Virus record (IMG/VR): IMGVR_UViG_3300048672_000430
Coordinates: 18,108 to 82,107 of that record
DNA: 64,000 nucleotides
Strand: one strand, 5' to 3'
DNA from: a virus
Below the pieces are notes generated by a model that saw only the letters and a list, made by a program, of their open reading frames with translations, was not told where the DNA came from and searched no databases. The stretch's first letter is position 1; every line of letters begins with the position of its first letter. Shown here one piece after another: positions 1 to 64,000 of the stretch. The position numbers were made by a program, and so were the translations under genes.

Positions 1-528
1 AATAGTTTGAATTGAACCTTCTGAACAAGAACCATCTTCATTTGTTTCAGCAGCTAATTGAATCTCATTATCATCAAAATATTCGCCTTTAGCAACGTTT
101 AAAGCTTCACCTCTAGGATGTCCAAGTGTATATAGTTCTTCACCAATCTTAGGGTTTGAACCAATCTTTAAACCTTTATGATCTGGCAATGCTTCTAGAG
201 CACAAAGATCGTGGTCTTTAGAAATTTTAATTATTTTACGTTCCACTAATAGTTTTGTGTCTTCAGCCTTTACTAAAAGAGGGCCTTTCATTTGACAGAT
301 ATGTTTGTTTGTTAAGATAACAACAGAACCATCGGCTAATTCAACATGGGAACCAGAACCAGATCCATCTTGTCCAAAAATTTGAACAGTGCTTTGCTCT
401 GCTAGATGGCGAATATAAGCTCTATGAGCATGAGGAGCCTCAAAGGAAATATAACCCAAGCCAACGGCTAAGATAGCGATTTTTATTGTCTTTTTAATTG
501 CATTTGTAATTTTAGATTTTAGACTCAC
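1..528 (-). CDS. Membrane-anchored trypsin-like serine protease, C-terminus outside window
   Basis: Open reading frame running off the left edge (176 codons visible), starting at GTG 528 with GGAG six bases upstream. Residues about 14-29 form one hydrophobic segment after a lysine-rich N-terminus, so a signal anchor with the rest exported. A GSGSHVELADG stretch is followed by ILTNKHIC, whose His76 fits the catalytic histidine of the chymotrypsin/HtrA fold, and by HDLCALE with Asp107. YTLGHPRGE (about 133-141) matches the usual strand after the aspartate. The GxSGG serine motif would lie beyond base 1 and cannot be seen. It lies downstream of the terminase with its own late-type motif. Head-maturation proteases are usually not signal-anchored, so a role at the envelope or on host proteins is equally possible. 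Confidence 0.72.
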   Translation of the reverse strand, partial: MSLKSKITNAIKKTIKIAILAVGLGYISFEAPHAHRAYIRHLAEQSTVQIFGQDGSGSGSHVELADGSVVILTNKHICQMKGPLLVKAEDTKLLVERKIIKISKDHDLCALEALPDHKGLKIGSNPKIGEELYTLGHPRGEALNVAKGEYFDDNEIQLAAETNEDGSCSEGSIQTI

Positions 529-562
529 TTTAACTCCATATGTTTATAGATAACTTATTTGC

Positions 563-580
563 CTATATATAGTTGTTAAT
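563..580 (-). promoter_or_regulatory. Late-type 18-bp motif, copy 1
   Basis: Reads ATTAACAACTATATATAG on the minus strand, 35 bases before the GTG of the serine protease. It is one of eight related sites. In the leftward copies next to a gene the ribosome binding site lies 3' of the motif, so transcription would have to start at or just after its end. Confidence 0.55.
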
Positions 581-595
581 AATGAGGATATGTGT

Positions 596-2059
596 TTATT
601 TACGTTTATTTACACCAAAGATGCTTTCATAGACTGCTATCGTTGCAGTTTTAGCGTTACTAGAATACCCAAATCCACCATTATTATAAAATGTTGAATC
701 AGAAGGTCTATTATAGTTATTGGGATAAGGATTCTTCGTATAGTTAATTGATTTAACCATATATAATAAAGCATCTACAGCATCATAATGACCGTTTCCT
801 GGTGATCTAGCAAAGTCATCCTTTACAGAACTATCTTTCCATCTTGCGTTTTTTAAATGCTGTCTTAATACTACACACTTTGGATTAATTATTATTTTTT
901 CGCTTTGCAACATTACTCTAGTTTGATTAATTAAAGGTAACTTATAACCAGGAGCTTTCTTTACCGCTTGAAAGTTTAAACGCTTATTTGAAGCTCTATT
1001 GATTTCATTAATAACAATATACTCAACATCAGATACTCTGATTTCGGGCACAATTAATTCGTTAGTTAAAATGTTCATCCAGAGCTGCTCTTCTTTTTGT
1101 AGAATTTCTTCACTAAACTTATCTAGTTTTAAATCTTTACCTTCTTTAACTATTTCATCTTCTATTATAACCTTATCTTGTTTAAAATCATAATACCCAA
1201 ATAATACTACAGTTAGATCTTTAAACCCTAAATCCATAGAAACATACGGAGTATAAAAAGGAGGTTTATTATATTCTCTTACGATCTTTGCTTCTAGTTC
1301 TTCATCAAATTCTGGAATTACCGATCTGTTTTCATCTCTAATTAATTCACACAGATACTCTCTTCTAAAATTGATATTATTAACTCCACCAACAAACTTT
1401 GATATTATGTGATTTTTCTTTTCATCAGATAATAACGGGTTGTCAAACAATGTTTTCTTCGTTAAGAAATTTTCTTGTTCAGCAACTTCAATGAACTCTA
1501 TAAATTCATGATCTGCCTCTTCAGGAGGAGTAGATGCTAAAATAATCTTACCACCTGTATGTGTTGTTGTGGGAAAAAGAATAGACATAACATTATACTT
1601 TAGATTATTACAGAAAGCGGCCTCATCTACTAAGATTAAACTAGACTTTTGTCCCCTTAACCTTTCAGCGTTATTAGCGTCTGTACCAGCCATTTGAATC
1701 TGTGATCCATTAGGAAACTGATAAATAAATTTAGACGGGATATACTCCGGTCTAACGTCTTCAGGACAGTCTTCTAGTATCTCTCTGAACAACGGTTCAA
1801 ATATAGTTTGAACGTGTAGTTTAGTGTCTGTTAAAAGCTTTACTATTGAATTAGGATTTTGTATAGCGTGCATTAATCCGATGATAGCTAGTAAATATGA
1901 TTTACCAGATTGTCTTGCAAGTAACCAAACTAAAGTTGACTGAGGTTGAGCATTTAAGTATATGTTAAACATCTCTTTTTGTACGGTGTGCATCTTGTGG
2001 GTCAAGATACCTCTACGCCAAAGTTCATCCTCAATTTGTTTCTTACTAATAGTAGCCAT
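596..2059 (-). CDS. terL: Terminase large subunit (ATPase and nuclease)
   Basis: 487 residues, the usual length for a phage packaging motor. The N-terminal ATPase has a Walker A variant ARQSGKS (48-54) and a Walker B LILVDEAAF (141-149) followed by an ASTPPE coupling segment (175-180). The C-terminal RNase H-like nuclease shows VSMDLGFKD with Asp276 and HYDAVDALLY (424-433) as the last acidic cluster. It translocates DNA into the prohead and cuts concatemers. The start codon overlaps the stop of the preceding leftward gene by one base, so the two are translationally coupled. Confidence 0.95.
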   Translation of the reverse strand: MATISKKQIEDELWRRGILTHKMHTVQKEMFNIYLNAQPQSTLVWLLARQSGKSYLLAIIGLMHAIQNPNSIVKLLTDTKLHVQTIFEPLFREILEDCPEDVRPEYIPSKFIYQFPNGSQIQMAGTDANNAERLRGQKSSLILVDEAAFCNNLKYNVMSILFPTTTHTGGKIILASTPPEEADHEFIEFIEVAEQENFLTKKTLFDNPLLSDEKKNHIISKFVGGVNNINFRREYLCELIRDENRSVIPEFDEELEAKIVREYNKPPFYTPYVSMDLGFKDLTVVLFGYYDFKQDKVIIEDEIVKEGKDLKLDKFSEEILQKEEQLWMNILTNELIVPEIRVSDVEYIVINEINRASNKRLNFQAVKKAPGYKLPLINQTRVMLQSEKIIINPKCVVLRQHLKNARWKDSSVKDDFARSPGNGHYDAVDALLYMVKSINYTKNPYPNNYNRPSDSTFYNNGGFGYSSNAKTATIAVYESIFGVNKRK

Positions 2060-2484
2060 TATATACTATCCACCAATCTAAGTAGATCTGCTGTAGATAG
2101 TGCAGTAGGTTGTTCTTTCTTCTTCTCTTCATGATTCTTACCTTTAATCAATTGGAGAGTTTTAGCAAATATTTCTAACTTCTTTGTTTCTTCTAAAGTA
2201 AGTTCTCTATTCATTGCTAGTCCTTTCAACATAGCTATTTGAACTATACAAGTAGTTTCAGTATCAGATGTTCCTTCTGGTTGATCTAAAGTTAAAGCAT
2301 TACTAACAGCAACTTGCTTTTCAGCTTCTTGTAGTTTTACAGTTAATGACTCGACCTTACGTTCAAGTTCAGTAATCTTCTTACTTTGAGTAATAATAGT
2401 TTTATACTGAGAAGAAGCATACTCTTTAACATCATCGATAGATGAGAAATTATCTAGTATATTGTTTGTTATTTGATCACTCAT
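2059..2484 (-). CDS. Putative terminase small subunit
   Basis: 141 residues with a central coiled coil (about 34-60, rich in K/E with heptad leucines). It lies immediately upstream of and overlaps terL. Position and the helical, oligomerisation-type sequence suggest the DNA-recognition subunit of the packaging motor. I see no clear helix-turn-helix, so the assignment rests mainly on context. An uncharacterised scaffold-like protein is the alternative. Confidence 0.5.
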   Translation of the reverse strand: MSDQITNNILDNFSSIDDVKEYASSQYKTIITQSKKITELERKVESLTVKLQEAEKQVAVSNALTLDQPEGTSDTETTCIVQIAMLKGLAMNRELTLEETKKLEIFAKTLQLIKGKNHEEKKKEQPTALSTADLLRLVDSI

Positions 2485-2487
2485 ATA

Positions 2488-2763
2488 TTACCTCTTATAA
2501 GACATACCTAGTGACATCTTACTGGTATTACTTTTAATAACATCTAATACTTCATCTTGTTGCTTAAGTTTAGTACTTACATCTTCCTTAAGTTTACTTA
2601 ATTCTTTTTTAGTGATTTGTTCAGTAATAAATTCATAAGCTAAGTATAAGATAGCTACTAGTATAATAAATACTATATCGTATCCATTTGTTTGATATTT
2701 AAATGATTTTATAAAAGAAGAAATAAAAAGAATAGCAAGAACTACTTGGATCTTTGATTTCAT
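2488..2763 (-). CDS. Small membrane protein with C-terminal coiled coil
   Basis: 91 residues. Two hydrophobic segments (about 5-20 and 28-45) are followed by a charged helical tail (47-78). The topology recalls a spanin or holin accessory, but no family is recognised. Three bases separate it from the small-terminase-like gene, so it belongs to the same leftward operon. A leader of about 80 bases after the late motif precedes it. Confidence 0.6.
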   Translation of the reverse strand: MKSKIQVVLAILFISSFIKSFKYQTNGYDIVFIILVAILYLAYEFITEQITKKELSKLKEDVSTKLKQQDEVLDVIKSNTSKMSLGMSYKR

Positions 2764-2991
2764 ATAGGCTCCTAAATAATAAAAAGAGATGTGTCCGTAT
2801 CTAGCTTAATATAATGTACTTAGTACTCTAGTATCGACTAGTATCTCTAATGATAGTTGTTAATTTATATACTGATTTTATTAAATGAACTTTAGACACA
2901 CTACTACCGCTTAACCGTGTAGCTTTTTTGCTTGTCTGTTTATATACAGCGATTATACCACAACATAGTGGTTTTGTCAAGTTTTTTATGA
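2764..2991 (-). promoter_or_regulatory. Intergenic leader with a late-type motif and inverted repeats
   Basis: This 228-base gap holds ATTAACAACTATCATTAG on the minus strand at 2847-2864, the second late-type motif. The leader that follows begins with GAGAU and ends with AUCUC directly before a run of Us. Inside are short inverted repeats (CTAGT/ACTAG, GTACT/AGTAC). It could fold into a closed 5' structure, possibly an attenuator. TTTATATAC elements at 2864-2872 and 2940-2948 resemble others at 3986-3994 and 4592-4600. Nothing coding is seen. Confidence 0.4.
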
Positions 2992-3390
2992 TCACGGGTT
3001 AAATACTCGGATATCGGTCTTTAAATTATAACTAGCCATAGGAACAATTTGAACATGAACCCAATTTGTTGTTCCCTTTTCCATCCAAAGATTATACTTT
3101 TTAAGCATAGCACAATCATTTGCTATTAACCAATTGTAAAGCTCTAACTTCGGATCACTGATATCAGCAGCCTGTCCAAAAAGATGTTTCGACATTCTAG
3201 GATACTTCTTACTCTTATATATTCTTTCCATATCGGCATCATTTCTTAAACCTGAAGTTATTGTCATAGGTTTACCCCAAGCTACCCTAACTTTGTTTAA
3301 ACGATCCAATAATATAGTGAGATTAACAGTTTGTTCATCCGTACATTCAGATTGACTATGAGCCCCTAATAGTTCTTTCATCGAAATCAT
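2992..3390 (-). CDS. M15-family peptidase endolysin (VanY/L-Ala-D-Glu type)
   Basis: 132 residues, the length of single-domain zinc endolysins such as that of phage T5. The segment ITSGLRN (44-50) opens the fold. SKHLFGQAADI gives zinc ligands His69 and Asp76, and WVHVQI supplies His112. It should cleave peptidoglycan stem peptides at lysis. No signal peptide is visible, so it needs a holin, of which one candidate is at 44535-44948. The start overlaps the upstream stop by four bases (ATGA). Confidence 0.88.
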   Translation of the reverse strand: MISMKELLGAHSQSECTDEQTVNLTILLDRLNKVRVAWGKPMTITSGLRNDADMERIYKSKKYPRMSKHLFGQAADISDPKLELYNWLIANDCAMLKKYNLWMEKGTTNWVHVQIVPMASYNLKTDIRVFNP

Positions 3391-3668
3391 ATTGACTCCT
3401 GAGCCTTTTTAAGCTCTTTATATACTCTATAATAATCAAGATAAACAGGTTCATTATTCTCTTTACAGGCTTCAACATACACACCTATAATATAGATACA
3501 ACGTTCAGCAACCTCATTTAACTCTTCTATTAACGACTCTAACTCCTCTTCATACTCAAGAATTAAAGAAGGATCAGAACAATTAGAAAGCATCTCTCTA
3601 ACTTCGGCTATATCATCCATGACATAACCTAATAACTGTATCTTCTTATGAATAGAGGAATTATACAT
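3387..3668 (-). CDS. Hypothetical acidic helical protein upstream of endolysin
   Basis: 93 residues, mostly helical, with an acidic coiled-coil stretch (about 36-56) and a C-terminal basic helix. No membrane segment or known family. Its four-base overlap with the endolysin gene makes a role tied to lysis or late expression possible, but that is only context. Confidence 0.6.
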   Translation of the reverse strand: MYNSSIHKKIQLLGYVMDDIAEVREMLSNCSDPSLILEYEEELESLIEELNEVAERCIYIIGVYVEACKENNEPVYLDYYRVYKELKKAQESI

Positions 3669-3671
3669 TAT

Positions 3672-3884
3672 CTACCCTTTAGAACGTAATTTCTGCATCC
3701 TAACTTTCATTTGTTTACGTACACAATCACTACACTTCCTACCAACCCATAGGTCACCCTTATCATCTACCCATTTCTTATTTCTATTATCAGGGTACTT
3801 ACCTACTTGCACACGTAGTTTGATCTCTTGACAAACTGAACATTTACTCATGTTTTGTTCTAATTTTACTTCATCATTTTCCAT
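3672..3884 (-). CDS. Small zinc-finger protein
   Basis: 70 residues with two CxxC pairs (CSVC near 15-18 and CSDC near 52-55) separated by a lysine-rich loop containing a GDLWVGRKC segment, then a basic tail. The pairs probably bind one zinc. This is the kind of small Cys4 protein often seen beside phage endonucleases; DNA or RNA binding is likely but unproven. A late-type motif ends ten bases before the start, with GAGGTG as ribosome binding site. Confidence 0.6.
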   Translation of the reverse strand: MENDEVKLEQNMSKCSVCQEIKLRVQVGKYPDNRNKKWVDDKGDLWVGRKCSDCVRKQMKVRMQKLRSKG

Positions 3885-3893
3885 AATACACCT

Positions 3894-3911
3894 CTATATA
3901 AAGTTGTTAAT
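3894..3911 (-). promoter_or_regulatory. Late-type 18-bp motif, copy 3
   Basis: ATTAACAACTTTATATAG on the minus strand, directly followed by AGGTG and, after ten bases, the ATG at 3884. Such a short distance leaves no room for a classical -10 box 3' of the motif if the leader is to keep its ribosome binding site. Confidence 0.55.
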
Positions 3912-3939
3912 ATTGTTTATATTTAATAACTTAGTAAAG

Positions 3940-3976
3940 CGAGAAAAGGGAGCTGGGGTTCTCTCCTCTCTTTTCG
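3940..3976 (-). repeat. Imperfect inverted repeat, possible terminator
   Basis: CGAGAAAAGGGAG faces CTCCTCTCTTTTCG across a 10-base loop, giving a long imperfect stem after the stop of the GIY-YIG-like gene. There is no strong U-run on the minus strand, so termination is uncertain; it may also protect the 3' end of the upstream message. Confidence 0.35.
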
Positions 3977-3992
3977 AGCTGCGTTTATATAC

Positions 3993-4484
3993 CTATTTCC
4001 GTTTCTTCACCCACTCCATCGTTCTATCGTTCAGAGCATATACCGGCTGCACTAGATCCACTCCAACATAATACTGAGCAACAAAACCCTTAGCTTCATC
4101 CATGTTCTCAAAAACCCCAACAACGGTCTTATCCTTTCTAATATTCTCAATTACAACAAACACAGCAGGTATACTACAATTCACTAGGATCTTGGGTTTA
4201 TATTTTGAATAGCTAATTTTAGCCTTAACAACATCAAACCCGGCAGTAACATACTTCTCAACATAATACTGAGAGTAAATTTGTTTATATAACAACTCTT
4301 CTGTTTTTAATAAAATTTTTATATAAGATCGATCGCCCACTAATTCTGGAAAATCATCCAAAATTTGACCTATACGAGATTTTAGGTTATTTGCATATCC
4401 AACGTAGCATTTACTAGAAACAGGGTTAATAATGGCAAATACGCAACTATTAGGTAGACTATGGAGAGTATTGATGAAATTCAT
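3993..4484 (-). CDS. Degenerate GIY-YIG-like domain protein
   Basis: 163 residues. The N-terminus CVFAIIN...KCYVGYANNLKSRIGQ (about 14-39) has the shape of a GIY-YIG nuclease core, with VFA in place of GIY and YVG for YIG, followed by the expected Arg. The second half shows no recognised DNA-binding module. It may be a stand-alone homing or repair-type nuclease, or a catalytically dead relative. It is the first leftward gene after the central control region, with a late-type motif 42 bases upstream. Confidence 0.6.
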   Translation of the reverse strand: MNFINTLHSLPNSCVFAIINPVSSKCYVGYANNLKSRIGQILDDFPELVGDRSYIKILLKTEELLYKQIYSQYYVEKYVTAGFDVVKAKISYSKYKPKILVNCSIPAVFVVIENIRKDKTVVGVFENMDEAKGFVAQYYVGVDLVQPVYALNDRTMEWVKKRK

Positions 4485-4525
4485 TGTTGTTTTCCTCAGT
4501 AAAAATATAACATTACATTAGGTCG

Positions 4526-4543
4526 TTATGTATAGTTGTTCAG
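4526..4543 (-). promoter_or_regulatory. Late-type motif, variant copy 4
   Basis: CTGAACAACTATACATAA on the minus strand, differing from the consensus at the start and at the final G. It precedes the GIY-YIG-like gene; GAGG before ATG 4484 is the ribosome binding site. Confidence 0.45.
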
Positions 4544-4664
4544 TATTAGTGATTTCGATGAGGTGAGTAAAATAGGTGTGGTCGAGAATAGGTGTTTATA
4601 TACTTGAATTAGGTGGTATCACGGATGAGCTAACAAAGCCTTTCGTCCCGTCGGAAAGCCCATA

Positions 4665-4684
4665 GGGGGTAGGTAGGTGGGGGG
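4665..4684 (+). other. G-run tract with G-quadruplex potential
   Basis: GGGGGTAGGTAGGTGGGGGG on the plus strand: four G tracts of at least two bases with one- or two-base spacers in a genome where such runs are rare. It could fold as a two-layer quadruplex in single-stranded DNA or RNA. It lies next to the sigma54-like array. Confidence 0.5.
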
Positions 4685-4727
4685 TGTTTGATATGCCAAA
4701 CTTTTGTATGATGTTGCGAACTTAAGA

Positions 4728-4942
4728 TGGCACGGATCTTGCAGGGATATGCAAGTATCATGCCGGCACGGTAATTGCTATATATGCAAGAAGTATGCCA
4801 AGTGCTAAGTGTCCAATATTGTAGGAGTTCTGGGGTAAGTGGTTGATATGTGATGAAATTATTTGGTATTGATGTTGCTATATATGCAAGGGGCATGCCG
4901 AGGTTTACCCGGTTGAGGGCAATTTTTTGGCATCGATTTTGC
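4728..4942. promoter_or_regulatory. Array of seven sigma54-like -24/-12 elements in both orientations
   Basis: Plus-strand elements with GG-N10-GC spacing start at 4728 (TGGCACGGATCTTGCA), 4764, 4864 and 4928 (TGGCATCGATTTTGCA). Minus-strand elements have GG at 4764-4763, 4799-4798 and 4899-4898 (for example TTGGCATACTTCTTGCA). All keep GG-N10-GC exactly, and nearly all keep GGCAY and TTGC[AT], the RpoN promoter consensus. They form three convergent pairs whose -12 halves face each other across 7-8 bases (TATATAT in two). The 16-mer TTGCTATATATGCAAG occurs twice, exactly 100 bases apart. They may be promoters, sites that sequester host RpoN, or palindromic sites of another protein. Confidence 0.6.
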
Positions 4943-5099
4943 AATTAGACCTGCATCATTATATGCCCCAAAACCAGGAATTTTATTTTTATCCTTATAT
5001 ACAACGAAAATCTGTCATGCCTGAAAAATTTTTTTAGCGTCTTAACTCTATGTTATCGTTGGTGAATTTCAGATTTTTTAAATTATTTTTGAAGATCGC

Positions 5100-5128
5100 T
5101 TGCAATTATTTTTTAGATCGGTTAAGAT
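5100..5128 (+). promoter_or_regulatory. Sigma70-like promoter for first rightward gene
   Basis: TTGCAA, 17 bases, TAAGAT. It would give a leader of about 185 bases before the ATG at 5320. No better sigma70 match is seen between the control array and that gene. Confidence 0.45.
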
Positions 5129-5281
5129 TGTTTCAAGGCAAGCAACTAAGCTTGTCGGTAACGAGAGGTTAGAACATGGTAGCGGTGGTTGTAGTGATTT
5201 TTGTTTCATACTTTTTATTAGAAGTTGTTGGAATATAAAAAAAAGCTATAGGTTCCCGTTGTGGATAGTTTTTCAATATGT

Positions 5282-5299
5282 ACTTACATAGTTGTTAAA
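5282..5299 (-). promoter_or_regulatory. Late-type motif, variant copy 8
   Basis: TTTAACAACTATGTAAGT on the minus strand. The core AACAACTAT is kept but the TATATAG half is not. It points leftward into the control region, where no leftward gene begins for 800 bases, so it could drive a long untranslated RNA or be fortuitous. Confidence 0.35.
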
Positions 5300-5319
5300 T
5301 CAACTTTAAAGGAATTGTT

Positions 5320-5574
5320 ATGATAAAAAGTAAAGAGCAGATGAAATTTGAAGCTATGAAAAGAAAACAAGTACTTGAGGCGAAAAGTAAAAATAACGCC
5401 TTTAATAAGGCGGGGAATGTTAAGACAAGTTTTGGAAAATGTAATAAAGAGTATTTAATTAACATGGGATTTTATGTTAAAGGAGAAAGAAATAAACCGA
5501 GTAAATCGGCATGGGTAGAAAAAAGATTAGATAAAAATATAATTGAAGTTGACTTAAGAAAAAAGTCATGCTAA
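5320..5574 (+). CDS. Small basic early protein
   Basis: 84 residues with many Lys and Arg. The N-terminal 35 residues look like one amphipathic helix, and the second half contains GFYVKGERNKPSKSAWVEK. Start supported by AAAGGAA nine bases upstream. It is the first rightward gene, a place usually used for proteins that act at once on the host, and nucleic-acid binding would fit its charge. Its last bases carry the promoter of the following noncoding RNA. Confidence 0.7.
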   Translation: MIKSKEQMKFEAMKRKQVLEAKSKNNAFNKAGNVKTSFGKCNKEYLINMGFYVKGERNKPSKSAWVEKRLDKNIIEVDLRKKSC

Positions 5575-5577
5575 TAT
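5549..5577 (+). promoter_or_regulatory. Strong sigma70 promoter of the noncoding RNA
   Basis: TTGACT, exactly 17 bases, TAATAT. It overlaps the stop of the gene before it and would start transcription near 5584, at the head of the structured region. Confidence 0.75.
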
Positions 5578-5583
5578 AAAGTA

Positions 5584-5925
5584 AGTAAAGCAACTGAGAT
5601 CGGTCACAAGTCCGACTGAAAAATGCTGAGTGATTATTTAAACAAAGTACCAAAATAGGTACTATACTCAAAGAACATGATTCGGGTAGACCCCAATCCT
5701 AGGGCTTTGAATGAAACACTCACGAACCACGGCGAAAAACGCTGAAAGCTTGACAATGCAAATTGTCTGCATCGTGTAAGAAAAATGCTTATGAACCACA
5801 AGTGATCGAAAAGTCGGTGGTTGCAAGTGAAGGCTACATCATGTAAATGATGAGAGATAACCATTAAGCATTGTTTTAAACATACAATGTCCTGTTGCAA
5901 GTCAGGCTGAGAAAATGTGAGCAAA
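5584..5925 (+). ncRNA. Candidate structured noncoding RNA, about 340 nt
   Basis: No plausible reading frame, its own promoter, and at least eight local hairpins. Examples: AGUACC/GGUACU (5646-5663) inside UGAGU/ACUCA (5627-5670); GAUU-GGG/CCC-AAUC (5679-5698); GACAAU/AUUGUC with a GCAA loop (5752-5767); AACCAC/GUGGUU (5794-5822); CAUCAU/AUGAUG with a GUAA loop (5837-5852); CAUUGU/ACAAUG (5869-5889); CCUG/CAGG (5891-5906). Two loops are GNRA type. The decamer GAAAAA[U/C]GCU recurs at 5618, 5734 and 5780, and AGCAUU at 5867 could pair with it. It is not tRNA, tmRNA, RNase P or a group I intron by the signatures I know. The 3' end is uncertain. Confidence 0.72.
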
Positions 5926-5949
5926 ACAAAATATAAACCGAGGTGATTT

Positions 5950-6189
5950 ATGTATGAACAACATCGAATCGAATTGATTCGTTCAATACGTATTTACTTA
6001 TCTATGTATAAGGTATCTAAATTAGAGAATTATTTGGATTCTGCGGTCAGAGTAATGAAACAACTAGATGATCTAAATAAGGAAAATATAAACGAATATA
6101 AAAACCTAGTGAATCTTCAAAATAAAAGAGATGAGCTAAATAATTTCTTAGATCAAACAAATAACACTGTATTTTTAAAAGCTTCTTAG
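5950..6189 (+). CDS. Hypothetical small helical protein
   Basis: 79 residues, helical throughout, with mixed charge and no membrane segment. GAGG eight bases upstream supports the ATG. It directly follows the noncoding RNA and may be co-transcribed with it. No family recognised. Confidence 0.65.
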   Translation: MYEQHRIELIRSIRIYLSMYKVSKLENYLDSAVRVMKQLDDLNKENINEYKNLVNLQNKRDELNNFLDQTNNTVFLKAS

Positions 6190-6198
6190 GAGTATGTA

Positions 6199-6324
6199 AT
6201 GGAAAAATTCTATGATCGATTTAATGAAATGGAATATAGTGATTATATTGAGGAAAATGATTTAGACTTTGACTATGAAGACGACGATGAGGAAGATCAA
6301 TTTATTTACACTGATAATTTTTAG
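6199..6324 (+). CDS. Very acidic 41-residue protein
   Basis: The middle is almost all Asp, Glu and Tyr (LDFDYEDDDEEDQF). RBS AGGAG precedes the ATG. Such acidic early peptides are often DNA mimics or inhibitors of basic host proteins; here that is only a guess from composition. Confidence 0.6.
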   Translation: MEKFYDRFNEMEYSDYIEENDLDFDYEDDDEEDQFIYTDNF

Positions 6325-6332
6325 AGGTACTT

Positions 6333-6437
6333 ATGACAATTTATGATGCAGTAATTGTGTTTTTCATATCAACTATTGGGCTAACAATGACAATTTGTTT
6401 CCTGGAAATGTTTACAATCTACGCAAAATTACAGTAA
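6333..6437 (+). CDS. Single-span membrane peptide
   Basis: 34 residues, with one hydrophobic helix over almost the whole length. RBS AGAGG upstream. No function can be assigned. Confidence 0.5.
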   Translation: MTIYDAVIVFFISTIGLTMTICFLEMFTIYAKLQ

Positions 6438-6452
6438 TTATCGAGGTAGCCT

Positions 6453-6599
6453 ATGTACTACATCAAAGGTAAGCTATTAAAAAATAGGTACGAACTATAT
6501 GATAAGGCCAAAACTATAAGCGAGGCCACTAAGTTATTGAAACAATATAAAAAAACCTTTAAGAAAATTAAATTCAAGATACAATTCATAAATACCTAG
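6453..6599 (+). CDS. Small lysine-rich protein
   Basis: 48 residues with 15 lysines or arginines and a C-terminal KKIKFKIQFINT. RBS GAGG upstream. Resembles short nucleic-acid-binding peptides but matches no family I know. Last gene before a terminator-like structure. Confidence 0.55.
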   Translation: MYYIKGKLLKNRYELYDKAKTISEATKLLKQYKKTFKKIKFKIQFINT

Positions 6600-6602
6600 T
6601 AA

Positions 6603-6686
6603 TCTAATGTATTGAGACGATCGTCTTAACCTTAAAATGTATTAGATTAAATTAAAGGGCGGTTTAATATCGCCCCCTGTCCTTTT
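6603..6686 (+). terminator. Double stem region, probable terminator
   Basis: An outer TCTAAT/ATTAGA repeat encloses the perfect palindrome AGACGATCGTCT (6615-6626). It is followed by GGGCG/CGCCC (6657-6675) and, seven bases on, a run of five Ts. The second stem is the better terminator candidate; the palindrome may be a protein site. Confidence 0.5.
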
Positions 6687-6718
6687 TAGTTAAAAGAAAC
6701 TTTAAAACGAGGTGTATT

Positions 6719-6898
6719 ATGGAAATTACAATCGAAGTTCTAAGTTCTAATAGTAATGCTTTAGAGCAAATTAAAATGGCATTTAATAGAAGAAATGGTC
6801 ATGATACAATCCCAAATATAATGAACGATATAGGTGAAGAATTGGGCTACGAGGTAGCTAATACAGACGACAAGTATTCGTTTACCGATAAGGAGTAA
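6719..6898 (+). CDS. Hypothetical 59-residue protein
   Basis: Begins with MEITIEVLSS, a likely beta strand, then a helix. No known domain. GAGG upstream of ATG. It heads the transcript that leads into the ligase module. Confidence 0.55.
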   Translation: MEITIEVLSSNSNALEQIKMAFNRRNGHDTIPNIMNDIGEELGYEVANTDDKYSFTDKE

Positions 6899-6901
6899 CC
6901 T

Positions 6902-6976
6902 TTGATTAGAGTAATGTTACTTATCTATTATCTACTTACAATATTAATTTTAATGACATTTATTAAATACTTATGA
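6902..6976 (+). CDS. 24-residue membrane peptide
   Basis: TTG start with AAGGAG six bases upstream, which favours it over the internal ATG at 6914. Almost entirely hydrophobic (LLIYYLLTILILMTF). Its stop lies just before the ribosome binding site of the first ligase gene, so translation may be coupled. Confidence 0.4.
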   Translation: MIRVMLLIYYLLTILILMTFIKYL

Positions 6977-6983
6977 GGTGAAA

Positions 6984-8438
6984 ATGAACTTAGAATCATT
7001 TACTGTTAAGGGTACAATAATTCAAACAAATAAAGACTTATATGGTGGTGGATATGGTGGCACATATATTTATAAGATCGTAAAGAGTGCCAAATTAAAT
7101 CCAGATAAAACATTCCTAACTAATCAACCAATTCTTGTAAACGAAGACAACAGGCGAATATATCCTTATCTAACAAATTCTAGATTATTAGAATTAAATA
7201 TTAAAGAAATCAAATGTGAAAAAACAATAAAAGAATTTAATAAAATTTTAGTTGACTCGAAAAGGAAAAATGCCTTTAAAAATCTAACCAACGGTATTGT
7301 AGAAACTTTAGGAAGCGACCCTGAAATTTTTGTGGTAGATGAAAACGATAAAGTAATTCCTTCTTATGAATTTTTAAATGGTAAAGATAATCCAAATTTA
7401 ACAGGAACATACAAGGAATTTAAAATAAATGGTAATTGTGGTGCAAATGTAAATCAAAAAATGTTTTGGGACGGTTTCCAAGCTGAATTTAATACAGATG
7501 CTCAAAGTTGTTTAGCCTGGGTATGTGACTCGACTGTACTCGGTTTACAATCCGTTTTGAAAGAAGCAAAAAAGTATAATCCAAATGCAAGATTAACAAT
7601 TCAAACAACAGTAGACATTGATAAGAATGTTCTAGATAACGCTAAACCTGAACATGTAGAGTTCGGTTGTATGCCATCGTTTAACGTATATAATATGTCA
7701 GGAATCAAGGCAGATGGTAGGTCGGTATCATTTAGATCAGCAGGTGGACATATTCACTTCGGTATGAGTGACTTAACTAAAACGAAAGCTAAAAGATATG
7801 TAAAGGCACTAGATAAGATTCTAGGTGTTGCATGTGTTTCATTGTTTAATACTTACGACGACCCTAGAAGACGTACTATGTACGGATTAGCAGGTGAATA
7901 TAGATTACCTGCACACGGTTTAGAATATAGAACATTAAGTAATGCGTGGTTATCTCACCCGCTTATTATGAATCTAGTATTTGAAATGGCTAGAAAGGTA
8001 ATAGGTGCAGAAGAGGACGAACAAATGCAATTCTGGGATTCAACAGAAGAAGAAACTATTAGATGTATCAATACATGTGATGTTGATTTAGCTAGGGAGA
8101 TTTTAGCAAGAAATAAAACAAACCTGATTAATCTCTTAAAATCTATAAGTTCTATAAGTTATAATGAAAATGCTGAATATATCTATAAAATTTTAATGTT
8201 AGGTATGCAATCGATCATTGAAAATCCTGATGATATATCGGGTAATTGGTCATTCGAAAATCTTTATAAAGGTCATTGTGATGCAGACGGTATGCAACTT
8301 ATTACAATAGATAATATACCAAATTATAGATTATTAAAAGATGAGAAGGTTACTGCGATATATGAACAACTAGCATTTAATATTAAGCAATTAGATAATG
8401 ATGAGGAAACTATGACATTGAAAGAAGTTATGGGGTAG
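6984..8438 (+). CDS. COOH-NH2 ligase, phiEco32 type 2 (glutamine-synthetase fold)
   Basis: 484 residues. LGSDPEIFVVDE (about 108-119), FWDGFQAEFNT, GGHIHFG (about 253-259) and LEYRTLSNAW (about 313-322) are the conserved blocks of the phage carboxylate-amine ligase family first noted in phiEco32. Members are predicted to form amide bonds with ATP through a gamma-phosphoryl-type intermediate; substrates are unknown. GTG 6978 is in frame, but GAGGTG is better read as the ribosome binding site of ATG 6984. It stands upstream of a second ligase, an amidotransferase and an ATP-grasp enzyme on the same strand. Confidence 0.85.
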   Translation: MNLESFTVKGTIIQTNKDLYGGGYGGTYIYKIVKSAKLNPDKTFLTNQPILVNEDNRRIYPYLTNSRLLELNIKEIKCEKTIKEFNKILVDSKRKNAFKNLTNGIVETLGSDPEIFVVDENDKVIPSYEFLNGKDNPNLTGTYKEFKINGNCGANVNQKMFWDGFQAEFNTDAQSCLAWVCDSTVLGLQSVLKEAKKYNPNARLTIQTTVDIDKNVLDNAKPEHVEFGCMPSFNVYNMSGIKADGRSVSFRSAGGHIHFGMSDLTKTKAKRYVKALDKILGVACVSLFNTYDDPRRRTMYGLAGEYRLPAHGLEYRTLSNAWLSHPLIMNLVFEMARKVIGAEEDEQMQFWDSTEEETIRCINTCDVDLAREILARNKTNLINLLKSISSISYNENAEYIYKILMLGMQSIIENPDDISGNWSFENLYKGHCDADGMQLITIDNIPNYRLLKDEKVTAIYEQLAFNIKQLDNDEETMTLKEVMG

Positions 8439-8441
8439 GTC

Positions 8442-8681
8442 ATGAATGAACTAAAGATTTTAATTTCAAATAGTGCATTGGTTTTAAATTACTACGATAA
8501 GGAACTTAAGAAATCTGCTATAAGAAATAAAGGCTTATATGATGTAAGCGATGAAAATCTACATAAAGTTTGTAATGATGTATTTAGTATGGTGATAGGT
8601 AAACCAACAAATTTTAGTTGGACGGATTGCCAAGCAATATTTGACTTAATAGAGCGTGATTATGAAATAAAGGATAAGTAA
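8442..8681 (+). CDS. Hypothetical protein in ligase module
   Basis: 79 residues, helical, three bases after the first ligase gene. RBS AGG before ATG. No motif recognised. Confidence 0.6.
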   Translation: MNELKILISNSALVLNYYDKELKKSAIRNKGLYDVSDENLHKVCNDVFSMVIGKPTNFSWTDCQAIFDLIERDYEIKDK

Positions 8682-8918
8682 ATGAATAGATTAGAAATAG
8701 CAATGAAAATTCTTCAATGGGAAGGTGATGCAATCACTAAACATAGAAAGTTTGTTGATAACTTTATTAATGAAAATGAATTTAATGAAGTCTTAAAAGA
8801 AGCAGCATGTATAGAATTAGGTATTGAAGAAATCGAATTTGAAAGAATGAGCGATGAAGAATTTTTTAATGTAATGTTTGAATATTCTCATAACAATACA
8901 GTTATGGTAGCAAGCTAG
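8682..8918 (+). CDS. Hypothetical acidic helical protein
   Basis: 78 residues, acidic, with ELGIEEIEFERMSDEEFF in the second half. It begins at the base after the previous stop, so translation is coupled. No family recognised. Confidence 0.6.
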   Translation: MNRLEIAMKILQWEGDAITKHRKFVDNFINENEFNEVLKEAACIELGIEEIEFERMSDEEFFNVMFEYSHNNTVMVAS

Positions 8919-8924
8919 GTAATT

Positions 8925-9143
8925 ATGCAAATATTTAACGTGTCTGCTGAGGTTATAAAAAAACCTAAAAAATGTTCGCATTGTGATAAATTAAAAGAAA
9001 CAGGTTCAAGTATGTACTTCGGTCATACAATTCTATTCTCATTAAACAATAACAAAACTAAAGAGTTGCATTGGACATGTGAGGAATGTGTTAAAACAAA
9101 ACATGGGTACTTGACAGAATGTTATTGTATGGATTATTTATGA
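8925..9143 (+). CDS. Small Cys-rich zinc protein
   Basis: 72 residues with CSHC (17-20) and CEEC (52-55) pairs, and a further CYC near the end, probably one zinc knuckle. No further domain; possible nucleic-acid or protein adaptor. Confidence 0.6.
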   Translation: MQIFNVSAEVIKKPKKCSHCDKLKETGSSMYFGHTILFSLNNNKTKELHWTCEECVKTKHGYLTECYCMDYL

Positions 9144-9271
9144 AAAGGTTTATAACAGAACACCACGATTTTTTAGTTGTGTTGTTAATTATGGGATTAT
9201 TCGCAAAAGCCCTGTTATTAATTTTTAATATATTAGGATCATATACTATAAATGAATACTTTATGAGGTAA
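9140..9271 (+). CDS. Single-span membrane protein, 43 residues
   Basis: ATG overlaps the previous stop (ATGA). A hydrophobic helix spans about residues 11-31. No family. Confidence 0.55.
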   Translation: MKRFITEHHDFLVVLLIMGLFAKALLLIFNILGSYTINEYFMR

Positions 9272-9274
9272 ATT

Positions 9275-9565
9275 ATGCACGCATTTGTAGAAGACATACT
9301 ACAATTCACTTTAAACAATAAGAAGCATCAACATTTTCAAGAAAAGGAAACAAGATATTCATTCGTTATATGTAATAGGAATATATATGCTCACGATAGT
9401 AGTGTGACATTACACAATGGTAAAACGGATATACATAGGAATTTTGATAGATTTAATGTGATTAAATCACCTCATAGATTACAGCCTATTTTTTTAAGTC
9501 GAGAAACTATGAGAGATTCTTATAAAAATAGACCATTTAGTGATTTGGTAAAAATAGTGGAGTAG
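9275..9565 (+). CDS. Hypothetical protein
   Basis: 96 residues, mixed helix and strand, basic overall, with RYSFVICNRNIYAH in the middle. That strand pattern resembles the mini-protein family near the ATP-grasp gene, but similarity is weak. RBS GAGG. Confidence 0.6.
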   Translation: MHAFVEDILQFTLNNKKHQHFQEKETRYSFVICNRNIYAHDSSVTLHNGKTDIHRNFDRFNVIKSPHRLQPIFLSRETMRDSYKNRPFSDLVKIVE

Positions 9566-9568
9566 TAA

Positions 9569-9745
9569 ATGGAAAAAATAAAACATATTTATTCAAAAGA
9601 ATTAGGTCAATTATTTATGAGAATGACCGACGAAGAATATTTCGATTGGTTGAAAACAAACGAAGTAGAATATACTAAACCATTATTGGAATTAATAAAT
9701 GAAGATAAGGCTAATCTAAGTGATGAAGATTATACAGATACATAG
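9569..9745 (+). CDS. Small acidic protein
   Basis: 58 residues; the middle MTDEEYFDWLKTNE and the C-terminus SDEDYTDT are acidic. Start three bases after the previous stop. No family. Confidence 0.55.
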   Translation: MEKIKHIYSKELGQLFMRMTDEEYFDWLKTNEVEYTKPLLELINEDKANLSDEDYTDT

Positions 9746-9754
9746 GGGAACATC

Positions 9755-9919
9755 ATGATAATAATACAATGCGATAACGATTTATGTGAAGCCGGAAATG
9801 AATGGTCTGAACATATTAATTATCGATTTAGTAATGATTATATAGATTACGATGATTTCTTAAATAATGTTTCAAATGAAGAAGAATATAGAATAATATG
9901 GGAGGATACAAATGATTAA
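9755..9919 (+). CDS. Small acidic protein upstream of amidoligase
   Basis: 54 residues starting MIIIQC, like the MxIxQ start of the mini-protein family, and with HINYRFSND. Overlaps the amidoligase start by eight bases. RBS AGGGGAA. Confidence 0.55.
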   Translation: MIIIQCDNDLCEAGNEWSEHINYRFSNDYIDYDDFLNNVSNEEEYRIIWEDTND

Positions 9920-11312
9920 TGTTGGATCAATAATAAAAATTAATGATGAACTTTGTCCAGAAAATGAACGCTCTAATAAAAGATTTCAATTCGGTGCTTT
10001 AAATTATATCGCAATTATGTTGGATTGGGAGTTTGAGGTAGTACGAGAATTTAAAGATGAGTTTCATGGTGACATGGTAGAATGTAAAATTACCAATAGT
10101 GATAATATCAAGTCAAACATTGTTCTTAGAACACAAGATACAGTGTTAGCTAAGTCAAATAAATTCAATTTAACTTATGAGATTATCGGTAAAACAGGAA
10201 GGTTTGATGCTGAGATAAGAGAACTCAAGAGAGAAGAAAATGATCTACTCTTAGTTCGTGCGGAAGAAAAAAGAAAAGGCACACCGATCACTGATAAAAC
10301 ACTTATTCAAAATTGGTCAGAAGTTAAATCAGTTAGAAATAAGATCAAGCGTTATCAAGAAAATACTGATAAAGTTTTTGTTGTCAAACATTCGTCTGGT
10401 ACTTACGAGATTGATTGTGCTGAGGAACAAATTCCAACAAAGCTTAGATCTTTAATTAGAAGTATGCGTGCTGATAGACGCAAAGTTTACCCTGTCACAA
10501 AAGAAATTGGTGGCGGTATGACATTAGAGAAATTAGGTAATGTCATGGTTAAACCTGGTAAGTTCCTGGAATTAAATGAGAAGTATGCTTTGAATATTAT
10601 TAAGGCACATAAGAAACCTACAACAAACGATAACTATGTTGGTATTGAAATTGAGATGTTATCACCTAAAAGTATTGAAGAAATGAATAAAGAGTTTATT
10701 AAGTCAAGATTACATAAGTATGTGAATGTTGGTACAGATGGTTCAATTAGAAGTGACATTAGTGGTGTTCATGCTATGGAATTGAGGGTATGTTTACCTG
10801 AAAACTTATTAGCTACTCATTTAAAAATGATTACAGAAGTATTACGTAAAACAGACTCTTATGCAAATCGTTCATGTGGTATGCACGTTCACGTTGATAT
10901 GAGAAATCGTGACCCTGAGCTATGTTACAGAAACTTCTTTAAAGTTCAAAATATTATGCTACAAGCTCAACCATTAACTAGACGTACAAACCAATACTGC
11001 AAACCTAGTACGATAGCTAGCAAAAAATTAAAAGACTTCTCAAGTAATGGTGATGATAACGTGAGACGACAAGCAATTAATACTGACTCGTATCATAAAA
11101 ACGATATGAAGACTATTGAGATCAGAGTACACGAAGGTGCTACTAAGTTCAAAGATATATTTAATTGGGTAAATTTCTTAGTTGCGACCGCTTCCCTTAA
11201 AAAAGATTTGGACGCACCTATTAATACTATTAAAGAATTAAGATCTGCTAATTTCGTAAATGAATTAGTAATTAATCATTTAAATGAACGTATTGAAGAG
11301 TATTCGGCTTAA
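9912..11312 (+). CDS. Putative amidoligase (second COOH-NH2 ligase)
   Basis: 466 residues. The C-terminal half has the amidoligase signature: VGIEIEML (about 242-249), GTDGSI, MELRVCLP, CGMHVHVD (about 321-328) and IEIRVHEG (about 401-408), the acidic and histidine positions that bind magnesium-ATP in this glutamine-synthetase-like fold. The N-terminal 240 residues, with a charged coiled region (about 98-155), are unassigned and may recognise the substrate. Members are predicted to attach amines or peptides to carboxylates. RBS GGGAGG. Confidence 0.85.
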   Translation: MINVGSIIKINDELCPENERSNKRFQFGALNYIAIMLDWEFEVVREFKDEFHGDMVECKITNSDNIKSNIVLRTQDTVLAKSNKFNLTYEIIGKTGRFDAEIRELKREENDLLLVRAEEKRKGTPITDKTLIQNWSEVKSVRNKIKRYQENTDKVFVVKHSSGTYEIDCAEEQIPTKLRSLIRSMRADRRKVYPVTKEIGGGMTLEKLGNVMVKPGKFLELNEKYALNIIKAHKKPTTNDNYVGIEIEMLSPKSIEEMNKEFIKSRLHKYVNVGTDGSIRSDISGVHAMELRVCLPENLLATHLKMITEVLRKTDSYANRSCGMHVHVDMRNRDPELCYRNFFKVQNIMLQAQPLTRRTNQYCKPSTIASKKLKDFSSNGDDNVRRQAINTDSYHKNDMKTIEIRVHEGATKFKDIFNWVNFLVATASLKKDLDAPINTIKELRSANFVNELVINHLNERIEEYSA

Positions 11313-11340
11313 TTATAATAAAACTAATATGAGGTAAAAA

Positions 11341-12558
11341 ATGTGTAAAGTTATGGTAATGACCGGGATAGAAAATAATGATCTAGCCCTGAGATTTATG
11401 AAAGCAGTAGCACCCAACATGTCAGTAGGTAATACCGACGGCATTGGGTACTCCGCAGTAAATTCTAAGAATCAACTGTTCATGGAAAAATGGCACGTTA
11501 ATAATAAGTTCTTAAATACGAACGATGTTGTAGACGCTAAGACTATTGAGGAATTAAAACCTTATGAGAATAGGATAGGTAAACTCCAATTAAATTACAC
11601 AAGTTATGGTGATGTAACAAGAGACGATCTTAGATCAGTGACTATGCACACCAGGTACGCAACATGTGGAAAAACATTTGAGAATACTCACCCATTTATT
11701 GAAAATGATATATCCCTTATTCATAATGGTGTTATTCAAAATTCTTTTACATTAGCATTAAATAAAAATTCAACTTGTGACTCCGAAAACGCTTTACAAT
11801 TATACAATAACTTACAAGTTAATTTGAGTAAGAAAAGTACAGACTATCAAAGTTTCCTAGATAAGTTAAAGGGTTATTGGGCATTTGCTTTTCTTGCAAA
11901 AGATTCTGAAGGTACATATCAACTAGATGTTGTTCGTGAGGGTGCACCATTATACTTTGCAAAGATTGAAGAAATCGGAGTTAATTGTGTTGTGTTTGCA
12001 ACAACAAAAGAAATCATCGAGATAGGTTGTAAAGAATTAGAGTTACCAGTTAGATCACAGATCTATCTACTAACTGAGTCTAACTATCACAGATTTAACG
12101 CATTAACAGGCGAGTTAATACTTAATAAACAACTCGAAGATTCTTTATTAAATGCTTCATCGTATAGCTATTCAAAAGTATTTAAATCAAATAAGACAAA
12201 GAAAAAAGAACCTTATCAACCACTAAATAATAACAACATAGATGAATACTATGACTACTACAATAGTCAAGAAAATTACAAGGATCTTACATCAGTAACC
12301 GATGAGTTCTTATTAGATTCGTTCTATGATATTAATGAGCCTTTAGTTGATAGACTTGATTCTTATGATAAAATGTTCGACACTGAGTATTTATCTAACT
12401 TTGAAGATCTAGCTATTAAAATCCGTGACTTCATAACAAAACAAGAATATAAAGAAGTTATTAGTTTTGCCGAAATTATCTTAATGTTAGACGCTTATAT
12501 TGCAAGTGAAAATATATCAGACCTTTATAAAGTATTTAGAAATAAACGTAGGGCTTAA
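11341..12558 (+). CDS. Class II glutamine amidotransferase with C-terminal extension
   Basis: 405 residues. The sequence MCKVMVMTG places Cys2 to become the N-terminal nucleophile after methionine removal. HTRYATCG (about 102-109), THPF and HNGVI (about 128-132) are the glutaminase signatures of GlmS/PurF/AsnB relatives. The domain should end near residue 250; the last 150 residues are unassigned and rich in Tyr, Asp and Asn (about 290-325). It would release ammonia from glutamine for one of the neighbouring ligases. RBS GAGG. Confidence 0.85.
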   Translation: MCKVMVMTGIENNDLALRFMKAVAPNMSVGNTDGIGYSAVNSKNQLFMEKWHVNNKFLNTNDVVDAKTIEELKPYENRIGKLQLNYTSYGDVTRDDLRSVTMHTRYATCGKTFENTHPFIENDISLIHNGVIQNSFTLALNKNSTCDSENALQLYNNLQVNLSKKSTDYQSFLDKLKGYWAFAFLAKDSEGTYQLDVVREGAPLYFAKIEEIGVNCVVFATTKEIIEIGCKELELPVRSQIYLLTESNYHRFNALTGELILNKQLEDSLLNASSYSYSKVFKSNKTKKKEPYQPLNNNNIDEYYDYYNSQENYKDLTSVTDEFLLDSFYDINEPLVDRLDSYDKMFDTEYLSNFEDLAIKIRDFITKQEYKEVISFAEIILMLDAYIASENISDLYKVFRNKRRA

Positions 12559-12561
12559 TTT

Positions 12562-12702
12562 ATGGACATAATACAATACAAATCAAGATACTATTGGTTT
12601 AGATTTAGAGAAAATCGCATTAACTTTTATTACTCTTCGGAAACCTTAATAGAAAGCGGAGGTAATGACCTTCCTTATTGTGTAATTAAAAACCTGGATT
12701 AA
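12562..12702 (+). CDS. Mini-protein of the Y-x-FRFR family, copy 1
   Basis: 46 residues: MDIIQY, then YWFRFRENRINFYYS, an SGGN turn and the C-terminus VIKNLD. The pattern recurs in the next gene and more loosely in several others. Predicted as a small all-beta protein. It lies between the amidotransferase and the ATP-grasp gene. Confidence 0.65.
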   Translation: MDIIQYKSRYYWFRFRENRINFYYSSETLIESGGNDLPYCVIKNLD

Positions 12703-12715
12703 TTTGGAGGTATAA

Positions 12716-12874
12716 ATGTATGACGTAGAATTGATACAGTATACTGAAAAAAGAACATTTTATTTTAGATTTCGTATTGATAATGTAAACTTTTATTGGA
12801 ATAAAAACTTTTCATCGATTATTAAATCCGGTGGAAATTACATTCCTCATAACATAATTAAAATAATAGATTAA
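12716..12874 (+). CDS. Mini-protein of the Y-x-FRFR family, copy 2
   Basis: 52 residues, clearly a paralogue of the preceding protein: IQYTEKRTFYFRFRIDNVNFYW, SGGNYIPHNIIKIID. RBS GGAGG. The shared aromatic strand, the SGGN turn and the hydrophobic-acidic end suggest one fold. Confidence 0.7.
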   Translation: MYDVELIQYTEKRTFYFRFRIDNVNFYWNKNFSSIIKSGGNYIPHNIIKIID

Positions 12875-12885
12875 CGGGAGAAGTT

Positions 12886-13044
12886 ATGTTGCTCACTCAA
12901 TATAATAAATTTATCAGTCCGTCTCTTAGATATATTTTTCGACTATCTTCAGATGGTTATATATATAACAATAATGGAAGATTACATGGATCGACTATCC
13001 CTGATGATGATAAACTATATCAAATAATAATGGAGAGAATATGA
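12886..13044 (+). CDS. Mini-protein of the Y-x-FRFR family, divergent copy 3
   Basis: 52 residues: LTQY, then LRYIFRLSSDGYIYNNN, ending IIMERI. Less similar than the two before it but of the same size and order of segments. Its stop overlaps the ATP-grasp start (ATGA). Confidence 0.6.
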   Translation: MLLTQYNKFISPSLRYIFRLSSDGYIYNNNGRLHGSTIPDDDKLYQIIMERI

Positions 13045-13796
13045 AATTCACAATACTATATAGTGGTCGTTCTTCTAAAACAGGAAGGGATTTATTAAAT
13101 AAATTCAAGCCTTTATCTAGAAAGGCATTTAGAAAACGAACAGAAAAACGATTCAATACTGATGTTATTTTAAGATGGGGGTCAACTGAGACTTTCAATA
13201 AGTTAAGAGGTAGGCTAGAACTAAACACTTTAGAAGCTGTCAGAAATGCAAGCAATAAGTTAATCATGATGCAAAAATTAGTTGAGGCTAATATTCCAAC
13301 CGCAGAAATTCTTTTCAATCCTTATAATCAATCTCAAGATGTTATAGACAATTATCGTGATGATAATGGTGGATTTTTTATCAGAGGTTCAAACGATTCA
13401 ATAAGATATGACGATAGTATTAATCCTAATGACAAGTATATATCTAAACCAATTGTAAATAAGCGTAGAGAATATAGAGTCCACGTATTCAATGGTGAAG
13501 TTATAGCTATCTATGAGAAAATTCCTAACGATGAGAATGTTAAGTTATTCAAATCATATAACTGTCATTTCGAATTAAAGAATATAGAAAATTGTAGGCT
13601 AACCGAACAAGATAAACAAGTTTGTATAGATGCTGTAAATAAATTAGGATTACTATTTGGTGGTGTAGATTTAATGCGAGATAAGAATAAGAAAGTCTTT
13701 GTTTCGGAAGTAAATAGTGCCCCGGCTTTAAATGGAACTAACATAGATAGATATGTAACCAAAATAAACGAGTACATTCAAGCGATGGGAGTTTAA
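13041..13796 (+). CDS. ATP-grasp ligase (RimK-like, phage type)
   Basis: 251 residues. The blocks FFIRGSND, REYRVHVFNGE (about 143-153), GVDLM (about 207-211) and EVNSAPAL (about 222-229) are those of the ATP-grasp fold, with the Glu and Asn that hold magnesium. The N-terminal VILRWG matches the phiEco32-type subgroup. It should ligate an amine or peptide to a carboxylate by an acyl-phosphate. Its four-base overlap with the mini-protein before it links the two. Confidence 0.85.
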   Translation: MKFTILYSGRSSKTGRDLLNKFKPLSRKAFRKRTEKRFNTDVILRWGSTETFNKLRGRLELNTLEAVRNASNKLIMMQKLVEANIPTAEILFNPYNQSQDVIDNYRDDNGGFFIRGSNDSIRYDDSINPNDKYISKPIVNKRREYRVHVFNGEVIAIYEKIPNDENVKLFKSYNCHFELKNIENCRLTEQDKQVCIDAVNKLGLLFGGVDLMRDKNKKVFVSEVNSAPALNGTNIDRYVTKINEYIQAMGV

Positions 13797-13797
13797 A

Positions 13798-13935
13798 ATG
13801 ATTGTGTTATTTCAAACAACAGACAAGCATCAGAATAATTATAGATTCTATTTACATAGATTTGCGGAAAATATATCGTTTGATGTGATATGTACGGTAA
13901 ATAAGTATCATAGTAACGCTATAATGGTATTATAA
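13798..13935 (+). CDS. Mini-protein, divergent family member
   Basis: 45 residues, MIVLFQTTDKHQ then NYRFYLHRFAENISFDV. Same size and same strand pattern as the proteins before the ATP-grasp gene. Starts one base after the ATP-grasp stop. Confidence 0.55.
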   Translation: MIVLFQTTDKHQNNYRFYLHRFAENISFDVICTVNKYHSNAIMVL

Positions 13936-14081
13936 TGAGTCTAATAATACTAATATCCCTTATACTTTTTTTATTCTCACCATTTGGTAGAATAGCCGTG
14001 ATGTATTTAGCCACCCTTATCCTGGAATCAATGTGGTTATTTATATTCATATTAATGATTGTCTTTCTTAAAAAGAGGTAA
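13935..14081 (+). CDS. Small hydrophobic membrane protein
   Basis: 48 residues with two hydrophobic stretches (2-15 and 22-44) and a KKR tail. TAATG overlap with the previous gene. No family. Confidence 0.55.
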   Translation: MSLIILISLILFLFSPFGRIAVMYLATLILESMWLFIFILMIVFLKKR

Positions 14082-14084
14082 GTA

Positions 14085-14381
14085 ATGAAATTTCCAATCT
14101 CTGTAATTAAAATAGATAACTATATGGTATTAATTAATAGTGGCGAAGTAACTAAAGACTTTATTTCAAATTTAAAAAAACTTGAGCTAACTAGAACTCC
14201 ACGTGATATGAAGATAGTATCGTGTGACTACCCAGCATTTAGTGGTCACACAATATACATAAGTGGTGATGACAGATCAAAACGATATCAAACATGTAAG
14301 ACTGCGTACAATGAGCCATTATTTAATAGCTATCAAGAAATAATAAAATATTATGCTAACAAAATGGGTTACGATGAGTAA
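14085..14381 (+). CDS. Hypothetical protein
   Basis: 98 residues, mixed alpha/beta, starting MKFPISVIKIDNYMVLINSG. GAGG upstream. No known domain. Confidence 0.6.
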   Translation: MKFPISVIKIDNYMVLINSGEVTKDFISNLKKLELTRTPRDMKIVSCDYPAFSGHTIYISGDDRSKRYQTCKTAYNEPLFNSYQEIIKYYANKMGYDE

Positions 14382-14601
14382 TAAAATAGATGATATGTTA
14401 GAAGAATTTATCTCAGAAGTATCTGAGAATTATACTGAAGATTCTGATGTAGAAGAGTTATTTAGAAACTCTATGAATAAGATTTTAACTAAAAAGAAAC
14501 AAGGTATAGGACATGTATTAAAGACTCAAGTAATGTTTGAGATTGAAGAAGACATGGCTTTGCCTATATTTCCATCAGAGGAAATGTATGACGAGGATTA
14601 A
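14374..14601 (+). CDS. Acidic helical hypothetical protein
   Basis: 75 residues if started at ATG 14374, which overlaps the previous stop; an upstream in-frame ATG at 14353 would sit deeper in the previous gene. Acidic, helical, no family. Confidence 0.55.
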   Translation: MSNKIDDMLEEFISEVSENYTEDSDVEELFRNSMNKILTKKKQGIGHVLKTQVMFEIEEDMALPIFPSEEMYDED

Positions 14602-14836
14602 GTATGTTAAAGAGAACGATACTTTAATTAGTCCAGTCTTTATAAACTACGAAGGTAAGAGATACCGTATTCTTATCCACACACAAAAGAACCATTACAC
14701 TGTAACAATCAGAACAACAACAGGAAAAATAGTAGAGGTTGTTAGTTGTGATGAATTATCCAAAGCAAAAAGAACAGCAAGAAACCTGATTATTAATAAA
14801 TATAATGTGAGAATCAAACACGAGGTTAGACGATGA
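14588..14836 (+). CDS. Small beta-rich hypothetical protein
   Basis: 82 residues from ATG 14588, chosen because AGAGGAA stands just before it; the frame is open further upstream. Contains YEGKRYRILIHTQKNHYTVTI, two likely strands, then a basic helix. No family. Confidence 0.55.
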   Translation: MTRIKYVKENDTLISPVFINYEGKRYRILIHTQKNHYTVTIRTTTGKIVEVVSCDELSKAKRTARNLIINKYNVRIKHEVRR

Positions 14837-14988
14837 AGATAGGTCAAGTTAGTGCACCATTTGAAAACTCAATACAATATTCATTTGCTTTAATATCTTT
14901 TGTTACTATGGATAGTGTTGTATTTGTTAGAGATATAGGCGGAATTAATTGTGTCATGAGAAAATATATTAAAATTATACAGGAGTAA
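14833..14988 (+). CDS. Mini-protein, MKIGQ member
   Basis: 51 residues: MKIGQVS, IQYSFALISF, then DSVVFVRD and a C-terminus YIKIIQE. Shares the MxIxQ start and the aromatic strand of the mini-protein family. Four-base overlap with the previous gene. Confidence 0.55.
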   Translation: MKIGQVSAPFENSIQYSFALISFVTMDSVVFVRDIGGINCVMRKYIKIIQE

Positions 14989-14991
14989 CAT

Positions 14992-15273
14992 ATGAGAACA
15001 ATAGGAGATAGATTAGCTGAATTAGACAAGACAGAATCAACAGTAGCTGATTTTAATAGAATATTCGATGATGTACCATTAACAAGATTCAAAGATACCG
15101 ATACAGTCTTAGTTGGTGAGATCACAAAAAATGCAACAACTAGACAATTATTAATTAACAATGTAGCTATTGAACATAGCTTTGAAAGGAGACTTACAAG
15201 TGAAAATGAAATTATTATTACTGACGACAATGTTATTAGCGACGACGATTTTTGGATGTGCCAGTTCGTCTAA
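14992..15273 (+). CDS. Hypothetical protein overlapping a nested lipoprotein gene
   Basis: 93 residues, acidic, alternating strands. RBS AGGAG. Its last 74 bases are shared, in another frame, with a lipoprotein gene, so its C-terminal sequence (EIIITDDNVISDDDFW) may be shaped by that overlap. Confidence 0.55.
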   Translation: MRTIGDRLAELDKTESTVADFNRIFDDVPLTRFKDTDTVLVGEITKNATTRQLLINNVAIEHSFERRLTSENEIIITDDNVISDDDFWMCQFV

Positions 15274-15331
15274 ACCTTTGACAGAAGAAGAACGAAGAGA
15301 AGCTAGGCGACTAGCCAGAGAAGTTCGATAG
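15200..15331 (+). CDS. Nested small lipoprotein
   Basis: 43 residues, GTG start eight bases after AAGGAG; ATG 15206 is the alternative. The signal peptide KLLLLTTMLLATTIFGC ends in a lipobox, so Cys would be acylated. The mature part is a 24-residue charged helix (TEEERREARRLAREVR). The start lies inside the gene before it in a different frame, as for Rz1-type outer spanins, but the position in the early block argues for another envelope role. Confidence 0.65.
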   Translation: MKMKLLLLTTMLLATTIFGCASSSKPLTEEERREARRLAREVR

Positions 15332-15356
15332 CCCCTGAATTGGGGCCTTTTTATTT
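15331..15356 (+). terminator. Rho-independent terminator
   Basis: GCCCC-TGAATT-GGGGC followed by CTTTTTATTT. The stem begins at the last base of the lipoprotein stop codon. Confidence 0.8.
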
Positions 15357-15365
15357 GGAGATAAA

Positions 15366-15518
15366 ATGATAAGCATATTGCAAGCATCTACTGGACTACA
15401 TTTCGGAAAATATTCGTTTCATATATTCCACCTAAACGGAGATCTAAGAACAATTAGAAGTGATAAATTTAGAGAATCAACTTACTGGAATACAATTTTA
15501 ATAGACGTGGAGTTATAA
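15366..15518 (+). CDS. Mini-protein, ILQAS member
   Basis: 50 residues: MISILQAS, YSFHIFHLNGDL, then YWNTILIDVEL. The end resembles that of the protein at 18127 (WFKIIAIDL). Follows the terminator, so either readthrough or an unseen promoter is needed. RBS GGAG. Confidence 0.55.
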   Translation: MISILQASTGLHFGKYSFHIFHLNGDLRTIRSDKFRESTYWNTILIDVEL

Positions 15519-15766
15519 TGAGAAAAGAACTTTTAGTGTATGTTAATACTGGAGAAGCCAACGAAGAAATCAGTGTGACCTCGGTTGCCAAACATCGTAG
15601 CTTAGTGTTGATCACTACATCAACAGGAACTAAATTTACAGCAAACAGAGAAGAGTTATTAGAAGCGTTACAAGCGATTGCAACATTTGATAGTTCAGTC
15701 ACTACTAAACCCGAACCAATAGACAATCTAAATACTTTAGAAGTTAGCTATGGAGACGAACAATGA
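15518..15766 (+). CDS. Hypothetical protein
   Basis: 82 residues, beta-rich N-terminal half then a helix (ANREELLEALQAI). TAATG overlap with the previous gene. No family. Confidence 0.55.
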   Translation: MRKELLVYVNTGEANEEISVTSVAKHRSLVLITTSTGTKFTANREELLEALQAIATFDSSVTTKPEPIDNLNTLEVSYGDEQ

Positions 15767-16020
15767 AAATCGTACAAATATCAACCACTGACAGATTCGT
15801 AGGTGATCACACCGGATACTATAGATATGAGTTCGGTATTATTACGGGAAATTCTGGAGCAGGAAATTATATTGTTGATTTCGGTAAGAGACCTCCTGAG
15901 ATTTTATCGATCTTGAAAGAGATTAGGGATTTTGATGGTGATTATGAAGAAGATGAATATTTTAGAGAAGATTTCTCTGTTCTTAAAAAAGAATGTAATA
16001 TTATAGGAGTTTTTAAATGA
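15763..16020 (+). CDS. Mini-protein, longer MKIVQ member
   Basis: 85 residues. MKIVQIS and YYRYEFGIITG match the family start and strand; an acidic C-terminal half (FDGDYEEDEYFRED) is extra. Overlaps its neighbours by four bases on each side. Confidence 0.55.
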   Translation: MKIVQISTTDRFVGDHTGYYRYEFGIITGNSGAGNYIVDFGKRPPEILSILKEIRDFDGDYEEDEYFREDFSVLKKECNIIGVFK

Positions 16021-16232
16021 TATTATTTTTAGTATTTAATATAGCTCTACTTACGTCGAGTCTATATTTATTGTTTCAAACAATGTTAAATTATTCGGTC
16101 TTATTATCCTTGCCAACACCATTGATAATTGTTTATGTAATTGGTGTTATCACCCCGCTACTTAATATATACGATAGTATTAAGAATCTACTATCATTAA
16201 CAGTGAGTTCAGTCGATGAAGATAGTATGTAA
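16017..16232 (+). CDS. Two-span membrane protein
   Basis: 71 residues with hydrophobic helices near 2-22 and 34-50, and a polar acidic tail. No family. Overlaps the HNH gene by 17 bases. Confidence 0.55.
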   Translation: MILFLVFNIALLTSSLYLLFQTMLNYSVLLSLPTPLIIVYVIGVITPLLNIYDSIKNLLSLTVSSVDEDSM

Positions 16233-16518
16233 ACCAACGCCTAGATTTAAACGTTTTTTTATTGAACAGTGGGTAGAATTTTATGGATATCATTGTGCAT
16301 ACTGTACGGGATATTGTGAAAATGATAGAACAATAGATCACATTATACCAATAAGTAAAGGTGGTAGAAACCAATTTATAAACATGGTCTTAGCTTGTCG
16401 TAAGTGTAATGAAGAGAAAGCAAACAAAATGCCAGAAGAGTTTAGAACACTAATGTTACAACCAATACAAAACAAACACAAAAGGAAAGAAAATCATGAC
16501 GAAAAAAGAGTTGGATGA
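16216..16518 (+). CDS. HNH endonuclease
   Basis: 100 residues. CAYC, TIDHIIPISKGG, NMVLACRKCNEEK show the HNH core: His-Ile-Ile-Pro as metal-binding and catalytic block, a conserved Asn and two CxxC pairs for structural zinc. A free-standing homing or packaging-type nuclease; the short length without DNA-binding repeats does not decide. Confidence 0.85.
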   Translation: MKIVCKPTPRFKRFFIEQWVEFYGYHCAYCTGYCENDRTIDHIIPISKGGRNQFINMVLACRKCNEEKANKMPEEFRTLMLQPIQNKHKRKENHDEKRVG

Positions 16519-16777
16519 ATTATATATGAAGTTATCAGCAAAGCATAATATTGGTTCGCCTTCATATGTACTTGGATCAATAATCGAAGATGAACCATCT
16601 TATTATGATCGTAAGATCAGGGAACTAGAAGAATATAACAGGAGAGCATCTATGACTAGATATCCTGTTGAATATCAACTCACTCTACTAAATAAACAGA
16701 TCGAAGAATTAAAAGCAGAGAATGAATATCTAAAAGAAATCATAGAAGAAGAAAGGAGCACAAATGGATTGGCGTAA
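16496..16777 (+). CDS. Coiled-coil hypothetical protein
   Basis: 93 residues with a coiled coil at the C-terminus (LNKQIEELKAENEYLKEII). Overlaps the HNH gene by 23 bases and the next gene by 14. No function known. Confidence 0.55.
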   Translation: MTKKELDELYMKLSAKHNIGSPSYVLGSIIEDEPSYYDRKIRELEEYNRRASMTRYPVEYQLTLLNKQIEELKAENEYLKEIIEEERSTNGLA

Positions 16778-17246
16778 AATTAAAGGTTATTCAAATTATT
16801 TATTAAATGAAAACGGAGATCTATATAATGTTAAACTGGATTCTTTCCAAAAAGGCTACACAAATTCATCTGGAGTTCGTTACGTATCTTTATCTAAAAA
16901 TGGACAAGGTAAGTGTGTACCCCTTGCAGAGCTTGTTCTAAATGTATTCAAGCCTTCAAGAACTGTTATTAAAACTTACGCTTGGCATGAAGATTTAGAA
17001 CTAATTAATTGTTCTAATGATAACCTATTAAGATGTAATAGGGCAGATCGTTTGAGAATGTTTAATGAAATCAAGAAAAAGAAAAGAGGTGTTTATTCCT
17101 GGAACATAGGAAAGAATAATTTCCGAGTTGTTTTAAAAGATAAGCATGGAAAAACAAAGACAATAGGTTACTATAGAACAGAATTTTTTGCTAGATTTAT
17201 GTATATAAAGGCATATCAAAAAGAGTTTGGCAGACCACCTTACTAG
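16764..17246 (+). CDS. NUMOD4/HNH-derived homing-endonuclease-like protein, probably inactive
   Basis: 160 residues. The start WRKIKGYSNYLLNENGDLYN is a NUMOD4 motif. The middle WHEDLELINCSNDNLLRCNRADRL aligns with the HNH_3 pattern, but the first two histidines of the usual HxDGN block are not both kept. The C-terminal GVYSWNIGKNNFRVVL...KTIGYYRT resembles an AP2-type DNA-binding domain. So a complete architecture with a decayed nuclease core, perhaps kept as a DNA-binding protein. Confidence 0.65.
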   Translation: MDWRKIKGYSNYLLNENGDLYNVKLDSFQKGYTNSSGVRYVSLSKNGQGKCVPLAELVLNVFKPSRTVIKTYAWHEDLELINCSNDNLLRCNRADRLRMFNEIKKKKRGVYSWNIGKNNFRVVLKDKHGKTKTIGYYRTEFFARFMYIKAYQKEFGRPPY

Positions 17247-17254
17247 GAGAATAT

Positions 17255-17485
17255 ATGATTCTTAAAATACTTATAATACTATTTATTGCATATTGTTTTG
17301 TTTGTTTTTTAATTGTACATACCACTCTTTTTTGTGATAAGAAAAGTAGAAAATCATTATCACGTCTATCTGAATCGTTTCATGACGAAAATAGAGGAGG
17401 TTTTATGTTGCCATCGGAGTACAAAAAACTATTACAAATTAGAGAAGTAATCGATAGACAACTAGCGAGAATAGAGGATGATTAA
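17255..17485 (+). CDS. Single-span membrane protein
   Basis: 76 residues: an N-terminal hydrophobic helix (2-25) and a charged helical cytoplasmic part. RBS AGGAG. No family. Confidence 0.55.
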   Translation: MILKILIILFIAYCFVCFLIVHTTLFCDKKSRKSLSRLSESFHDENRGGFMLPSEYKKLLQIREVIDRQLARIEDD

Positions 17486-17645
17486 AAAAATAATAACTTC
17501 CGTAACCATAACCTATGCAATGTTATTTAGTATGAGAATTGTAACAATCGCAACACCACTTAATATAGCGGAGCAGGTATCTATTATAGCAATGCTCATT
17601 GAGTATACGGTAATGAAGAGTAATAAAGGAGATAAGAATGATTAG
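17478..17645 (+). CDS. Small membrane protein
   Basis: 55 residues, hydrophobic helices near 4-25 and 34-46. Overlaps its neighbours by eight bases on each side. Confidence 0.5.
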   Translation: MIKKIITSVTITYAMLFSMRIVTIATPLNIAEQVSIIAMLIEYTVMKSNKGDKND

Positions 17646-17934
17646 TTATTTAAAAAGTTTATTCAGTAAAAACAACAAAGAAGATACCGAAGAGATTGAA
17701 GAAGCCCTACGTAAGTTTCATCATAGAAATTCACAGAGTCCTCCTGTATATCAAGATAATAATGTTAATCGAGAGCTAGAAGATGTTGTAACCACTGTAC
17801 TAATCAATGCAGCATTTGACAGCTTGACAAGTTCGGAAAGTTGTGATATACTAACCTCTTCGACTAGTGACACCTCTGATTGGTCTGGAGGTGGTGGTGA
17901 TTTTTCAGGTGGCGGTGCAGATGGAAATTTTTAA
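17638..17934 (+). CDS. Hypothetical protein with Gly-rich C-terminus
   Basis: 98 residues: a charged N-terminus, a Ser/Thr-rich stretch, and an end SGGGGDFSGGGADGNF. Such tails are seen in some membrane-associated proteins, but no other domain is present. Confidence 0.55.
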   Translation: MISYLKSLFSKNNKEDTEEIEEALRKFHHRNSQSPPVYQDNNVNRELEDVVTTVLINAAFDSLTSSESCDILTSSTSDTSDWSGGGGDFSGGGADGNF

Positions 17935-18139
17935 TGAAACAATGGATTCTGTAATCTATCAGTACGGTGGCAGTTCTCGTACAAAATATGAATTTACTTA
18001 TCGGGATGAAAGCAGTTATACTGATGGTCACAGTATAGATGAAAATGTGGCATATTGGTCAAGCACAAATAGCGATCTCCCTGACATTACACAAAGGTAT
18101 GCTTCAGTAATAAAGGTGTATAGAAAATGTTCAGTATAA
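17921..18139 (+). CDS. Hypothetical protein
   Basis: 72 residues from ATG 17921; ATG 17942 is also possible. Beta-type sequence (KYEFTYRDESSYT) with many Ser and Tyr. Overlaps the previous gene by 14 bases. Confidence 0.45.
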   Translation: MEIFNETMDSVIYQYGGSSRTKYEFTYRDESSYTDGHSIDENVAYWSSTNSDLPDITQRYASVIKVYRKCSV

Positions 18140-18255
18140 CGCAGTCTAAAGGTAATTACTCATTTGGGGTATATGAAGATTATGAAAGTTTAAATATCTT
18201 AAGAATAATAGAAGAAACAAGATGGTTTAAAATAATTGCAATTGACTTAAATTAA
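18127..18255 (+). CDS. Mini-protein, FSITQS member
   Basis: 42 residues: MFSITQSKGN, YSFGVYEDYESL, WFKIIAIDLN. Best match is the protein at 15366. Last gene before the ribonucleotide reductase. Confidence 0.55.
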   Translation: MFSITQSKGNYSFGVYEDYESLNILRIIEETRWFKIIAIDLN

Positions 18256-18278
18256 CAAATAAAAAAGGGGAGTTAGAT

Positions 18279-20126
18279 TTGAATCCAAGTAATAAATTAC
18301 TATCTGACATTGTAACATTCAGAACTTATTCTAAACATCTCCAGCATTTAGGTAGACGAGAATCTTTAGAAGAAACAATTAATAGAAATATGATGATGAA
18401 CTTGGAAAGATTTCCTTCGTTGTCAAGAGATATTATAAAATCATACAAACAGGTTCATGATTTAAATGTAATGCCTTCAATGCGTTCAATGCAATTTGGC
18501 GGGGAGACAATACTAAAGAACCATGTTAAGATGTTTAATTGTTCATTCGCAACAGCTAACTATGTTGAAGTATTTTCAGAAGTCTTATATGTGTTGATGT
18601 GTGGAACAGGTTTTGGCGGTTCAATACAGAATAAGCATGTTCAACAATTACCACCAATTAGAAAGCCAAAGGAAGAAGCTAAGTATTTAATAGCTGATAG
18701 TATAGAAGGTTGGGCAGAGTCGGTAAACACATTAATGAGATCTTATTTTATCGGTGGATTAAGACCTATATTTGACTTTTCATCAATTAGAGAAAAGGGT
18801 GCTAGGTTATCTAACGGATCTACAGCCCCAGGTGCAGAGCCTTTAAAAATGATGTTACAAATCGTCGAACAACGATTAAAGAATGCTATTGGTAGAAAGC
18901 TAACAACCGAAGAAGTAGGTGATATTATTTGTATAATAGCCGATTGTGTTTTAGCTGGAGGAATTAGAAGGGCAGCAATCATACTTTTATTCGATAAAGA
19001 CGATGAATTAATGTTAAAGTACAAACACGGTTCTTGGTGGGAAAAACACCCTTACCGTGCTAGAGCAAATGTAAGTGCGGTATTACATAGATTGTTTACA
19101 ACTCAAGAAGAATTTGAAAGAGTATTCGATGCGTGTATTGCGAGTAATTGCGGTGAACCTGGTATTAGTTGGACAAATGATTATGATTTAGGTTTTAATC
19201 CTTGTCATGAAATTTCCTTAAACTCTAATCAGTTTTGTAATCTTACTTCAATTAATTTAACAGGAGTAAAGTCGGAAAAAGACTTACATAACCGTGCATA
19301 CTCAGCGGCTTTATTAGGAACATTACAAGCAACATACACTGACTTTCCTTACTTAAATAGTAAATGGAAGGAAACAACAGAACGTGAAGCTTTATTAGGA
19401 GTTTCTTTTACAGGTATAGCAGATGCAACAACTATTACAGATGAGCAACTAAGAAAAACTGCTCAACTGGTATTAGACGTTAATGAGAAGTATGCTAAGA
19501 AATTAGGTATAAATATAGCAGCAAGAGCTACATGTGTTAAACCGGAAGGATCAATGAGCTGTGTTGTAGGATCTGCATCAGGGATTCATGCTAGATATGA
19601 CGACTTTTATTTAAGAAGAGTTAGAATGAATAAGACTGACGCTCTAGCTAAGTATCTATCTTCGGTTATCCCAGATTTAGTTGAGGACGATCTATTCAGT
19701 CCTAGCGGTGTTGTTGTTACAATCCCACAAGAATCACCTAAAGGATCTATTATAAGATCACAAGAAACAGCCGAGACTTTATTGAATAGGATAATGAAGT
19801 ATAATAAAAACTGGGTTAATTTTGGACATAGAACAGGGGCTAATAAACATAATGTATCTTCTACTATTTCATATAAACCAGAAGAAGTCGACCTACTTAG
19901 ACTAAGACTATGGGAAGATAGAGAACATTACACAGGTATAAGCTTGTTACCTTATGACAATGGAACATACAAACAAGCACCGTTTGAATCTTGCACTAAA
20001 GAAGTTTTTGAAAAATTCAACGGACTCATAAAGAAAGTGAATTTGTCAGAAGTAATAGAATTTGAAGACAATACTAAAAGAATAGAACAATTAGCCTGTA
20101 GTGGTGGAGTTTGTGAGATCGTATGA
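18279..20126 (+). CDS. Adenosylcobalamin-dependent ribonucleotide reductase (class II, monomeric)
   Basis: 615 residues, shorter than the 739 of the Lactobacillus enzyme. The radical site NPCHEIS gives Asn307, thiyl Cys309 and Glu311; the redox pair is Cys88 (FNCSFA) and Cys320 (NQFCNLTS). The end ACSGGVCEIV supplies the shuttling cysteines. It makes dNTPs from NTPs for phage replication and needs B12 from the host. TTG start six bases after AGGGGAG. Works with the ThyX, dUTPase and dNMP kinase further on. Confidence 0.92.
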   Translation: MNPSNKLLSDIVTFRTYSKHLQHLGRRESLEETINRNMMMNLERFPSLSRDIIKSYKQVHDLNVMPSMRSMQFGGETILKNHVKMFNCSFATANYVEVFSEVLYVLMCGTGFGGSIQNKHVQQLPPIRKPKEEAKYLIADSIEGWAESVNTLMRSYFIGGLRPIFDFSSIREKGARLSNGSTAPGAEPLKMMLQIVEQRLKNAIGRKLTTEEVGDIICIIADCVLAGGIRRAAIILLFDKDDELMLKYKHGSWWEKHPYRARANVSAVLHRLFTTQEEFERVFDACIASNCGEPGISWTNDYDLGFNPCHEISLNSNQFCNLTSINLTGVKSEKDLHNRAYSAALLGTLQATYTDFPYLNSKWKETTEREALLGVSFTGIADATTITDEQLRKTAQLVLDVNEKYAKKLGINIAARATCVKPEGSMSCVVGSASGIHARYDDFYLRRVRMNKTDALAKYLSSVIPDLVEDDLFSPSGVVVTIPQESPKGSIIRSQETAETLLNRIMKYNKNWVNFGHRTGANKHNVSSTISYKPEEVDLLRLRLWEDREHYTGISLLPYDNGTYKQAPFESCTKEVFEKFNGLIKKVNLSEVIEFEDNTKRIEQLACSGGVCEIV

Positions 20127-20365
20127 TTGGTTGGATAGGTAGTGTATTATTAGCTTGTTGTGGGCTTCCAGAATTAATTAGAACAATCAAGGATGGTAAG
20201 TGTCACATCGGTTGGGGTATGCTCCTATCCTGGTTTTTTGGTGAAGTATTCGTCTTTGTTCATATATTAAAAACAATTAACGACTTAGCCTTACTAACAA
20301 ACTATTCATTAAATATAATTATAATTTCGATTATGTTATATTATAAAATTAGGAGATCAAGATGA
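20123..20365 (+). CDS. PQ-loop-type membrane protein
   Basis: 80 residues, three hydrophobic helices. GLPELIRTIKDGK sits like the PQ-loop (usually PQxxK) after the first helix, as in half-size SWEET-like transporters seen in several phages. Possibly carries a small solute. Four-base overlap with the reductase gene. Confidence 0.55.
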   Translation: MIGWIGSVLLACCGLPELIRTIKDGKCHIGWGMLLSWFFGEVFVFVHILKTINDLALLTNYSLNIIIISIMLYYKIRRSR

Positions 20366-20574
20366 CATTTAATAAAAACTCATACTACACTATACCGAAC
20401 TCATCAATCTACATTTTCATACTAGATGTTCTTTCACAGGATGAAAAGGAAGCAAAACTTAATGTATTTTATCTAAACAAAGAAGGTAGAATTATAACAT
20501 TCGATTACATTAATGTTAAAAAAGAAAACACATCACATTGGGAACAATCAAAATTAATTAGAATAAAACTATAA
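20362..20574 (+). CDS. Small beta-rich hypothetical protein
   Basis: 70 residues, alternating strands (SIYIFILDVL, KLNVFYLNKEGRIITF), reminiscent of the mini-protein family but longer. RBS AGGAG. Confidence 0.5.
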   Translation: MTFNKNSYYTIPNSSIYIFILDVLSQDEKEAKLNVFYLNKEGRIITFDYINVKKENTSHWEQSKLIRIKL

Positions 20575-20578
20575 TAAC

Positions 20579-20607
20579 TTGACAAATTAAATAAACTATG
20601 CTAGTAT
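20579..20607 (+). promoter_or_regulatory. Sigma70 promoter with extended -10
   Basis: TTGACA-N17-TAGTAT with TGC before the -10. The spacer AATTAAATAAACTATGC is nearly identical to those at 22938, 25531 and 29928. Confidence 0.8.
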
Positions 20608-20624
20608 TCATTTAGGAGATATCA

Positions 20625-20801
20625 ATGTTTGATAAATTAATGATAATTATAATTTCTACAGCAATGTTAATAATGATCTTGGGAGTCACTAGTATAGTTG
20701 TTTCGTCAATCGGGTGGTATTCATTTCCCCTTGTTGTTTTTGCTATGTTATCAACAATTAAGTATGTTGTTATTTTACTCGGTACTTTAGAAATTATATA
20801 G
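20625..20801 (+). CDS. Small membrane protein with its own promoter
   Basis: 58 residues, two hydrophobic helices (about 5-28 and 33-55). RBS AGGAG. First gene after a promoter, so expressed as head of a unit. No family. Confidence 0.55.
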   Translation: MFDKLMIIIISTAMLIMILGVTSIVVSSIGWYSFPLVVFAMLSTIKYVVILLGTLEII

Positions 20802-20810
20802 GGGGGATCA

Positions 20811-21119
20811 ATGGTAATAGAAGGTAAGATTAGCGGTCAACCTTACAGAAGAAGATTTAATTCTGGAGATCCTAAACCAACATGTGCTAAATGTAATAGA
20901 CTAATAAGTAATCCAGTGCAAACTACTATAAGTCCTAGTAAACCTTATTATAATTTAATTGATGGAAAACTAGAATTTAAAAGACAATGTAATCAAATTG
21001 CATATTCTTATATGACAACTACATATTATATCTATGAATCTAAAAGTGGGTGGTCTGTAATATACTGTAGTAAGAAATGTAGAGATAAACATAATCATAG
21101 ATTTAATAAAGGAGTTTAA
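20811..21119 (+). CDS. Zinc-finger hypothetical protein
   Basis: 102 residues with CAKC (25-28) and YCSKKCRDKHNHRF near the end, together a Cys4 zinc site. Basic overall. RBS GGGGG. Confidence 0.55.
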   Translation: MVIEGKISGQPYRRRFNSGDPKPTCAKCNRLISNPVQTTISPSKPYYNLIDGKLEFKRQCNQIAYSYMTTTYYIYESKSGWSVIYCSKKCRDKHNHRFNKGV

Positions 21120-21120
21120 A

Positions 21121-21276
21121 ATGGAAGATAATAAAGTATTTTTAATCTGTTCCTTGACTATCAGCTTGTTGGTTGCTACTATATTCATATTTGCAATCTA
21201 CAGAAGTAGCGTAGATGGAAGATATGTAGCATGTTTAAGAAATCAACAAGTTAATTGTGATGGGATTATAAAATGA
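21121..21276 (+). CDS. Single-span membrane protein
   Basis: 51 residues, hydrophobic helix at 6-26, then a polar part with three cysteines in the protein. Overlaps the next gene by four bases. Confidence 0.5.
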   Translation: MEDNKVFLICSLTISLLVATIFIFAIYRSSVDGRYVACLRNQQVNCDGIIK

Positions 21277-21584
21277 ATAAAGAACAACTAGAAACAAAAA
21301 AGAAAGAAGCTTGGGATAGGTATGCAAGCATATTTCACACACAAGAGGATCACAGAGAGTTTTCAAATGGTTTCGATGTAGGAGTCAAGGTAATGCAAGT
21401 TGAGGTTGAAGAACTGAAAGAAACCCTATCAAGTTACATTAAAATAGATGATAAGATTATAGATGATCTTGAAAACAAAGTCAAAAAAATGCGTAACCTA
21501 ATCTTAGAATTATACGGAACGATTGAAGGTGTTCGTTACTATGAACCAGTAATAGTATTGCTGAATGAGTTAGATAATGAATAA
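21273..21584 (+). CDS. Coiled-coil hypothetical protein
   Basis: 103 residues, long coiled coil (about 45-75: VEVEELKETLSSYIK...). No family. Confidence 0.55.
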   Translation: MNKEQLETKKKEAWDRYASIFHTQEDHREFSNGFDVGVKVMQVEVEELKETLSSYIKIDDKIIDDLENKVKKMRNLILELYGTIEGVRYYEPVIVLLNELDNE

Positions 21585-21789
21585 TTGGATTTGTGCAAAA
21601 TGTGACACGCTTCAAAATAATATATACGGGTGTGAATACTGTGGAAATAAACGTCCTTCTATTGAATCACTACAAAGACAAATTAAAGAACGTGACGAGT
21701 TATTACGTCAGTGTTATAAGTATGCTCCATTTGAAGGAAAGTTAAGAGGCAAAATTGAAGCAATCTTAGAGGAGAGTAACAATGGGTAA
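21577..21789 (+). CDS. Zinc-ribbon protein with coiled coil
   Basis: 70 residues. WICAKCDTLQNNIYGCEYCGNKRP is a RanBP2-like Cys4 ribbon; the rest is a helix. Possibly binds RNA or protein. Eight-base overlaps with both neighbours. Confidence 0.6.
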   Translation: MNNWICAKCDTLQNNIYGCEYCGNKRPSIESLQRQIKERDELLRQCYKYAPFEGKLRGKIEAILEESNNG

Positions 21790-22096
21790 TTATTGGGATG
21801 ATAGACAACAAGGTAGAGAAATGGACTCTTACGAGAATTATATCCAACAACTCGAATCTCAACTTGCAGAAAAAGATAGGGAGATTAACAGATTAAAAAT
21901 AGATAATTCATCTATGGGGAAATTAATAGCTAAGTCTATTTTCATCAGCTATGACGAACATGATGAGATGCTTAGAAACAAGAAACAATTAGCAGAAGCG
22001 GTTAGGATTGTAACTAATCTTACTCATTATGAAATGAGTCCAGAGTTATATAAAATGGGCAAAGAATTTCTAGATAAAGTAAATAGGGGTAAATAA
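21782..22096 (+). CDS. Coiled-coil hypothetical protein
   Basis: 104 residues with a coiled coil near 19-42 (YIQQLESQLAEKDREINRL). RBS GGAG. No family. Confidence 0.55.
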   Translation: MGNYWDDRQQGREMDSYENYIQQLESQLAEKDREINRLKIDNSSMGKLIAKSIFISYDEHDEMLRNKKQLAEAVRIVTNLTHYEMSPELYKMGKEFLDKVNRGK

Positions 22097-22317
22097 TGAA
22101 TGAGAATGACATAATCAATACTGTGATACTAGTTCACCCGGAGAGTTGCTTTTGTGGAGTTTGTCAGACTAAGAGACATAATGATTTAGTGGAAAAACTA
22201 AAAATACATAATAATAAAATGAGAGAATGCTTACAAAAAATAGCAAATGAAGATTTTAGAGGTAATAGAAGTCAGGCTTCTGTTGATGCGTTTAAATGTT
22301 TGAAGGAGTTGGAATGA
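22096..22317 (+). CDS. Small Cys-containing hypothetical protein
   Basis: 73 residues; CFCGVC (18-23) with a preceding His may bind a metal. The rest is helical. Its end overlaps the ThyX start by four bases. Confidence 0.5.
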   Translation: MNENDIINTVILVHPESCFCGVCQTKRHNDLVEKLKIHNNKMRECLQKIANEDFRGNRSQASVDAFKCLKELE

Positions 22318-22943
22318 AACTAATAGATACTTCATTTGAAGTTATGAGTGATCTTGATACTATTATGCCTGTTGTAAAAATAATTGAGAAAGCGATTAGA
22401 AATTGTTATAAGTCAGAAGATAAGATAACAGAAGATAGTTATAAGACAATGATATCGAAAATGGTTGATAGCGATCACGCATCTACACTAGAACATGGTG
22501 TCATAACAGTGAGGGTTATATGTAGCCGTGCTTGTTTAGCTCAGTGGACTAGACATAGATTAATGTCGTATTCAGTTGAATCTCAAAGATATTGTAACTA
22601 TTCTCGTGGTAAGTTTAATAACGAAGTAGTATTTATTAAGCCTGATGATTTTGAAAAGTGGACTATACAACAACAGTTCTTATTTAAACAAGCACTAGAA
22701 GACAGCGAAGAATACTACTTAGAGTTAATTGATGCCGGATTAAAGGCACAAGACGCTAGAGCAGTATTAAATAATGCGTGTAAGACTGAAATGGTTGTAA
22801 CAGCAAACATGAGAGCGTGGAGAGACTTCTTTAAAAAAAGAACAACAACCCATGCCCAACTAGAAATTAGAAACATAGCAACATCTATCTTAAAAGAATT
22901 TCAATCGAAAGTACCTGTTATATTCGACGACTTGACAAATTAA
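22314..22943 (+). CDS. thyX: FAD-dependent thymidylate synthase ThyX
   Basis: 209 residues from ATG 22314, chosen because AAGGAG stands before it. TRHRLMSYSVESQRY (about 78-92) is the ThyX signature RHRxxSxxxxSxR, which binds dUMP and flavin. RAVLNNACKTEMVVTANMRAW and the C-terminal block complete the fold. It methylates dUMP to dTMP with methylene-tetrahydrofolate, feeding the T-rich phage DNA. The promoter of the next gene lies in its last codons. Confidence 0.95.
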   Translation: MKLIDTSFEVMSDLDTIMPVVKIIEKAIRNCYKSEDKITEDSYKTMISKMVDSDHASTLEHGVITVRVICSRACLAQWTRHRLMSYSVESQRYCNYSRGKFNNEVVFIKPDDFEKWTIQQQFLFKQALEDSEEYYLELIDAGLKAQDARAVLNNACKTEMVVTANMRAWRDFFKKRTTTHAQLEIRNIATSILKEFQSKVPVIFDDLTN

Positions 22944-22960
22944 ATAAACTGTGCTATAAA
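22932..22960 (+). promoter_or_regulatory. Sigma70 promoter with extended -10
   Basis: TTGACA-N17-TATAAA with TGC before the -10, overlapping the thyX stop. Drives the secreted protein at 22983. Confidence 0.85.
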
Positions 22961-22982
22961 TATATTAACGGAGAAACCAAAG

Positions 22983-23426
22983 ATGAAATACTTATTATCA
23001 TTACTTTTAATTTTTAACATTCAAGCATCAACAACTGGGACATTGTTTTTATCTGGAAATGTACCAAAGAAGGTTGAGATTTCTGTAACACCAGACAGCG
23101 TGGCTTCAACATTAGACCTAGAGGCAACACAAGTCGATTTAACTATTGCTGAATTAAGTGGTAAATCAAACGTAAATGCTGGGTATAAAATAAGTCTAGC
23201 TTCTTCAAATAATATGAAATTAGTGAATGTTTCTAACCCTTTAATGTTTGTCAACTATTCTTTAAAGATAGGTACAACATCAATTACTAATGGTGGCAAC
23301 ATAAACTATACAGGGAAGGGTACATTCAGTAAAGATTTGAAGATAAGTTATACCGGAATCGATTTCACTAACTACGATGATGGAAACTATAACGATACTT
23401 TAACCTTTACAATTGTTGGTAACTAA
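22983..23426 (+). CDS. Secreted pilus/coat-like beta protein
   Basis: 147 residues. A signal peptide (KYLLSLLLIFNIQA) is followed by STTGTLFLSGNVPKKVEI, ASTLDLEATQ, LTIAELSGKSN and NAGYKISLAS, a pattern I associate with secreted Ig-like or spore-coat-U/fimbrial-type proteins of Gram-negative bacteria. It should be periplasmic or on the cell surface. Such a gene has no place in virion assembly visible here; it has its own promoter in the middle of a nucleotide-metabolism block, so it may alter the infected cell surface, for instance against superinfection. Confidence 0.65.
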   Translation: MKYLLSLLLIFNIQASTTGTLFLSGNVPKKVEISVTPDSVASTLDLEATQVDLTIAELSGKSNVNAGYKISLASSNNMKLVNVSNPLMFVNYSLKIGTTSITNGGNINYTGKGTFSKDLKISYTGIDFTNYDDGNYNDTLTFTIVGN

Positions 23427-23635
23427 TGAAGACAGTAGAAGATTTAATAACTGAATTAAATTATTCCCTACCTTATGGTGATAATGAAATAAGAAAAGCA
23501 TACAAGCTAGGACAAATAAACTTATTGTTAGAACTAGCAAATAAAGTACAAGGCTATCCGGTAAATGGTTTAATCAGAGGAATCATTACAGAAGATCAAT
23601 TAACTGATAAATTAGTAGAGGTTTCAAATGATTAA
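23426..23635 (+). CDS. Hypothetical protein
   Basis: 69 residues, helical, starts at the last base of the previous stop. No family. Confidence 0.55.
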   Translation: MKTVEDLITELNYSLPYGDNEIRKAYKLGQINLLLELANKVQGYPVNGLIRGIITEDQLTDKLVEVSND

Positions 23636-23834
23636 CTATTTTTTATTCTTATGTTCTTGTACTGCCATTCTTTTTTTAGCTGATAAAGTATCAAGGGATT
23701 CTGTAGACATAGAACGATTAAAAGCTGTAAATGAATCAAGAGCAAACACAATCATAGAACAAGAAATTAAGATTAACAATCTAACGTATGAACTAGGAAT
23801 GTGTAAGTTATTATATACTGGAAAACATTATTAG
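23628..23834 (+). CDS. Single-span membrane protein with coiled coil
   Basis: 68 residues: N-terminal helix (3-20, with two Cys) then a helical periplasmic or cytoplasmic part. An uncleaved anchor fits an inner-membrane protein. RBS AGAGG. Confidence 0.5.
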   Translation: MINYFLFLCSCTAILFLADKVSRDSVDIERLKAVNESRANTIIEQEIKINNLTYELGMCKLLYTGKHY

Positions 23835-23842
23835 AGGTAAGT

Positions 23843-23977
23843 ATGGATAGATTAGGGTTCACTATGATTTTAGCCTGTGGTTTAATTTTATTCTTAGCTG
23901 GATATATATTAGGTCTAGGTAAACAAGACTTGACATTAATTATGAATCGTGATATAACTTATACGAGGGACAAATGA
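23843..23977 (+). CDS. Single-span membrane protein containing a promoter
   Basis: 44 residues with a hydrophobic helix at 5-26. The last third of the gene carries the promoter of the metzincin-like gene. RBS AGAGG. Confidence 0.5.
   Translation: MDRLGFTMILACGLILFLAGYILGLGKQDLTLIMNRDITYTRDK
23930..23958 (+). promoter_or_regulatory. Sigma70 promoter with extended -10
   Basis: TTGACA-N17-TATAAC with TGA before the -10. Internal to the gene at 23843 and 16 bases before the metzincin start, giving a very short leader. Confidence 0.7.
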
Positions 23978-24435
23978 CCCAACCATTAACTAAGTATTAT
24001 CTGATATTTTTAATGTTACTATTAACACACAATGCTCCTAGTATTGAGTTGGCATCGAGACCTTACTTTGACCGATATATTGAACTGTCTAAAAAATGTG
24101 GATTAAATCTAAACACCGCAGAAATTAGAATTGAATACATGGACACTAAAATTAAATACCAAGTTGCTACTTGTAATTCATCTCAACAAATAATACGATT
24201 AGATAGAAGATCTTTTCGAGGAGATGATATTCGTAGAGAACAAATTCTATTTCATGAACTAACGCATTGTTTAATGTCACAAGGACACAATGATATTGAC
24301 TTGAATATAATGAACACAAGTGGATTCATTGATAACCTAGATTATGTTAACAACTACGATATGTATATTAGAAAGATGTTTAAAGTTTGTAATTATAAAG
24401 AACAAATAAAATATGAGGGATACGATGGGAATTAG
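23974..24435 (+). CDS. Secreted metzincin-like zinc protease
   Basis: 153 residues. The N-terminus holds a hydrophobic signal (YYLIFLMLLLTHNAPS). HELTHCLMSQGH (about 94-105) is the HExxHxxGxxH-like zinc site, here HExxHxxxxxGH, with IMN nearby in the place of a Met-turn. Five cysteines could form disulfides outside the cytoplasm. It would act in the periplasm or outside, cleaving an unknown protein. RBS GAGGG overlaps the preceding gene's end. Confidence 0.7.
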   Translation: MTQPLTKYYLIFLMLLLTHNAPSIELASRPYFDRYIELSKKCGLNLNTAEIRIEYMDTKIKYQVATCNSSQQIIRLDRRSFRGDDIRREQILFHELTHCLMSQGHNDIDLNIMNTSGFIDNLDYVNNYDMYIRKMFKVCNYKEQIKYEGYDGN

Positions 24436-25528
24436 ATTAAGTCACTCAGCCAGTACTAAATACACAGATTGTCCAAAATCGTATCAGTATCATTACATTG
24501 AAAAGTTTAGGGCTGAAGTGCAATCCTCGGCCCTTCTCTTTGGTACTGCTATAGATAAATCAGCCGAACATTATGCACTCACTAAAAACTTCGACGAAAC
24601 TATTGAAGTATTTGAAAAGACTTGGCAAACTCAAAATATTAATGGAGTAGACGAGGACTTAAGATTTCTTTTAAACTTCACATATTCAGATAAAGATTTA
24701 GACACAGATCTACTTAAAAAAGATGACTGGAATATACTATCAGAACATTTTCATATCACATCTGATAACATAGAAGAAGCATTAAAAGAAGTTATTTATA
24801 CTAAAGCATCTACTGGATATGCGTATCTAAATAATCAAGATAAATCTATTTTTAACTATGCTAACTGGCTTTGCTTAAAACGTAAAGGTAAGTTGATGCT
24901 TAGAGAATTTAAAAACATATTCGATGGGAATGTTGAGCAAGTATTAGGATCACAAGTTAAGGTTGATTTAGAAAACGAATCTGGTGATTCTGTTGTTGGA
25001 TTTATTGACTTTGTTGTTAAATGGAAAGGTATTGATAAACCAATTATTATTGACTTAAAAACAGCAGGTAGAGAATATGATGAGGACGCTGTTAAGAAAT
25101 CACCTCAATTGTCACTATATGTTTACGCTGTATCTGAAAAATACGAGGGAACTAGAGAGTGTGGGTTCATAGTATTAAATAAGAACATCAATAAGAACAA
25201 GCATAAAAAATGTAAAGAGTGTGGACATGATGGTACAGGAGGTAGACATAAGACCTGCGACAATACTATTGAAGGTGTTCGATGTAATGGAGAATGGAAG
25301 GAAACTATATACCCTAAAGCGAAATCACAAATACTAATAAGTTCAGTATCTGAAGTCTTGGTGGAAAGAGTTGTTGAGAACTTTAATGAAGTTAACAAAG
25401 CAATCAAGGCTGAAGTGTTTCCGAGAAACCTAAGCAATTGTATAAAGTATGGTTCGATTAAGTGTTCATTTTACGATATTTGTCATTCAAATAGTGAAGC
25501 TGGATTAATCAAAAAAGAAGACGCTTGA
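24425..25528 (+). CDS. PD-(D/E)XK exonuclease (RecB/Cas4-like)
   Basis: 367 residues from ATG 24425 (GAGGG before it). LSHSASTKYTDCPKSYQYHYIEKF is the typical start. GFIDFVV (Asp about 192) and IIIDLKTAG (about 207-215) are the D...DxK active site. An insert with CKEC...CDN...CNG (about 260-290) and the C-terminal CIKYGSIKCSFYDIC add cysteines that could hold zinc or an iron-sulphur cluster, as in AddB and Cas4. Likely partner of the ERF recombinase two genes on. The promoter at 25525 begins in its stop codon region. Confidence 0.85.
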   Translation: MGIRLSHSASTKYTDCPKSYQYHYIEKFRAEVQSSALLFGTAIDKSAEHYALTKNFDETIEVFEKTWQTQNINGVDEDLRFLLNFTYSDKDLDTDLLKKDDWNILSEHFHITSDNIEEALKEVIYTKASTGYAYLNNQDKSIFNYANWLCLKRKGKLMLREFKNIFDGNVEQVLGSQVKVDLENESGDSVVGFIDFVVKWKGIDKPIIIDLKTAGREYDEDAVKKSPQLSLYVYAVSEKYEGTRECGFIVLNKNINKNKHKKCKECGHDGTGGRHKTCDNTIEGVRCNGEWKETIYPKAKSQILISSVSEVLVERVVENFNEVNKAIKAEVFPRNLSNCIKYGSIKCSFYDICHSNSEAGLIKKEDA

Positions 25529-25553
25529 CAAATTAAATAAACTATGTTATATT
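25525..25553 (+). promoter_or_regulatory. Sigma70 promoter with extended -10
   Basis: TTGACA-N17-TATATT with TGT before the -10, overlapping the nuclease stop. Spacer nearly identical to those at 20585 and 29928. Confidence 0.85.
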
Positions 25554-25571
25554 GTATTAGAGGAGATTATT

Positions 25572-25844
25572 ATGGCTAAAAAAATTAAAGAAGCTACGGT
25601 AGAAGAAGTGACAAATGTTGCAACTAAAACAAACCAAACAACAGATTTAAAGACATATACTATCTTATATGAAGGATCAAAAAAATATTCATTGGTTGAA
25701 GTATCGATTGATTCAAAGTCTTTAGACAGCACTACAATGGCTACAGTTAATGTTGTTGAAAAGGGATTAGATTATTATCAAGTATTAGACTCATTTAAAT
25801 CACATGTTATTAAAGCTGGTTTATTTGACAAAAGAGTAGACTAA
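25572..25844 (+). CDS. Hypothetical protein, first of the recombination unit
   Basis: 90 residues, basic start, then a beta-rich part (TYTILYEGSKKYSLVEVSID). RBS GAGGAG. Its place directly before ERF suggests a DNA-metabolism accessory. Confidence 0.55.
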   Translation: MAKKIKEATVEEVTNVATKTNQTTDLKTYTILYEGSKKYSLVEVSIDSKSLDSTTMATVNVVEKGLDYYQVLDSFKSHVIKAGLFDKRVD

Positions 25845-25860
25845 ATAAAGGAGAGATGAA

Positions 25861-26448
25861 ATGATTAAGTCGGACACAATTACAAATCTAGCAGGTGCAC
25901 TAGTAAAAGCACAAAGCGAAATGGGTAACGCATCAAAAGGTGCAGCAAACCCTTTCTTCAAATCAAAGTATGCGGATCTTAACGCAATTAGAGAGGCATG
26001 TCTACCTGTCCTATCAAAACACGGTTTATCTGTCTTACAACCAACTGTATTCATCGATGGACGTAAGTTTGTTGAAACATTGGTTATGCACGAATCAGGA
26101 GAATTTATCGGAGGACACACTGAAATATTATCAGTAAAAGAACTAGATGCTCAGGCACAAGGTAGCGGTGTTTCGTACGCTAGACGTTACGGGTTACAAT
26201 CGTTATTATGTATCGGTGCAGAAGACGATGATGGAGAAGGAGCTATTGGTAGAAGCAAATCATATTCAAAGCCTACAACCGCAACAGTTACAACCAGCTC
26301 TACTATTGATACTAGTGCAGTAAAAACAACTAAGCCGGGTGGATTCGGTGTAAAGAAGAATGATTCATATGAAAAAGAAGAGGCAAAGCAATTAGAAAAG
26401 ATCGCACAAAAAGCTTTAGAATTACCAAATAACGATGGATGGGAGTAG
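25861..26448 (+). CDS. erf: ERF-family single-strand annealing recombinase
   Basis: 195 residues. Helical start KAQSEMGNASKGAANPFFKSKYADLNAI, then VLSKHGLSVLQP and GSGVSYARRYGLQSLLCI are the ERF superfamily blocks. A disordered linker with Thr/Ser and a short charged tail follow. It anneals complementary strands during replication-linked recombination or end joining. RBS GGAG. Confidence 0.92.
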   Translation: MIKSDTITNLAGALVKAQSEMGNASKGAANPFFKSKYADLNAIREACLPVLSKHGLSVLQPTVFIDGRKFVETLVMHESGEFIGGHTEILSVKELDAQAQGSGVSYARRYGLQSLLCIGAEDDDGEGAIGRSKSYSKPTTATVTTSSTIDTSAVKTTKPGGFGVKKNDSYEKEEAKQLEKIAQKALELPNNDGWE

Positions 26449-26451
26449 AAT

Positions 26452-26640
26452 ATGCAAAGACAAGTAGTAGTACCAATTGCTAATTATAAGACAATCAATA
26501 AATGGCTTAATAAAGGTTATGAAATAGGATATACTTTAAGTGATAAGCTTGTAGTGTTGAATTTAATAAGACCAAGAAATATGAACAATTTAAATGAACT
26601 AGTACAGGCAGAACCAGCAATGCTACGAGGAGGATACTAA
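26452..26640 (+). CDS. Hypothetical protein
   Basis: 62 residues, three bases after ERF. Contains NKWLNKGYEIGYTLSDKLVVLNL, a helix then strands, as in small sequence-binding proteins, but no family is certain. Confidence 0.55.
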   Translation: MQRQVVVPIANYKTINKWLNKGYEIGYTLSDKLVVLNLIRPRNMNNLNELVQAEPAMLRGGY

Positions 26641-27107
26641 TGACTGAAACAACAACTGTTACTGTGGAAAATAATGAAACTAAAGTAAACATTGAAGTAC
26701 CAAAGACTGATGCTAAAAAGATTGAACAAGAAATGTTACAAGCTGCGGAAAATCGTGCAATCGATCCGGCAGAATCGGCAGCGATGGTTTTTCATATGTA
26801 TAAACCAGAAGTATTAAAGCGTTTACCTTTATTATCTAGTAAGCAGATGCGTAGATTATTACGCAAGCTTATTGAGTATCCTTTGAACGAAGGTGAGTTA
26901 AAGGGCTTTAGTAAGCTTGAGAACGAGTTCTTTCTCTTATCAGATGCGATGTTACAGTCAAAATTTATCATGATGCAACAAACGTATATGGAAAGTGCGG
27001 AAGAATTAGTGAAGGCACAGGACGCAATGTTTAAGGGTGAGATAAAAGAAGAAGTAGAATTTGGATCTTCAAATGAAGAAGTTAACGAACAATTAAAAGG
27101 AGAATAA
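26640..27107 (+). CDS. Helical hypothetical protein
   Basis: 155 residues, Thr/Val-rich start, then helices and a basic block (SSKQMRRLLRKLIEYP). One-base overlap with the previous gene. Co-located with replication genes; function unknown. Confidence 0.6.
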   Translation: MTETTTVTVENNETKVNIEVPKTDAKKIEQEMLQAAENRAIDPAESAAMVFHMYKPEVLKRLPLLSSKQMRRLLRKLIEYPLNEGELKGFSKLENEFFLLSDAMLQSKFIMMQQTYMESAEELVKAQDAMFKGEIKEEVEFGSSNEEVNEQLKGE

Positions 27108-27108
27108 C

Positions 27109-27372
27109 ATGGCATACAAAAGATTAAAAATCGGTTCAATTTTAAAGTCAAGAGAGGAAGGGAAACCTGATTATATCAAAATCGATACTGATATAGTATT
27201 GAAAAAGGGTGACTCCCTAAGTCTAGAGAGTAAGAAATCTAAGTTAGCTTCTCTTGAAAAGAATATCGAAAACGGTAAACTTAGTGGTGATCTCGCTGAC
27301 AAAATTAGAGAAGGTATTGAAAAGATGCCAGAATTTGTTCGATTTGAAATTGTAAAAGTTACAAAAGATTAA
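27109..27372 (+). CDS. Hypothetical protein
   Basis: 87 residues. The order of strand, lysine-rich helix and RFEIVKVTKD is simple; no family. RBS GGAG. Confidence 0.55.
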   Translation: MAYKRLKIGSILKSREEGKPDYIKIDTDIVLKKGDSLSLESKKSKLASLEKNIENGKLSGDLADKIREGIEKMPEFVRFEIVKVTKD

Positions 27373-27388
27373 TTTTCCCTAGCAAGGA

Positions 27389-27467
27389 AGTAAAACACAT
27401 ATGCCGGGTGCTTGTTGATCAACAAGGTAAATGTTAGAAAAATGAACTGACAGCCCTCCCCTTTTTT
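27389..27467 (+). ncRNA. Candidate structured leader RNA before primase-helicase
   Basis: In the only long gap here, GGGU (27406) can pair with GCCC (27453). It encloses the perfect palindrome CTTGTTGATCAACAAG (27411-27426) and the hairpin UGUUAG/CUGACA (27432-27452), giving a three-way junction. After CTCCC comes a six-U run (27462-27467). It may be a terminator, an attenuator or a ligand-sensing leader; no known riboswitch consensus fits. Confidence 0.5.
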
Positions 27468-27496
27468 CAACAAATAAAATATTTAGAGGATTATCA

Positions 27497-29437
27497 ATGA
27501 AAGGAGATATGATGTATTTTAATATAAGAGATGGGTTGGCTAGTAGAGCAAAACTCGTCCCAGCAACAACAAAACTAACAGACGCAATTAAGAATGTAAA
27601 TAGAGACTATTATACTTCTTTGTATTTATATAATGAGAATCATAAAAAGATTCTAGAAGAAAGAGGAACATTGTCAGGAATTGCAGACGTTGTTACAAAT
27701 AGACTATTATTTGATTTTGACGACAAAGAGAATACTGAGAATGCTAGAATGGACGCTATTGAAGCAGCAAATCGGTTGCTAGCATCAGGTATCCCAGAAG
27801 ACGCAATAGTGCCTTATTTCAGTGGTAACAAGGGTTATAACATCGAAGTTACATTGAATGACTTTATTACCCCTGAAAAATTTGGTGCAATCGTAGACAG
27901 TATTGCTTCGGATCTTAAAACGTTCGATGTTGTAATTAGAGACGCACAAAGAGTTATACGTGTACCTGGCACTAAACACGATAAGTCAGAACTATACAAA
28001 ATTGCTTTAACGGCAGAAGAACTAATAAACCTAACAACAGATGAGATTAAAGAAATGGCTAAAACACCAAGACCTATTCCAACTAATGTAGTAAAGGTTG
28101 ATTTACCAGAAGAACTAAAAAACGTGAAACCTGCTGAGATTAAGCTTGAAAAGGTTGTTGGTGAATTAACATTTGATACTAGTACAATCGATATGAAGTC
28201 TAGACCAAAAGGTTTAGATGAAGCAAGATGGCTACTAAGTAATGGTTTTTTTAAGACAGGTGAAAGAAACTCAGCTATGTTATGTCTAGCTGCAACATAC
28301 AAGAATCAGAACTTTCCACAAGAAGTAACTAAGGGTATTTTAGATGGTGTAGCAGAATTACAATCATCTAGAACTGGTGAGGATAAGTTTCAAGAAAAAG
28401 AAATTGATTTAATCCTTAACCAAGTATACGGGCCGAACTGGAAAGGTGGTACATTTACAACTCGTGATCCTAACAATTGGTTAGCTAAATATGCTATGAA
28501 AATGAAGATCAATGTTAAGGAAGAGAATGGCCCAATGACTATTGATGGCATTGGTGATAGCTTTGCGACTTTCGTTCAAAACATTGAAAAGAATACAATC
28601 AAAACTGGTATCGAATCTTTAGATAAGACAATGCCAATTACTATTGGTAGTAATATCGGAATAGTAGCAGCGGCAGGAGCAGGTAAGACAGCACTAGCAC
28701 TAAAGATACTAAAGTATAACTCTCAAGCTGGAATACCTACAGTATTTGCTTCGTTAGATATGGTTAAGAATAGATTATTTGAAAAGGTATTGTATAATGT
28801 CACAGGGTTGACAAGAGAAGATTTATATGCTACATTTAAGAAAGGTGAGGGTCATAAGCTAGTAGATATGGTAAAAGCCCAGTATGGTAATGTTTATTTC
28901 TATGATAAGAGTGGTGCAACAGTTAATGATATTAAAAACTATGTTATGGAAGTAGAACAGAAAACAGGACAAAAGATTAAATTAGTTATGTTAGATTACT
29001 TTGAAAGAATTAATAGTGATATAAGTGATGCGACGGCTTCTAGTTCAAAGGTAGCTAATGAAATACAAGATATGATGAATGATCTTGACGTTGCCAGTAT
29101 TACTTTGTGTCAGCCTAATAAATTTAGCTTAGGTGGAGGCCCAGATACTGAGATTAAGAGTTATACAGCAATCAAAGGTGCATCTACATTGTATCAATCA
29201 TTCAGAGGGATTATATCGTTGAGTAGACCTTTTTATACACCAGAAACAAAAGACTTAGATAATTATATGATTATAAATGTTTTAAAGAACGATCTTGGTG
29301 AATTAGATAGATTAAAGTATGGATGGTCTGGTAAACGTGGTGATATTTACGAATTAGAAGATGTTGAGTTACAAGAATTTAATGATCTTTTAAAACAGAA
29401 AGAATCTAATAAAAAAGGAGAATCTGGATGGGAATAA
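27497..29437 (+). CDS. Primase-helicase (AEP-like primase fused to DnaB-type helicase)
   Basis: 646 residues. N-terminal LLFDFDD (about 70-76), YFSGNKGYNIEV (about 107-118) and QRVIRVPGTKHD (about 151-162) match archaeo-eukaryotic-type primase motifs. The C-terminal half has GAGKTA (Walker A, about 395-400), FASLDM, KLVMLDYFERI (Walker B) and CQPNK, the RecA fold of replicative helicases. It unwinds DNA and primes it for the family B polymerase. Two further in-frame ATGs at 27509 and 27512 follow AAAGGAG, so the true start may be there. Confidence 0.85.
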   Translation: MKGDMMYFNIRDGLASRAKLVPATTKLTDAIKNVNRDYYTSLYLYNENHKKILEERGTLSGIADVVTNRLLFDFDDKENTENARMDAIEAANRLLASGIPEDAIVPYFSGNKGYNIEVTLNDFITPEKFGAIVDSIASDLKTFDVVIRDAQRVIRVPGTKHDKSELYKIALTAEELINLTTDEIKEMAKTPRPIPTNVVKVDLPEELKNVKPAEIKLEKVVGELTFDTSTIDMKSRPKGLDEARWLLSNGFFKTGERNSAMLCLAATYKNQNFPQEVTKGILDGVAELQSSRTGEDKFQEKEIDLILNQVYGPNWKGGTFTTRDPNNWLAKYAMKMKINVKEENGPMTIDGIGDSFATFVQNIEKNTIKTGIESLDKTMPITIGSNIGIVAAAGAGKTALALKILKYNSQAGIPTVFASLDMVKNRLFEKVLYNVTGLTREDLYATFKKGEGHKLVDMVKAQYGNVYFYDKSGATVNDIKNYVMEVEQKTGQKIKLVMLDYFERINSDISDATASSSKVANEIQDMMNDLDVASITLCQPNKFSLGGGPDTEIKSYTAIKGASTLYQSFRGIISLSRPFYTPETKDLDNYMIINVLKNDLGELDRLKYGWSGKRGDIYELEDVELQEFNDLLKQKESNKKGESGWE

Positions 29438-29799
29438 CTAAATATGCAATAATAGATGAGATGGGTTATATACTTAAATCATCTGACGATATTGAAGAGA
29501 TCAAAAAAACCAAAGCAACTATGGATAATAGAAGAACTGGTAAATCTACTAGAACACTACTACACGCTCTGTCTGTTAATCCAGACAAGATTGTATATGT
29601 TGTAGCTATGAACCGTGAACATGCAAAACACTTGTTTGCAACATGTACTTCTTATTTGCGTGATCTTAAATTTGAGTTTGAATCAACAATAACTACTTTA
29701 AAAATTAAACCTTTAAAGTCGGCCGCTATAATCTTTTTAACAGAAGATAGACTTAGAGGAATGGTTAAACCGGATGTTATTTTATATGATTTGGAGTAA
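29428..29799 (+). CDS. Small P-loop ATPase-like protein
   Basis: 123 residues. RRTGKST (35-41) is a P-loop, VYVVAMNREHAKHLF a likely strand-helix, and PDVILYDLE a Walker B-like end. The order resembles only the first half of a helicase or terminase ATPase; no second half follows. It overlaps the helicase by ten bases, so it may be a loader or accessory, or a truncated relic. Confidence 0.6.
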   Translation: MGITKYAIIDEMGYILKSSDDIEEIKKTKATMDNRRTGKSTRTLLHALSVNPDKIVYVVAMNREHAKHLFATCTSYLRDLKFEFESTITTLKIKPLKSAAIIFLTEDRLRGMVKPDVILYDLE

Positions 29800-29801
29800 T
29801 T

Positions 29802-29918
29802 ATGCAAATTAAAGTTATATGTATGGAAACCGGAAAATGGTTTATCACTACAGTCTCAATTAACGAAAATATCAATAAAATATATAATAAATGTGTTATA
29901 GAGAAAGTTTATCAATAA
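29802..29918 (+). CDS. Very small beta-type protein
   Basis: 38 residues: MQIKVICMETGKWFITTVSINENI. Start and size recall the mini-protein family. Ends just before a promoter. Confidence 0.45.
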   Translation: MQIKVICMETGKWFITTVSINENINKIYNKCVIEKVYQ

Positions 29919-29921
29919 AAC

Positions 29922-29950
29922 TTGACAAATTAAATAAACTATGTTATAAC
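29922..29950 (+). promoter_or_regulatory. Sigma70 promoter with extended -10
   Basis: TTGACA-N17-TATAAC, TGT before the -10; the spacer is shared with the copy at 25531 base for base. Confidence 0.85.
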
Positions 29951-29968
29951 TATATTAAGGAGTCAAAT

Positions 29969-30160
29969 ATGACGAGATTAAAATTAATTCCATCGAAAAC
30001 CGTGGAAGAACAAATCGAAGAAATCAATTTACCTAATTTTGAAATAAATGAAAATTTTGATGAGAATTGGTTTACTGAAACTATCAAACAACATGAAGAA
30101 GCTTTAAAGGTTTTAGATTGGTTTAAGGACGAAGATGACACTAACAATCCAGGAAATTAA
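29969..30160 (+). CDS. Small acidic protein
   Basis: 63 residues from ATG 29969, placed by AAGGAG and by the promoter; an upstream in-frame ATG lies before the promoter and is unlikely. Acidic helix, no family. Confidence 0.6.
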   Translation: MTRLKLIPSKTVEEQIEEINLPNFEINENFDENWFTETIKQHEEALKVLDWFKDEDDTNNPGN

Positions 30161-30212
30161 TTGGATGGTTTATTTAGTATTCTTTTTGTTATTTTTTGCG
30201 AGTTTTGAATGA
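30135..30212 (+). CDS. 25-residue membrane peptide
   Basis: Starts inside the previous gene and ends in ATGA with the next, so it would bridge their translation. Hydrophobic end (MVYLVFFLLFFASF). No ribosome binding site of its own is clear. Confidence 0.4.
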   Translation: MTLTIQEINWMVYLVFFLLFFASFE

Positions 30213-30442
30213 AAGAACAACCAATAAGATGTCCTTTTCATAAAGGAATAATTATGATAGACGTTGAGTGGGCGGCTAAAAATGGACGAGTGTTTTGTGA
30301 AAGTTGCTGCAAAGCATTTCCAATTGAAGTTCAAAAACAAGAACCAGAAGTCGAAGAGATACTTAAAAAGTTTGATGAAGGTGTAAAAGAAATTTTAAAC
30401 GAAGAAGATGAAGATCCTAATTTTTATTGGGATAAATTTTAA
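30209..30442 (+). CDS. Zinc-knuckle hypothetical protein
   Basis: 77 residues: CPFH (8-11) and CESCC near 33-37 form a possible Cys3His zinc site; the second half is acidic. No function known. Confidence 0.55.
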   Translation: MKEQPIRCPFHKGIIMIDVEWAAKNGRVFCESCCKAFPIEVQKQEPEVEEILKKFDEGVKEILNEEDEDPNFYWDKF

Positions 30443-30452
30443 GAGGGTTATT

Positions 30453-30836
30453 ATGAAGAAATTAATTATGAGTTTATTTATTGTTGGTTTATTAGGATTA
30501 ACTTCTTGTGCTAGAGAAGCCGATGTTGCATCTGAAAATTTAAGCAGGTCTGCCGACTCTTTTGAAATTAATAGACGAATTGTATTCTATAATGGAGTTA
30601 CCGGAGATTATATCTTAACTATTGAAGGACTTTGTGCATTAGGTAATTTTGATAAAGAAAAAGAGCTAACTGTTACTTGTAAAACTGGAGCAAATCAGTA
30701 CAAAAAACATTTCCTAGGACTGTCAGATAACGTAACTTTTTTTGCAGAACAAATAGAAAGTGCTACAACTAGTATTTATCAATACAAAGTTATATTTAGA
30801 CCTAGTACTATTATTCCAGATATTGAGGTTAAGTAA
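30453..30836 (+). CDS. Beta-sandwich lipoprotein
   Basis: 127 residues from ATG 30453 (GAGGG before it). KKLIMSLFIVGLLGLTSC is a lipoprotein signal. Mature part AREADVASENLS...NRRIVFYNGVTGDYILTIEG...KKHFLGLSDNVTFF...YKVIFRPSTIIPD matches a small lipoprotein family widespread in phages. It will be anchored in the outer or inner membrane of the host; superinfection exclusion is a common guess but not shown. Confidence 0.8.
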   Translation: MKKLIMSLFIVGLLGLTSCAREADVASENLSRSADSFEINRRIVFYNGVTGDYILTIEGLCALGNFDKEKELTVTCKTGANQYKKHFLGLSDNVTFFAEQIESATTSIYQYKVIFRPSTIIPDIEVK

Positions 30837-30838
30837 TT

Positions 30839-31012
30839 ATGAAAGACAACGATTTACTATTCATTCGTAAACAACGTGCAGAAATAGCTCATTTTATCCA
30901 TTACGAAATGACATCTGAAAACTGGAAAGAGAATAAAATATTAATTCAGATTTTAGAAAATATAGACTATCATTTAAAATTAAAAGATGCTGAATTTGAC
31001 GAGGTAGAATAA
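30839..31012 (+). CDS. Small helical hypothetical protein
   Basis: 57 residues, helical, HFIHYEMTSENWKENKIL in the middle. Starts two bases after the lipoprotein stop. No family. Confidence 0.5.
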   Translation: MKDNDLLFIRKQRAEIAHFIHYEMTSENWKENKILIQILENIDYHLKLKDAEFDEVE

Positions 31013-31013
31013 T

Positions 31014-31439
31014 ATGGAATTAATTGATATATTTGAAGAAGTTGCTGATCATGCTATGGAAAGATTGATGGAAACGGTTGCGTATTCAGGGAGATATTAT
31101 TCGTATTACTTAATTAATAACAATGTTTATCCTAATGTTCATTCTATTGAAATAGAGTACGATGTAAGCAAACCTTTTTTATTTAAAAAAGAAACATTAA
31201 CTATACAAATTAAAACTAGGACTAGAGAATTAACTGACATAGAAATAGTAAATGGTTGTTATAATTACCAGCAAACAGATATGGTAGTCTCGAAAAATAA
31301 AGAGTTAATATCTAAATTTAAAGAATTACAAAAAATGGGACACATGAGAGAGCTTGATAATGAATTAAAACGAAAACTACGTAGAGAAGAGGTAGTTAAA
31401 CAAGCGATTAAAAACTCAATATCTGGAGTTATAGAATGA
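31014..31439 (+). CDS. Hypothetical protein
   Basis: 141 residues: a helix, a beta middle with many Tyr (YYSYYLINNNVYPN), and a basic helical end (LDNELKRKLRREEVVKQ). No domain recognised. Overlaps the next gene by four bases. Confidence 0.6.
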   Translation: MELIDIFEEVADHAMERLMETVAYSGRYYSYYLINNNVYPNVHSIEIEYDVSKPFLFKKETLTIQIKTRTRELTDIEIVNGCYNYQQTDMVVSKNKELISKFKELQKMGHMRELDNELKRKLRREEVVKQAIKNSISGVIE

Positions 31440-31600
31440 AATACTTATACTGTACTCTTGTGGGTGTATACTTAGGATTTAATTTTTGTATTTTATTAGA
31501 CAAAGATACTGAGAATAAAGAACTACAAGAAAGAATAGACTATAAGATTGAAAATGCTATGCTAAATTCATTATTAAACCAATGTAGGAAATTAAAATGA
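31436..31600 (+). CDS. Small membrane-anchored protein
   Basis: 54 residues: helix 5-21 with cysteines, then a charged helix. Overlaps neighbours by four bases. Confidence 0.5.
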   Translation: MKYLYCTLVGVYLGFNFCILLDKDTENKELQERIDYKIENAMLNSLLNQCRKLK

Positions 31601-31770
31601 AATATTTATATTATATATTTAGATTATTTTTTACACCATCATGCAGTCACAAGTTTACTATCTACTCTACTGGATCTATTGAAAATTGCGAAGGTGTCCG
31701 AGTGGGTAATTTTTACAATCTTCAATGTACTAAATGTGGAGATATTGTGAGAAGGAGTGTTCAGATATGA
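31597..31770 (+). CDS. Small Cys-containing protein
   Basis: 57 residues: hydrophobic start MKYLYYIFRLFF, then CSHKF, C, and CTKCGD, suggesting one zinc site. ATGA overlaps on both sides. Confidence 0.5.
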   Translation: MKYLYYIFRLFFTPSCSHKFTIYSTGSIENCEGVRVGNFYNLQCTKCGDIVRRSVQI

Positions 31771-32144
31771 AAACTAGTGGATTCCGTGAAATTGACTTCA
31801 CAAAAATAGAATGTAAAAACTGTGGAATGAACGGTGTAGCTAACGTGGGAACAATGTATTTTTGTGAGACGGGTAAAATTCCTAGGATTAAATACACTAC
31901 AAAGCCGTTCAGTATAATGCCTGAAGTTGACTACATAGACTGCCCTAAATGCAATGGCACAGGCTATACAGATGAAACTGGCACAGAATTGGAGTTGGAA
32001 TTTAAAAACTCTACATGCGAAGAATTACCATATATACTAAAACCTTTATCAGAAAAAGAATTGAGAAATTATTTAGGAGAAGCTGAAGTTGAAAAGGTAT
32101 TAAATGCAAGACTTAAACTGAAGCTTACAACGGAGTTAGAATGA
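31767..32144 (+). CDS. Zinc protein with DnaJ-type CxxCxGxG motif
   Basis: 125 residues from ATG 31767, which overlaps the previous stop. CKNCGMNG near 13-20 and CPKCNGTGY near 48-56 resemble the cysteine-rich motif of DnaJ. The rest is acidic and helical. Confidence 0.55.
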   Translation: MKTSGFREIDFTKIECKNCGMNGVANVGTMYFCETGKIPRIKYTTKPFSIMPEVDYIDCPKCNGTGYTDETGTELELEFKNSTCEELPYILKPLSEKELRNYLGEAEVEKVLNARLKLKLTTELE

Positions 32145-32398
32145 AAAGAAGTGAGATGGTGCAACATTTAATGGATACAGCAAAAGCACATAGAATGTGT
32201 ACTCCGTATAAAGAAGAAAAAGAATTTTGGGAAATCATGTTACATGAAATTGAAATGGCAGGTATGTTGCCTCCTCCAGATAAAGCAGAAGCTGTAACAG
32301 ATTTGATAGTGTACGCATATTATGGTGAAAGAGTGGAAAGTGATGGTTCATTAGATGGACTCGTTATCAGAAACAAACTGTGGGAACCAGAGGAATAA
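32141..32398 (+). CDS. MKRS-type paralogue A flanking a SLOG protein
   Basis: 85 residues: MKRSEMVQHL at the start, GMLPPP in the middle, and an end NKLWEPEE. Same length and layout as the protein at 32754 (MKRSDMV, GMLPP, LNMWEEE), so the two are paralogues. Helical; no known family. Confidence 0.65.
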   Translation: MKRSEMVQHLMDTAKAHRMCTPYKEEKEFWEIMLHEIEMAGMLPPPDKAEAVTDLIVYAYYGERVESDGSLDGLVIRNKLWEPEE

Positions 32399-32400
32399 AG

Positions 32401-32757
32401 ATGAAGTTAATTATAGCAGGAAGTAGAGATTTACAAATGTTTGAAGAAGGGATATATTCTTTACTATGTGCTCATAAAATATATAGAAACCAATATACTG
32501 AGGTAGTATCAGGTGGGGCTGGCGGCATAGATAAATGTGGAGAATTTTTTGCAACACACTATAACCTAGATTTAAGAAGATTTCCTGCCGATTGGGATAT
32601 TCACGGTAAAGCAGCAGGGCCGATCCGTAATAGACAAATGGCTGAGTATGCAGATGCCCTACTATTAATTTGGGATGGAAAAAGTAGAGGCAGTGCTAGT
32701 ATGAAAAAAGAAATGGAGAAATTAGGTAAACCTATTTACGAGGTAATTATAAAATGA
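32401..32757 (+). CDS. SLOG-superfamily protein (DUF2493-like)
   Basis: 118 residues from ATG 32401, two bases after the previous stop. MKLIIAGSRDL, VVSGGAGGIDKCGEFFA, FPADWDIHGKAAGPIRNRQMAEYADALLLIWDGKSRGSAS are the Rossmann-like blocks of the family related to DprA and LOG. Such proteins bind nucleotides or their derivatives. Flanked by two paralogues of unknown function. Confidence 0.85.
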   Translation: MKLIIAGSRDLQMFEEGIYSLLCAHKIYRNQYTEVVSGGAGGIDKCGEFFATHYNLDLRRFPADWDIHGKAAGPIRNRQMAEYADALLLIWDGKSRGSASMKKEMEKLGKPIYEVIIK

Positions 32758-33011
32758 AACGAAGTGATATGGTAGAAGAAATTACTCATATTCTAGACAT
32801 GGAAGCTGAAGAATTAGCCTATCCTTTTTTAGCTGAATTAATTTTAACCATAATAGAAAATAAAGGAATGTTACCTCCAACTATAACAAATCCAGAATTT
32901 AAAGATATAAACAATTGGCTAAAGCATTGTGATGAAGTAGCAAAAGGTACTGTATATGGATATTCTGTCGAAAGGAAACCTTTAGAGTTAAATATGTGGG
33001 AGGAAGAATGA
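32754..33011 (+). CDS. MKRS-type paralogue B flanking a SLOG protein
   Basis: 85 residues; see the paralogue at 32141 for the shared MKRS[ED]MV, GMLPP and LxMWEEE marks. Four-base overlaps with both neighbours show tight coupling. Confidence 0.65.
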   Translation: MKRSDMVEEITHILDMEAEELAYPFLAELILTIIENKGMLPPTITNPEFKDINNWLKHCDEVAKGTVYGYSVERKPLELNMWEEE

Positions 33012-33211
33012 GCGATACAAAACAATACTATATATTTAATGGTGGATTACCAGAAAATAGATACAAAGGAATGAAGTGTTATATTTCATTTGTATTTGAA
33101 TCAGATCCTAATTACGGTGTAATATGTTTTGATGATAAAGAAGTTGAAAAGAAAGGGCTTGGGTTGAGTTTTGAAGTTGCAGATTTAAGAAAGCTAGAGG
33201 AAATAGTATGA
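33008..33211 (+). CDS. Hypothetical protein
   Basis: 67 residues from ATG 33008, overlapping the stop before it. Beta-type, with GLPENRYKGMKCYISFVFESD. No family. Confidence 0.55.
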   Translation: MSDTKQYYIFNGGLPENRYKGMKCYISFVFESDPNYGVICFDDKEVEKKGLGLSFEVADLRKLEEIV

Positions 33212-33351
33212 AAAAGTATAAGTCTCCTCGTAGGTTAAAAGTAAAGCCACCTAAAGTTATTCGTCACGCAAAAGAATATAATCGTAGGATCAATAAATTA
33301 GATTCAAAGAAAATACTAAAAGAAGTACTAGAAAAGTATAAGGAAAACTAA
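33208..33351 (+). CDS. Small basic protein
   Basis: 47 residues, very basic (KKYKSPRRLKVKPPKVIRHAKEYNRRINK). Nucleic-acid binding is likely from charge. Overlaps on both sides. Confidence 0.5.
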   Translation: MKKYKSPRRLKVKPPKVIRHAKEYNRRINKLDSKKILKEVLEKYKEN

Positions 33352-34031
33352 TGGACTATTTATCTGAAAGATACGGACTTATTACTGATAATGATACAGA
33401 AACCGAGAACGGACAATTATTTTTGGCTGAGTATCAGTTATTATTGGACTATAAAAAAGGTAGTGAAATTAATAAGATGTCGGCATTTATAACAATGTTG
33501 GAACAGTTACGAAATAGTTACGTAGAAGAGGGTCTCTATCACCGTAATCCTGATCTAATAAATAGACGTATAATGTCTCATGATAATTTATCAGGAATTA
33601 TGGCTTGGTCTAAGTATAATAATACAACACATAGATTTGAAATATGGGATTACCTGTTGAAGCACCTCGGTACTTATGATAATTCAAAGGGTAAATCAAA
33701 ACAACTATCTAGATTTTTACCATTCAACCCTAGTAATTTTTTTATTTGGGGACTATGTGCGGAATCTAAAATATACTTATTATTCTTACCTTTCTTTCTA
33801 ATTAACCTTATTTTAACTTGCAATAAGCCGCCAGGGAATACATCAGGTAAGATACTAGCTTGGGTTGAAATGTATTCATTAAGAGACCACTTTATTGTAA
33901 AGCACATATTCAAGTACTATGAAACTAAAATGAGACAACAATATGGTACTGATTATATTGAAGCTTTAATGAAGATTTATCACGGCTCAAATTCCAAAGA
34001 CTTCCCAATAAACAAAATACTTGACAAATAA
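33351..34031 (+). CDS. Hypothetical protein with one hydrophobic segment
   Basis: 226 residues. HRFEIWDYLLKHLGTYDN and RFLPFNPSNFFIWGLCAESK come before a hydrophobic segment YLLFLPFFLINLIL (about 142-155), then WVEMYSLR and a charged helical end. It looks like a phage-specific family, possibly membrane-associated; function unknown. The promoter of the lipoprotein at 34068 lies in its last codons. Confidence 0.6.
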   Translation: MDYLSERYGLITDNDTETENGQLFLAEYQLLLDYKKGSEINKMSAFITMLEQLRNSYVEEGLYHRNPDLINRRIMSHDNLSGIMAWSKYNNTTHRFEIWDYLLKHLGTYDNSKGKSKQLSRFLPFNPSNFFIWGLCAESKIYLLFLPFFLINLILTCNKPPGNTSGKILAWVEMYSLRDHFIVKHIFKYYETKMRQQYGTDYIEALMKIYHGSNSKDFPINKILDK

Positions 34032-34049
34032 CTAAACTTATGTTATCTT
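34021..34049 (+). promoter_or_regulatory. Sigma70 promoter with extended -10
   Basis: TTGACA-N17-TATCTT, TGT before the -10; leader of about 12 bases to the lipoprotein start. Confidence 0.75.
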
Positions 34050-34067
34050 GTTAAAGGAGGATTTAAC

Positions 34068-34283
34068 ATGAAATATATTGTTTTATTATTTTTACTAGCT
34101 TCATGTGCTACAGATATGAGGACAAAAATACCTTGTGAGTTAGTACATAAAACCACTGTTCTAGGAAGAACATATTCTGAGTATTTATGTGAAGAAGAGA
34201 TTATCTGTAAAGATCCTTTAAATTGTTTTGTAACTTGTCATGAAGAAGTTGAAATCGGTAAAATTCGTTGTATAACGAGGTAA
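34068..34283 (+). CDS. Small Cys-rich lipoprotein
   Basis: 71 residues. KYIVLLFLLASC is a lipoprotein signal with Cys13 as acylated residue. The mature part carries six more cysteines (C23, C40, C46, C52, C56 and C67 by my count), which could form disulfides in the periplasm. Expressed from its own promoter ahead of the DNA polymerase gene. No family. Confidence 0.65.
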   Translation: MKYIVLLFLLASCATDMRTKIPCELVHKTTVLGRTYSEYLCEEEIICKDPLNCFVTCHEEVEIGKIRCITR

Positions 34284-34286
34284 TAT

Positions 34287-36443
34287 ATGTCTAATAATGA
34301 TTTAATCTACGGAAAAAATAGAACAGAGAACATAGTATCAATGGAAATTGACGGAGACGTTTTGACTGTTTTTATTGAAAAAGACGGGGTGGTTCGTCAA
34401 GAAAAACATCCTCATAAGTTCTGGATGCTTTCAAATGAAAGATTGGATCTATCTTGGGTTAAAATGCAAGGAGATCAGCACTACAAATATGGTAAACAAT
34501 TTGACAGTTACTTTAAAATGAAAATGGAGAAAGAGAAGTATCAAGGTAAGGACTTCTATAATATTGGTAATTCGATTGAAGCTTGTCAAGTTAAGGATGG
34601 ATTTTCTTATTTTAAAGGTATGCAACCTAATCAAGTTTCTATCCTTGCATTCGATATTGAAACAAACGGATTTGCAATGGACGATAACTCTAGGGTGGTA
34701 TTGATAGCTAATACTCTCCGTAAAAATGGAGAGATTACTAGAAAATTATTCAGCCACGATGAGTATGCTAATGATGGAGAAATGATTGAAGATTGGTGCA
34801 ATTGGGTCATTTCAGTAGACCCTAGTATCATGTGTGGGCATAATATATACTCTTTTGACTTTCCATTTTTAATCCACACCGCAGGATTATATAATAAAAA
34901 ACTACGATTAGGTAGGAACGAAGCACCGATTAGAGTTCAAAGTAATGAGTCTAGTTTCAGAGTTGACGGAAGTAGAGACCTACATTATCACAAAGTACAA
35001 ATATATGGAAGAGAAGTATGTGATACTATGTTCCTATCTTATAAATATGACATTGGTAGAAAATACGAAAGCTATGGTTTGAAGTATATCATAAATAAAG
35101 AAGGCTTAGAAAAAGAAGGTCGAACATTTTACGATGCTCAGAAAATTAAAGATAACTTCAATGATCCCGAAGAAATGATAAAAATTAAGAAGTATGCAGA
35201 AGAAGATGGTGATGATGCTTTAGCTCTATTTGACTTAATGGTTCCACCGTTCTTTTATATGACGCAAATGATACCTAAACCGTTTCAATTAATGATTGAA
35301 TCAGCCAGTGGATCACAACTTAATTCTTTAATGGTTAGAGCTTATTTACAAAATAAACATAGTATTCCTAAAGCTTCAGAAGCAATTCAATTTGAGGGTG
35401 CTATAAGTTTTGGTGAAGCAGGTATTTATCCTAATGCTGTTTCATTAGATATTGCGTCTCTATATCCGTCTATTATGCTTCAATATGATGTTCATGATCC
35501 AATCAAAGATCCAGAAAATAACATGCTAAAACTACTGAATTATTTGAGAGATGAAAGATTAAAAAATAAGAAGTTAGCTAAAGAAACTGGGCTAGATAAA
35601 TACAAACATCTAGACGGATCATTAAAAATACTAATTAACTCATTGTATGGGTTTTTAGGTGCAACTGGATTAAATTATAATTATCCTATGGGTGCAGCAG
35701 AAGTAACTAGAAAGGGAAGAGAAATACTTACCCAAAGTATGACTTGGGCTAAATCAAAAGGATTCACTGTTCCAAAGGGTGACACAGATTCAATCACTAT
35801 TTATAAAGACGGTAAGGAATTTGAAATAGCAGAAATTAACTCTTTAATTGAGGAAGTCAATAGTATCCTGCCTCCTTATATTAACTTTGAATTAGATGCT
35901 ATCTATGACGTTATAGTAGTGTTTAAAGCTAAGAATTACGCATACAGAGAAGGCACTAAGATAAGCTTAAAAGGTAGTAGTATAAAGGGTGGTACGAAAT
36001 CCGCTGCTCTTAAAGAATTTCAAAGAAAGGTAATAGATATATTATTAGAGGGATCTAATGGTGATATTAATGAAAGATTAAAGATTGTGTATAATGAATT
36101 TGTAAAGAGATCTCAACAACTAAAGACTAAAGAAGATATCAAGCAATGGGCAACTAGAAAAACATTATCCTCTACAATGATGGAAAGTAATAGACCAAAT
36201 GAAACTAAAATAATAGAGGCAATAAAAGGTACTAACTACAAGGAAGGAGATAGATTTTTTACCTTCTATAAATCAGATGATTCAGTGTGTCTTGTTGAGA
36301 ATTTTGAGGATGATTATAACAGAGTCCGACTGCTAAAGGCAATACACGATACTATTAATATATTTAGTGATGTGTTAAATGTTAAAGAACATTTCCCTAA
36401 TTATAGTTTAAAAAAGAACTTGAAAATGGTTGATCAACTATAA
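34287..36443 (+). CDS. Family B DNA polymerase with 3'-5' exonuclease
   Basis: 718 residues, on the short side for the family. Exonuclease: FDIETNGF (Asp123, Glu125), HNIYSFDFPFL, and YAEEDGDDALAL as Exo III. Polymerase: SLDIASLYPSIM (motif A, about 386-397), KILINSLYGF (motif B, about 445-454) and KGDTDS (motif C, about 495-500). Replicates the phage genome with the primase-helicase. The start follows GAGG by five bases. Confidence 0.95.
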   Translation: MSNNDLIYGKNRTENIVSMEIDGDVLTVFIEKDGVVRQEKHPHKFWMLSNERLDLSWVKMQGDQHYKYGKQFDSYFKMKMEKEKYQGKDFYNIGNSIEACQVKDGFSYFKGMQPNQVSILAFDIETNGFAMDDNSRVVLIANTLRKNGEITRKLFSHDEYANDGEMIEDWCNWVISVDPSIMCGHNIYSFDFPFLIHTAGLYNKKLRLGRNEAPIRVQSNESSFRVDGSRDLHYHKVQIYGREVCDTMFLSYKYDIGRKYESYGLKYIINKEGLEKEGRTFYDAQKIKDNFNDPEEMIKIKKYAEEDGDDALALFDLMVPPFFYMTQMIPKPFQLMIESASGSQLNSLMVRAYLQNKHSIPKASEAIQFEGAISFGEAGIYPNAVSLDIASLYPSIMLQYDVHDPIKDPENNMLKLLNYLRDERLKNKKLAKETGLDKYKHLDGSLKILINSLYGFLGATGLNYNYPMGAAEVTRKGREILTQSMTWAKSKGFTVPKGDTDSITIYKDGKEFEIAEINSLIEEVNSILPPYINFELDAIYDVIVVFKAKNYAYREGTKISLKGSSIKGGTKSAALKEFQRKVIDILLEGSNGDINERLKIVYNEFVKRSQQLKTKEDIKQWATRKTLSSTMMESNRPNETKIIEAIKGTNYKEGDRFFTFYKSDDSVCLVENFEDDYNRVRLLKAIHDTINIFSDVLNVKEHFPNYSLKKNLKMVDQL

Positions 36444-36446
36444 AAC

Positions 36447-36475
36447 TTGACAAATAATACGTTATATGTTATATT
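36447..36475 (+). promoter_or_regulatory. Sigma70 promoter with extended -10
   Basis: TTGACA-N17-TATATT, TGT before the -10, starting three bases after the polymerase stop. Confidence 0.8.
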
Positions 36476-36492
36476 ACTAATTAAGAGGTTGT

Positions 36493-36843
36493 ATGACTGC
36501 TCCATATAAAAAACGTGCAAAAGCTGGGTGGAACTCGGATAAAAAACAATCAAATAAAGATGAACGAGTTTTTGAGAAACACGAAATAAGAACAATCAGT
36601 TATGAAGAACTAAATGCAGATGCTGAAATAGAGCATAATGATAAGCTACCTAAAAAGAAAAAGAGAAAACAACCAAAACCAAAAGACATACTAAATAAGA
36701 TAAATTCTACCGAAAAAACTTTAGCATTTTTTAAATCTGGTTCAGTATATAGATCTGAATGGATTAAAGGTGTTATTTCGAGATACGAAAAAGAATTAGA
36801 GGATCTACATAAACAATATAATGAGATGACAAGTAAGACTTGA
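36493..36843 (+). CDS. Basic hypothetical protein
   Basis: 116 residues, very basic middle (KLPKKKKRKQPKPKD) and a C-terminal coiled coil. Probably binds nucleic acid. Heads its own short unit between two promoters. Confidence 0.6.
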   Translation: MTAPYKKRAKAGWNSDKKQSNKDERVFEKHEIRTISYEELNADAEIEHNDKLPKKKKRKQPKPKDILNKINSTEKTLAFFKSGSVYRSEWIKGVISRYEKELEDLHKQYNEMTSKT

Positions 36844-36868
36844 CAAATAGCTAGAAATATGTTACATT
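36840..36868 (+). promoter_or_regulatory. Sigma70 promoter with extended -10
   Basis: TTGACA-N17-TACATT, TGT before the -10; the -35 overlaps the stop of the gene before it. Confidence 0.75.
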
Positions 36869-36886
36869 AAAATTAAGGAGACAAAC

Positions 36887-37081
36887 ATGACAAGATTAGA
36901 AGCTAACAAACAAATTTTAGAAAGAATTAACGGTGTAGTAGAGACATACCCAGAACTTAGATTTGAGCAGATAATGGTAGGTTTAGGACTAGAATGGATG
37001 AGTTTCTGTGAGGAATCAACAGATACTTTAGAAATTATTAATGACCATTTAGGTAAAATGAAGGAAGTTAAAAATGCTTAG
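36887..37081 (+). CDS. Small helical hypothetical protein
   Basis: 64 residues, helical, acidic C-terminal half with FCEESTDTLEIINDHL. RBS AAGGAG. No family. Confidence 0.55.
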   Translation: MTRLEANKQILERINGVVETYPELRFEQIMVGLGLEWMSFCEESTDTLEIINDHLGKMKEVKNA

Positions 37082-37523
37082 TATAAAGAATATTAATAAA
37101 GAAGTTGTGATGGTTGCCTTAGTTATTGCTGGTCTAGCATTTGGTGCTGGATATTATGCAACACCATCTAAGGTTAAAACAGAGATAAAAGAAGTAGTTA
37201 AAACCGTAAAGGAAGAAGCTAAATCTAAGGTTGTGTATAAAGAAAGAATCGTCTATAAAGACGGCACAACCGTTGAACGTGAATCGGAATCGGAACAATC
37301 AAATACTAAAGAAAGTAATGAATCAACAAAAACAGCTAATTCTGAGACAACAAAAGATACTGGATTAGTTTTAAGTGCATTAGCTATTGTTGATAGTTCT
37401 GATATTCAGGGACATAGAGATTATGGCTTACATGTTACAAAGAGAGTTTTTAGTAATATTAATGTTGGGGTAATCGCAACTACTGATAAAAAGGTTGGGG
37501 TATCCGTTGGGTTGAGCTTTTAA
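37074..37523 (+). CDS. Membrane-anchored coiled protein
   Basis: 149 residues: one span (VVMVALVIAGLAFGAGYYA, about 11-29), a charged helical stretch (KTEIKEVVKTVKEEAKSKVVYKE), a Ser/Glu/Asn-rich linker and a beta-type end (INVGVIATTDKKVGVSVGL). A phage envelope or inner-membrane protein of unknown role. Overlaps both neighbours. Confidence 0.55.
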   Translation: MLSIKNINKEVVMVALVIAGLAFGAGYYATPSKVKTEIKEVVKTVKEEAKSKVVYKERIVYKDGTTVERESESEQSNTKESNESTKTANSETTKDTGLVLSALAIVDSSDIQGHRDYGLHVTKRVFSNINVGVIATTDKKVGVSVGLSF

Positions 37524-38314
37524 TGAATGTATTAAGTTTATTCGATGGTATTTCTTGTGGACAAATTGCTCTTGAGAAAGCAGGACTTAAAGTAGATAAA
37601 TACTTTGCGAGTGAGCTTGATAAGTACGCTATCGCTGTAACACAAAATAACTATCCAAATACTATACAACTTGGTGATGTTTGTAAAATTAAAGTAGAAG
37701 ATCTCCCTAGTATAGATTTGTTAATTGGGGGATCTCCCTGTCAAGGGTTTTCATTTGCTGGTAAACAGTTAAATTTTAATGACCCTAGGTCTGTTTTATT
37801 TTTTGAATACGCAAGAATACTGAAAGAAGCTAAACCTAAATATTTTTTACTTGAAAATGTTAAAATGAAGAAAGAATTTCAAGATATAATTAGTAAAGAA
37901 TTGGGTGTTGAGCCTATTGAAATTAATAGTAAGTTGGTTTCTGGTCAATTAAGATCAAGATTATATTGGACAAATATTCCTAATATAACTCAACCGGAAG
38001 ATAAGAATATTCAATTTCAAGATATATTAGAAAAGGATGAAGCTAGGATTCCAAAAGCTTATACGTTAACTGCTAGCTATTTTAAAAAAGGAGCAGAAGC
38101 TACTAGACAAAGAGGATTTAATAAATCACAAAGACCTATAGCTTGGATTAATGATAATGAAACTAGATGGTTAACTCCATTAGAATGTGAAAGATTACAG
38201 ACTATTCCAGAAAATTACACAAATAATGTATCCAATTCACAACGTTATAAGATGTTAGGTAATGGCTGGACGGTTGATATTATTGTTCATATATTTAAAA
38301 ACTTGACATTTTAA
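37523..38314 (+). CDS. DNA (cytosine-5) methyltransferase
   Basis: 263 residues, short for the family. LSLFDGISCGQIA (motif I), IDLLIGGSPCQGFS with catalytic Cys73 (motif IV), LLENV (motif VI), GQLRSRLYW (motif VIII, about 141-149) and LGNGWTVDII (motif X) are all present, so it should be active. The target-recognition part (about 160-210) is small. No restriction partner is seen; the enzyme probably masks phage DNA from host restriction. Confidence 0.93.
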   Translation: MNVLSLFDGISCGQIALEKAGLKVDKYFASELDKYAIAVTQNNYPNTIQLGDVCKIKVEDLPSIDLLIGGSPCQGFSFAGKQLNFNDPRSVLFFEYARILKEAKPKYFLLENVKMKKEFQDIISKELGVEPIEINSKLVSGQLRSRLYWTNIPNITQPEDKNIQFQDILEKDEARIPKAYTLTASYFKKGAEATRQRGFNKSQRPIAWINDNETRWLTPLECERLQTIPENYTNNVSNSQRYKMLGNGWTVDIIVHIFKNLTF

Positions 38315-38331
38315 TAGTTTTGTGTTACACT
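38303..38331 (+). promoter_or_regulatory. Sigma70 promoter with extended -10
   Basis: TTGACA-N17-TACACT, TGT before the -10, in the last codons of the methyltransferase. Confidence 0.7.
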
Positions 38332-38348
38332 AACTTTTAGAGGGCTTA

Positions 38349-38621
38349 ATGGAAAATGTAATAGAACTTAATGACATGCGTAGAATTAAAAATATGGAAA
38401 AGACAGTTAAATTATTTGAAAAGCAGTTAGCCGATATTAAAAAAGCACATGGAATATTAGTTCCTCATGTTGATTTTAGATTTTTCAGTATTACATGTTA
38501 TGCGTTAAGAGAAGAGCAAAAGAGCCTAGCTGCTGAATTATTGAGATTAAAGTTACGTTTGGATAAAGCAAAAAATCCATCTAAATATGAACAACTATTA
38601 ATAGAACAAAAACCTGAATAG
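38349..38621 (+). CDS. Coiled-coil hypothetical protein
   Basis: 90 residues, coiled N-terminus (MRRIKNMEKTVKLFEKQL) and a helical end. First gene of a promoter-led unit with the exonuclease. No family. Confidence 0.55.
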   Translation: MENVIELNDMRRIKNMEKTVKLFEKQLADIKKAHGILVPHVDFRFFSITCYALREEQKSLAAELLRLKLRLDKAKNPSKYEQLLIEQKPE

Positions 38622-38630
38622 GATAATTAA

Positions 38631-39566
38631 ATGAAACATTGGACTGAAGAAGAATTAGAAACATTAGTATTTATGAAGAATTGTGGTTTAACATGGTCTG
38701 AGATTAACCCAGAATTTCCAGGTGAAACACAAAATTCTCTAAGAAAAACATACTACAGACATATTAGAAAAGAACCAGTGAATAATGTAGGCCCAAAGGT
38801 ACTTCTGTTAGATATTGAAACTCTCCCTATGGAAGCATATGTTTGGGGATTGTTTGACCAAAATATAGGGCTAGAAATGGTTAAAACCGATTGGTCAATA
38901 CTTAGTTTCTCTGCTAAATGGTTAGGAGCACCAGAAAACGAAGTGATGTACTATGATACTAGAGATGAAGAGAATGTTAGAGATGATTCTAACCTAGTTA
39001 AGATTATACATGGATTATTAGATGAATGTGACGTAACAATCACCCAGAATGGGATTAGATTTGATATACCAAAATTAAATGCTCGTTTTATTAAACACGG
39101 TTTAACTCCACCATCTAGCTATAGAAATATAGACACAATGAGAATAGCTAAATCTAAGTTCGGATTTACTAGTAATAAGTTAGCATATATGACCGAATTA
39201 TTGTGCACAAAATACAAAAAACTAGATCACTCTGAATTTTCAGGATTTAAATTATGGTCTGAATGTATGAAGGGTAATTTGGCAGCGTTTGAATCAATGA
39301 AGAAATACAATATGTACGATGTTTTAAGCTTAGAAGAATTGTACTTAATTATGGCTCCTTGGGATAAAACTATTAATTTCTCAGTATTTAATGATGAGGA
39401 TCTTAGTCATCGTTGTTCGTGCGGGAATGATCAGTTTGAGGAGAGTGGGTTTGTATACACAAATACTGCAAAATTCCAAAGACATAAGTGTACGGTGTGT
39501 GGTAAAGAACATAGAGATTCTACAAATTTATTAAGTAAAGAAAAACGTAAAAGCATTAAGAGGTAA
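38631..39566 (+). CDS. RNase H-like 3'-5' exonuclease with HTH and zinc ribbon
   Basis: 311 residues. The N-terminal 45 residues (WTEEELETLVFMKNCGLTWSEIN) form a Myb/HTH-like helix set. LLLDIETLP (about 58-66), TQNGIRFDIPKLNARF and YDVLSLEELY carry the DEDD-type acidic residues. A Cys4 ribbon (CSCG...CTVCG) ends the protein. Related to DnaQ/YprB-type exonucleases. It may proofread, trim recombination ends or degrade host DNA or RNA. Confidence 0.75.
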   Translation: MKHWTEEELETLVFMKNCGLTWSEINPEFPGETQNSLRKTYYRHIRKEPVNNVGPKVLLLDIETLPMEAYVWGLFDQNIGLEMVKTDWSILSFSAKWLGAPENEVMYYDTRDEENVRDDSNLVKIIHGLLDECDVTITQNGIRFDIPKLNARFIKHGLTPPSSYRNIDTMRIAKSKFGFTSNKLAYMTELLCTKYKKLDHSEFSGFKLWSECMKGNLAAFESMKKYNMYDVLSLEELYLIMAPWDKTINFSVFNDEDLSHRCSCGNDQFEESGFVYTNTAKFQRHKCTVCGKEHRDSTNLLSKEKRKSIKR

Positions 39567-39568
39567 AA

Positions 39569-39913
39569 GTGAAGGCAATATCACAGATTACTTTAAATAT
39601 CAAAGGTCGAGACTGGACTTTTAAATTGTTGACAGATAAACAGTTTAATAAACTTCATAATAAAGAAGATGAAGGTAATACAGCAATGACCATACAATCG
39701 GACTATGAAGTTCATTTTCGTAAATCTGATTGGTCTATAGCAACGATTAGACACGAGCTAGGACACACATTACACATGTCTTCTCTAGTAGGATCTTCTG
39801 ATCTAACAGTCAGTGATACCGTAGAGTTGATGTGTGAAATAATTGGCGAGCATACGGATGAAATAGTGTTATGGTCGGTAAGAATTGCTGAGAAATTCAT
39901 TAATCATTCGTAA
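39569..39913 (+). CDS. Putative metallopeptidase (HExxH)
   Basis: 114 residues, GTG start after AGAGG. TIRHELGHTLH gives His62, Glu63, His66; VELMCEIIGEH supplies a possible third ligand. No signal peptide, so it is cytoplasmic. Small zincins of this kind are common hypothetical phage proteins; target unknown. Confidence 0.7.
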   Translation: MKAISQITLNIKGRDWTFKLLTDKQFNKLHNKEDEGNTAMTIQSDYEVHFRKSDWSIATIRHELGHTLHMSSLVGSSDLTVSDTVELMCEIIGEHTDEIVLWSVRIAEKFINHS

Positions 39914-39921
39914 GGAATAAC

Positions 39922-40590
39922 ATGGAAAGGGAAGAATCAATGATAGTTTGTTTGGCTGGTGTAAAAAGAAGTGGTAAAGACAGTGTAGCAAATATACTCA
40001 AAACGGAAGGGTTTGAACAAATAAGTTTAGCTGATCCTTTGAGAGAAATATGCTCTAAAGTATTTGATATTCCAATGAATGTTTTTACTGCTGACGAATT
40101 AAAGGAAAAACCTTTTGACCGTCCTGTTTTTTTAACAGCGGACGATATAGCTCATTTTCAAGCTATTGTTGAGAATGAATGGGGATTTAATATTGATAAA
40201 ACTGCATACAATGGAATGATTGAACATTTAGATGTTGGATTTGAAACACCAAGACAAATGCTGCAATATATTGGAACTGAATTTCTAAGAAACAATGTAG
40301 ACGATAATATGTTTTTAAAGATAGCAGATAAGAGAATTGAACATTCACCAAAAGATGTTGTTATTTCCGATTGTAGATTTAAGAATGAACGTGAATGGTT
40401 TCGTAAAAAGAACGCTATAATATGTTTAGTAAAAAGACCGTCTTTAGCACAAAATACAGACACCCATGTATCTGAGAATGATTTAGGTGATGAAAAGGAC
40501 TATCAAGTAATTATTACTAATGATAGAGACTTAAATGCTTTACATCTTAATATCAGTACATGGATTAACATGACAAATAGGAGAAGATAA
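39922..40590 (+). CDS. Deoxynucleoside monophosphate kinase
   Basis: 222 residues. GVKRSGKDS (P-loop, about 13-21), FETPRQMLQYIGTEFLR, VVISDCRFKNE and LVKRPS match the phage dNMP kinase family of T4 gp1. It turns dNMPs, including dTMP from ThyX, into dNDPs. An internal ATG (seventh codon) is an alternative start. Confidence 0.88.
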   Translation: MEREESMIVCLAGVKRSGKDSVANILKTEGFEQISLADPLREICSKVFDIPMNVFTADELKEKPFDRPVFLTADDIAHFQAIVENEWGFNIDKTAYNGMIEHLDVGFETPRQMLQYIGTEFLRNNVDDNMFLKIADKRIEHSPKDVVISDCRFKNEREWFRKKNAIICLVKRPSLAQNTDTHVSENDLGDEKDYQVIITNDRDLNALHLNISTWINMTNRRR

Positions 40591-41030
40591 TGGCTAATTT
40601 TCAATTAAGAGTACGTATCCAAAAAGAAAATGGTGTTGAAACCCCTAAATATGCACATAAAGGTGATGCCGGATTTGATTTAAAAGCAAACGAATCGGTT
40701 ACTTTAGTGCCTGGAGAAACAAAGCTAATTGATACTGGATTGAAATTTCAAATACCAGAAGGTTATGAAATACAAATTAGACCTAGAAGTGGTATGTCAG
40801 CTAAAAGTAAATTTAGAGTGGCAAACTCTCCTGGAACAATTGACAGCAACTATACTGGACTTGTGAAGATTATTGCCGAAAATACCGGACATAGACCAAT
40901 TTTTATTGAAAAAGGTGACAGAATTGCTCAGGCTGTTCTTTGTCCTGTATATGAAGCAGTATTTATTGAAGAAGAATTTGAATCTACTAATAGAGGAACC
41001 AATGGATTTGGGAGTTCTGGGGTTAAATAA
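40590..41030 (+). CDS. dut: dUTPase
   Basis: 146 residues with the five conserved motifs: GDAGFDL, PRSGMSAK, GTIDSNYTG, GDRIAQAV and RGTNGFGSSG. It hydrolyses dUTP to dUMP, protects DNA from uracil and supplies ThyX. One-base overlaps with both neighbours. Confidence 0.96.
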   Translation: MANFQLRVRIQKENGVETPKYAHKGDAGFDLKANESVTLVPGETKLIDTGLKFQIPEGYEIQIRPRSGMSAKSKFRVANSPGTIDSNYTGLVKIIAENTGHRPIFIEKGDRIAQAVLCPVYEAVFIEEEFESTNRGTNGFGSSGVK

Positions 41031-41131
41031 TGCTTTTAATTAAACTATTTTTTATACTAGTTACGATGGGGTTTCTAGGTGGAATTGTAATTAATCTCAT
41101 TATTATGTTGTATAAAAAACTAAAGGGGTAA
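41030..41131 (+). CDS. Single-span membrane peptide
   Basis: 33 residues, almost all hydrophobic (IKLFFILVTMGFLGGIVINLIIM). Overlaps dut by one base. No family. Confidence 0.5.
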   Translation: MLLIKLFFILVTMGFLGGIVINLIIMLYKKLKG

Positions 41132-41133
41132 CC

Positions 41134-41547
41134 TTGGGAAAATCTAAACATCGAGAATATAATAAAGAAGCTAAGGATGGAGAAACTTCTAAATTAAAAA
41201 GAAGAATCGCACATCTTGAAAAAGAGAATAAGCTACTTAAAAGTCAACTAAGAACATATGAAGCTGCCTTTCATAAAAATATACGTTTTTTAAAGGGTAA
41301 AACAGACGATTTAAGCTTAGAGGAATTAATTAAGGGTGCTCAAGAGGAGCTAACGGTTAATGAAATTAAAGCCGATAAACAGTACAAATTTGAGGATTTA
41401 AAAGCTAAGTGGCAATGTTTTAAATGTAATGAGGGAGTACTTAGGTTGATAATAATACCAGGTAATAGATATTTTAGAAAATGTAGCATGTGCGAGCATA
41501 GAACCGGTGCACAAGAATATACTGAAAATGTAGAAGGAATAAGGTAA
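41134..41547 (+). CDS. Coiled-coil protein with zinc ribbon
   Basis: 137 residues, TTG start after AAGGGG. Basic start, coiled coil (RRIAHLEKENKLLKSQL, about 24-40) and C-terminal CFKC...CSMC ribbon. Possibly binds DNA or RNA. No family. Confidence 0.6.
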   Translation: MGKSKHREYNKEAKDGETSKLKRRIAHLEKENKLLKSQLRTYEAAFHKNIRFLKGKTDDLSLEELIKGAQEELTVNEIKADKQYKFEDLKAKWQCFKCNEGVLRLIIIPGNRYFRKCSMCEHRTGAQEYTENVEGIR

Positions 41548-41684
41548 TGCAATTTATAGTGGAAAAACCAATGGTTATCATGCAGAAATGTGAAAACTGT
41601 AACTGTCATTTTTTTAGCATGGTTTCTGAACAAAAATGCGTGGATTGTTGTGTAAAAGGAACAGAAGAGGATACTAATGAATAA
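41547..41684 (+). CDS. Small Cys-rich protein
   Basis: 45 residues with CENCNC and CVDCC, probably one zinc site. One-base overlap with the previous gene. Confidence 0.55.
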   Translation: MQFIVEKPMVIMQKCENCNCHFFSMVSEQKCVDCCVKGTEEDTNE

Positions 41685-41734
41685 TTTTATCACAATAAGT
41701 AAGTTTGATAACCTTTCTTGAAGGATAAAAAATT

Positions 41735-42376
41735 ATGAAGATTTGCACAAAATGTAAAGAAACTAAGGATTTAGATGGATTTCCAAAAGATTCAAGAACT
41801 AAAGATGGTTACCATTCAAGTTGTAAAACATGTATTAAACTTAGGGATTTAAAGTATAGGCAATCTAATAGGTTAGAAATAAGCGAAAGAAGGAAAATGT
41901 TGAGAAAATTAAAAGGTGAGTCGTTCTTAAAAAAAATAAGAGAGTATAGAGAAAATAATAAGGATAGGATAAATGCACTTCAAAATAAATTATATAAAGA
42001 AAAAATGGAAAATGATCTTGAGTATAGGAAAAAAAGAAAGGAAACAGGAAGACAATATTTCTTAAAAAATAAAGATGTGATTAATAAATGGCGACAAGAA
42101 TTTTGTAAAACACCAGAAGGTACTAGGAACTTTGATAAAGCAAAAAGAAAGGCTCAAAAATTACATGCAACACCAAAATGGCTAAGTAAAGAGCATTTAA
42201 AAGAAATTAGAAATATATACAAAGAAGCTAAAAGGTTAACAAATGAAAAAAATATTGAACATCAAGTCGATCATATAATCCCGTTAGTTAATAAGAATGT
42301 TTGTGGTTTGCATGTTCCTTGGAATTTACAGATATTAACAAGAAATGAGAATGCAAGTAAAGGAAATAAATTATGA
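41735..42376 (+). CDS. HNH endonuclease with N-terminal Cys finger
   Basis: 213 residues. CTKCKETK...CKTC near the start is a zinc finger common in phage HNH proteins; a long basic helical linker follows. The core HQVDHIIPLVNKNVCGLHVPWNLQILTRNENASKGN is a full HNH. It looks like a free-standing homing endonuclease. RBS GAAGGA; a 50-base gap precedes it. Overlaps the next HNH gene by four bases. Confidence 0.88.
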   Translation: MKICTKCKETKDLDGFPKDSRTKDGYHSSCKTCIKLRDLKYRQSNRLEISERRKMLRKLKGESFLKKIREYRENNKDRINALQNKLYKEKMENDLEYRKKRKETGRQYFLKNKDVINKWRQEFCKTPEGTRNFDKAKRKAQKLHATPKWLSKEHLKEIRNIYKEAKRLTNEKNIEHQVDHIIPLVNKNVCGLHVPWNLQILTRNENASKGNKL

Positions 42377-42759
42377 GTAAAAAGGTTAAAAAGGGCCCAT
42401 CAAAAACAACCTTTGCTAAGGGTGCATTGAGAAGAGCTAGTTTAGCTTGGAGGCCAATATCAGAAGCTAGAAGATTAGCACGTAAAGAACGTGGTCGTTA
42501 TGAATGTGCAATGTGTAAGGAATTATTCAGTGCTAAAGAAGTACAGGTTGACCATAGAAATCCAGTTATTGATATTAAAGAAGGGTGGCAAGGTTGGGAT
42601 TCATATATAGAACGATTATTCTGTGATGTAGACCAGTTAGATGTACTATGTACAACTTGTCATGATGTGAAAAGTAGTCACGAGGTTCAGATGCGTAAAT
42701 ATTTCCGTGCAAAGAAAAAAGAACAGAATCTAGATGTAGAGGATGAAGATAATGAGTAA
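42373..42759 (+). CDS. HNH-type protein
   Basis: 128 residues. CAMC, VQVDHRNPVID, LDVLCTTCHDVKSSHE show an HNH core with two CxxC pairs and a large insert between the metal block and the Asn-less helix. Such proteins are frequent in phages and may be nucleases or DNA-binding relatives. Confidence 0.75.
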   Translation: MSKKVKKGPSKTTFAKGALRRASLAWRPISEARRLARKERGRYECAMCKELFSAKEVQVDHRNPVIDIKEGWQGWDSYIERLFCDVDQLDVLCTTCHDVKSSHEVQMRKYFRAKKKEQNLDVEDEDNE

Positions 42760-43438
42760 ACTACCTCACCATCTTACTGATGAAGAACTATTAGCATCAT
42801 TAGAGAATGCAGAATCGATTAGTACCGACATTGAATGGACTAATGATATACCTCAGTTTTTATCACATTTTAAAATAAATCAAGGTGAATATGCGATTAA
42901 ACGAAAGTTGTTATATCAACTATATCTAACGTATTCAAATGCACCATTAAGTATGTATTCATTTACAACCGAGATAACTCAGTTTTTAACTACCGCTGGA
43001 GAACAATACTATAAGTCTGATATAAAACCAGAAGAAGTATTAAAAATAATAAAAAAAGATAAGGATAAGCATAGTAATAAAGTAGGTACAAATTTAGGTA
43101 TTCGTAAAAGGTTTGAGTCATTTGTTGAGAAGATTGAACTAAAAAAAGGTAAGGACTTGATACCAGCTTATTACATATACGAAATCTATAGATGTTGGGC
43201 GATAGATAATAATATTAAAGCACGTATATCACACCGTAATTTTGTAACACTATGCTCGCTTTATTTTGAGAAACAACTAAGATATCATACAGAAGGAGCA
43301 ATTTTCATTAAAATAGACAAAGAAATACTTTATCGTAAAGGTCATAAAACAATTATGTACCATTTAAAGCAAAGAATAAAAAAACAAAAGGAGTTATCTA
43401 AATGTCAAAGAAGAAAAAAACCAGTAGGCAGAGTTTGA
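42752..43438 (+). CDS. Hypothetical DNA-binding-like protein
   Basis: 228 residues from ATG 42752. The C-terminal half (YYIYEIYRCWAIDNNIKARISHRNF...) has the order of a winged-helix domain like that after many viral primase-helicases, then a basic tail. No catalytic motif seen. Overlaps both neighbours. Confidence 0.5.
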   Translation: MSKLPHHLTDEELLASLENAESISTDIEWTNDIPQFLSHFKINQGEYAIKRKLLYQLYLTYSNAPLSMYSFTTEITQFLTTAGEQYYKSDIKPEEVLKIIKKDKDKHSNKVGTNLGIRKRFESFVEKIELKKGKDLIPAYYIYEIYRCWAIDNNIKARISHRNFVTLCSLYFEKQLRYHTEGAIFIKIDKEILYRKGHKTIMYHLKQRIKKQKELSKCQRRKKPVGRV

Positions 43439-43767
43439 AGTACCCGGCATTGAGTCCTCAACATAATCTACTAACTAGATTTGAAGAGATAGAGGATATA
43501 GCGAGTTACGCTAATACTTTAAATGAAGCAGATAAACAATGGTTAAATAGTTATTCTGAAGAAGAAATATGTGCTAATTTTGATCATAAAGGCCCTAAGT
43601 TAAATGATTCTAGTGATCCAGAGGTTAGAAGTAGAATATACGGAAAAAACAATGCTCGTAATAGATGTGTATTTTCTCGTGAGAAAGCACAGAATTGTAT
43701 GAATTATCTAGAAGACATGGATATCGACAGGGAATATGATGCCGAAAAAGAAGATGATTTTGAATAA
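43402..43767 (+). CDS. Hypothetical protein, last of the rightward block
   Basis: 121 residues, basic start (SKKKKTSRQSLKYP) and acidic end (DREYDAEKEDDFE), with ARNRCVFSREKAQ. Its last place before the terminator and the charge order suggest a small nucleic-acid-binding factor. No family. Confidence 0.55.
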   Translation: MSKKKKTSRQSLKYPALSPQHNLLTRFEEIEDIASYANTLNEADKQWLNSYSEEEICANFDHKGPKLNDSSDPEVRSRIYGKNNARNRCVFSREKAQNCMNYLEDMDIDREYDAEKEDDFE

Positions 43768-43770
43768 GAA

Positions 43771-43797
43771 AAGGGCTCGAAAGAGTCCTTATTTGTT
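43771..43797 (+). terminator. Terminator of the rightward block
   Basis: AAGGGCTC-GAAA-GAGTCCTT, an eight-base-pair stem with a GNRA loop, followed by ATTTGTTG. Confidence 0.7.
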
Positions 43798-43811
43798 GTA
43801 AATGTTTGTTT

Positions 43812-43829
43812 TTTAACAACTGTATATAT
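43812..43829 (+). promoter_or_regulatory. Late-type motif on the plus strand, copy 7
   Basis: TTTAACAACTGTATATAT, overlapping the ATG at 43828. It is the only copy aimed rightward next to a gene. If it directs transcription as the other copies seem to, the message would be nearly leaderless. Confidence 0.5.
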
Positions 43830-44538
43830 GAACATCAAAACTGGTATTTATAAAATCCTAAACAAAATATCAAATAACTTTTATATTGGTTCATCTAGTT
43901 CTAATTTGTCTGGAAGATGGTCAACACATAAGTATTACCTTAAAAAAGGTAAACATCATTCACAACCTTTACAGAGAGCATATAATAAATACGGTTTAGA
44001 TGTTCTTGAATTTATAATAATTGAAGAATGTGAACCTGAAAAGTGTATAGAAAGAGAACAATATTATATAGATTTGTATGATCCTGAATATAATTGTTGT
44101 AAAATAGCTGGCTCGACTAGAGGATTAAAGACCACTGAGAACCAGAAGGAAATAGCTAGAAGAGTCCATAAAAATAACACATATGTTAAGGGTAGGAAAA
44201 TGACAAAGGAAGAAGTTATTAGACGACAAAATTCTAGGCGATTAAGTGGTAAAAATAAGCCGATGTTAGGAAAGACTCATTCAGAAGAAACAAAAAGGAA
44301 AATGTCAGAAAAAAGAAAGGGTGTTAAAAAACCACACGTTGCAGAAAGAGTTAGGGTTGAAGTTTACTGTGAAAATAATGGTAAATCTTATAAATCAATA
44401 AATGATGCAATAGTAGATATACTAGAAACATACGGTAAAATATTACATAATCCCAATGTTTCGAACGTTGTAAATGGTAAAGCAAAACATACTAAAGGAT
44501 TTAGATTTAAAAGACTAGAAAAAGGAACTGTAGTTTAA
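43828..44538 (+). CDS. GIY-YIG homing endonuclease with NUMOD modules
   Basis: 236 residues. GIYKI...FYIGSS (6-24) with the downstream Arg, His-rich helix and Glu73-like REQYYIDLYDP form a complete GIY-YIG nuclease. GKNKPMLGKTHSEETKRKMSEKRKG is a NUMOD3 pair and the C-terminal YKSINDAIVDIL...VVNGKAKHTKGFRFKR a NUMOD1/IENR-type DNA-binding module. The gene occupies the convergent junction and its stop overlaps that of the holin, as if it had inserted there. Confidence 0.92.
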   Translation: MNIKTGIYKILNKISNNFYIGSSSSNLSGRWSTHKYYLKKGKHHSQPLQRAYNKYGLDVLEFIIIEECEPEKCIEREQYYIDLYDPEYNCCKIAGSTRGLKTTENQKEIARRVHKNNTYVKGRKMTKEEVIRRQNSRRLSGKNKPMLGKTHSEETKRKMSEKRKGVKKPHVAERVRVEVYCENNGKSYKSINDAIVDILETYGKILHNPNVSNVVNGKAKHTKGFRFKRLEKGTVV

Positions 44539-44948
44539 TCTTCTTTTTTATCCTTAATATTATCATTGGCCGAGCCAAGGATCTTAATCAAGCTACCAAA
44601 TAAATTTCTTTCTGATAAAACGTTTAAGTTCTCATATATACTGAGGGCTTCAACCGAACCTATTAGTCCACCAACTATACTAGTAATTGGTATTGTTCCG
44701 CCAATCAAGTATGTCTCGATTAAGAAACCAGTTAGTACTGCTGTTTGATAAATAAGGGCTTTACTTATCGTTCTTCTAGCTGCCGCACTATTGGGTTTTT
44801 CACCACGTTTTTTAGCCGCAAGGATTCCTGTAATTAAATCGACAAATATAACCACACCAACTGTAATAATTGTTGCTTTTATTGGAGCAAATACAGCAAT
44901 TACACTAACTAATAAAGGATGCAGATATTCGGCAATTAATTTTTTCAT
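44535..44948 (-). CDS. Holin (toxin-secretion/phage-lysis type)
   Basis: 137 residues, three to four hydrophobic segments (about 10-30, 31-48, 68-86, 88-105). GVVIFVDLITGILAAKKRGEKP is the mark of the phage_holin_4 family. It opens the inner membrane for the M15 endolysin, whose gene lies far away in the left late block. Last leftward gene; its stop codon overlaps that of the homing endonuclease. Confidence 0.82.
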   Translation of the reverse strand: MKKLIAEYLHPLLVSVIAVFAPIKATIITVGVVIFVDLITGILAAKKRGEKPNSAAARRTISKALIYQTAVLTGFLIETYLIGGTIPITSIVGGLIGSVEALSIYENLNVLSERNLFGSLIKILGSANDNIKDKKED

Positions 44949-44960
44949 TACATTGGTTTC

Positions 44961-47069
44961 CTATGGTTCTTCGGTTTGTATTTCATTCTCGTCTTTAACA
45001 AAAGCACGAGCCTTTGGATTTTGCATAATAGTAAATAATACTTGGTTTTTTCTATTTTGGTCTGGAAAGTTTAAAGCACTCTCTAAATCAACTCCATATC
45101 TACTTAATTCAGGAATTGATTTTAACTTCTGAGACAAGCTAAGAGTTGCTTCATGTGGGACATTATAGATACTATAAGCCACTTTACTAATAGGATTTGT
45201 TGGCGATTGTTGTATTTTTTTAGTCATCCCACCCATTCTACCAGCAAAATTTGCAGCACTTAACGATGTTGCTCTACCTGTTTCACCTAGCGGGGTAATT
45301 ATGCTACCAAAAGTCTTTAACACACCAGTTTGAGGATCTAAAGAATCTATAGAATTTCTAGCTACAGCATCATCTGAATTTGTTTTAATTTCATCTGCGA
45401 TATCTTGTGCTGTTCTAGCAAATGCAGAATCGTTCTCTGTAATTAATCCTTTTGCTAATCTATCTGCTTCTTGTTGTTCAAATGTTTTTAATCCTTTAAT
45501 CGTATTAACATAAGCTTCTCTAATTGGTTGCGTTGCAGATCCTTCTCTAGTTGTTCCTTGATTTAATCTTTTTAATTGAGTATATAATTTTATATCGTAA
45601 TTATTCATGTCGGCTACTCTCTTTCCTTCAACACCAACAGGGGTAGAACCAGCTATAATAGTTTCTGGAACTAAATGACGAAATTGATTAAATCTTTCAG
45701 CAGCAACACCATATTCAGGTATTGCAATTTTTAAAGTATTAGAGAACCTTTGTCTGGATTCTTTCAAGCTTGCTAGTATTCCTCTTTCCGCAGGAGTTAT
45801 GTTTGTTGCGGATTCGAATTTACCTATATACGAATCCATATAATCGATTAAATCTTTTGCTTCTGTTGGTGTGACAACTTTTCCGCCATTTGCTATTTTA
45901 CCAAATATTTGCCCAGCTCTAGGGTTAGAGGCTAGTTCTGGATACTTAGCTGCGATCGATGAAACCTGATTCAAAGTTTGTAATGTGTCTGGTTCTAAAT
46001 TAACAATTTTTCCATTAATTTCTGCCTTTTTCAAAGAATCACCAACATTCTTACCTATGCGTTTTTCAGCATCTTGTATCTCTTTGACTAGCTTTTCAGT
46101 ACGTTGGTTGTCTAATTGACTTAAATTAAAATTATTATTAACATCAGTATCTAATGTAAACTTTTGACCTTTTGGATTAATCCCTTTTTTACCATACTCA
46201 TATGAAACTTTCATTTGTCTAGCTAGTGGAGTGTCAGCAATAAAATCAGATAACGAACCTTTAATATTCTTAGATGCTTCTTTAGCTAATGGTTTAGCAA
46301 CTTCTGTTGCTACTTCTAAACCTGCCGATGTTAATCCACCAAACATTAAACCACCGACTGTATCTTCTAATAATTTTGATCTTTCTTGTTCATTTAATAA
46401 TCCGCCTTCTTTTGAAGAAAGAGCAGATTCTAAAGCTATACCAGGAGACGCTTTAGCGTAAGATTTCCCGCCCCTAATTCCTAACTCTAAAAGAGCCTTT
46501 AATTTTCCTTCATTTTTAGCAATTTCTGCTAAAGATTTTACATTAGCTGCTTTTTGTCCAACACCTAATAAACTACCAATAGCACTACCAGAAGTCATAC
46601 CTCCGGCAACTTGACCAGCTAAACTTAATACTGGAGATCTATCATTAGATTTCTCAAATTCTTTCTGTATTTCTTGTTGATTTTGTCTATAACGATCTGA
46701 TAACTCTGATGATTCTGGTAATCCTGCTAAATCGGAAGGGACACCGTTAAATATATCCCTTAAATAAGAAGCTGGACGTTCGGCAATAGCACTTATTGCT
46801 CCGCCTATTTCATCAGCAGCACCTATAGCATAACCTTGACCAATTGCTCTAGAAGCATCTAAAACTGAATCAGAAAGATAATTAGCTACTTTATTTGACG
46901 TGTCCGCACTAGGTAAATATTTTTCTGTTGTATTACCAATGTTTGTCATTATTCTATTTAATAAAGACGGTTGTTCAACATTAATAGGAGCATGATCCTC
47001 CGCCTGATCAAATAATTGAGAAGGAGTTAAGTCTTCAGCTTCCTCGAATAATTTTGTTGAATCGTCCAT
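44961..47069 (-). CDS. Putative internal virion (ejection) protein, 702 residues
   Basis: Long, mostly helical, Ala/Gly-rich, with a glycine-zipper-like segment (LAGQVAGGMTSGSAIGSLLG, about 149-168) able to enter membranes. No enzyme motif. N-terminal repeats of LFEEAEDLTPSQLFDQAEDHAP recall a docking tail. Its place among late genes between nozzle-side proteins and holin fits proteins stored in the capsid and ejected with DNA. Overlaps the preceding gene by one base. Confidence 0.6.
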   Translation of the reverse strand: MDDSTKLFEEAEDLTPSQLFDQAEDHAPINVEQPSLLNRIMTNIGNTTEKYLPSADTSNKVANYLSDSVLDASRAIGQGYAIGAADEIGGAISAIAERPASYLRDIFNGVPSDLAGLPESSELSDRYRQNQQEIQKEFEKSNDRSPVLSLAGQVAGGMTSGSAIGSLLGVGQKAANVKSLAEIAKNEGKLKALLELGIRGGKSYAKASPGIALESALSSKEGGLLNEQERSKLLEDTVGGLMFGGLTSAGLEVATEVAKPLAKEASKNIKGSLSDFIADTPLARQMKVSYEYGKKGINPKGQKFTLDTDVNNNFNLSQLDNQRTEKLVKEIQDAEKRIGKNVGDSLKKAEINGKIVNLEPDTLQTLNQVSSIAAKYPELASNPRAGQIFGKIANGGKVVTPTEAKDLIDYMDSYIGKFESATNITPAERGILASLKESRQRFSNTLKIAIPEYGVAAERFNQFRHLVPETIIAGSTPVGVEGKRVADMNNYDIKLYTQLKRLNQGTTREGSATQPIREAYVNTIKGLKTFEQQEADRLAKGLITENDSAFARTAQDIADEIKTNSDDAVARNSIDSLDPQTGVLKTFGSIITPLGETGRATSLSAANFAGRMGGMTKKIQQSPTNPISKVAYSIYNVPHEATLSLSQKLKSIPELSRYGVDLESALNFPDQNRKNQVLFTIMQNPKARAFVKDENEIQTEEP

Positions 47070-48853
47070 TACTTAACCTCTTTATATCTAGGATTTTTTA
47101 GTATCGTGGTGCCTTCATCAGCCCTTACTGTTTTAACTCTGTTTGTTGCAGTATCTATGATTTTTATTGTACCACTAGATACAGTTGTTGAATTTGGTGT
47201 ATTTAGTACATTTGCTGCTTTTGCTTGATCTACAGGAATATCCGCAAATAAGCCTCTATTCAATGCTTCAGGATCAATGCCCTTTTCAACACCAGATGCT
47301 ATTGCATTTCTTTTTTGTTTAATGAAGTTCAATCTTTCTGCCTTAGCTGAAGCATCAATTAACTCAGCAAAAGCTGTTCTAGTTGCATCATCTAATAAAT
47401 CACCACCAGATATACGCTTAACTTCGGAATCTAACCTTCCTAGAATTGATCTAGCTTGCTTAGATAAACCAATCTCGCCTTCTCTAACCGCTGAGTTTTT
47501 ATCTAGACCCTTAATGAAGTTATATAGGATAGCAATATCGCCAGCACCCGGAGTTACTCCTGCAATATTTTGAGCTATAATATCTTTAGCTCTATTTGCG
47601 TTTGTTTCAGCTTGCTGTAGATTTTGATAATCTTTGTATAACATTTTGTTATAAGTATCTATGTGTTTATTAGTGAACTCGTTCTTTATTAAATCTTTTT
47701 TCTCTAATCTTCTTTCGTTCATCATATCACGTTGAAGAGCGGCTTGTTCTTTTCTTGCTGCAATATTTTCTTTAGCTGTAGCAAGATTACCTAAATTCAT
47801 GCCCATTTTTTCTAATTGTTCGGCAGTAATATTAGGGTTTTTAGCTAATAATTCAGGATATACTGATCCTAACATAGCTCTAGCTTGTTTAGAAATATCA
47901 CTAGCTGGATCTCTAAGAGCATTCTTTTCTTGAGTAGCTCTATCTTGTTCAATCATATCCATGTTAGTTTTTAATTGAGTTGTAAATTTATTCTTATCTT
48001 CTATTTGATTATCAGCATAACTAGTGTCGGCTTTCGATCCTGCCAAAGCTGAACCACCCATTTGTGCGGCTTTTAATAAACCAAATAACATTTGATTTTC
48101 TTTATCTTGATTACGAGCGGCCTCTAATTGACTTTCAAAATCGTTTTGTTTAGCTGTACTAGAAGGACTTGAAACAGTAGTATCTGGTTGCTCAGTTTTA
48201 GGAGCAGGAGTTCCACTTACACTCTTAGATTGTACTTTAGAACTTAATTTACTTTGTTCAGAAGTTTGAGGTAATGCTTGGTTATTTTTTTTAACAATCG
48301 CAGGTTGTTGGATTGATTCAAATTCTGAGTTTTCATTTCCACCCATGAATAATGGAGCAGCAGCGGCACCAATTAAACCAGCAGCACCTAACGCTTTTTG
48401 TTTAGCAGTTAAATCATCAATATGACCCATTAACCCTTTTTTTACCGGAGCATACTTAACAATTGTATCATCCGCAATACTAGGTAATGTAACATCAGTT
48501 GTTTGTATATCTGGTAGTAGATTTTGTGCCTTTTGAAGACTACCACTAGAATTAGGTATAACTTCTACAGTTGCTTCTGGTAATGTATTAGCTCTAATTG
48601 CCGGTACACCAGTTCCTTCGGGCACTAGAACACCTTCTGTAGTATATGGTTTTCCTTGTAATTTGAACCCTTGAGATTCAGCTAAAGAGTCTTGAACTAT
48701 GTGTTTTGGATATTTAACATCTTCAATAACTTCTTTTGCTACATTTGGCTTTGCTTTTGATCTTAATTTATTGAGTATCTCAATCGCATCATCACCATAT
48801 TTCGATACTAATTGTTGGTAAATATTTGCCATATTATCCTCTATATTTCGCAA
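47069..48853 (-). CDS. Putative internal virion protein, 594 residues
   Basis: Helical, with a hydrophobic segment ALGAAGLIGAAAAPLFMGG (about 151-169) followed by a Ser/Gln/Pro-rich disordered linker (180-235) and long coiled helices. Architecture, size and neighbours fit an ejection protein. The start overlaps the gene before it by 20 bases. Confidence 0.55.
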   Translation of the reverse strand: MRNIEDNMANIYQQLVSKYGDDAIEILNKLRSKAKPNVAKEVIEDVKYPKHIVQDSLAESQGFKLQGKPYTTEGVLVPEGTGVPAIRANTLPEATVEVIPNSSGSLQKAQNLLPDIQTTDVTLPSIADDTIVKYAPVKKGLMGHIDDLTAKQKALGAAGLIGAAAAPLFMGGNENSEFESIQQPAIVKKNNQALPQTSEQSKLSSKVQSKSVSGTPAPKTEQPDTTVSSPSSTAKQNDFESQLEAARNQDKENQMLFGLLKAAQMGGSALAGSKADTSYADNQIEDKNKFTTQLKTNMDMIEQDRATQEKNALRDPASDISKQARAMLGSVYPELLAKNPNITAEQLEKMGMNLGNLATAKENIAARKEQAALQRDMMNERRLEKKDLIKNEFTNKHIDTYNKMLYKDYQNLQQAETNANRAKDIIAQNIAGVTPGAGDIAILYNFIKGLDKNSAVREGEIGLSKQARSILGRLDSEVKRISGGDLLDDATRTAFAELIDASAKAERLNFIKQKRNAIASGVEKGIDPEALNRGLFADIPVDQAKAANVLNTPNSTTVSSGTIKIIDTATNRVKTVRADEGTTILKNPRYKEVK

Positions 48854-49265
48854 TTAATCGTTTTAAAGCTTCTTTTTTGATATCTGGCTCGGCATTTTTA
48901 CGAGCAGGAGAAATATCTTTTATTATATCATGATTATCTAATTTTGTCAAGTTTTTTTCAACACTAGGTTCTTGTAATTGAGGCATTAACTTACGTGCAA
49001 TTGACGTAAAATTAGGTACTTCATCAACATCAAAACCGACGTGATTAATAAACTGTTCCATATCTTTATTTGTAAATAGTTTATTACTAATTACCTTCTC
49101 ACGATCTGGATTTTTTTTGAAATCTTTCTTGTGGTCACCTAACAATTGTTCTAACTGTTCGTCAACCGAATCAGACTCTTCATTTTCTAATTCATATTCA
49201 GAATTATCAGAAGACTCTTCGCTTCCGCTATTTTTAAGTATATTTAAAAAAGCTTGTGCGTCCAT
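48834..49265 (-). CDS. Acidic hypothetical virion-region protein
   Basis: 143 residues, acidic Ser/Glu-rich N-terminus (SGSEESSDNSEYELENEESD), charged helical end. May be a chaperone or scaffold for the neighbouring internal proteins; no family. Confidence 0.5.
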   Translation of the reverse strand: MDAQAFLNILKNSGSEESSDNSEYELENEESDSVDEQLEQLLGDHKKDFKKNPDREKVISNKLFTNKDMEQFINHVGFDVDEVPNFTSIARKLMPQLQEPSVEKNLTKLDNHDIIKDISPARKNAEPDIKKEALKRLIAKYRG

Positions 49266-50290
49266 TAAGCGTCACCCTGACCCATCTTAGGTACATAATC
49301 ATATATACTAGAAGCATCAGTAGCTGTTTTTACTTTTGGTTGATTTGATCCGTATGCCGCAAATCCTTGACCTATTGCATTTCCAAGATTTGAAAACATT
49401 GATGCCTTTTGATTAGCACCACTTTGTAATACTGATCCTTGATTATTTAAAGCATTAGCTTTAGCTGAAGCTAGATTTAAACTATCATTAAAATATTGAC
49501 GTTTAGCTTCTGTTTGTCTTTGTAATTCTTGATTACCTTGTGTAACATTCATTTCACTTAAACGTTGAGCATTTTGTAAATTAGCTTGTTGTGCATTATT
49601 TCTAGCATTAATATTTGCTTGTTGAGTAGCTCTTGAATTTTCATACAAGAATCTATTTCTATCATCGATAGCTTGGGCTCTAGTTTGAGCGATATTTAAA
49701 TCTTGTCCTCTAACATTCCCTGCTGCACTAAGTCTAGAATTAAGAGCTTGTAAAGCGTTTTGTGATGCTTGTGCTGCTAATCTATCAGATTGAGCAGATG
49801 CAGCATCTTCAGCAGCTTGACCAGCTTGTAATTGAGCTATAAGAGCATTACCAGAACCACCTTGTCCTTGTGCTTGCATTGATTGTAGTATTTGTTGACG
49901 TTTAGATTCTGCGTCTTGTTGTGTTTTTTGTCTAAGTTCGTTATAAGCTAATCTATCTTCAGGTCTTAAACCACCACGAGAAACTAGACCTAAAGTATTA
50001 ATTACTTCCATTTCTGCATTTCTTAAACTAGGATCTTCCTTAATTTGAGCTGTTTCAGATGACTGTAAATTAATATCTTGAACTAATTCAGGAGTTAAAA
50101 CTCCTTGTGATTGGTACTGACGAAGAATAATTTCTTTTGACATATCAGGTGGAACACCAACTGCGTTAAGTTGTGCTAACGCTGCGGCTGCTGCGGCTGC
50201 TGCGGCTTTTCTACCAGAAGAAGCTGAAACATTACCTAAGATACCACCGATAATTGGTGCGGCAACTGCCCCCATTGTAATTGGATTCAT
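49265..50290 (-). CDS. Putative internal virion protein, Ala/Gln-rich
   Basis: 341 residues. A Gly/Ala-rich hydrophobic start (MGAVAAPIIGGILGNVSAS) with a run of ten alanines broken once, then long Gln/Asn-rich helices. This resembles small ejection proteins of P22-like podoviruses. One-base overlap with the next gene. Confidence 0.6.
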   Translation of the reverse strand: MNPITMGAVAAPIIGGILGNVSASSGRKAAAAAAAAALAQLNAVGVPPDMSKEIILRQYQSQGVLTPELVQDINLQSSETAQIKEDPSLRNAEMEVINTLGLVSRGGLRPEDRLAYNELRQKTQQDAESKRQQILQSMQAQGQGGSGNALIAQLQAGQAAEDAASAQSDRLAAQASQNALQALNSRLSAAGNVRGQDLNIAQTRAQAIDDRNRFLYENSRATQQANINARNNAQQANLQNAQRLSEMNVTQGNQELQRQTEAKRQYFNDSLNLASAKANALNNQGSVLQSGANQKASMFSNLGNAIGQGFAAYGSNQPKVKTATDASSIYDYVPKMGQGDA

Positions 50291-50299
50291 TATAACTCC

Positions 50300-51784
50300 T
50301 TAATATCCTAACGATTTTTTAATTTGTTCTGCATCTAATGCTATTTTACCAGCTTCGTATTTATCATCAGCAGTTCTATATTTAGCTTCTGAAGCTGTTT
50401 TACCTAATAATCTTGTTAGATTTTCATAATTTTTACGAGCAGCATCTGATGCCACTCCTTGTTCTGTTAAATTTGTTGCACCCTGAGATTGTGACTGTAT
50501 AGAAGCTAATAAATTTTTATAAGCGTCAGCACCTTTACCTTCATATGCAGCTTTACCTAAAACACCAGCATTACTTAAGAAATCCTGATTTTTTTGATTA
50601 GTTGATGCACTTAATGGGTTTGTATAAAGTTTAGTAGCTAAATCGTTTAAGAATGGTCTACTAGCAAAGAATCCTGCTCCCAAAGTTTGATTATTTAAAC
50701 CTTTATTTAAAATATCACTACCTGAGAATCCATAATTACCATATTTATTTATTGTTAATCTAAGTGCCTCGTTTTCGGCAGCTTTTCTTATTTGTTGCTG
50801 TGAAGCATTTATTGCATTTTGTCTAGCAGCATTTTGATCAACTAGGTTTCCTTTACCAAATAATCCAGCCAATTGCCCCTCGTTAGCTATTCCTGCTAAA
50901 CCTTGACTAATTGTATCTAGTCTAGTATAATCATTAGTACTGATTGGTTGTCTAACCATTATTGGATTACCGTTCGCATCTTTTTTACCAGAATCAACTA
51001 ATTTACCATTAATTGTTTCATCTAATTGTTGCATTTTAGCTTGACGAGCTGTTTCTGCATCTTGAGCAGCTTTTAACTGACCTTGAACAGAAGTATCGAT
51101 GTTTCCTAAACCTTGATTTAATAATTCATTAGTTTGAATACCAAATTGTTTTGCTTGGTTTTTTAATAGTTCTGCTTGACCTTGAGCTGCCATATTTGCT
51201 TGACTTAATTGTTGTCCAAGACCAGAAGCTTGTCTAGCAACAGGTTGTAATTTAGATTTATCCATCAATAAACTGTCTAGTCTAGATTGACCAGAAGTAT
51301 ATCTATTTCCTCCAACTGAACGTCTCAATAACTCTTGAGTTCCAGCAGGATTAAAATTAGATACTTGTTGAGCTAAACCCGATGCTTGTTGTGAAATAGC
51401 AGAAGTATCTCCTAAATTTTGAGGCCCCTTATATTCACCAGATCTGTATGTTTGGAATTTATTAACGTCTTCATCTGTGATGTCGCCAGCTTGTTCAGTG
51501 CTATTTAATCTACCTAAAACAGCGGCTCTATCGCTTTCATTAAATTTACCAGATTCTTGTTGTGCTTGTTTATTAAACTGATCTTGTTGTTGCTTTAATT
51601 GATTTTGTACTCCACCAATTTGATTTTGTATATCGCCAGCAACCTTTTGTCCGAGTTGATTATCTTTATTCGCTTGGAATAAACGATTTAAATTAGTGTA
51701 TCCAGTCCCCTGTTGTTGACCTTGATTTTGACTAGCTTGACCAAAAAGCCTACTCATGTTATTGGAATTATTGTCGATAGCCAT
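50300..51784 (-). CDS. Putative internal virion protein, Gln-rich
   Basis: 494 residues, very rich in Gln and Asn (NQGQQQGT, KQQQDQFNKQAQQE), helical, without hydrophobic anchors. First gene of the internal-protein operon, 20 bases behind a late-type motif, RBS GAGGG. No enzyme motif. Confidence 0.55.
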   Translation of the reverse strand: MAIDNNSNNMSRLFGQASQNQGQQQGTGYTNLNRLFQANKDNQLGQKVAGDIQNQIGGVQNQLKQQQDQFNKQAQQESGKFNESDRAAVLGRLNSTEQAGDITDEDVNKFQTYRSGEYKGPQNLGDTSAISQQASGLAQQVSNFNPAGTQELLRRSVGGNRYTSGQSRLDSLLMDKSKLQPVARQASGLGQQLSQANMAAQGQAELLKNQAKQFGIQTNELLNQGLGNIDTSVQGQLKAAQDAETARQAKMQQLDETINGKLVDSGKKDANGNPIMVRQPISTNDYTRLDTISQGLAGIANEGQLAGLFGKGNLVDQNAARQNAINASQQQIRKAAENEALRLTINKYGNYGFSGSDILNKGLNNQTLGAGFFASRPFLNDLATKLYTNPLSASTNQKNQDFLSNAGVLGKAAYEGKGADAYKNLLASIQSQSQGATNLTEQGVASDAARKNYENLTRLLGKTASEAKYRTADDKYEAGKIALDAEQIKKSLGY

Positions 51785-51804
51785 AGGTTCCCTCTAATTA
51801 ATTG

Positions 51805-51822
51805 CTATATATAGTTGTTAAT
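51805..51822 (-). promoter_or_regulatory. Late-type 18-bp motif, copy 5
   Basis: ATTAACAACTATATATAG on the minus strand, identical to the copy at 563. Leader of about 20 bases with GAGGG to ATG 51784. It also overlaps nothing coding: the stop of the upstream gene is at 51827. Confidence 0.6.
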
Positions 51823-51826
51823 ATAC

Positions 51827-52237
51827 TTAATTATACGCTATAAAACGAATAATGTACCTATTATTTGGTATTAAACCGGTTATATTGTCTATAAACAAGG
51901 TATTACCATTCTGTGTATAAGAAATAAATGGACAGCTTGTAGGATAACCAGTAGCTGACGTTTTATTTGTCGTGGCAATAACTTGAGTACCTTTCACTAC
52001 GTTTGTTGTATTTAGTAATATAGATGTTCTTGTTGTTGGTACTCCGCTAGAATTTACTGTAACTTCTACGTCTTTTACTGTGGATAAGAAATTATCTTCA
52101 AATGTTAATTTGTTATTTAACGCAAAGTATAACCCGTCTATCCCATCATTTAAATTACGTCCTAATTTTTCAATCAATGGTTGATCTTTTTCATCAAAAT
52201 CGGTGCTTATTATTCTTTTAAAATTTGATAATTTCAT
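51827..52237 (-). CDS. Putative small tail protein
   Basis: 136 residues, beta-rich C-terminal half (TTRTSILLNTTNVVKGTQVIATTNK). One-base overlap with the nozzle-like gene suggests a partner in tail assembly. Proteins of this size and place are tail-knob or fibre-attachment parts in some podoviruses. Confidence 0.5.
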   Translation of the reverse strand: MKLSNFKRIISTDFDEKDQPLIEKLGRNLNDGIDGLYFALNNKLTFEDNFLSTVKDVEVTVNSSGVPTTRTSILLNTTNVVKGTQVIATTNKTSATGYPTSCPFISYTQNGNTLFIDNITGLIPNNRYIIRFIAYN

Positions 52238-55200
52238 TATCTATAAGCCCTTGTACTTTGTTGTGTTTCACCTGTAATTGTTGCACCTAGTAATCTATAG
52301 TCTTCTCTTGCAACATTATGTTGAAAGTTAACAACAATAAATCTACATCTTTGGCATTGTCTAGGTATAAATGTCCTAAATGGTGCAGAGTTTGACGATC
52401 CACCAAAGAAACCGCTACCAAAAGTATTATGTCCAAATATACCATTTCCGTCCATTGTAAACGGAACTGGAATAAGTTCTGGTAATAAGTCTGTACCAAA
52501 TGCCATTACAGCGTTTGTTATATTTCTTGTTTCTAACATTAATGTTGCTTCTCTTAAGTGTTTTAACATTAATGGATCACCCATAGTTATAGGTGCATAT
52601 GTTACAGAACTCTTAATTGATTTAAATATTGTGATTTCACCCACTAAAAAGTTTAAATCAACGTTTAATGTTAATTGTCTCTTAATTGGATCAACTTCAA
52701 TAATAATAGCTTCCATATCAGTAGTAAGGCTGTTTAATCTATAGTTATTAAACGATACTCCAGTGTCACTGTTTAATCTAGACACTATATCGTTATAGCA
52801 CACTCTGATGTCATTAAAGTTTTGTCCGTCTGTCTGCCAAGAACCAGCGTTTCCTGGAATCTTAACCGAAACAGGAATACTGAATCTATTTGCATCAATA
52901 ACTGTTACTTTATGAACACCATTAATATTAGGACTAGAATTAGATCCTGTTATTTCAATATATCTTCCAGTAATTAGATTGTGCCCAGTAGATGTTATTA
53001 TAGAAGGATTTGCTCCAGAAATATCTGTTATAGTACCAACATAGTCATCTATTCTTGCTTCAAAATCATTTACTGTTATATTAGCGTTCAGATCTAATTT
53101 TTTTGCTAATGCTAAAATTTTATTTCTAGGATTATCACCATTAACCATAGCTAATGTGTTATATGTCGGATCATTAATACCTGAATCACGACTTAATTTA
53201 TCCATGAAAGTATTAAAGTCAAAAATATTTACTGTTTGAGTTTGTAATAATACGTCACCCGGTTCATACCCAAGAATTGACGATAATTTAACTATATTAG
53301 GACTAACTAAAAAGTTATTACCAAAAGCCGAAGATAATTCTCTATCGGCATAATCAGTTCTATCAAATAGTTTACGTTCTTTTTCTAAGTAATTTGTGTC
53401 ACCCGCACCAAGATATAATACGTCATCAATAGGATTTACAATAGCACAAGTATTTGTTTTATCGTAAGTAGTCCAACTTTGTGTTAAAGTACTAAATCTG
53501 TATGCTTTTGTTGCAACTGTATCTTCAAAATTCTTAACAGTAAACACTAAATAAGAGTTATCAGATTCATATCCAACAGCTAAAGTTGCTGTTTTAAAGT
53601 GTAAATAATTTACTGATCCAAGTTTAAGTATTTGGTCGTCGATTGCTCTAGAAATAACCTGAGCCCCACCTTCTGTTAAACTTTGTATACCTTGTGTTGT
53701 CCAAGCAAATATAACATTATTAACAACAGTAACTGAATCTGGTGCAGTAACGTTAAAACTTGAATCAAACAAGTTTAATTGAAATGGTGCAGAATCACCA
53801 GAAATTCTATATAATCCATCTTCTTTAAATACGAATAATGAATCTCTAAGAGGAAAAATACGTAATATTGCCTTATCTTCTGCTCCAACATTAAAATAAT
53901 TTGTAGAAGGAACAGCTTCTGGTTGGTAGAGTTTAGAATAATACACTCTATTACTCTTAACCTCATTTTCAGATGTTATAGAATCAATAGACGAAATCAT
54001 AGAACCTGTCGTTCCTGCAACAGTAACCTCAACATCAATACTGAAAGTTGTAGGAGATATGTAAGTGATCTCGTAAATACCATCAATACTAGGAGTACTA
54101 TTTGTGCTACTTATTACAACAAAATCTAAATTTGTTAATCCGTGATTTGTAGATGTAGTAATAACGGTTTGTTGTGCAACAGATATATCGTTTATTAAAG
54201 CTGTTGGCGAAATTGCAGGATTAAAAGACAACCCAGTTGTTGAGTTATTAGCTAACATGAAAAATTCACTTTCTATCTGTAAATCACGGGCTTCTAATTG
54301 CATTTTACCAGGTACGTCAAATGCACCAGATAAGTAAAACCCGTAAATTGTTTCATTTGAATTTTGATTGATACATCGAATAAAGCTTCTTGCTGTCTCA
54401 TCAACCGCTATAGCAGGGGAAACGTTTGTACTTAATAATACTTGCTTATTTGCAATATTTTCACCACGACCTTGTGTTGTAACGGTTAATGTAAACCCAG
54501 TAGCTATTGTTCCATCTATAGGATCAGTAACTGCTCCGAAATTAACATTAGTTACTGTTACAGTATTTGTTAATGATGAACAAGTAAAGTCAGATAGATA
54601 TACAGAAAGTTTATCTTTAATCGCTGTAGCTATAGTATTTGCTGACGATCCAGTACTGAAGTTTACTTTCACATATGTATAATCAGTTCCTAAATTCGGT
54701 GCAGTAGCACTAGTTGTTTCAAGATATACACAGAACTTTTTACCGGTTGCTGCATATATTAAAAAATAAGCATTATTTAAAGAGTTTGCAACATCTGCGA
54801 CTGTTTGAACTGTTGTTATTTCTTGTAGTCCGGTAACAAATGTATATGTATTTGAACTAGCAGCAGTAGCTATAGTAATACTTGGTATATTACCTAAGTC
54901 GTAATCAGCAATCATACTTTGAACACCTAGTAAGTTAAATAACAAACTATGTTTAGTTCTAGTATTAGCGTAGAAAACAACATTTCTATATCTGTTGATA
55001 TCTGTAGCAAAAGGAGGTACTTCGTTAGATTGAGTTATCCCTTCACCTGTTGAATTATTTGTGTAGAGGTTTGCACCTTTAAAGTCGTCTGGAGTTATGT
55101 CAGTAACTACTACAGATCCAGCAGATAATTCTGCCGAAGTTGGATATGCTTCATAAACAAGCTGTAATTCATCATTAGGTGTAATATCACTTATTGAAAT

Positions 55201-56517
55201 AGCGTCAGAAGCAGAGAATATTGAAGATCTATATACTTGATAGAAGTATCTAGAATCTATACTTTGAGGAATAGCTATAGTTAATTCTACATTTGAAGTT
55301 GTAGTAATATCTACAGTATCCAATAGTAATTGATCATTTGTTGTAATTATGCTATCAGTTAAAGCTCTTAATTTAGCTAAAATATTAGAGAAATAAGCTT
55401 GAACGTCTAGGTTGTCTAGATGTATTGGAGGAATCGCAACCGCTGGAGGTTGTGTAATTGATCTAAATTCATTAGAATTAATACTAGAACCTGTTACAGT
55501 TACAGCACCAGAAGCAGTAGTATTAAATGTTAAAGTTGTTGGAGTTATAGATGCTACTGTTTGTGCACCATTAATATCTCCTGTAGCCACTGTAAACCCA
55601 GCTAAAAAGATGTTAGAAGCATTCTGAACATAATCAGCAGGATTACCAGAAGAGAATGTAATAGTACAAACTCCTGTTGTTATTGATGCTGAACTCATTA
55701 TTAAAGGAGCAGATGATGTGTTAGCTAATAGTATATCATTATCTAATTTTGTTGTTAATGCTATCATTTGAGCACGAAGATCAGCAGTACTAGAGTTTGA
55801 TATAACTCCCACTGAAGATACGTAATTTTTATCATTTATTCTAGCAGTAGTTAAAGGAGTATTTGTGAATGAGTCTAAAGTACCTAATAAATTCATGTAG
55901 TCTTGTAGCATAGAATTTAATTGATAATTATAAACTAATTCTCTTTGTGAAGGGCTTCCTTGAATTAAGTTATCGTTAATATCTTTGTATCCCCAAACTA
56001 CTCTATATGCTACAGCAGAATCTTGAGGTAAGAATCCTGTAGTTAAGTTTGCTTGATAAACCGACTTACCTTCAATACTGATAGCTTTAGCTGCACCAGC
56101 AGGAGTTATTGTCGAACTACCAATAGTATTAGCCGTTTTTGCTGATAATTTTTGAATACCGTTATTAGAAGTAAAATATAGGTTACCATTTGATTCGATA
56201 AATTTCATTCTTAATAGATCTGATGCTTCAACAAAATTACCTGCGAATGCTTGAAAAGATCCAACTCCGTCAGAGTCATATTCTAATTGATTTGTAATAT
56301 GTCGAATAATTCTACCACGATATGATGTTAATTGTTTAAAAAGATCACTCGTTGATCCACCAGAGTTTCCATATAACTTAAAACCTCTACGTTGTTCGAT
56401 TATTCCATTACGACGAATAACAACATTCGATGCTTCTGAAAGAGCACCATCTGGTAGCGATAATTGGTTAGGCGAAGTATATAGACCTGCCGCTTTTAAT
56501 ACTACTGTATTTGCCAT
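52237..56517 (-). CDS. Putative tail nozzle (tubular) protein, 1426 residues
   Basis: The N-terminus LYTSPNQLSLPDGALSEASNVVIRRNGIIEQRRGF is typical of the nozzle or stabilisation proteins of podoviruses. Two repeats of the form TxTxHxL..GxxVxIxxxxxxPxIxGxxxVTxIxxxxFxI (near residues 790-840 and 1230-1270) resemble FCCH/ubiquitin-E1-like insert domains. The rest is beta-rich. It is much longer than T7 gp12, so insertions are likely. It lies next to the adaptor-like gene, as expected for a short tail. Confidence 0.7.
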   Translation of the reverse strand: MANTVVLKAAGLYTSPNQLSLPDGALSEASNVVIRRNGIIEQRRGFKLYGNSGGSTSDLFKQLTSYRGRIIRHITNQLEYDSDGVGSFQAFAGNFVEASDLLRMKFIESNGNLYFTSNNGIQKLSAKTANTIGSSTITPAGAAKAISIEGKSVYQANLTTGFLPQDSAVAYRVVWGYKDINDNLIQGSPSQRELVYNYQLNSMLQDYMNLLGTLDSFTNTPLTTARINDKNYVSSVGVISNSSTADLRAQMIALTTKLDNDILLANTSSAPLIMSSASITTGVCTITFSSGNPADYVQNASNIFLAGFTVATGDINGAQTVASITPTTLTFNTTASGAVTVTGSSINSNEFRSITQPPAVAIPPIHLDNLDVQAYFSNILAKLRALTDSIITTNDQLLLDTVDITTTSNVELTIAIPQSIDSRYFYQVYRSSIFSASDAISISDITPNDELQLVYEAYPTSAELSAGSVVVTDITPDDFKGANLYTNNSTGEGITQSNEVPPFATDINRYRNVVFYANTRTKHSLLFNLLGVQSMIADYDLGNIPSITIATAASSNTYTFVTGLQEITTVQTVADVANSLNNAYFLIYAATGKKFCVYLETTSATAPNLGTDYTYVKVNFSTGSSANTIATAIKDKLSVYLSDFTCSSLTNTVTVTNVNFGAVTDPIDGTIATGFTLTVTTQGRGENIANKQVLLSTNVSPAIAVDETARSFIRCINQNSNETIYGFYLSGAFDVPGKMQLEARDLQIESEFFMLANNSTTGLSFNPAISPTALINDISVAQQTVITTSTNHGLTNLDFVVISSTNSTPSIDGIYEITYISPTTFSIDVEVTVAGTTGSMISSIDSITSENEVKSNRVYYSKLYQPEAVPSTNYFNVGAEDKAILRIFPLRDSLFVFKEDGLYRISGDSAPFQLNLFDSSFNVTAPDSVTVVNNVIFAWTTQGIQSLTEGGAQVISRAIDDQILKLGSVNYLHFKTATLAVGYESDNSYLVFTVKNFEDTVATKAYRFSTLTQSWTTYDKTNTCAIVNPIDDVLYLGAGDTNYLEKERKLFDRTDYADRELSSAFGNNFLVSPNIVKLSSILGYEPGDVLLQTQTVNIFDFNTFMDKLSRDSGINDPTYNTLAMVNGDNPRNKILALAKKLDLNANITVNDFEARIDDYVGTITDISGANPSIITSTGHNLITGRYIEITGSNSSPNINGVHKVTVIDANRFSIPVSVKIPGNAGSWQTDGQNFNDIRVCYNDIVSRLNSDTGVSFNNYRLNSLTTDMEAIIIEVDPIKRQLTLNVDLNFLVGEITIFKSIKSSVTYAPITMGDPLMLKHLREATLMLETRNITNAVMAFGTDLLPELIPVPFTMDGNGIFGHNTFGSGFFGGSSNSAPFRTFIPRQCQRCRFIVVNFQHNVAREDYRLLGATITGETQQSTRAYR

Positions 56518-56526
56518 TATCTATCC

Positions 56527-57741
56527 TTATACTTTTGTTCTATTACCGTTAACACCCTTACCAAATCTAAGTAAGCTGTTTCTATTAAATACTTTGCGAG
56601 GTGAACCTTCAGCTCTATTTTGAACTAATGTTGCTTGACCAGCTTCTAATTGACTAATTTTACCATTAGCTGTTTGTAATCCTTGTAGATCACCTTGGGC
56701 TTCTAGTATTCTTGCTACTGTTCTTTCTGCTAGTAAACTATGTAGATCACTAGGTATTTGAGGAATTATACATTCAAATTGTAAACATATATAATCTTCT
56801 ATTTCAAAATCTTCTGGTACATCTGCTGATTTGAATTTAATTGTTGTAGCAGAAACTACGTTTTTACCCAACTTAACATCAATTTTATAGGTACGATGTC
56901 CACCTTTCTTTTTTAAGAAATCAATAACAGAACTATTTTTAATATTATCTGGAACAGAATCAAATTCAATTCCTTGCATACTATCTAAAGTTAACCCTAA
57001 CGTGTTAGTGGTAGTAATAGAAGTTGATAATAATTCATAGTATATTGTCACTATATTAGATGTAGAAACTGCTGTATAATCTTCTGTACTATTAATTGCA
57101 GAAACTAAGCTAGCAGCAGTTGCACTATCGCTAACACCTATTGTAAAATTTGTTCCAGCAATTAGTTCGATTCCACCAATAACTATCTTATCACCAGCAA
57201 CTATATTAGCATCAGTAATAGTTAGATCTTTTGAAAAACCAGAACAAACAGCGGCTCTTTCATCTAAAACTAGGTTGTTAGGTCTTAAGTAATAAACAAA
57301 TACTAATTCACCGGTAATTCCCTCACCAATGTCTGTAGTTAAACAAACTTGGTTTGCTTCAAAGAAATAATGAGCAGGGGTAATATATCCATTATTATTG
57401 AATTGAAAAAAAGCTTTATCGGCTGAATCAATACGATTTAATTTACGAAGGTGACCACCAGAATTAGGATCACTATAATAAACATCATATACTTTTTGAC
57501 CGATTGCTCTATATGGTATGTCATATCTCGATTTACCAATCTTTAAAGGAACAGATTCCCTAAATGAAAAGTAATCTTCATGATACTGTAGAACAGAAGG
57601 TACTTGTGCTAAAAATAATTCATGATTAGCAAATTTAAGTATATCTTCTTCATTATATGTAACTTGGGATAAAGGAAAGGCACTATTTAATTTTATAGTG
57701 TCAATCAAATCCCTGCTAGTAAGGTACGGTCGATTACTCAT
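56527..57741 (-). CDS. Putative tail adaptor (tubular A-like) protein
   Basis: 404 residues. RDLIDTIKLNSAFPLSQVTYNEEDILKFANHEL is a helical start seen in podovirus adaptors, followed by KSRYDIPYRAIGQKVYDV and an inserted beta domain (about 160-235), then helices with SDLHSLLAERTVARILEAQGD. It should join the portal to the nozzle. No late-type motif directly before it; probably read from 58157. Confidence 0.65.
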   Translation of the reverse strand: MSNRPYLTSRDLIDTIKLNSAFPLSQVTYNEEDILKFANHELFLAQVPSVLQYHEDYFSFRESVPLKIGKSRYDIPYRAIGQKVYDVYYSDPNSGGHLRKLNRIDSADKAFFQFNNNGYITPAHYFFEANQVCLTTDIGEGITGELVFVYYLRPNNLVLDERAAVCSGFSKDLTITDANIVAGDKIVIGGIELIAGTNFTIGVSDSATAASLVSAINSTEDYTAVSTSNIVTIYYELLSTSITTTNTLGLTLDSMQGIEFDSVPDNIKNSSVIDFLKKKGGHRTYKIDVKLGKNVVSATTIKFKSADVPEDFEIEDYICLQFECIIPQIPSDLHSLLAERTVARILEAQGDLQGLQTANGKISQLEAGQATLVQNRAEGSPRKVFNRNSLLRFGKGVNGNRTKV

Positions 57742-57775
57742 ATAATCCTAGGTTAAATGTTAAAAGAGGGATTAA

Positions 57776-58117
57776 TTAAGCTAATTTTTCTTTTAAAGCT
57801 AAAAGTTCTTTTATCTTTTCGTCGATTTCCGAAGCTGTAAGTTCATGCTCTTCAGCAGACTCATCTTCAGACTCTTCGATTTCTGGACTTTCAGAAAGCT
57901 CTTCTTCGGCAGATTCAACAGGCTTCTTATCTTTTGCTTCTAATACTTCTTCAGCAGTAGATAATCCTTTTTTTAACCCTTCTTTAGTGTTAGAAGCGAC
58001 TGTTACTTTTTTAAGTCCAGCCATCTTTTCACCCATAATACCTTTCATGTGCTCTCTAAGATCCCCTAGAACCTTTGTACTAGCTTTTTTCTCGATCTCA
58101 CTAAGTTTCTTAACCAT
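57776..58117 (-). CDS. Acidic disordered protein
   Basis: 113 residues with a Glu/Ser-rich middle (ESAEEELSESPEIEESEDES) between two helices. Resembles scaffolding-type or decoration proteins by composition only. Preceded by a late-type motif and a hairpin leader. Confidence 0.5.
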   Translation of the reverse strand: MVKKLSEIEKKASTKVLGDLREHMKGIMGEKMAGLKKVTVASNTKEGLKKGLSTAEEVLEAKDKKPVESAEEELSESPEIEESEDESAEEHELTASEIDEKIKELLALKEKLA

Positions 58118-58156
58118 TTGTAAACCCCTGTAATTACTAGAATGAGAAATTATATC

Positions 58157-58174
58157 TCATTTATAGTTGTTAAT
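58157..58174 (-). promoter_or_regulatory. Late-type motif, copy 6, followed by a hairpin
   Basis: ATTAACAACTATAAATGA on the minus strand. The hairpin AATGAGA/TCTCATT (58140-58160) overlaps its end, so the transcript would begin with a stem-loop. The space 58118-58213 holds no gene. Confidence 0.5.
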
Positions 58175-58213
58175 ATATTATTATACCTTAAATATCCATA
58201 ACTTCAATACTGC

Positions 58214-58633
58214 TTATTTAAGCCTTTGTTTCAATTTATACTGGGTAACTTCAGAAGCATTAGCTATGTCCCCTAGTAATTGTATAGTTCCTTGACTAGT
58301 TTTCCCGTTTTTACATAGAACTTCAATTTTTGAACAAATATCCTTATGTAAATCCAAACAAGTCTTTAGTAATTCTTTATTTTCTTTTGCTTGTTTCAAT
58401 GGTAAATTAGCCATTTTTTGAGCAGCAGATGATATAATTTTAGCCTCATCTAATGACTCGTCGCCATAAATACCTATATAGCGTTCAATTACATCATCAT
58501 AGTCTGAATCAGCTTTTGAATAAATATCACTTAATGTATCGTGATCTTGATTAAAAACAACTCTAGCACATATATGATGAGCTGCGTGTGCGTATAGTTT
58601 TAAAGTTTGTAAAGTAACAGCTAATTCTAACAT
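58214..58633 (-). CDS. Helical hypothetical late protein
   Basis: 139 residues, all helical (HAAHHICARVVFNQDHDTLS). The YSKADSDYDDVIERYIG part and His-rich start recall a ferritin/Dps-like four-helix protein, but key ligands cannot be confirmed. Role in virion or fibre assembly unknown. Confidence 0.5.
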   Translation of the reverse strand: MLELAVTLQTLKLYAHAAHHICARVVFNQDHDTLSDIYSKADSDYDDVIERYIGIYGDESLDEAKIISSAAQKMANLPLKQAKENKELLKTCLDLHKDICSKIEVLCKNGKTSQGTIQLLGDIANASEVTQYKLKQRLK

Positions 58634-58642
58634 AAATTCCCC

Positions 58643-59236
58643 TTATTTTATTATTGCAGCTCTCGCAGCAGCACGTTTAGCTTTTATTTCAGCAGGACAC
58701 GGAATCCCAGCATCCAATTCTCTGATTATTAAATAATCTGTATCAGCTAAATATTTTAAAGATTCAGCATTGATTTTTTCTTGTGATAATTTATTTTTTG
58801 TACCTGCTACTAGTGCATGTAATTGATCTCTAGTTGGGCAAGGTATATTTTTAAAGTTGAAATCTTTAATTTGATTATTTACAATATTTATACTGTCATT
58901 TTCGTAATCACGTAATTCAGTTTTGTCAGCTAAATACGCTTCAAGTAAAAATACAATATCAACTTCAGCTATCTCGATATTTTTTTGTATCTCTGCCATT
59001 TCCATTTCTGAAGGAAAAACTTCGTAATAAGTTTCAGTTACCTGTACAGTTTCTGTATAGCTAGGTATTGCTGGCTCAATTACAGTTTCACCATTCATTT
59101 TAGCTGCTACTGCTGCGTGGACAATTTCTTGATCCACAATTCGAGTTTTAGCTATTTTATCGAAACCTGAAGGAGTGATCGTAAAATCTACTCCTTCTTT
59201 TAATCCGTAATTTTCTAGTATTGCTTTATAATTCAT
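58643..59236 (-). CDS. Hypothetical protein next to fibre, possible fibre chaperone
   Basis: 197 residues. N-terminal YGLKEGVDFTITPSGFDKIAK, mixed middle and helical C-terminus ending in Ala/Lys-rich AEIKAKRAAARAA. Genes of this kind directly after a fibre gene often encode its assembly factor or tip protein; no motif proves this. Confidence 0.5.
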   Translation of the reverse strand: MNYKAILENYGLKEGVDFTITPSGFDKIAKTRIVDQEIVHAAVAAKMNGETVIEPAIPSYTETVQVTETYYEVFPSEMEMAEIQKNIEIAEVDIVFLLEAYLADKTELRDYENDSINIVNNQIKDFNFKNIPCPTRDQLHALVAGTKNKLSQEKINAESLKYLADTDYLIIRELDAGIPCPAEIKAKRAAARAAIIK

Positions 59237-59270
59237 ATTTTAATCCCTTTCGTGTTATGTATTCGTAACA

Positions 59271-62200
59271 CTATTTAATTTTAGTAATTTTCACTTGTGA
59301 GAATATATCCGATACACCTGCTCCTGAGTTACCTTCTCCCAATCCATAAGTAGCAAATGCACTAGATACAAAATACTGTAACTGAATAGTTTGTGCAGAA
59401 GTTAAATTTATGTACCCAGAGATGATTGATTTGGCATTAGTATCCCCAGTAGTTAGTACAAATACTGAATCTGAGGTCAATAATGTAGTTGAAGAAGTTG
59501 TAGAGAATAATCTAGTTTTTGTAGCTCCAACTCTTTCAAATGGAGACGTAGATTCAACATAATATTGCCCGGCAGGTAGTGTTATAGAGTTCCCTGCAAG
59601 AGAAGTTACAATTCCTGTAGGATCGTCTATTGTGTTTAAATCTCTAGCTGTCCAAGTCGTACCTACCGCAGACCCACCATTTGTTCCAGAAGCTTTTACG
59701 TCTTTGATTATAGCCACTCGCTGAACTAAATTAGGTATAGTTACCAGTGAAGGAGATTTAGAAGCATTGAATACGAAGTAACCTGAAGTTGGTGTGGCAC
59801 CGTTAAAATCTACCCCGACTGTTCTATTTACTGTAGTCGCTAGATTATAAGTAGCTGCTTCTATTGTAAGTATTCCAGTAGTTTCGTTGTAGTAAGTTAG
59901 AGTTCCAAAATCTGAAGTAGAGTTTATCTGACCTCTATCATAATTTATTGGAGAAGTTTTAGCTAAAGCACTATACGCATCTACTTGCTTACTTTTTAAA
60001 CCTGTACCAATGAATATATCTACTCTAGCTGGAGAAGCAGCAGTACTTGTAGTATTTGCAGCCCTACCAAATACCTGAATACCATTCGTATTCATACTAG
60101 AAGTAGTCTGAGTAGGAGCAGTAGTAGCTATCGTTGCTGTATTCGTATTCGCAGCATAAGTATAAGTATTAAATGTACCTATAGGATCTGAAGTTGTAAT
60201 AGCTGTAGATTTAAATACAAATGACATTGTATCTGAAGATACGTTTTGAGTAGGTGAAGCTGTAGCATTGTTATCTGCTGTAGCTACTATACTTAAGGTT
60301 ACGTTATCTGTACTGCCTAGAGCCGAACCTGACGAGATAGTAATAAAATCCCCAGAATTTAAAGCTAGAGAACCGTTGACTACTGAAAATTGCCCCCCTA
60401 CGTTAGCACTATTTCCATTTATTAAAGATGATCCATTTTTAAAAATAGATATAACGTTTCCGGCAGTATTTAAAGTAGCTGTAAAAGATATATTTAATTG
60501 ACAATCTTTCATTGCTACGAACTTAGTCCTAGTATTTGCAGAATCGTCCTGTATAGATATTATACCTTTGTTTGTAGTTGAGATAGATCCTACTGCCCAA
60601 CGAAATTCACCTGCCGTAATATCTGTCATAGTAGAGCCTAATGCTTTAAAACTTAGATAGTCAAAGTCAGTAGTCTTCATATTAACAAAAGGAGTTACGT
60701 CTACTGAAGTTAAATTCGGCTTACCTATTTTAGAAATTGTGAATTTAGCTTCTAGTGTTCCGTTTGTCCCAGAAGGATCTCCCTCTGTATGGCATCTGAT
60801 AACACTTCCTTTAGGTAAGTATAATTCAGCAGAGATACTATCAGTCTGGTTAGCCGCAGAAGTAATAGCTTGTGCTAAAATATTAGCTGCGGTAGTACTA
60901 GATAATCCTGTAGTTCCTTGAGTATCATTTAAAGTGATCCCAAAGTGAGAAGCAGCATTGAATACTTCAGTATAAGTCATGCTGTAAATACCATCAGAAT
61001 TTATTACGAAATACGCTCCAAGAGAGGCATCGTCAAAATACCCGACATCGCTTCCTAAATTCTGTACTGTATTGCTAAATCTTCTAATTTTAGTATTAGT
61101 CGATCCGTATCCGTTAGCTGTACGTAATTGGATACAAGAATCAGATTGACTCCATTGCGGCAATACGTTCGAGAAATTAGCAGGGATAGAAGTTTCTGTT
61201 AGGGATAGCTGTAGACAATTTCTTGAATCAGTAGCCGGGACAGCATCCATAACTATTCGTATAATATCTCCAACTACTACATCTATACTAGTTGAAACAG
61301 ATCCAAAAGAAGATGAAACTAGAGTAGACATAGCTTTAACTTCTGCATTAGAAGGGAAAGCCGTAAGTGTAGTTTGGTTTAGAGTTATCGCTATAGTAGG
61401 GTTTCCGGCCGGAGCTTTTAAATTAGAATATATGTTAAGCTTACCAGCTTTTTTCATAGTAACCACAGTACCATTAGCTGCTGTATTAGTTACTGTCCAA
61501 GCATCTCCTTGAGTAATAGCCTGAGTATCAAATTTAACGATAGCCGTATCTGTACTACCTCTAGTACTCGCACCTTCAAAACGAAGTGAGTGAGTTGGGA
61601 TAGTGATTTTAGCATCTGAAGATGTGTTTAGTTGTTTTAGTGATCCTGCTTTAGATACTGTAAAATAGAAGAATCCTAACGTGCCTGATCCTATAGAAGC
61701 ATCCGCCATAGGATATACTTTATCTCCGGCATTTAAAGGGCCAGACCAACTCATTTCCCATCCATCTCTAGTTGAGGCAGTTTGAGAACTTAATAAACTT
61801 TTCAGTACTGTTGCATCTGTGGTTCTTCCGCTTATTGCTGTAGTAAAGTCTGTCAAATTTTTACCAATACCAAAATAAGTATTTACTGAAATATCTGAAG
61901 ATCCGCTTAAATTAATATTATAGTATCCATCTTCTAATGCAGTTACTTCTAGGCCATTTACGGAGTCATTAGTTATTCTTAACGCTGTACCAACTATAGG
62001 TCTTATATTAGTAAAATAAGGTATATGTGTTCTAGTAGATCCTAGACCTGCATATCCTTGTAAAGTAGCTTGACTATCACTCTGCTGAACTAACTGTGCA
62101 GTAGTAAGAGGGATAGTTGTAGTAGTGGTAGTAGACGCTGTTAGGCCAGATACAGGTACTGAAGCGAAGAATGATACGGTATTGCCTGTTAGCACTACTG

Positions 62201-64000
62201 TAGAAGCATTTGCTTTGTTTATGTTTCCTAATGTAGTGTCGGATAGGGTCATATACGTAACAGAAGGCTCTATTGCTATCTGGAAATCTCCCTGCGAGCT
62301 AGACCCCACTAGACATAAACTAGGGATTATAGAAGTCCCTGCTGAAGTAGCTCCGGTAGGTAAGCTAATTCTAGCTTCCGTAGCTGTAGTTGTTCCGGCT
62401 ACAAATTTACCTCTAATCTCGTAGTTTTCTCCTACTTGTCTGTATTCAAATTCTACTCCTGTTGGTGTTCCGAAACCTGTAAAAGTTGGTGTATAGCTAG
62501 TCCAGTTTGTAGCGTTAAAAGTTGTCTGACTCAAACTATATGAGGTAGTAGCAATTGAAGCTTGTTCAATTAAAATATTATCTACAACTGTTTGACAGTT
62601 TGTTTCAGTTAAATAATCAATTCTATACCCTAAAGTTGTTGATAAATATGGTACAGAAAATGAATATTCAAACCTCTTAATACCACCTGCTACTCTAAGT
62701 GTAACACCAGAAGCTGTTGCTGTAGCTGGTTGATTTATAGTAATAGAACCAGTAGTTGGAGATAATGCAGTTACTGCGGCACCAGAAGGGATTCCTGCTC
62801 CACTAATTAAAGAACCTAATGTTATAGAATTAACAGTTGATGCAGAAAGACCACTTATTGTATTAGATAAATTCGTTGTGTTAGCGGTAATTGCTACACT
62901 TCCTGTAGGTATTTGTTGAGTTGTTGTAATATCACCGGCTTGATTCACTAATTTTATTGTGACATTTCCAGTTGTTGATGTAGACATTACATCTAAACTA
63001 ATTTTTAATACTTTATTTCTAAATTTTACAGGTAAATCAAATTCATTCACTAAATATTTAGCAGAACTATGTGTAACATAAGCTACTCTTTTATTAATTC
63101 CTGCAACACCTAATGTATTTGTAAAACTTACACCACTATTATTATATACGATATTTGTATTTTCAAAGTTGTCTTCATGAACTATACCATATCCACTATC
63201 TTCTAGAGCTGTTACTTTTCCAGTTAAATCGGTTAATTGTGTTGTATGTCCAGATACATCTGTTTGTAGTGTAGATATATCAGTACTTAAAACTCCTGTA
63301 TATCCGCTTAATGTATTTAATTCAGTAGTTGTTATTGCTGAAGAAGTTAATGTTCCTGAACCATCTGTTACAGCTACGATGTTAGGGTTTAATGTAGGTA
63401 AAGAACCGCCTCCACTTCCTGAACCACCAACTACTTGCCATCTAGCTGTAGTTGAATCATAACTTAACGTTAAAGCAGAATCAGCAGCCATTGTAATATC
63501 GGCCCCAGTTCCTGTAAGTATTCTTGTATTAGCAGATCCTACTAAAGCATCATTTTTAATTGAAACAGAGGCACCTGTTCTATTAAATATTGTTACTTGT
63601 TGCCCATTACTTCCAGTTGGTATGTTAGATATACTAACTAAAGAACCATTGGTTAAACGTATACCACCAGCACTAAATGCTGTAATAGCAGCATTAGAAC
63701 CAGTTACAGTAGAATCATCAATAGATTGTAATTCAATGTGTTTTAAATTTGTTAATGTTAAAGCAGAGTCAGAATTACTGATATTATTAGCTTCAGATAT
63801 TACACCACTACCGTTATTTACAACAATAGCATTAGCTGTACCTGATGCTAATTTTGTTCTATCAATATTAGCCGCTGCTTTAATGTCAGCATTTTCGATA
63901 TTTGTAATAGTATTCGAGTCTGCGTCGAGTGTTTTATTTGTTAATGTTTGAACAGATTGATTACCCACTAAAGTTGTTGTAGAGTCTGGTAAGGTAATTG
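59271..64000 (-). CDS. Large tail fibre protein, N-terminus outside window
   Basis: At least 1575 residues; the frame stays open to base 64000, and the GTG at 63968 is inside the coding run (upstream codons ITLPDSTTTLVG continue the fold). QSVQTLTNKTLDADSNTI is a common fibre repeat. GLGSTRTHIPYF (about base 62030), RGSTDTAIVKF and YGSTNTKIRRF are three repeats of a C-terminal knob-type module. No enzyme motif. It should bind the host surface. Located behind structural genes that lie beyond the window. Confidence 0.85.
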   Translation of the reverse strand, partial: ITLPDSTTTLVGNQSVQTLTNKTLDADSNTITNIENADIKAAANIDRTKLASGTANAIVVNNGSGVISEANNISNSDSALTLTNLKHIELQSIDDSTVTGSNAAITAFSAGGIRLTNGSLVSISNIPTGSNGQQVTIFNRTGASVSIKNDALVGSANTRILTGTGADITMAADSALTLSYDSTTARWQVVGGSGSGGGSLPTLNPNIVAVTDGSGTLTSSAITTTELNTLSGYTGVLSTDISTLQTDVSGHTTQLTDLTGKVTALEDSGYGIVHEDNFENTNIVYNNSGVSFTNTLGVAGINKRVAYVTHSSAKYLVNEFDLPVKFRNKVLKISLDVMSTSTTGNVTIKLVNQAGDITTTQQIPTGSVAITANTTNLSNTISGLSASTVNSITLGSLISGAGIPSGAAVTALSPTTGSITINQPATATASGVTLRVAGGIKRFEYSFSVPYLSTTLGYRIDYLTETNCQTVVDNILIEQASIATTSYSLSQTTFNATNWTSYTPTFTGFGTPTGVEFEYRQVGENYEIRGKFVAGTTTATEARISLPTGATSAGTSIIPSLCLVGSSSQGDFQIAIEPSVTYMTLSDTTLGNINKANASTVVLTGNTVSFFASVPVSGLTASTTTTTTIPLTTAQLVQQSDSQATLQGYAGLGSTRTHIPYFTNIRPIVGTALRITNDSVNGLEVTALEDGYYNINLSGSSDISVNTYFGIGKNLTDFTTAISGRTTDATVLKSLLSSQTASTRDGWEMSWSGPLNAGDKVYPMADASIGSGTLGFFYFTVSKAGSLKQLNTSSDAKITIPTHSLRFEGASTRGSTDTAIVKFDTQAITQGDAWTVTNTAANGTVVTMKKAGKLNIYSNLKAPAGNPTIAITLNQTTLTAFPSNAEVKAMSTLVSSSFGSVSTSIDVVVGDIIRIVMDAVPATDSRNCLQLSLTETSIPANFSNVLPQWSQSDSCIQLRTANGYGSTNTKIRRFSNTVQNLGSDVGYFDDASLGAYFVINSDGIYSMTYTEVFNAASHFGITLNDTQGTTGLSSTTAANILAQAITSAANQTDSISAELYLPKGSVIRCHTEGDPSGTNGTLEAKFTISKIGKPNLTSVDVTPFVNMKTTDFDYLSFKALGSTMTDITAGEFRWAVGSISTTNKGIISIQDDSANTRTKFVAMKDCQLNISFTATLNTAGNVISIFKNGSSLINGNSANVGGQFSVVNGSLALNSGDFITISSGSALGSTDNVTLSIVATADNNATASPTQNVSSDTMSFVFKSTAITTSDPIGTFNTYTYAANTNTATIATTAPTQTTSSMNTNGIQVFGRAANTTSTAASPARVDIFIGTGLKSKQVDAYSALAKTSPINYDRGQINSTSDFGTLTYYNETTGILTIEAATYNLATTVNRTVGVDFNGATPTSGYFVFNASKSPSLVTIPNLVQRVAIIKDVKASGTNGGSAVGTTWTARDLNTIDDPTGIVTSLAGNSITLPAGQYYVESTSPFERVGATKTRLFSTTSSTTLLTSDSVFVLTTGDTNAKSIISGYINLTSAQTIQLQYFVSSAFATYGLGEGNSGAGVSDIFSQVKITKIK

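Follow-up and report, generated by a model that had tools for sequence, protein, structure and literature searches.

Dense non-coding arrays of sigma54 sites may have arisen independently in many unrelated phages, where they would soak up the RpoN holoenzyme of the host during infection and switch off its whole alternative-sigma regulon by DNA alone, without any phage protein. We assign this reading a probability of roughly 0.45. One such array is present in the window, the 64,000-bp stretch of DNA analyzed here, which is part of an 82,107-bp IMG/VR virus record, and arrays of the same kind recur among the viral contigs of this collection. No report of phage sigma54 arrays was found among open-licence papers, an absence which carries little weight.

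Layout of the array and identity of its elements

The array at positions 4728–4943 consists of seven elements, four pointing rightward and three leftward, which form three facing pairs and leave one element unpaired (Table 1). Everything that the sequence-only reading had described at this level was found again, namely the exact GG-N10-GC core in all seven elements, the perfect TGGCACG-N4-TTGCA element at its left end, the distribution over the two strands, the three pairs facing each other across 7–8 bases (TTGC/GCAA gaps of 8, 7 and 7) and the repeated 16-mer TTGCTATATATGCAAG, which has exact copies at 4775 and 4875, 100 bases apart. Outside the array, the 64-kb window contains a single further match to GGYAY-N5-TTGCW (16419, minus strand), and a scan of the intergenic region for element spacings other than N5 yielded no match. 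First-order Markov simulation of the window (200 sequences) gave a mean of 0.6 elements per 64 kb (maximum 3), compared with the eight observed, and never more than one within 215 bp, compared with the seven of the array.

Table 1. Array elements, facing pairs and surrounding features in the window (scores in bits from the Salmonella sigma54 matrix)
Feature	Position	Strand	Start of GGYAY-N5-TTGCW match	Score or remark
Intergenic region with the array, between divergent gene blocks	4485–5319			835 bp
G-run adjoining the array	4679–4684	+		one of three runs of at least six G/C in the window
Sigma54-type element TGGCACGGATCTTGCA, perfect consensus TGGCACG-N4-TTGCA	4728–4743	+	4729	19.9
Sigma54-type element CGGCATGATACTTGCA	4750–4765	-	4750	13.7
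Sigma54-type element CGGCACGGTAATTGCT	4764–4779	+	4765	13.5
Sigma54-type element TGGCATACTTCTTGCA	4785–4800	-	4785	18.7
Sigma54-type element TGGTATTGATGTTGCT, weakest, GGTAT	4864–4879	+	4865	absent from the matrix matches listed above 9 bits
Sigma54-type element CGGCATGCCCCTTGCA	4885–4900	-	4885	11.8
Sigma54-type element TGGCATCGATTTTGCA, unpaired	4928–4943	+	4929	15.6
Facing pair 1, TTGC-N8-GCAA	4728–4765			
Facing pair 2, TTGC-N7-GCAA	4764–4800			two-base overlap with pair 1
Facing pair 3, TTGC-N7-GCAA	4864–4900			TTGCTATATATGCAAG in common with pair 2

The divergent gene blocks on both sides of the array are as previously proposed; their naming as early and late rests on gene content only. 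The leftward block starts at 4484 with a GIY-YIG-like gene, followed by an M15 endolysin and the terminase, and the rightward block, starting at 5320, comprises amidoligases, a class II ribonucleotide reductase, a helicase and a DNA polymerase. An open frame without family match (4630–4944, minus strand) overlaps the array. At 6978–13796, two genes of amidoligase type are closely grouped with one resembling glutamine amidotransferases and another resembling ATP-grasp proteins, an arrangement reminiscent of a peptide- or cell-wall-modifying pathway.

It is very likely, as far as can be judged from the DNA, that the elements are recognized by sigma54, and spacing, matrix scores and the conservation of the core in homologous arrays strongly support the initial assignment. 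A matrix made from 29 Salmonella sites (PMC3844500) placed the array elements at ranks 1, 2, 3, 5, 7 and 9 among all positions of the window, with scores of 19.9, 18.7 and, for the others, 11.8–15.6 bits. Viral array elements reached a median score of 19.0 bits, compared with 17.7 bits for ChIP-supported Salmonella sigma54 sites. Because sigma54-like patterns were used to find the array loci, their core letters are partly given by selection; evidence less dependent on this choice comes from the controls with shortened spacing, from the side positions and from conservation in the alignment. Side positions that were free in the search agree with sigma54 sites, with T before GG in 89%, Y before that, R after GGCAY and W after TTGC.

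In an alignment of 15 homologous arrays, each of which served in turn as the reference whose elements were named by pattern, identity amounted to 96% in the GGCA/TGC core, 86% at near-core positions, 76% in the in-element spacer, 78% in the gaps and 75% in the flanks. Pair gaps vary by single-base indels while GG-N10-GC is constant, one array is without a whole pair, and end elements switch orientation. Homologous arrays of other phage lineages thus keep the GG/TGC core while surroundings, pair gap and orientation vary, and the check proposed by the sequence-only reading, whether the array is kept while the bases around it change, speaks for sigma54. Outside the core, the complementarity of facing arms is no higher than chance, and at two spacer positions it is even below chance (0.16 and 0.11 compared with 0.31 and 0.30). 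A hairpin reading was rejected. Since the spacing is fixed, gap, orientation and copy number are variable and facing arms show complementarity in the core only, the conserved unit is the single element on double-stranded DNA.

A search of 30 array-bearing records, some of which are fragments, detected neither the DNA-binding domain of sigma54 nor a domain of its activators; host activators and enhancer sites share no motif. A phage-encoded sigma54-like protein is thus rejected for the records tested, and the factor would be that of the host.

Occurrence in viral contigs, cellular genomes and cultured phages

IMG/VR viral contigs were scanned with facing-pair and tandem-pair patterns, and the resulting frequencies are lower bounds. 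Among the matches listed for the facing-pair pattern, many contigs exhibited three palindromes 46–57 bp apart, and in more than half of the loci 4–10 elements were grouped around the pair, at distances of up to about 300 bp; a control shortened by one base (GG-N9-GC) gave 17 viral matches, none of which was clustered. The tandem pattern, which does not require a palindrome, revealed clusters of up to 20 elements among the matches listed, and its control with the same shortening (GG-N9-GC) gave no match in the whole collection. Facing pairs in other viruses prefer a narrow gap of 1–5 bases, and tandem elements are 25–30 bases apart. At least 124 loci with four or more elements each (up to 20) fall into 19 groups by any shared protein or 36 groups by two shared proteins, numbers that are rough bounds as the loci are short pieces. 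Their GC content ranges from 31 to 63%, and the gene calls on these contigs are simple ORF calls. The largest arrays comprise 20 elements in about 790 bp (L375, 5660–6445) and 14 elements in about 620 bp (L356, 6921–7544). A single element, TGGCACGTTTCTTGCT in L011, was treated as chance.

In cellular genomes (257 Gb), the facing-pair pattern never had more than three elements nearby among the matches listed, and no tandem pair occurred in 369 cellular genomes that belong to one class and were chosen around a Halomonas genome. Many matches to the facing-pair pattern were seen in genomes of the actinobacterial genus Prauserella (L148–L151, L155, L158, L161 and others), where they apparently belong to a palindromic repeat that is dispersed in these genomes and has nothing to do with sigma54.

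Vibrio phage VpV262 is a cultured example; its six elements (173–346; 16.8–18.4 bits with the Salmonella matrix) adjoin the terminal repeat and precede ORF1 by about 690 bp. Two T5-like phages fit more loosely: Vibrio phage VCPH contains five elements in a 1.3-kb non-coding stretch upstream of A2–A3, and Pseudomonas phage SYP contains three within 190 bp and three more near one end. Two pairs are present in pVp-1. DNA similarity led to VpV262 and the T5-like cases, which were scored afterwards; BLASTN with natural arrays returned VpV262 only, at E = 8, or nothing, and a query assembled from typical elements returned SYP and VCPH, the remaining rows being short and at E of about 8. Both Vibrio and Pseudomonas have RpoN. 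A gene labelled ‘postulated decoy protein’ (L428, 3992–4396) lies about 1.3 kb from the sigma54 elements of SYP. No clusters were found in sixteen further phages, mostly Zobellviridae, or in the stretches examined of Caulobacter phage RW, ctpbd312, Alteromonas R9Y3 and Vibrio 1.157.O.

The conservation observed in other lineages does not extend to the window phage's own relatives. G004 and G005, with terminases of 55–57% identity, have the homologous gap, which is rich in GTGTGCGT and contains a G-run but no GGYAY-N5-TTGCW-type elements, and G003 has one isolated element match. The contig of G001 (terminase 85% identical) breaks off before the array region, about 170 bp upstream of the GIY-YIG-like gene. 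None of the terminase relatives G001–G005 exhibits an array in the sequence available; the same holds for the amidoligase relatives L419–L427, and a BLASTN search of phages with the window gap gave no match. In the array's place, the homologous gap of relatives holds low-complexity sequence rich in GTGTGCGT (L021, 5550–5740; L022, 5030–5190). As the gap-bearing relatives are without it, the array is not an old trait of the window phage's lineage, and its absence in the relatives and in most Zobellviridae tested shows that it is dispensable.

A proposed decoy for RpoN and competing explanations

Of the three roles offered by the sequence-only reading, the decoy fits best, and we infer from the DNA, at about even odds, that the array holds host RpoN holoenzyme in inactive closed complexes. 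Host RNA polymerase–sigma54 would bind the elements and remain closed, because no activator is supplied and because facing elements lie in each other's path. Replication of the phage genome would multiply the seven to ten sites per genome to hundreds or more, a number that would outnumber host sigma54, and RpoN-dependent genes (flagella, pili, nitrogen or phage-shock genes) would be starved. An E. coli cell contains about a hundred sigma54 molecules. Sigma54 holoenzyme forms a stable closed complex which does not open without an activator (PMC3844500), so that unactivated sites would be natural holding places.

A binding role fits better than seven promoters with the use of both directions, the crowding, the changes of orientation and copy number between homologues and the lack of a clear gene-start preference. 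The clean spacing controls, the absence of clusters among the cellular matches listed and the distance of the VpV262 array from the first gene likewise speak for a decoy. On the other hand, a single incoming genome has too few sites to titrate, and an effect would follow replication; facing pairs can probably not both be filled, which would waste sites if capacity is the aim; most arrays occupy the space between divergent gene starts, which is where promoters are expected; and the array is dispensable, as the relatives without it show. What a phage would gain, for example a blunted sigma54-dependent phage-shock response or an effect on flagellar or pilus genes, is speculation.

The arrays share the GG-N10-GC core, the TGGCAYR-N4-TTGCW consensus and the matrix scores with sigma54 -24/-12 promoters, which, however, normally occur once per promoter and towards a gene, whereas 4–20 elements are crowded in both directions in the phage arrays. 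The datA locus of E. coli, a chromosomal titration locus for DnaA, likewise gathers, in non-coding DNA, sites for a host factor whose free level could depend on the dose of these sites, but titration is proven for datA and proposed for the phage arrays. Like a sponge or titration locus, the arrays bring multiple strong sites (seven in the window, 4–20 elsewhere) onto a multicopy element, the phage genome. Synthetic DNA sponges, such as tetO arrays or arrays of 10–40 copies of the sigma-factor promoter Pecf11, which act as sponges in E. coli, also carry many regulator or sigma-factor sites on a replicating element (PMC7686491); the phage arrays differ in being natural, in having diverged copies and in being aimed at host sigma54, with titration as a proposal only. 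Sigma54 bound in transcriptionally inactive holoenzyme, as proposed for the arrays, is known from E. coli sites which, unlike the clustered phage sites, are single, scattered and mostly inside genes (PMC4591121).

It is unlikely that the arrays are working multi-copy sigma54 promoters that use a host enhancer-binding protein, drive the divergent blocks and couple phage expression to the nutrient or stress state of the host. By matrix the elements do resemble excellent promoters, most arrays lie between divergent genes, some tandem arrays point all one way, and the window gap contains only two weak sigma70-like sites, fewer than shuffled sequence. Yet seven to twenty promoters would stand at one spot, facing within 1–5 bases, and end elements change direction between homologues. 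In one-directional contexts, 64 elements point towards and 50 away from gene starts, by a hand tally on crude gene calls; moreover, the VpV262 array is remote from any gene, and the 30 records are without an activator gene.

Slightly less probable is a role of the array, or of holoenzyme bound to it, for the phage DNA itself, as roadblock or insulator between the divergent blocks, as guard of a genome end or as part of a replication origin. The positions beside the VpV262 terminal repeat and upstream of A2–A3 in VCPH would suit such a role, as would the tandem spacing of 25–30 bases, which is close to one closed-complex footprint. Within 300 bp of arrays, DnaA boxes show a 23- to 27-fold enrichment (16 loci), but they occur in two of the 36 groups only and not near the window array, and the roughly sixfold enrichment of G-runs near arrays (23 of 36 groups) may reflect non-coding sequence generally.

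The DnaA boxes (TTATMCACA), often in tandem 11 bases apart, were seen in L129, L141, L102, L103, L352, L385, L328, L396, L128, L143, L079 and others, and also in L429; array-linked boxes are known from these two groups plus VCPH and could mark either an origin or the titration of a second host factor. Runs of at least six G or C adjoin arrays in the window (4668–4690), in L099 (near 7807) and in VpV262 (near 160), and the G001 contig breaks at such a run; they are possibly a genome-end or assembly signal.

Palindromic operators for another dimeric regulator, phage- or host-encoded, which the sequence-only reading had also offered, are now very improbable: three near-palindromes in the window and the narrow gap of facing pairs in other viruses would fit, but neither fixed dyad spacing nor obligate pairing is found, as homologues differ by single bases in the gap but not in the in-element spacing, unpaired elements occur and tandem arrays without palindromes are common, arm complementarity outside the core is at or below chance, and the match extends to sigma54-specific side positions.

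Phages disarm host sigma factors with proteins. If the decoy reading is true, the recurrent use of DNA to trap RpoN in different phage lineages would represent a new mode of host takeover and would indicate which RpoN functions hurt phages. The cultured phage–host pairs of VpV262, VCPH and SYP make this idea testable, and for phages known only from metagenomes the array motif would hint at RpoN-bearing hosts.
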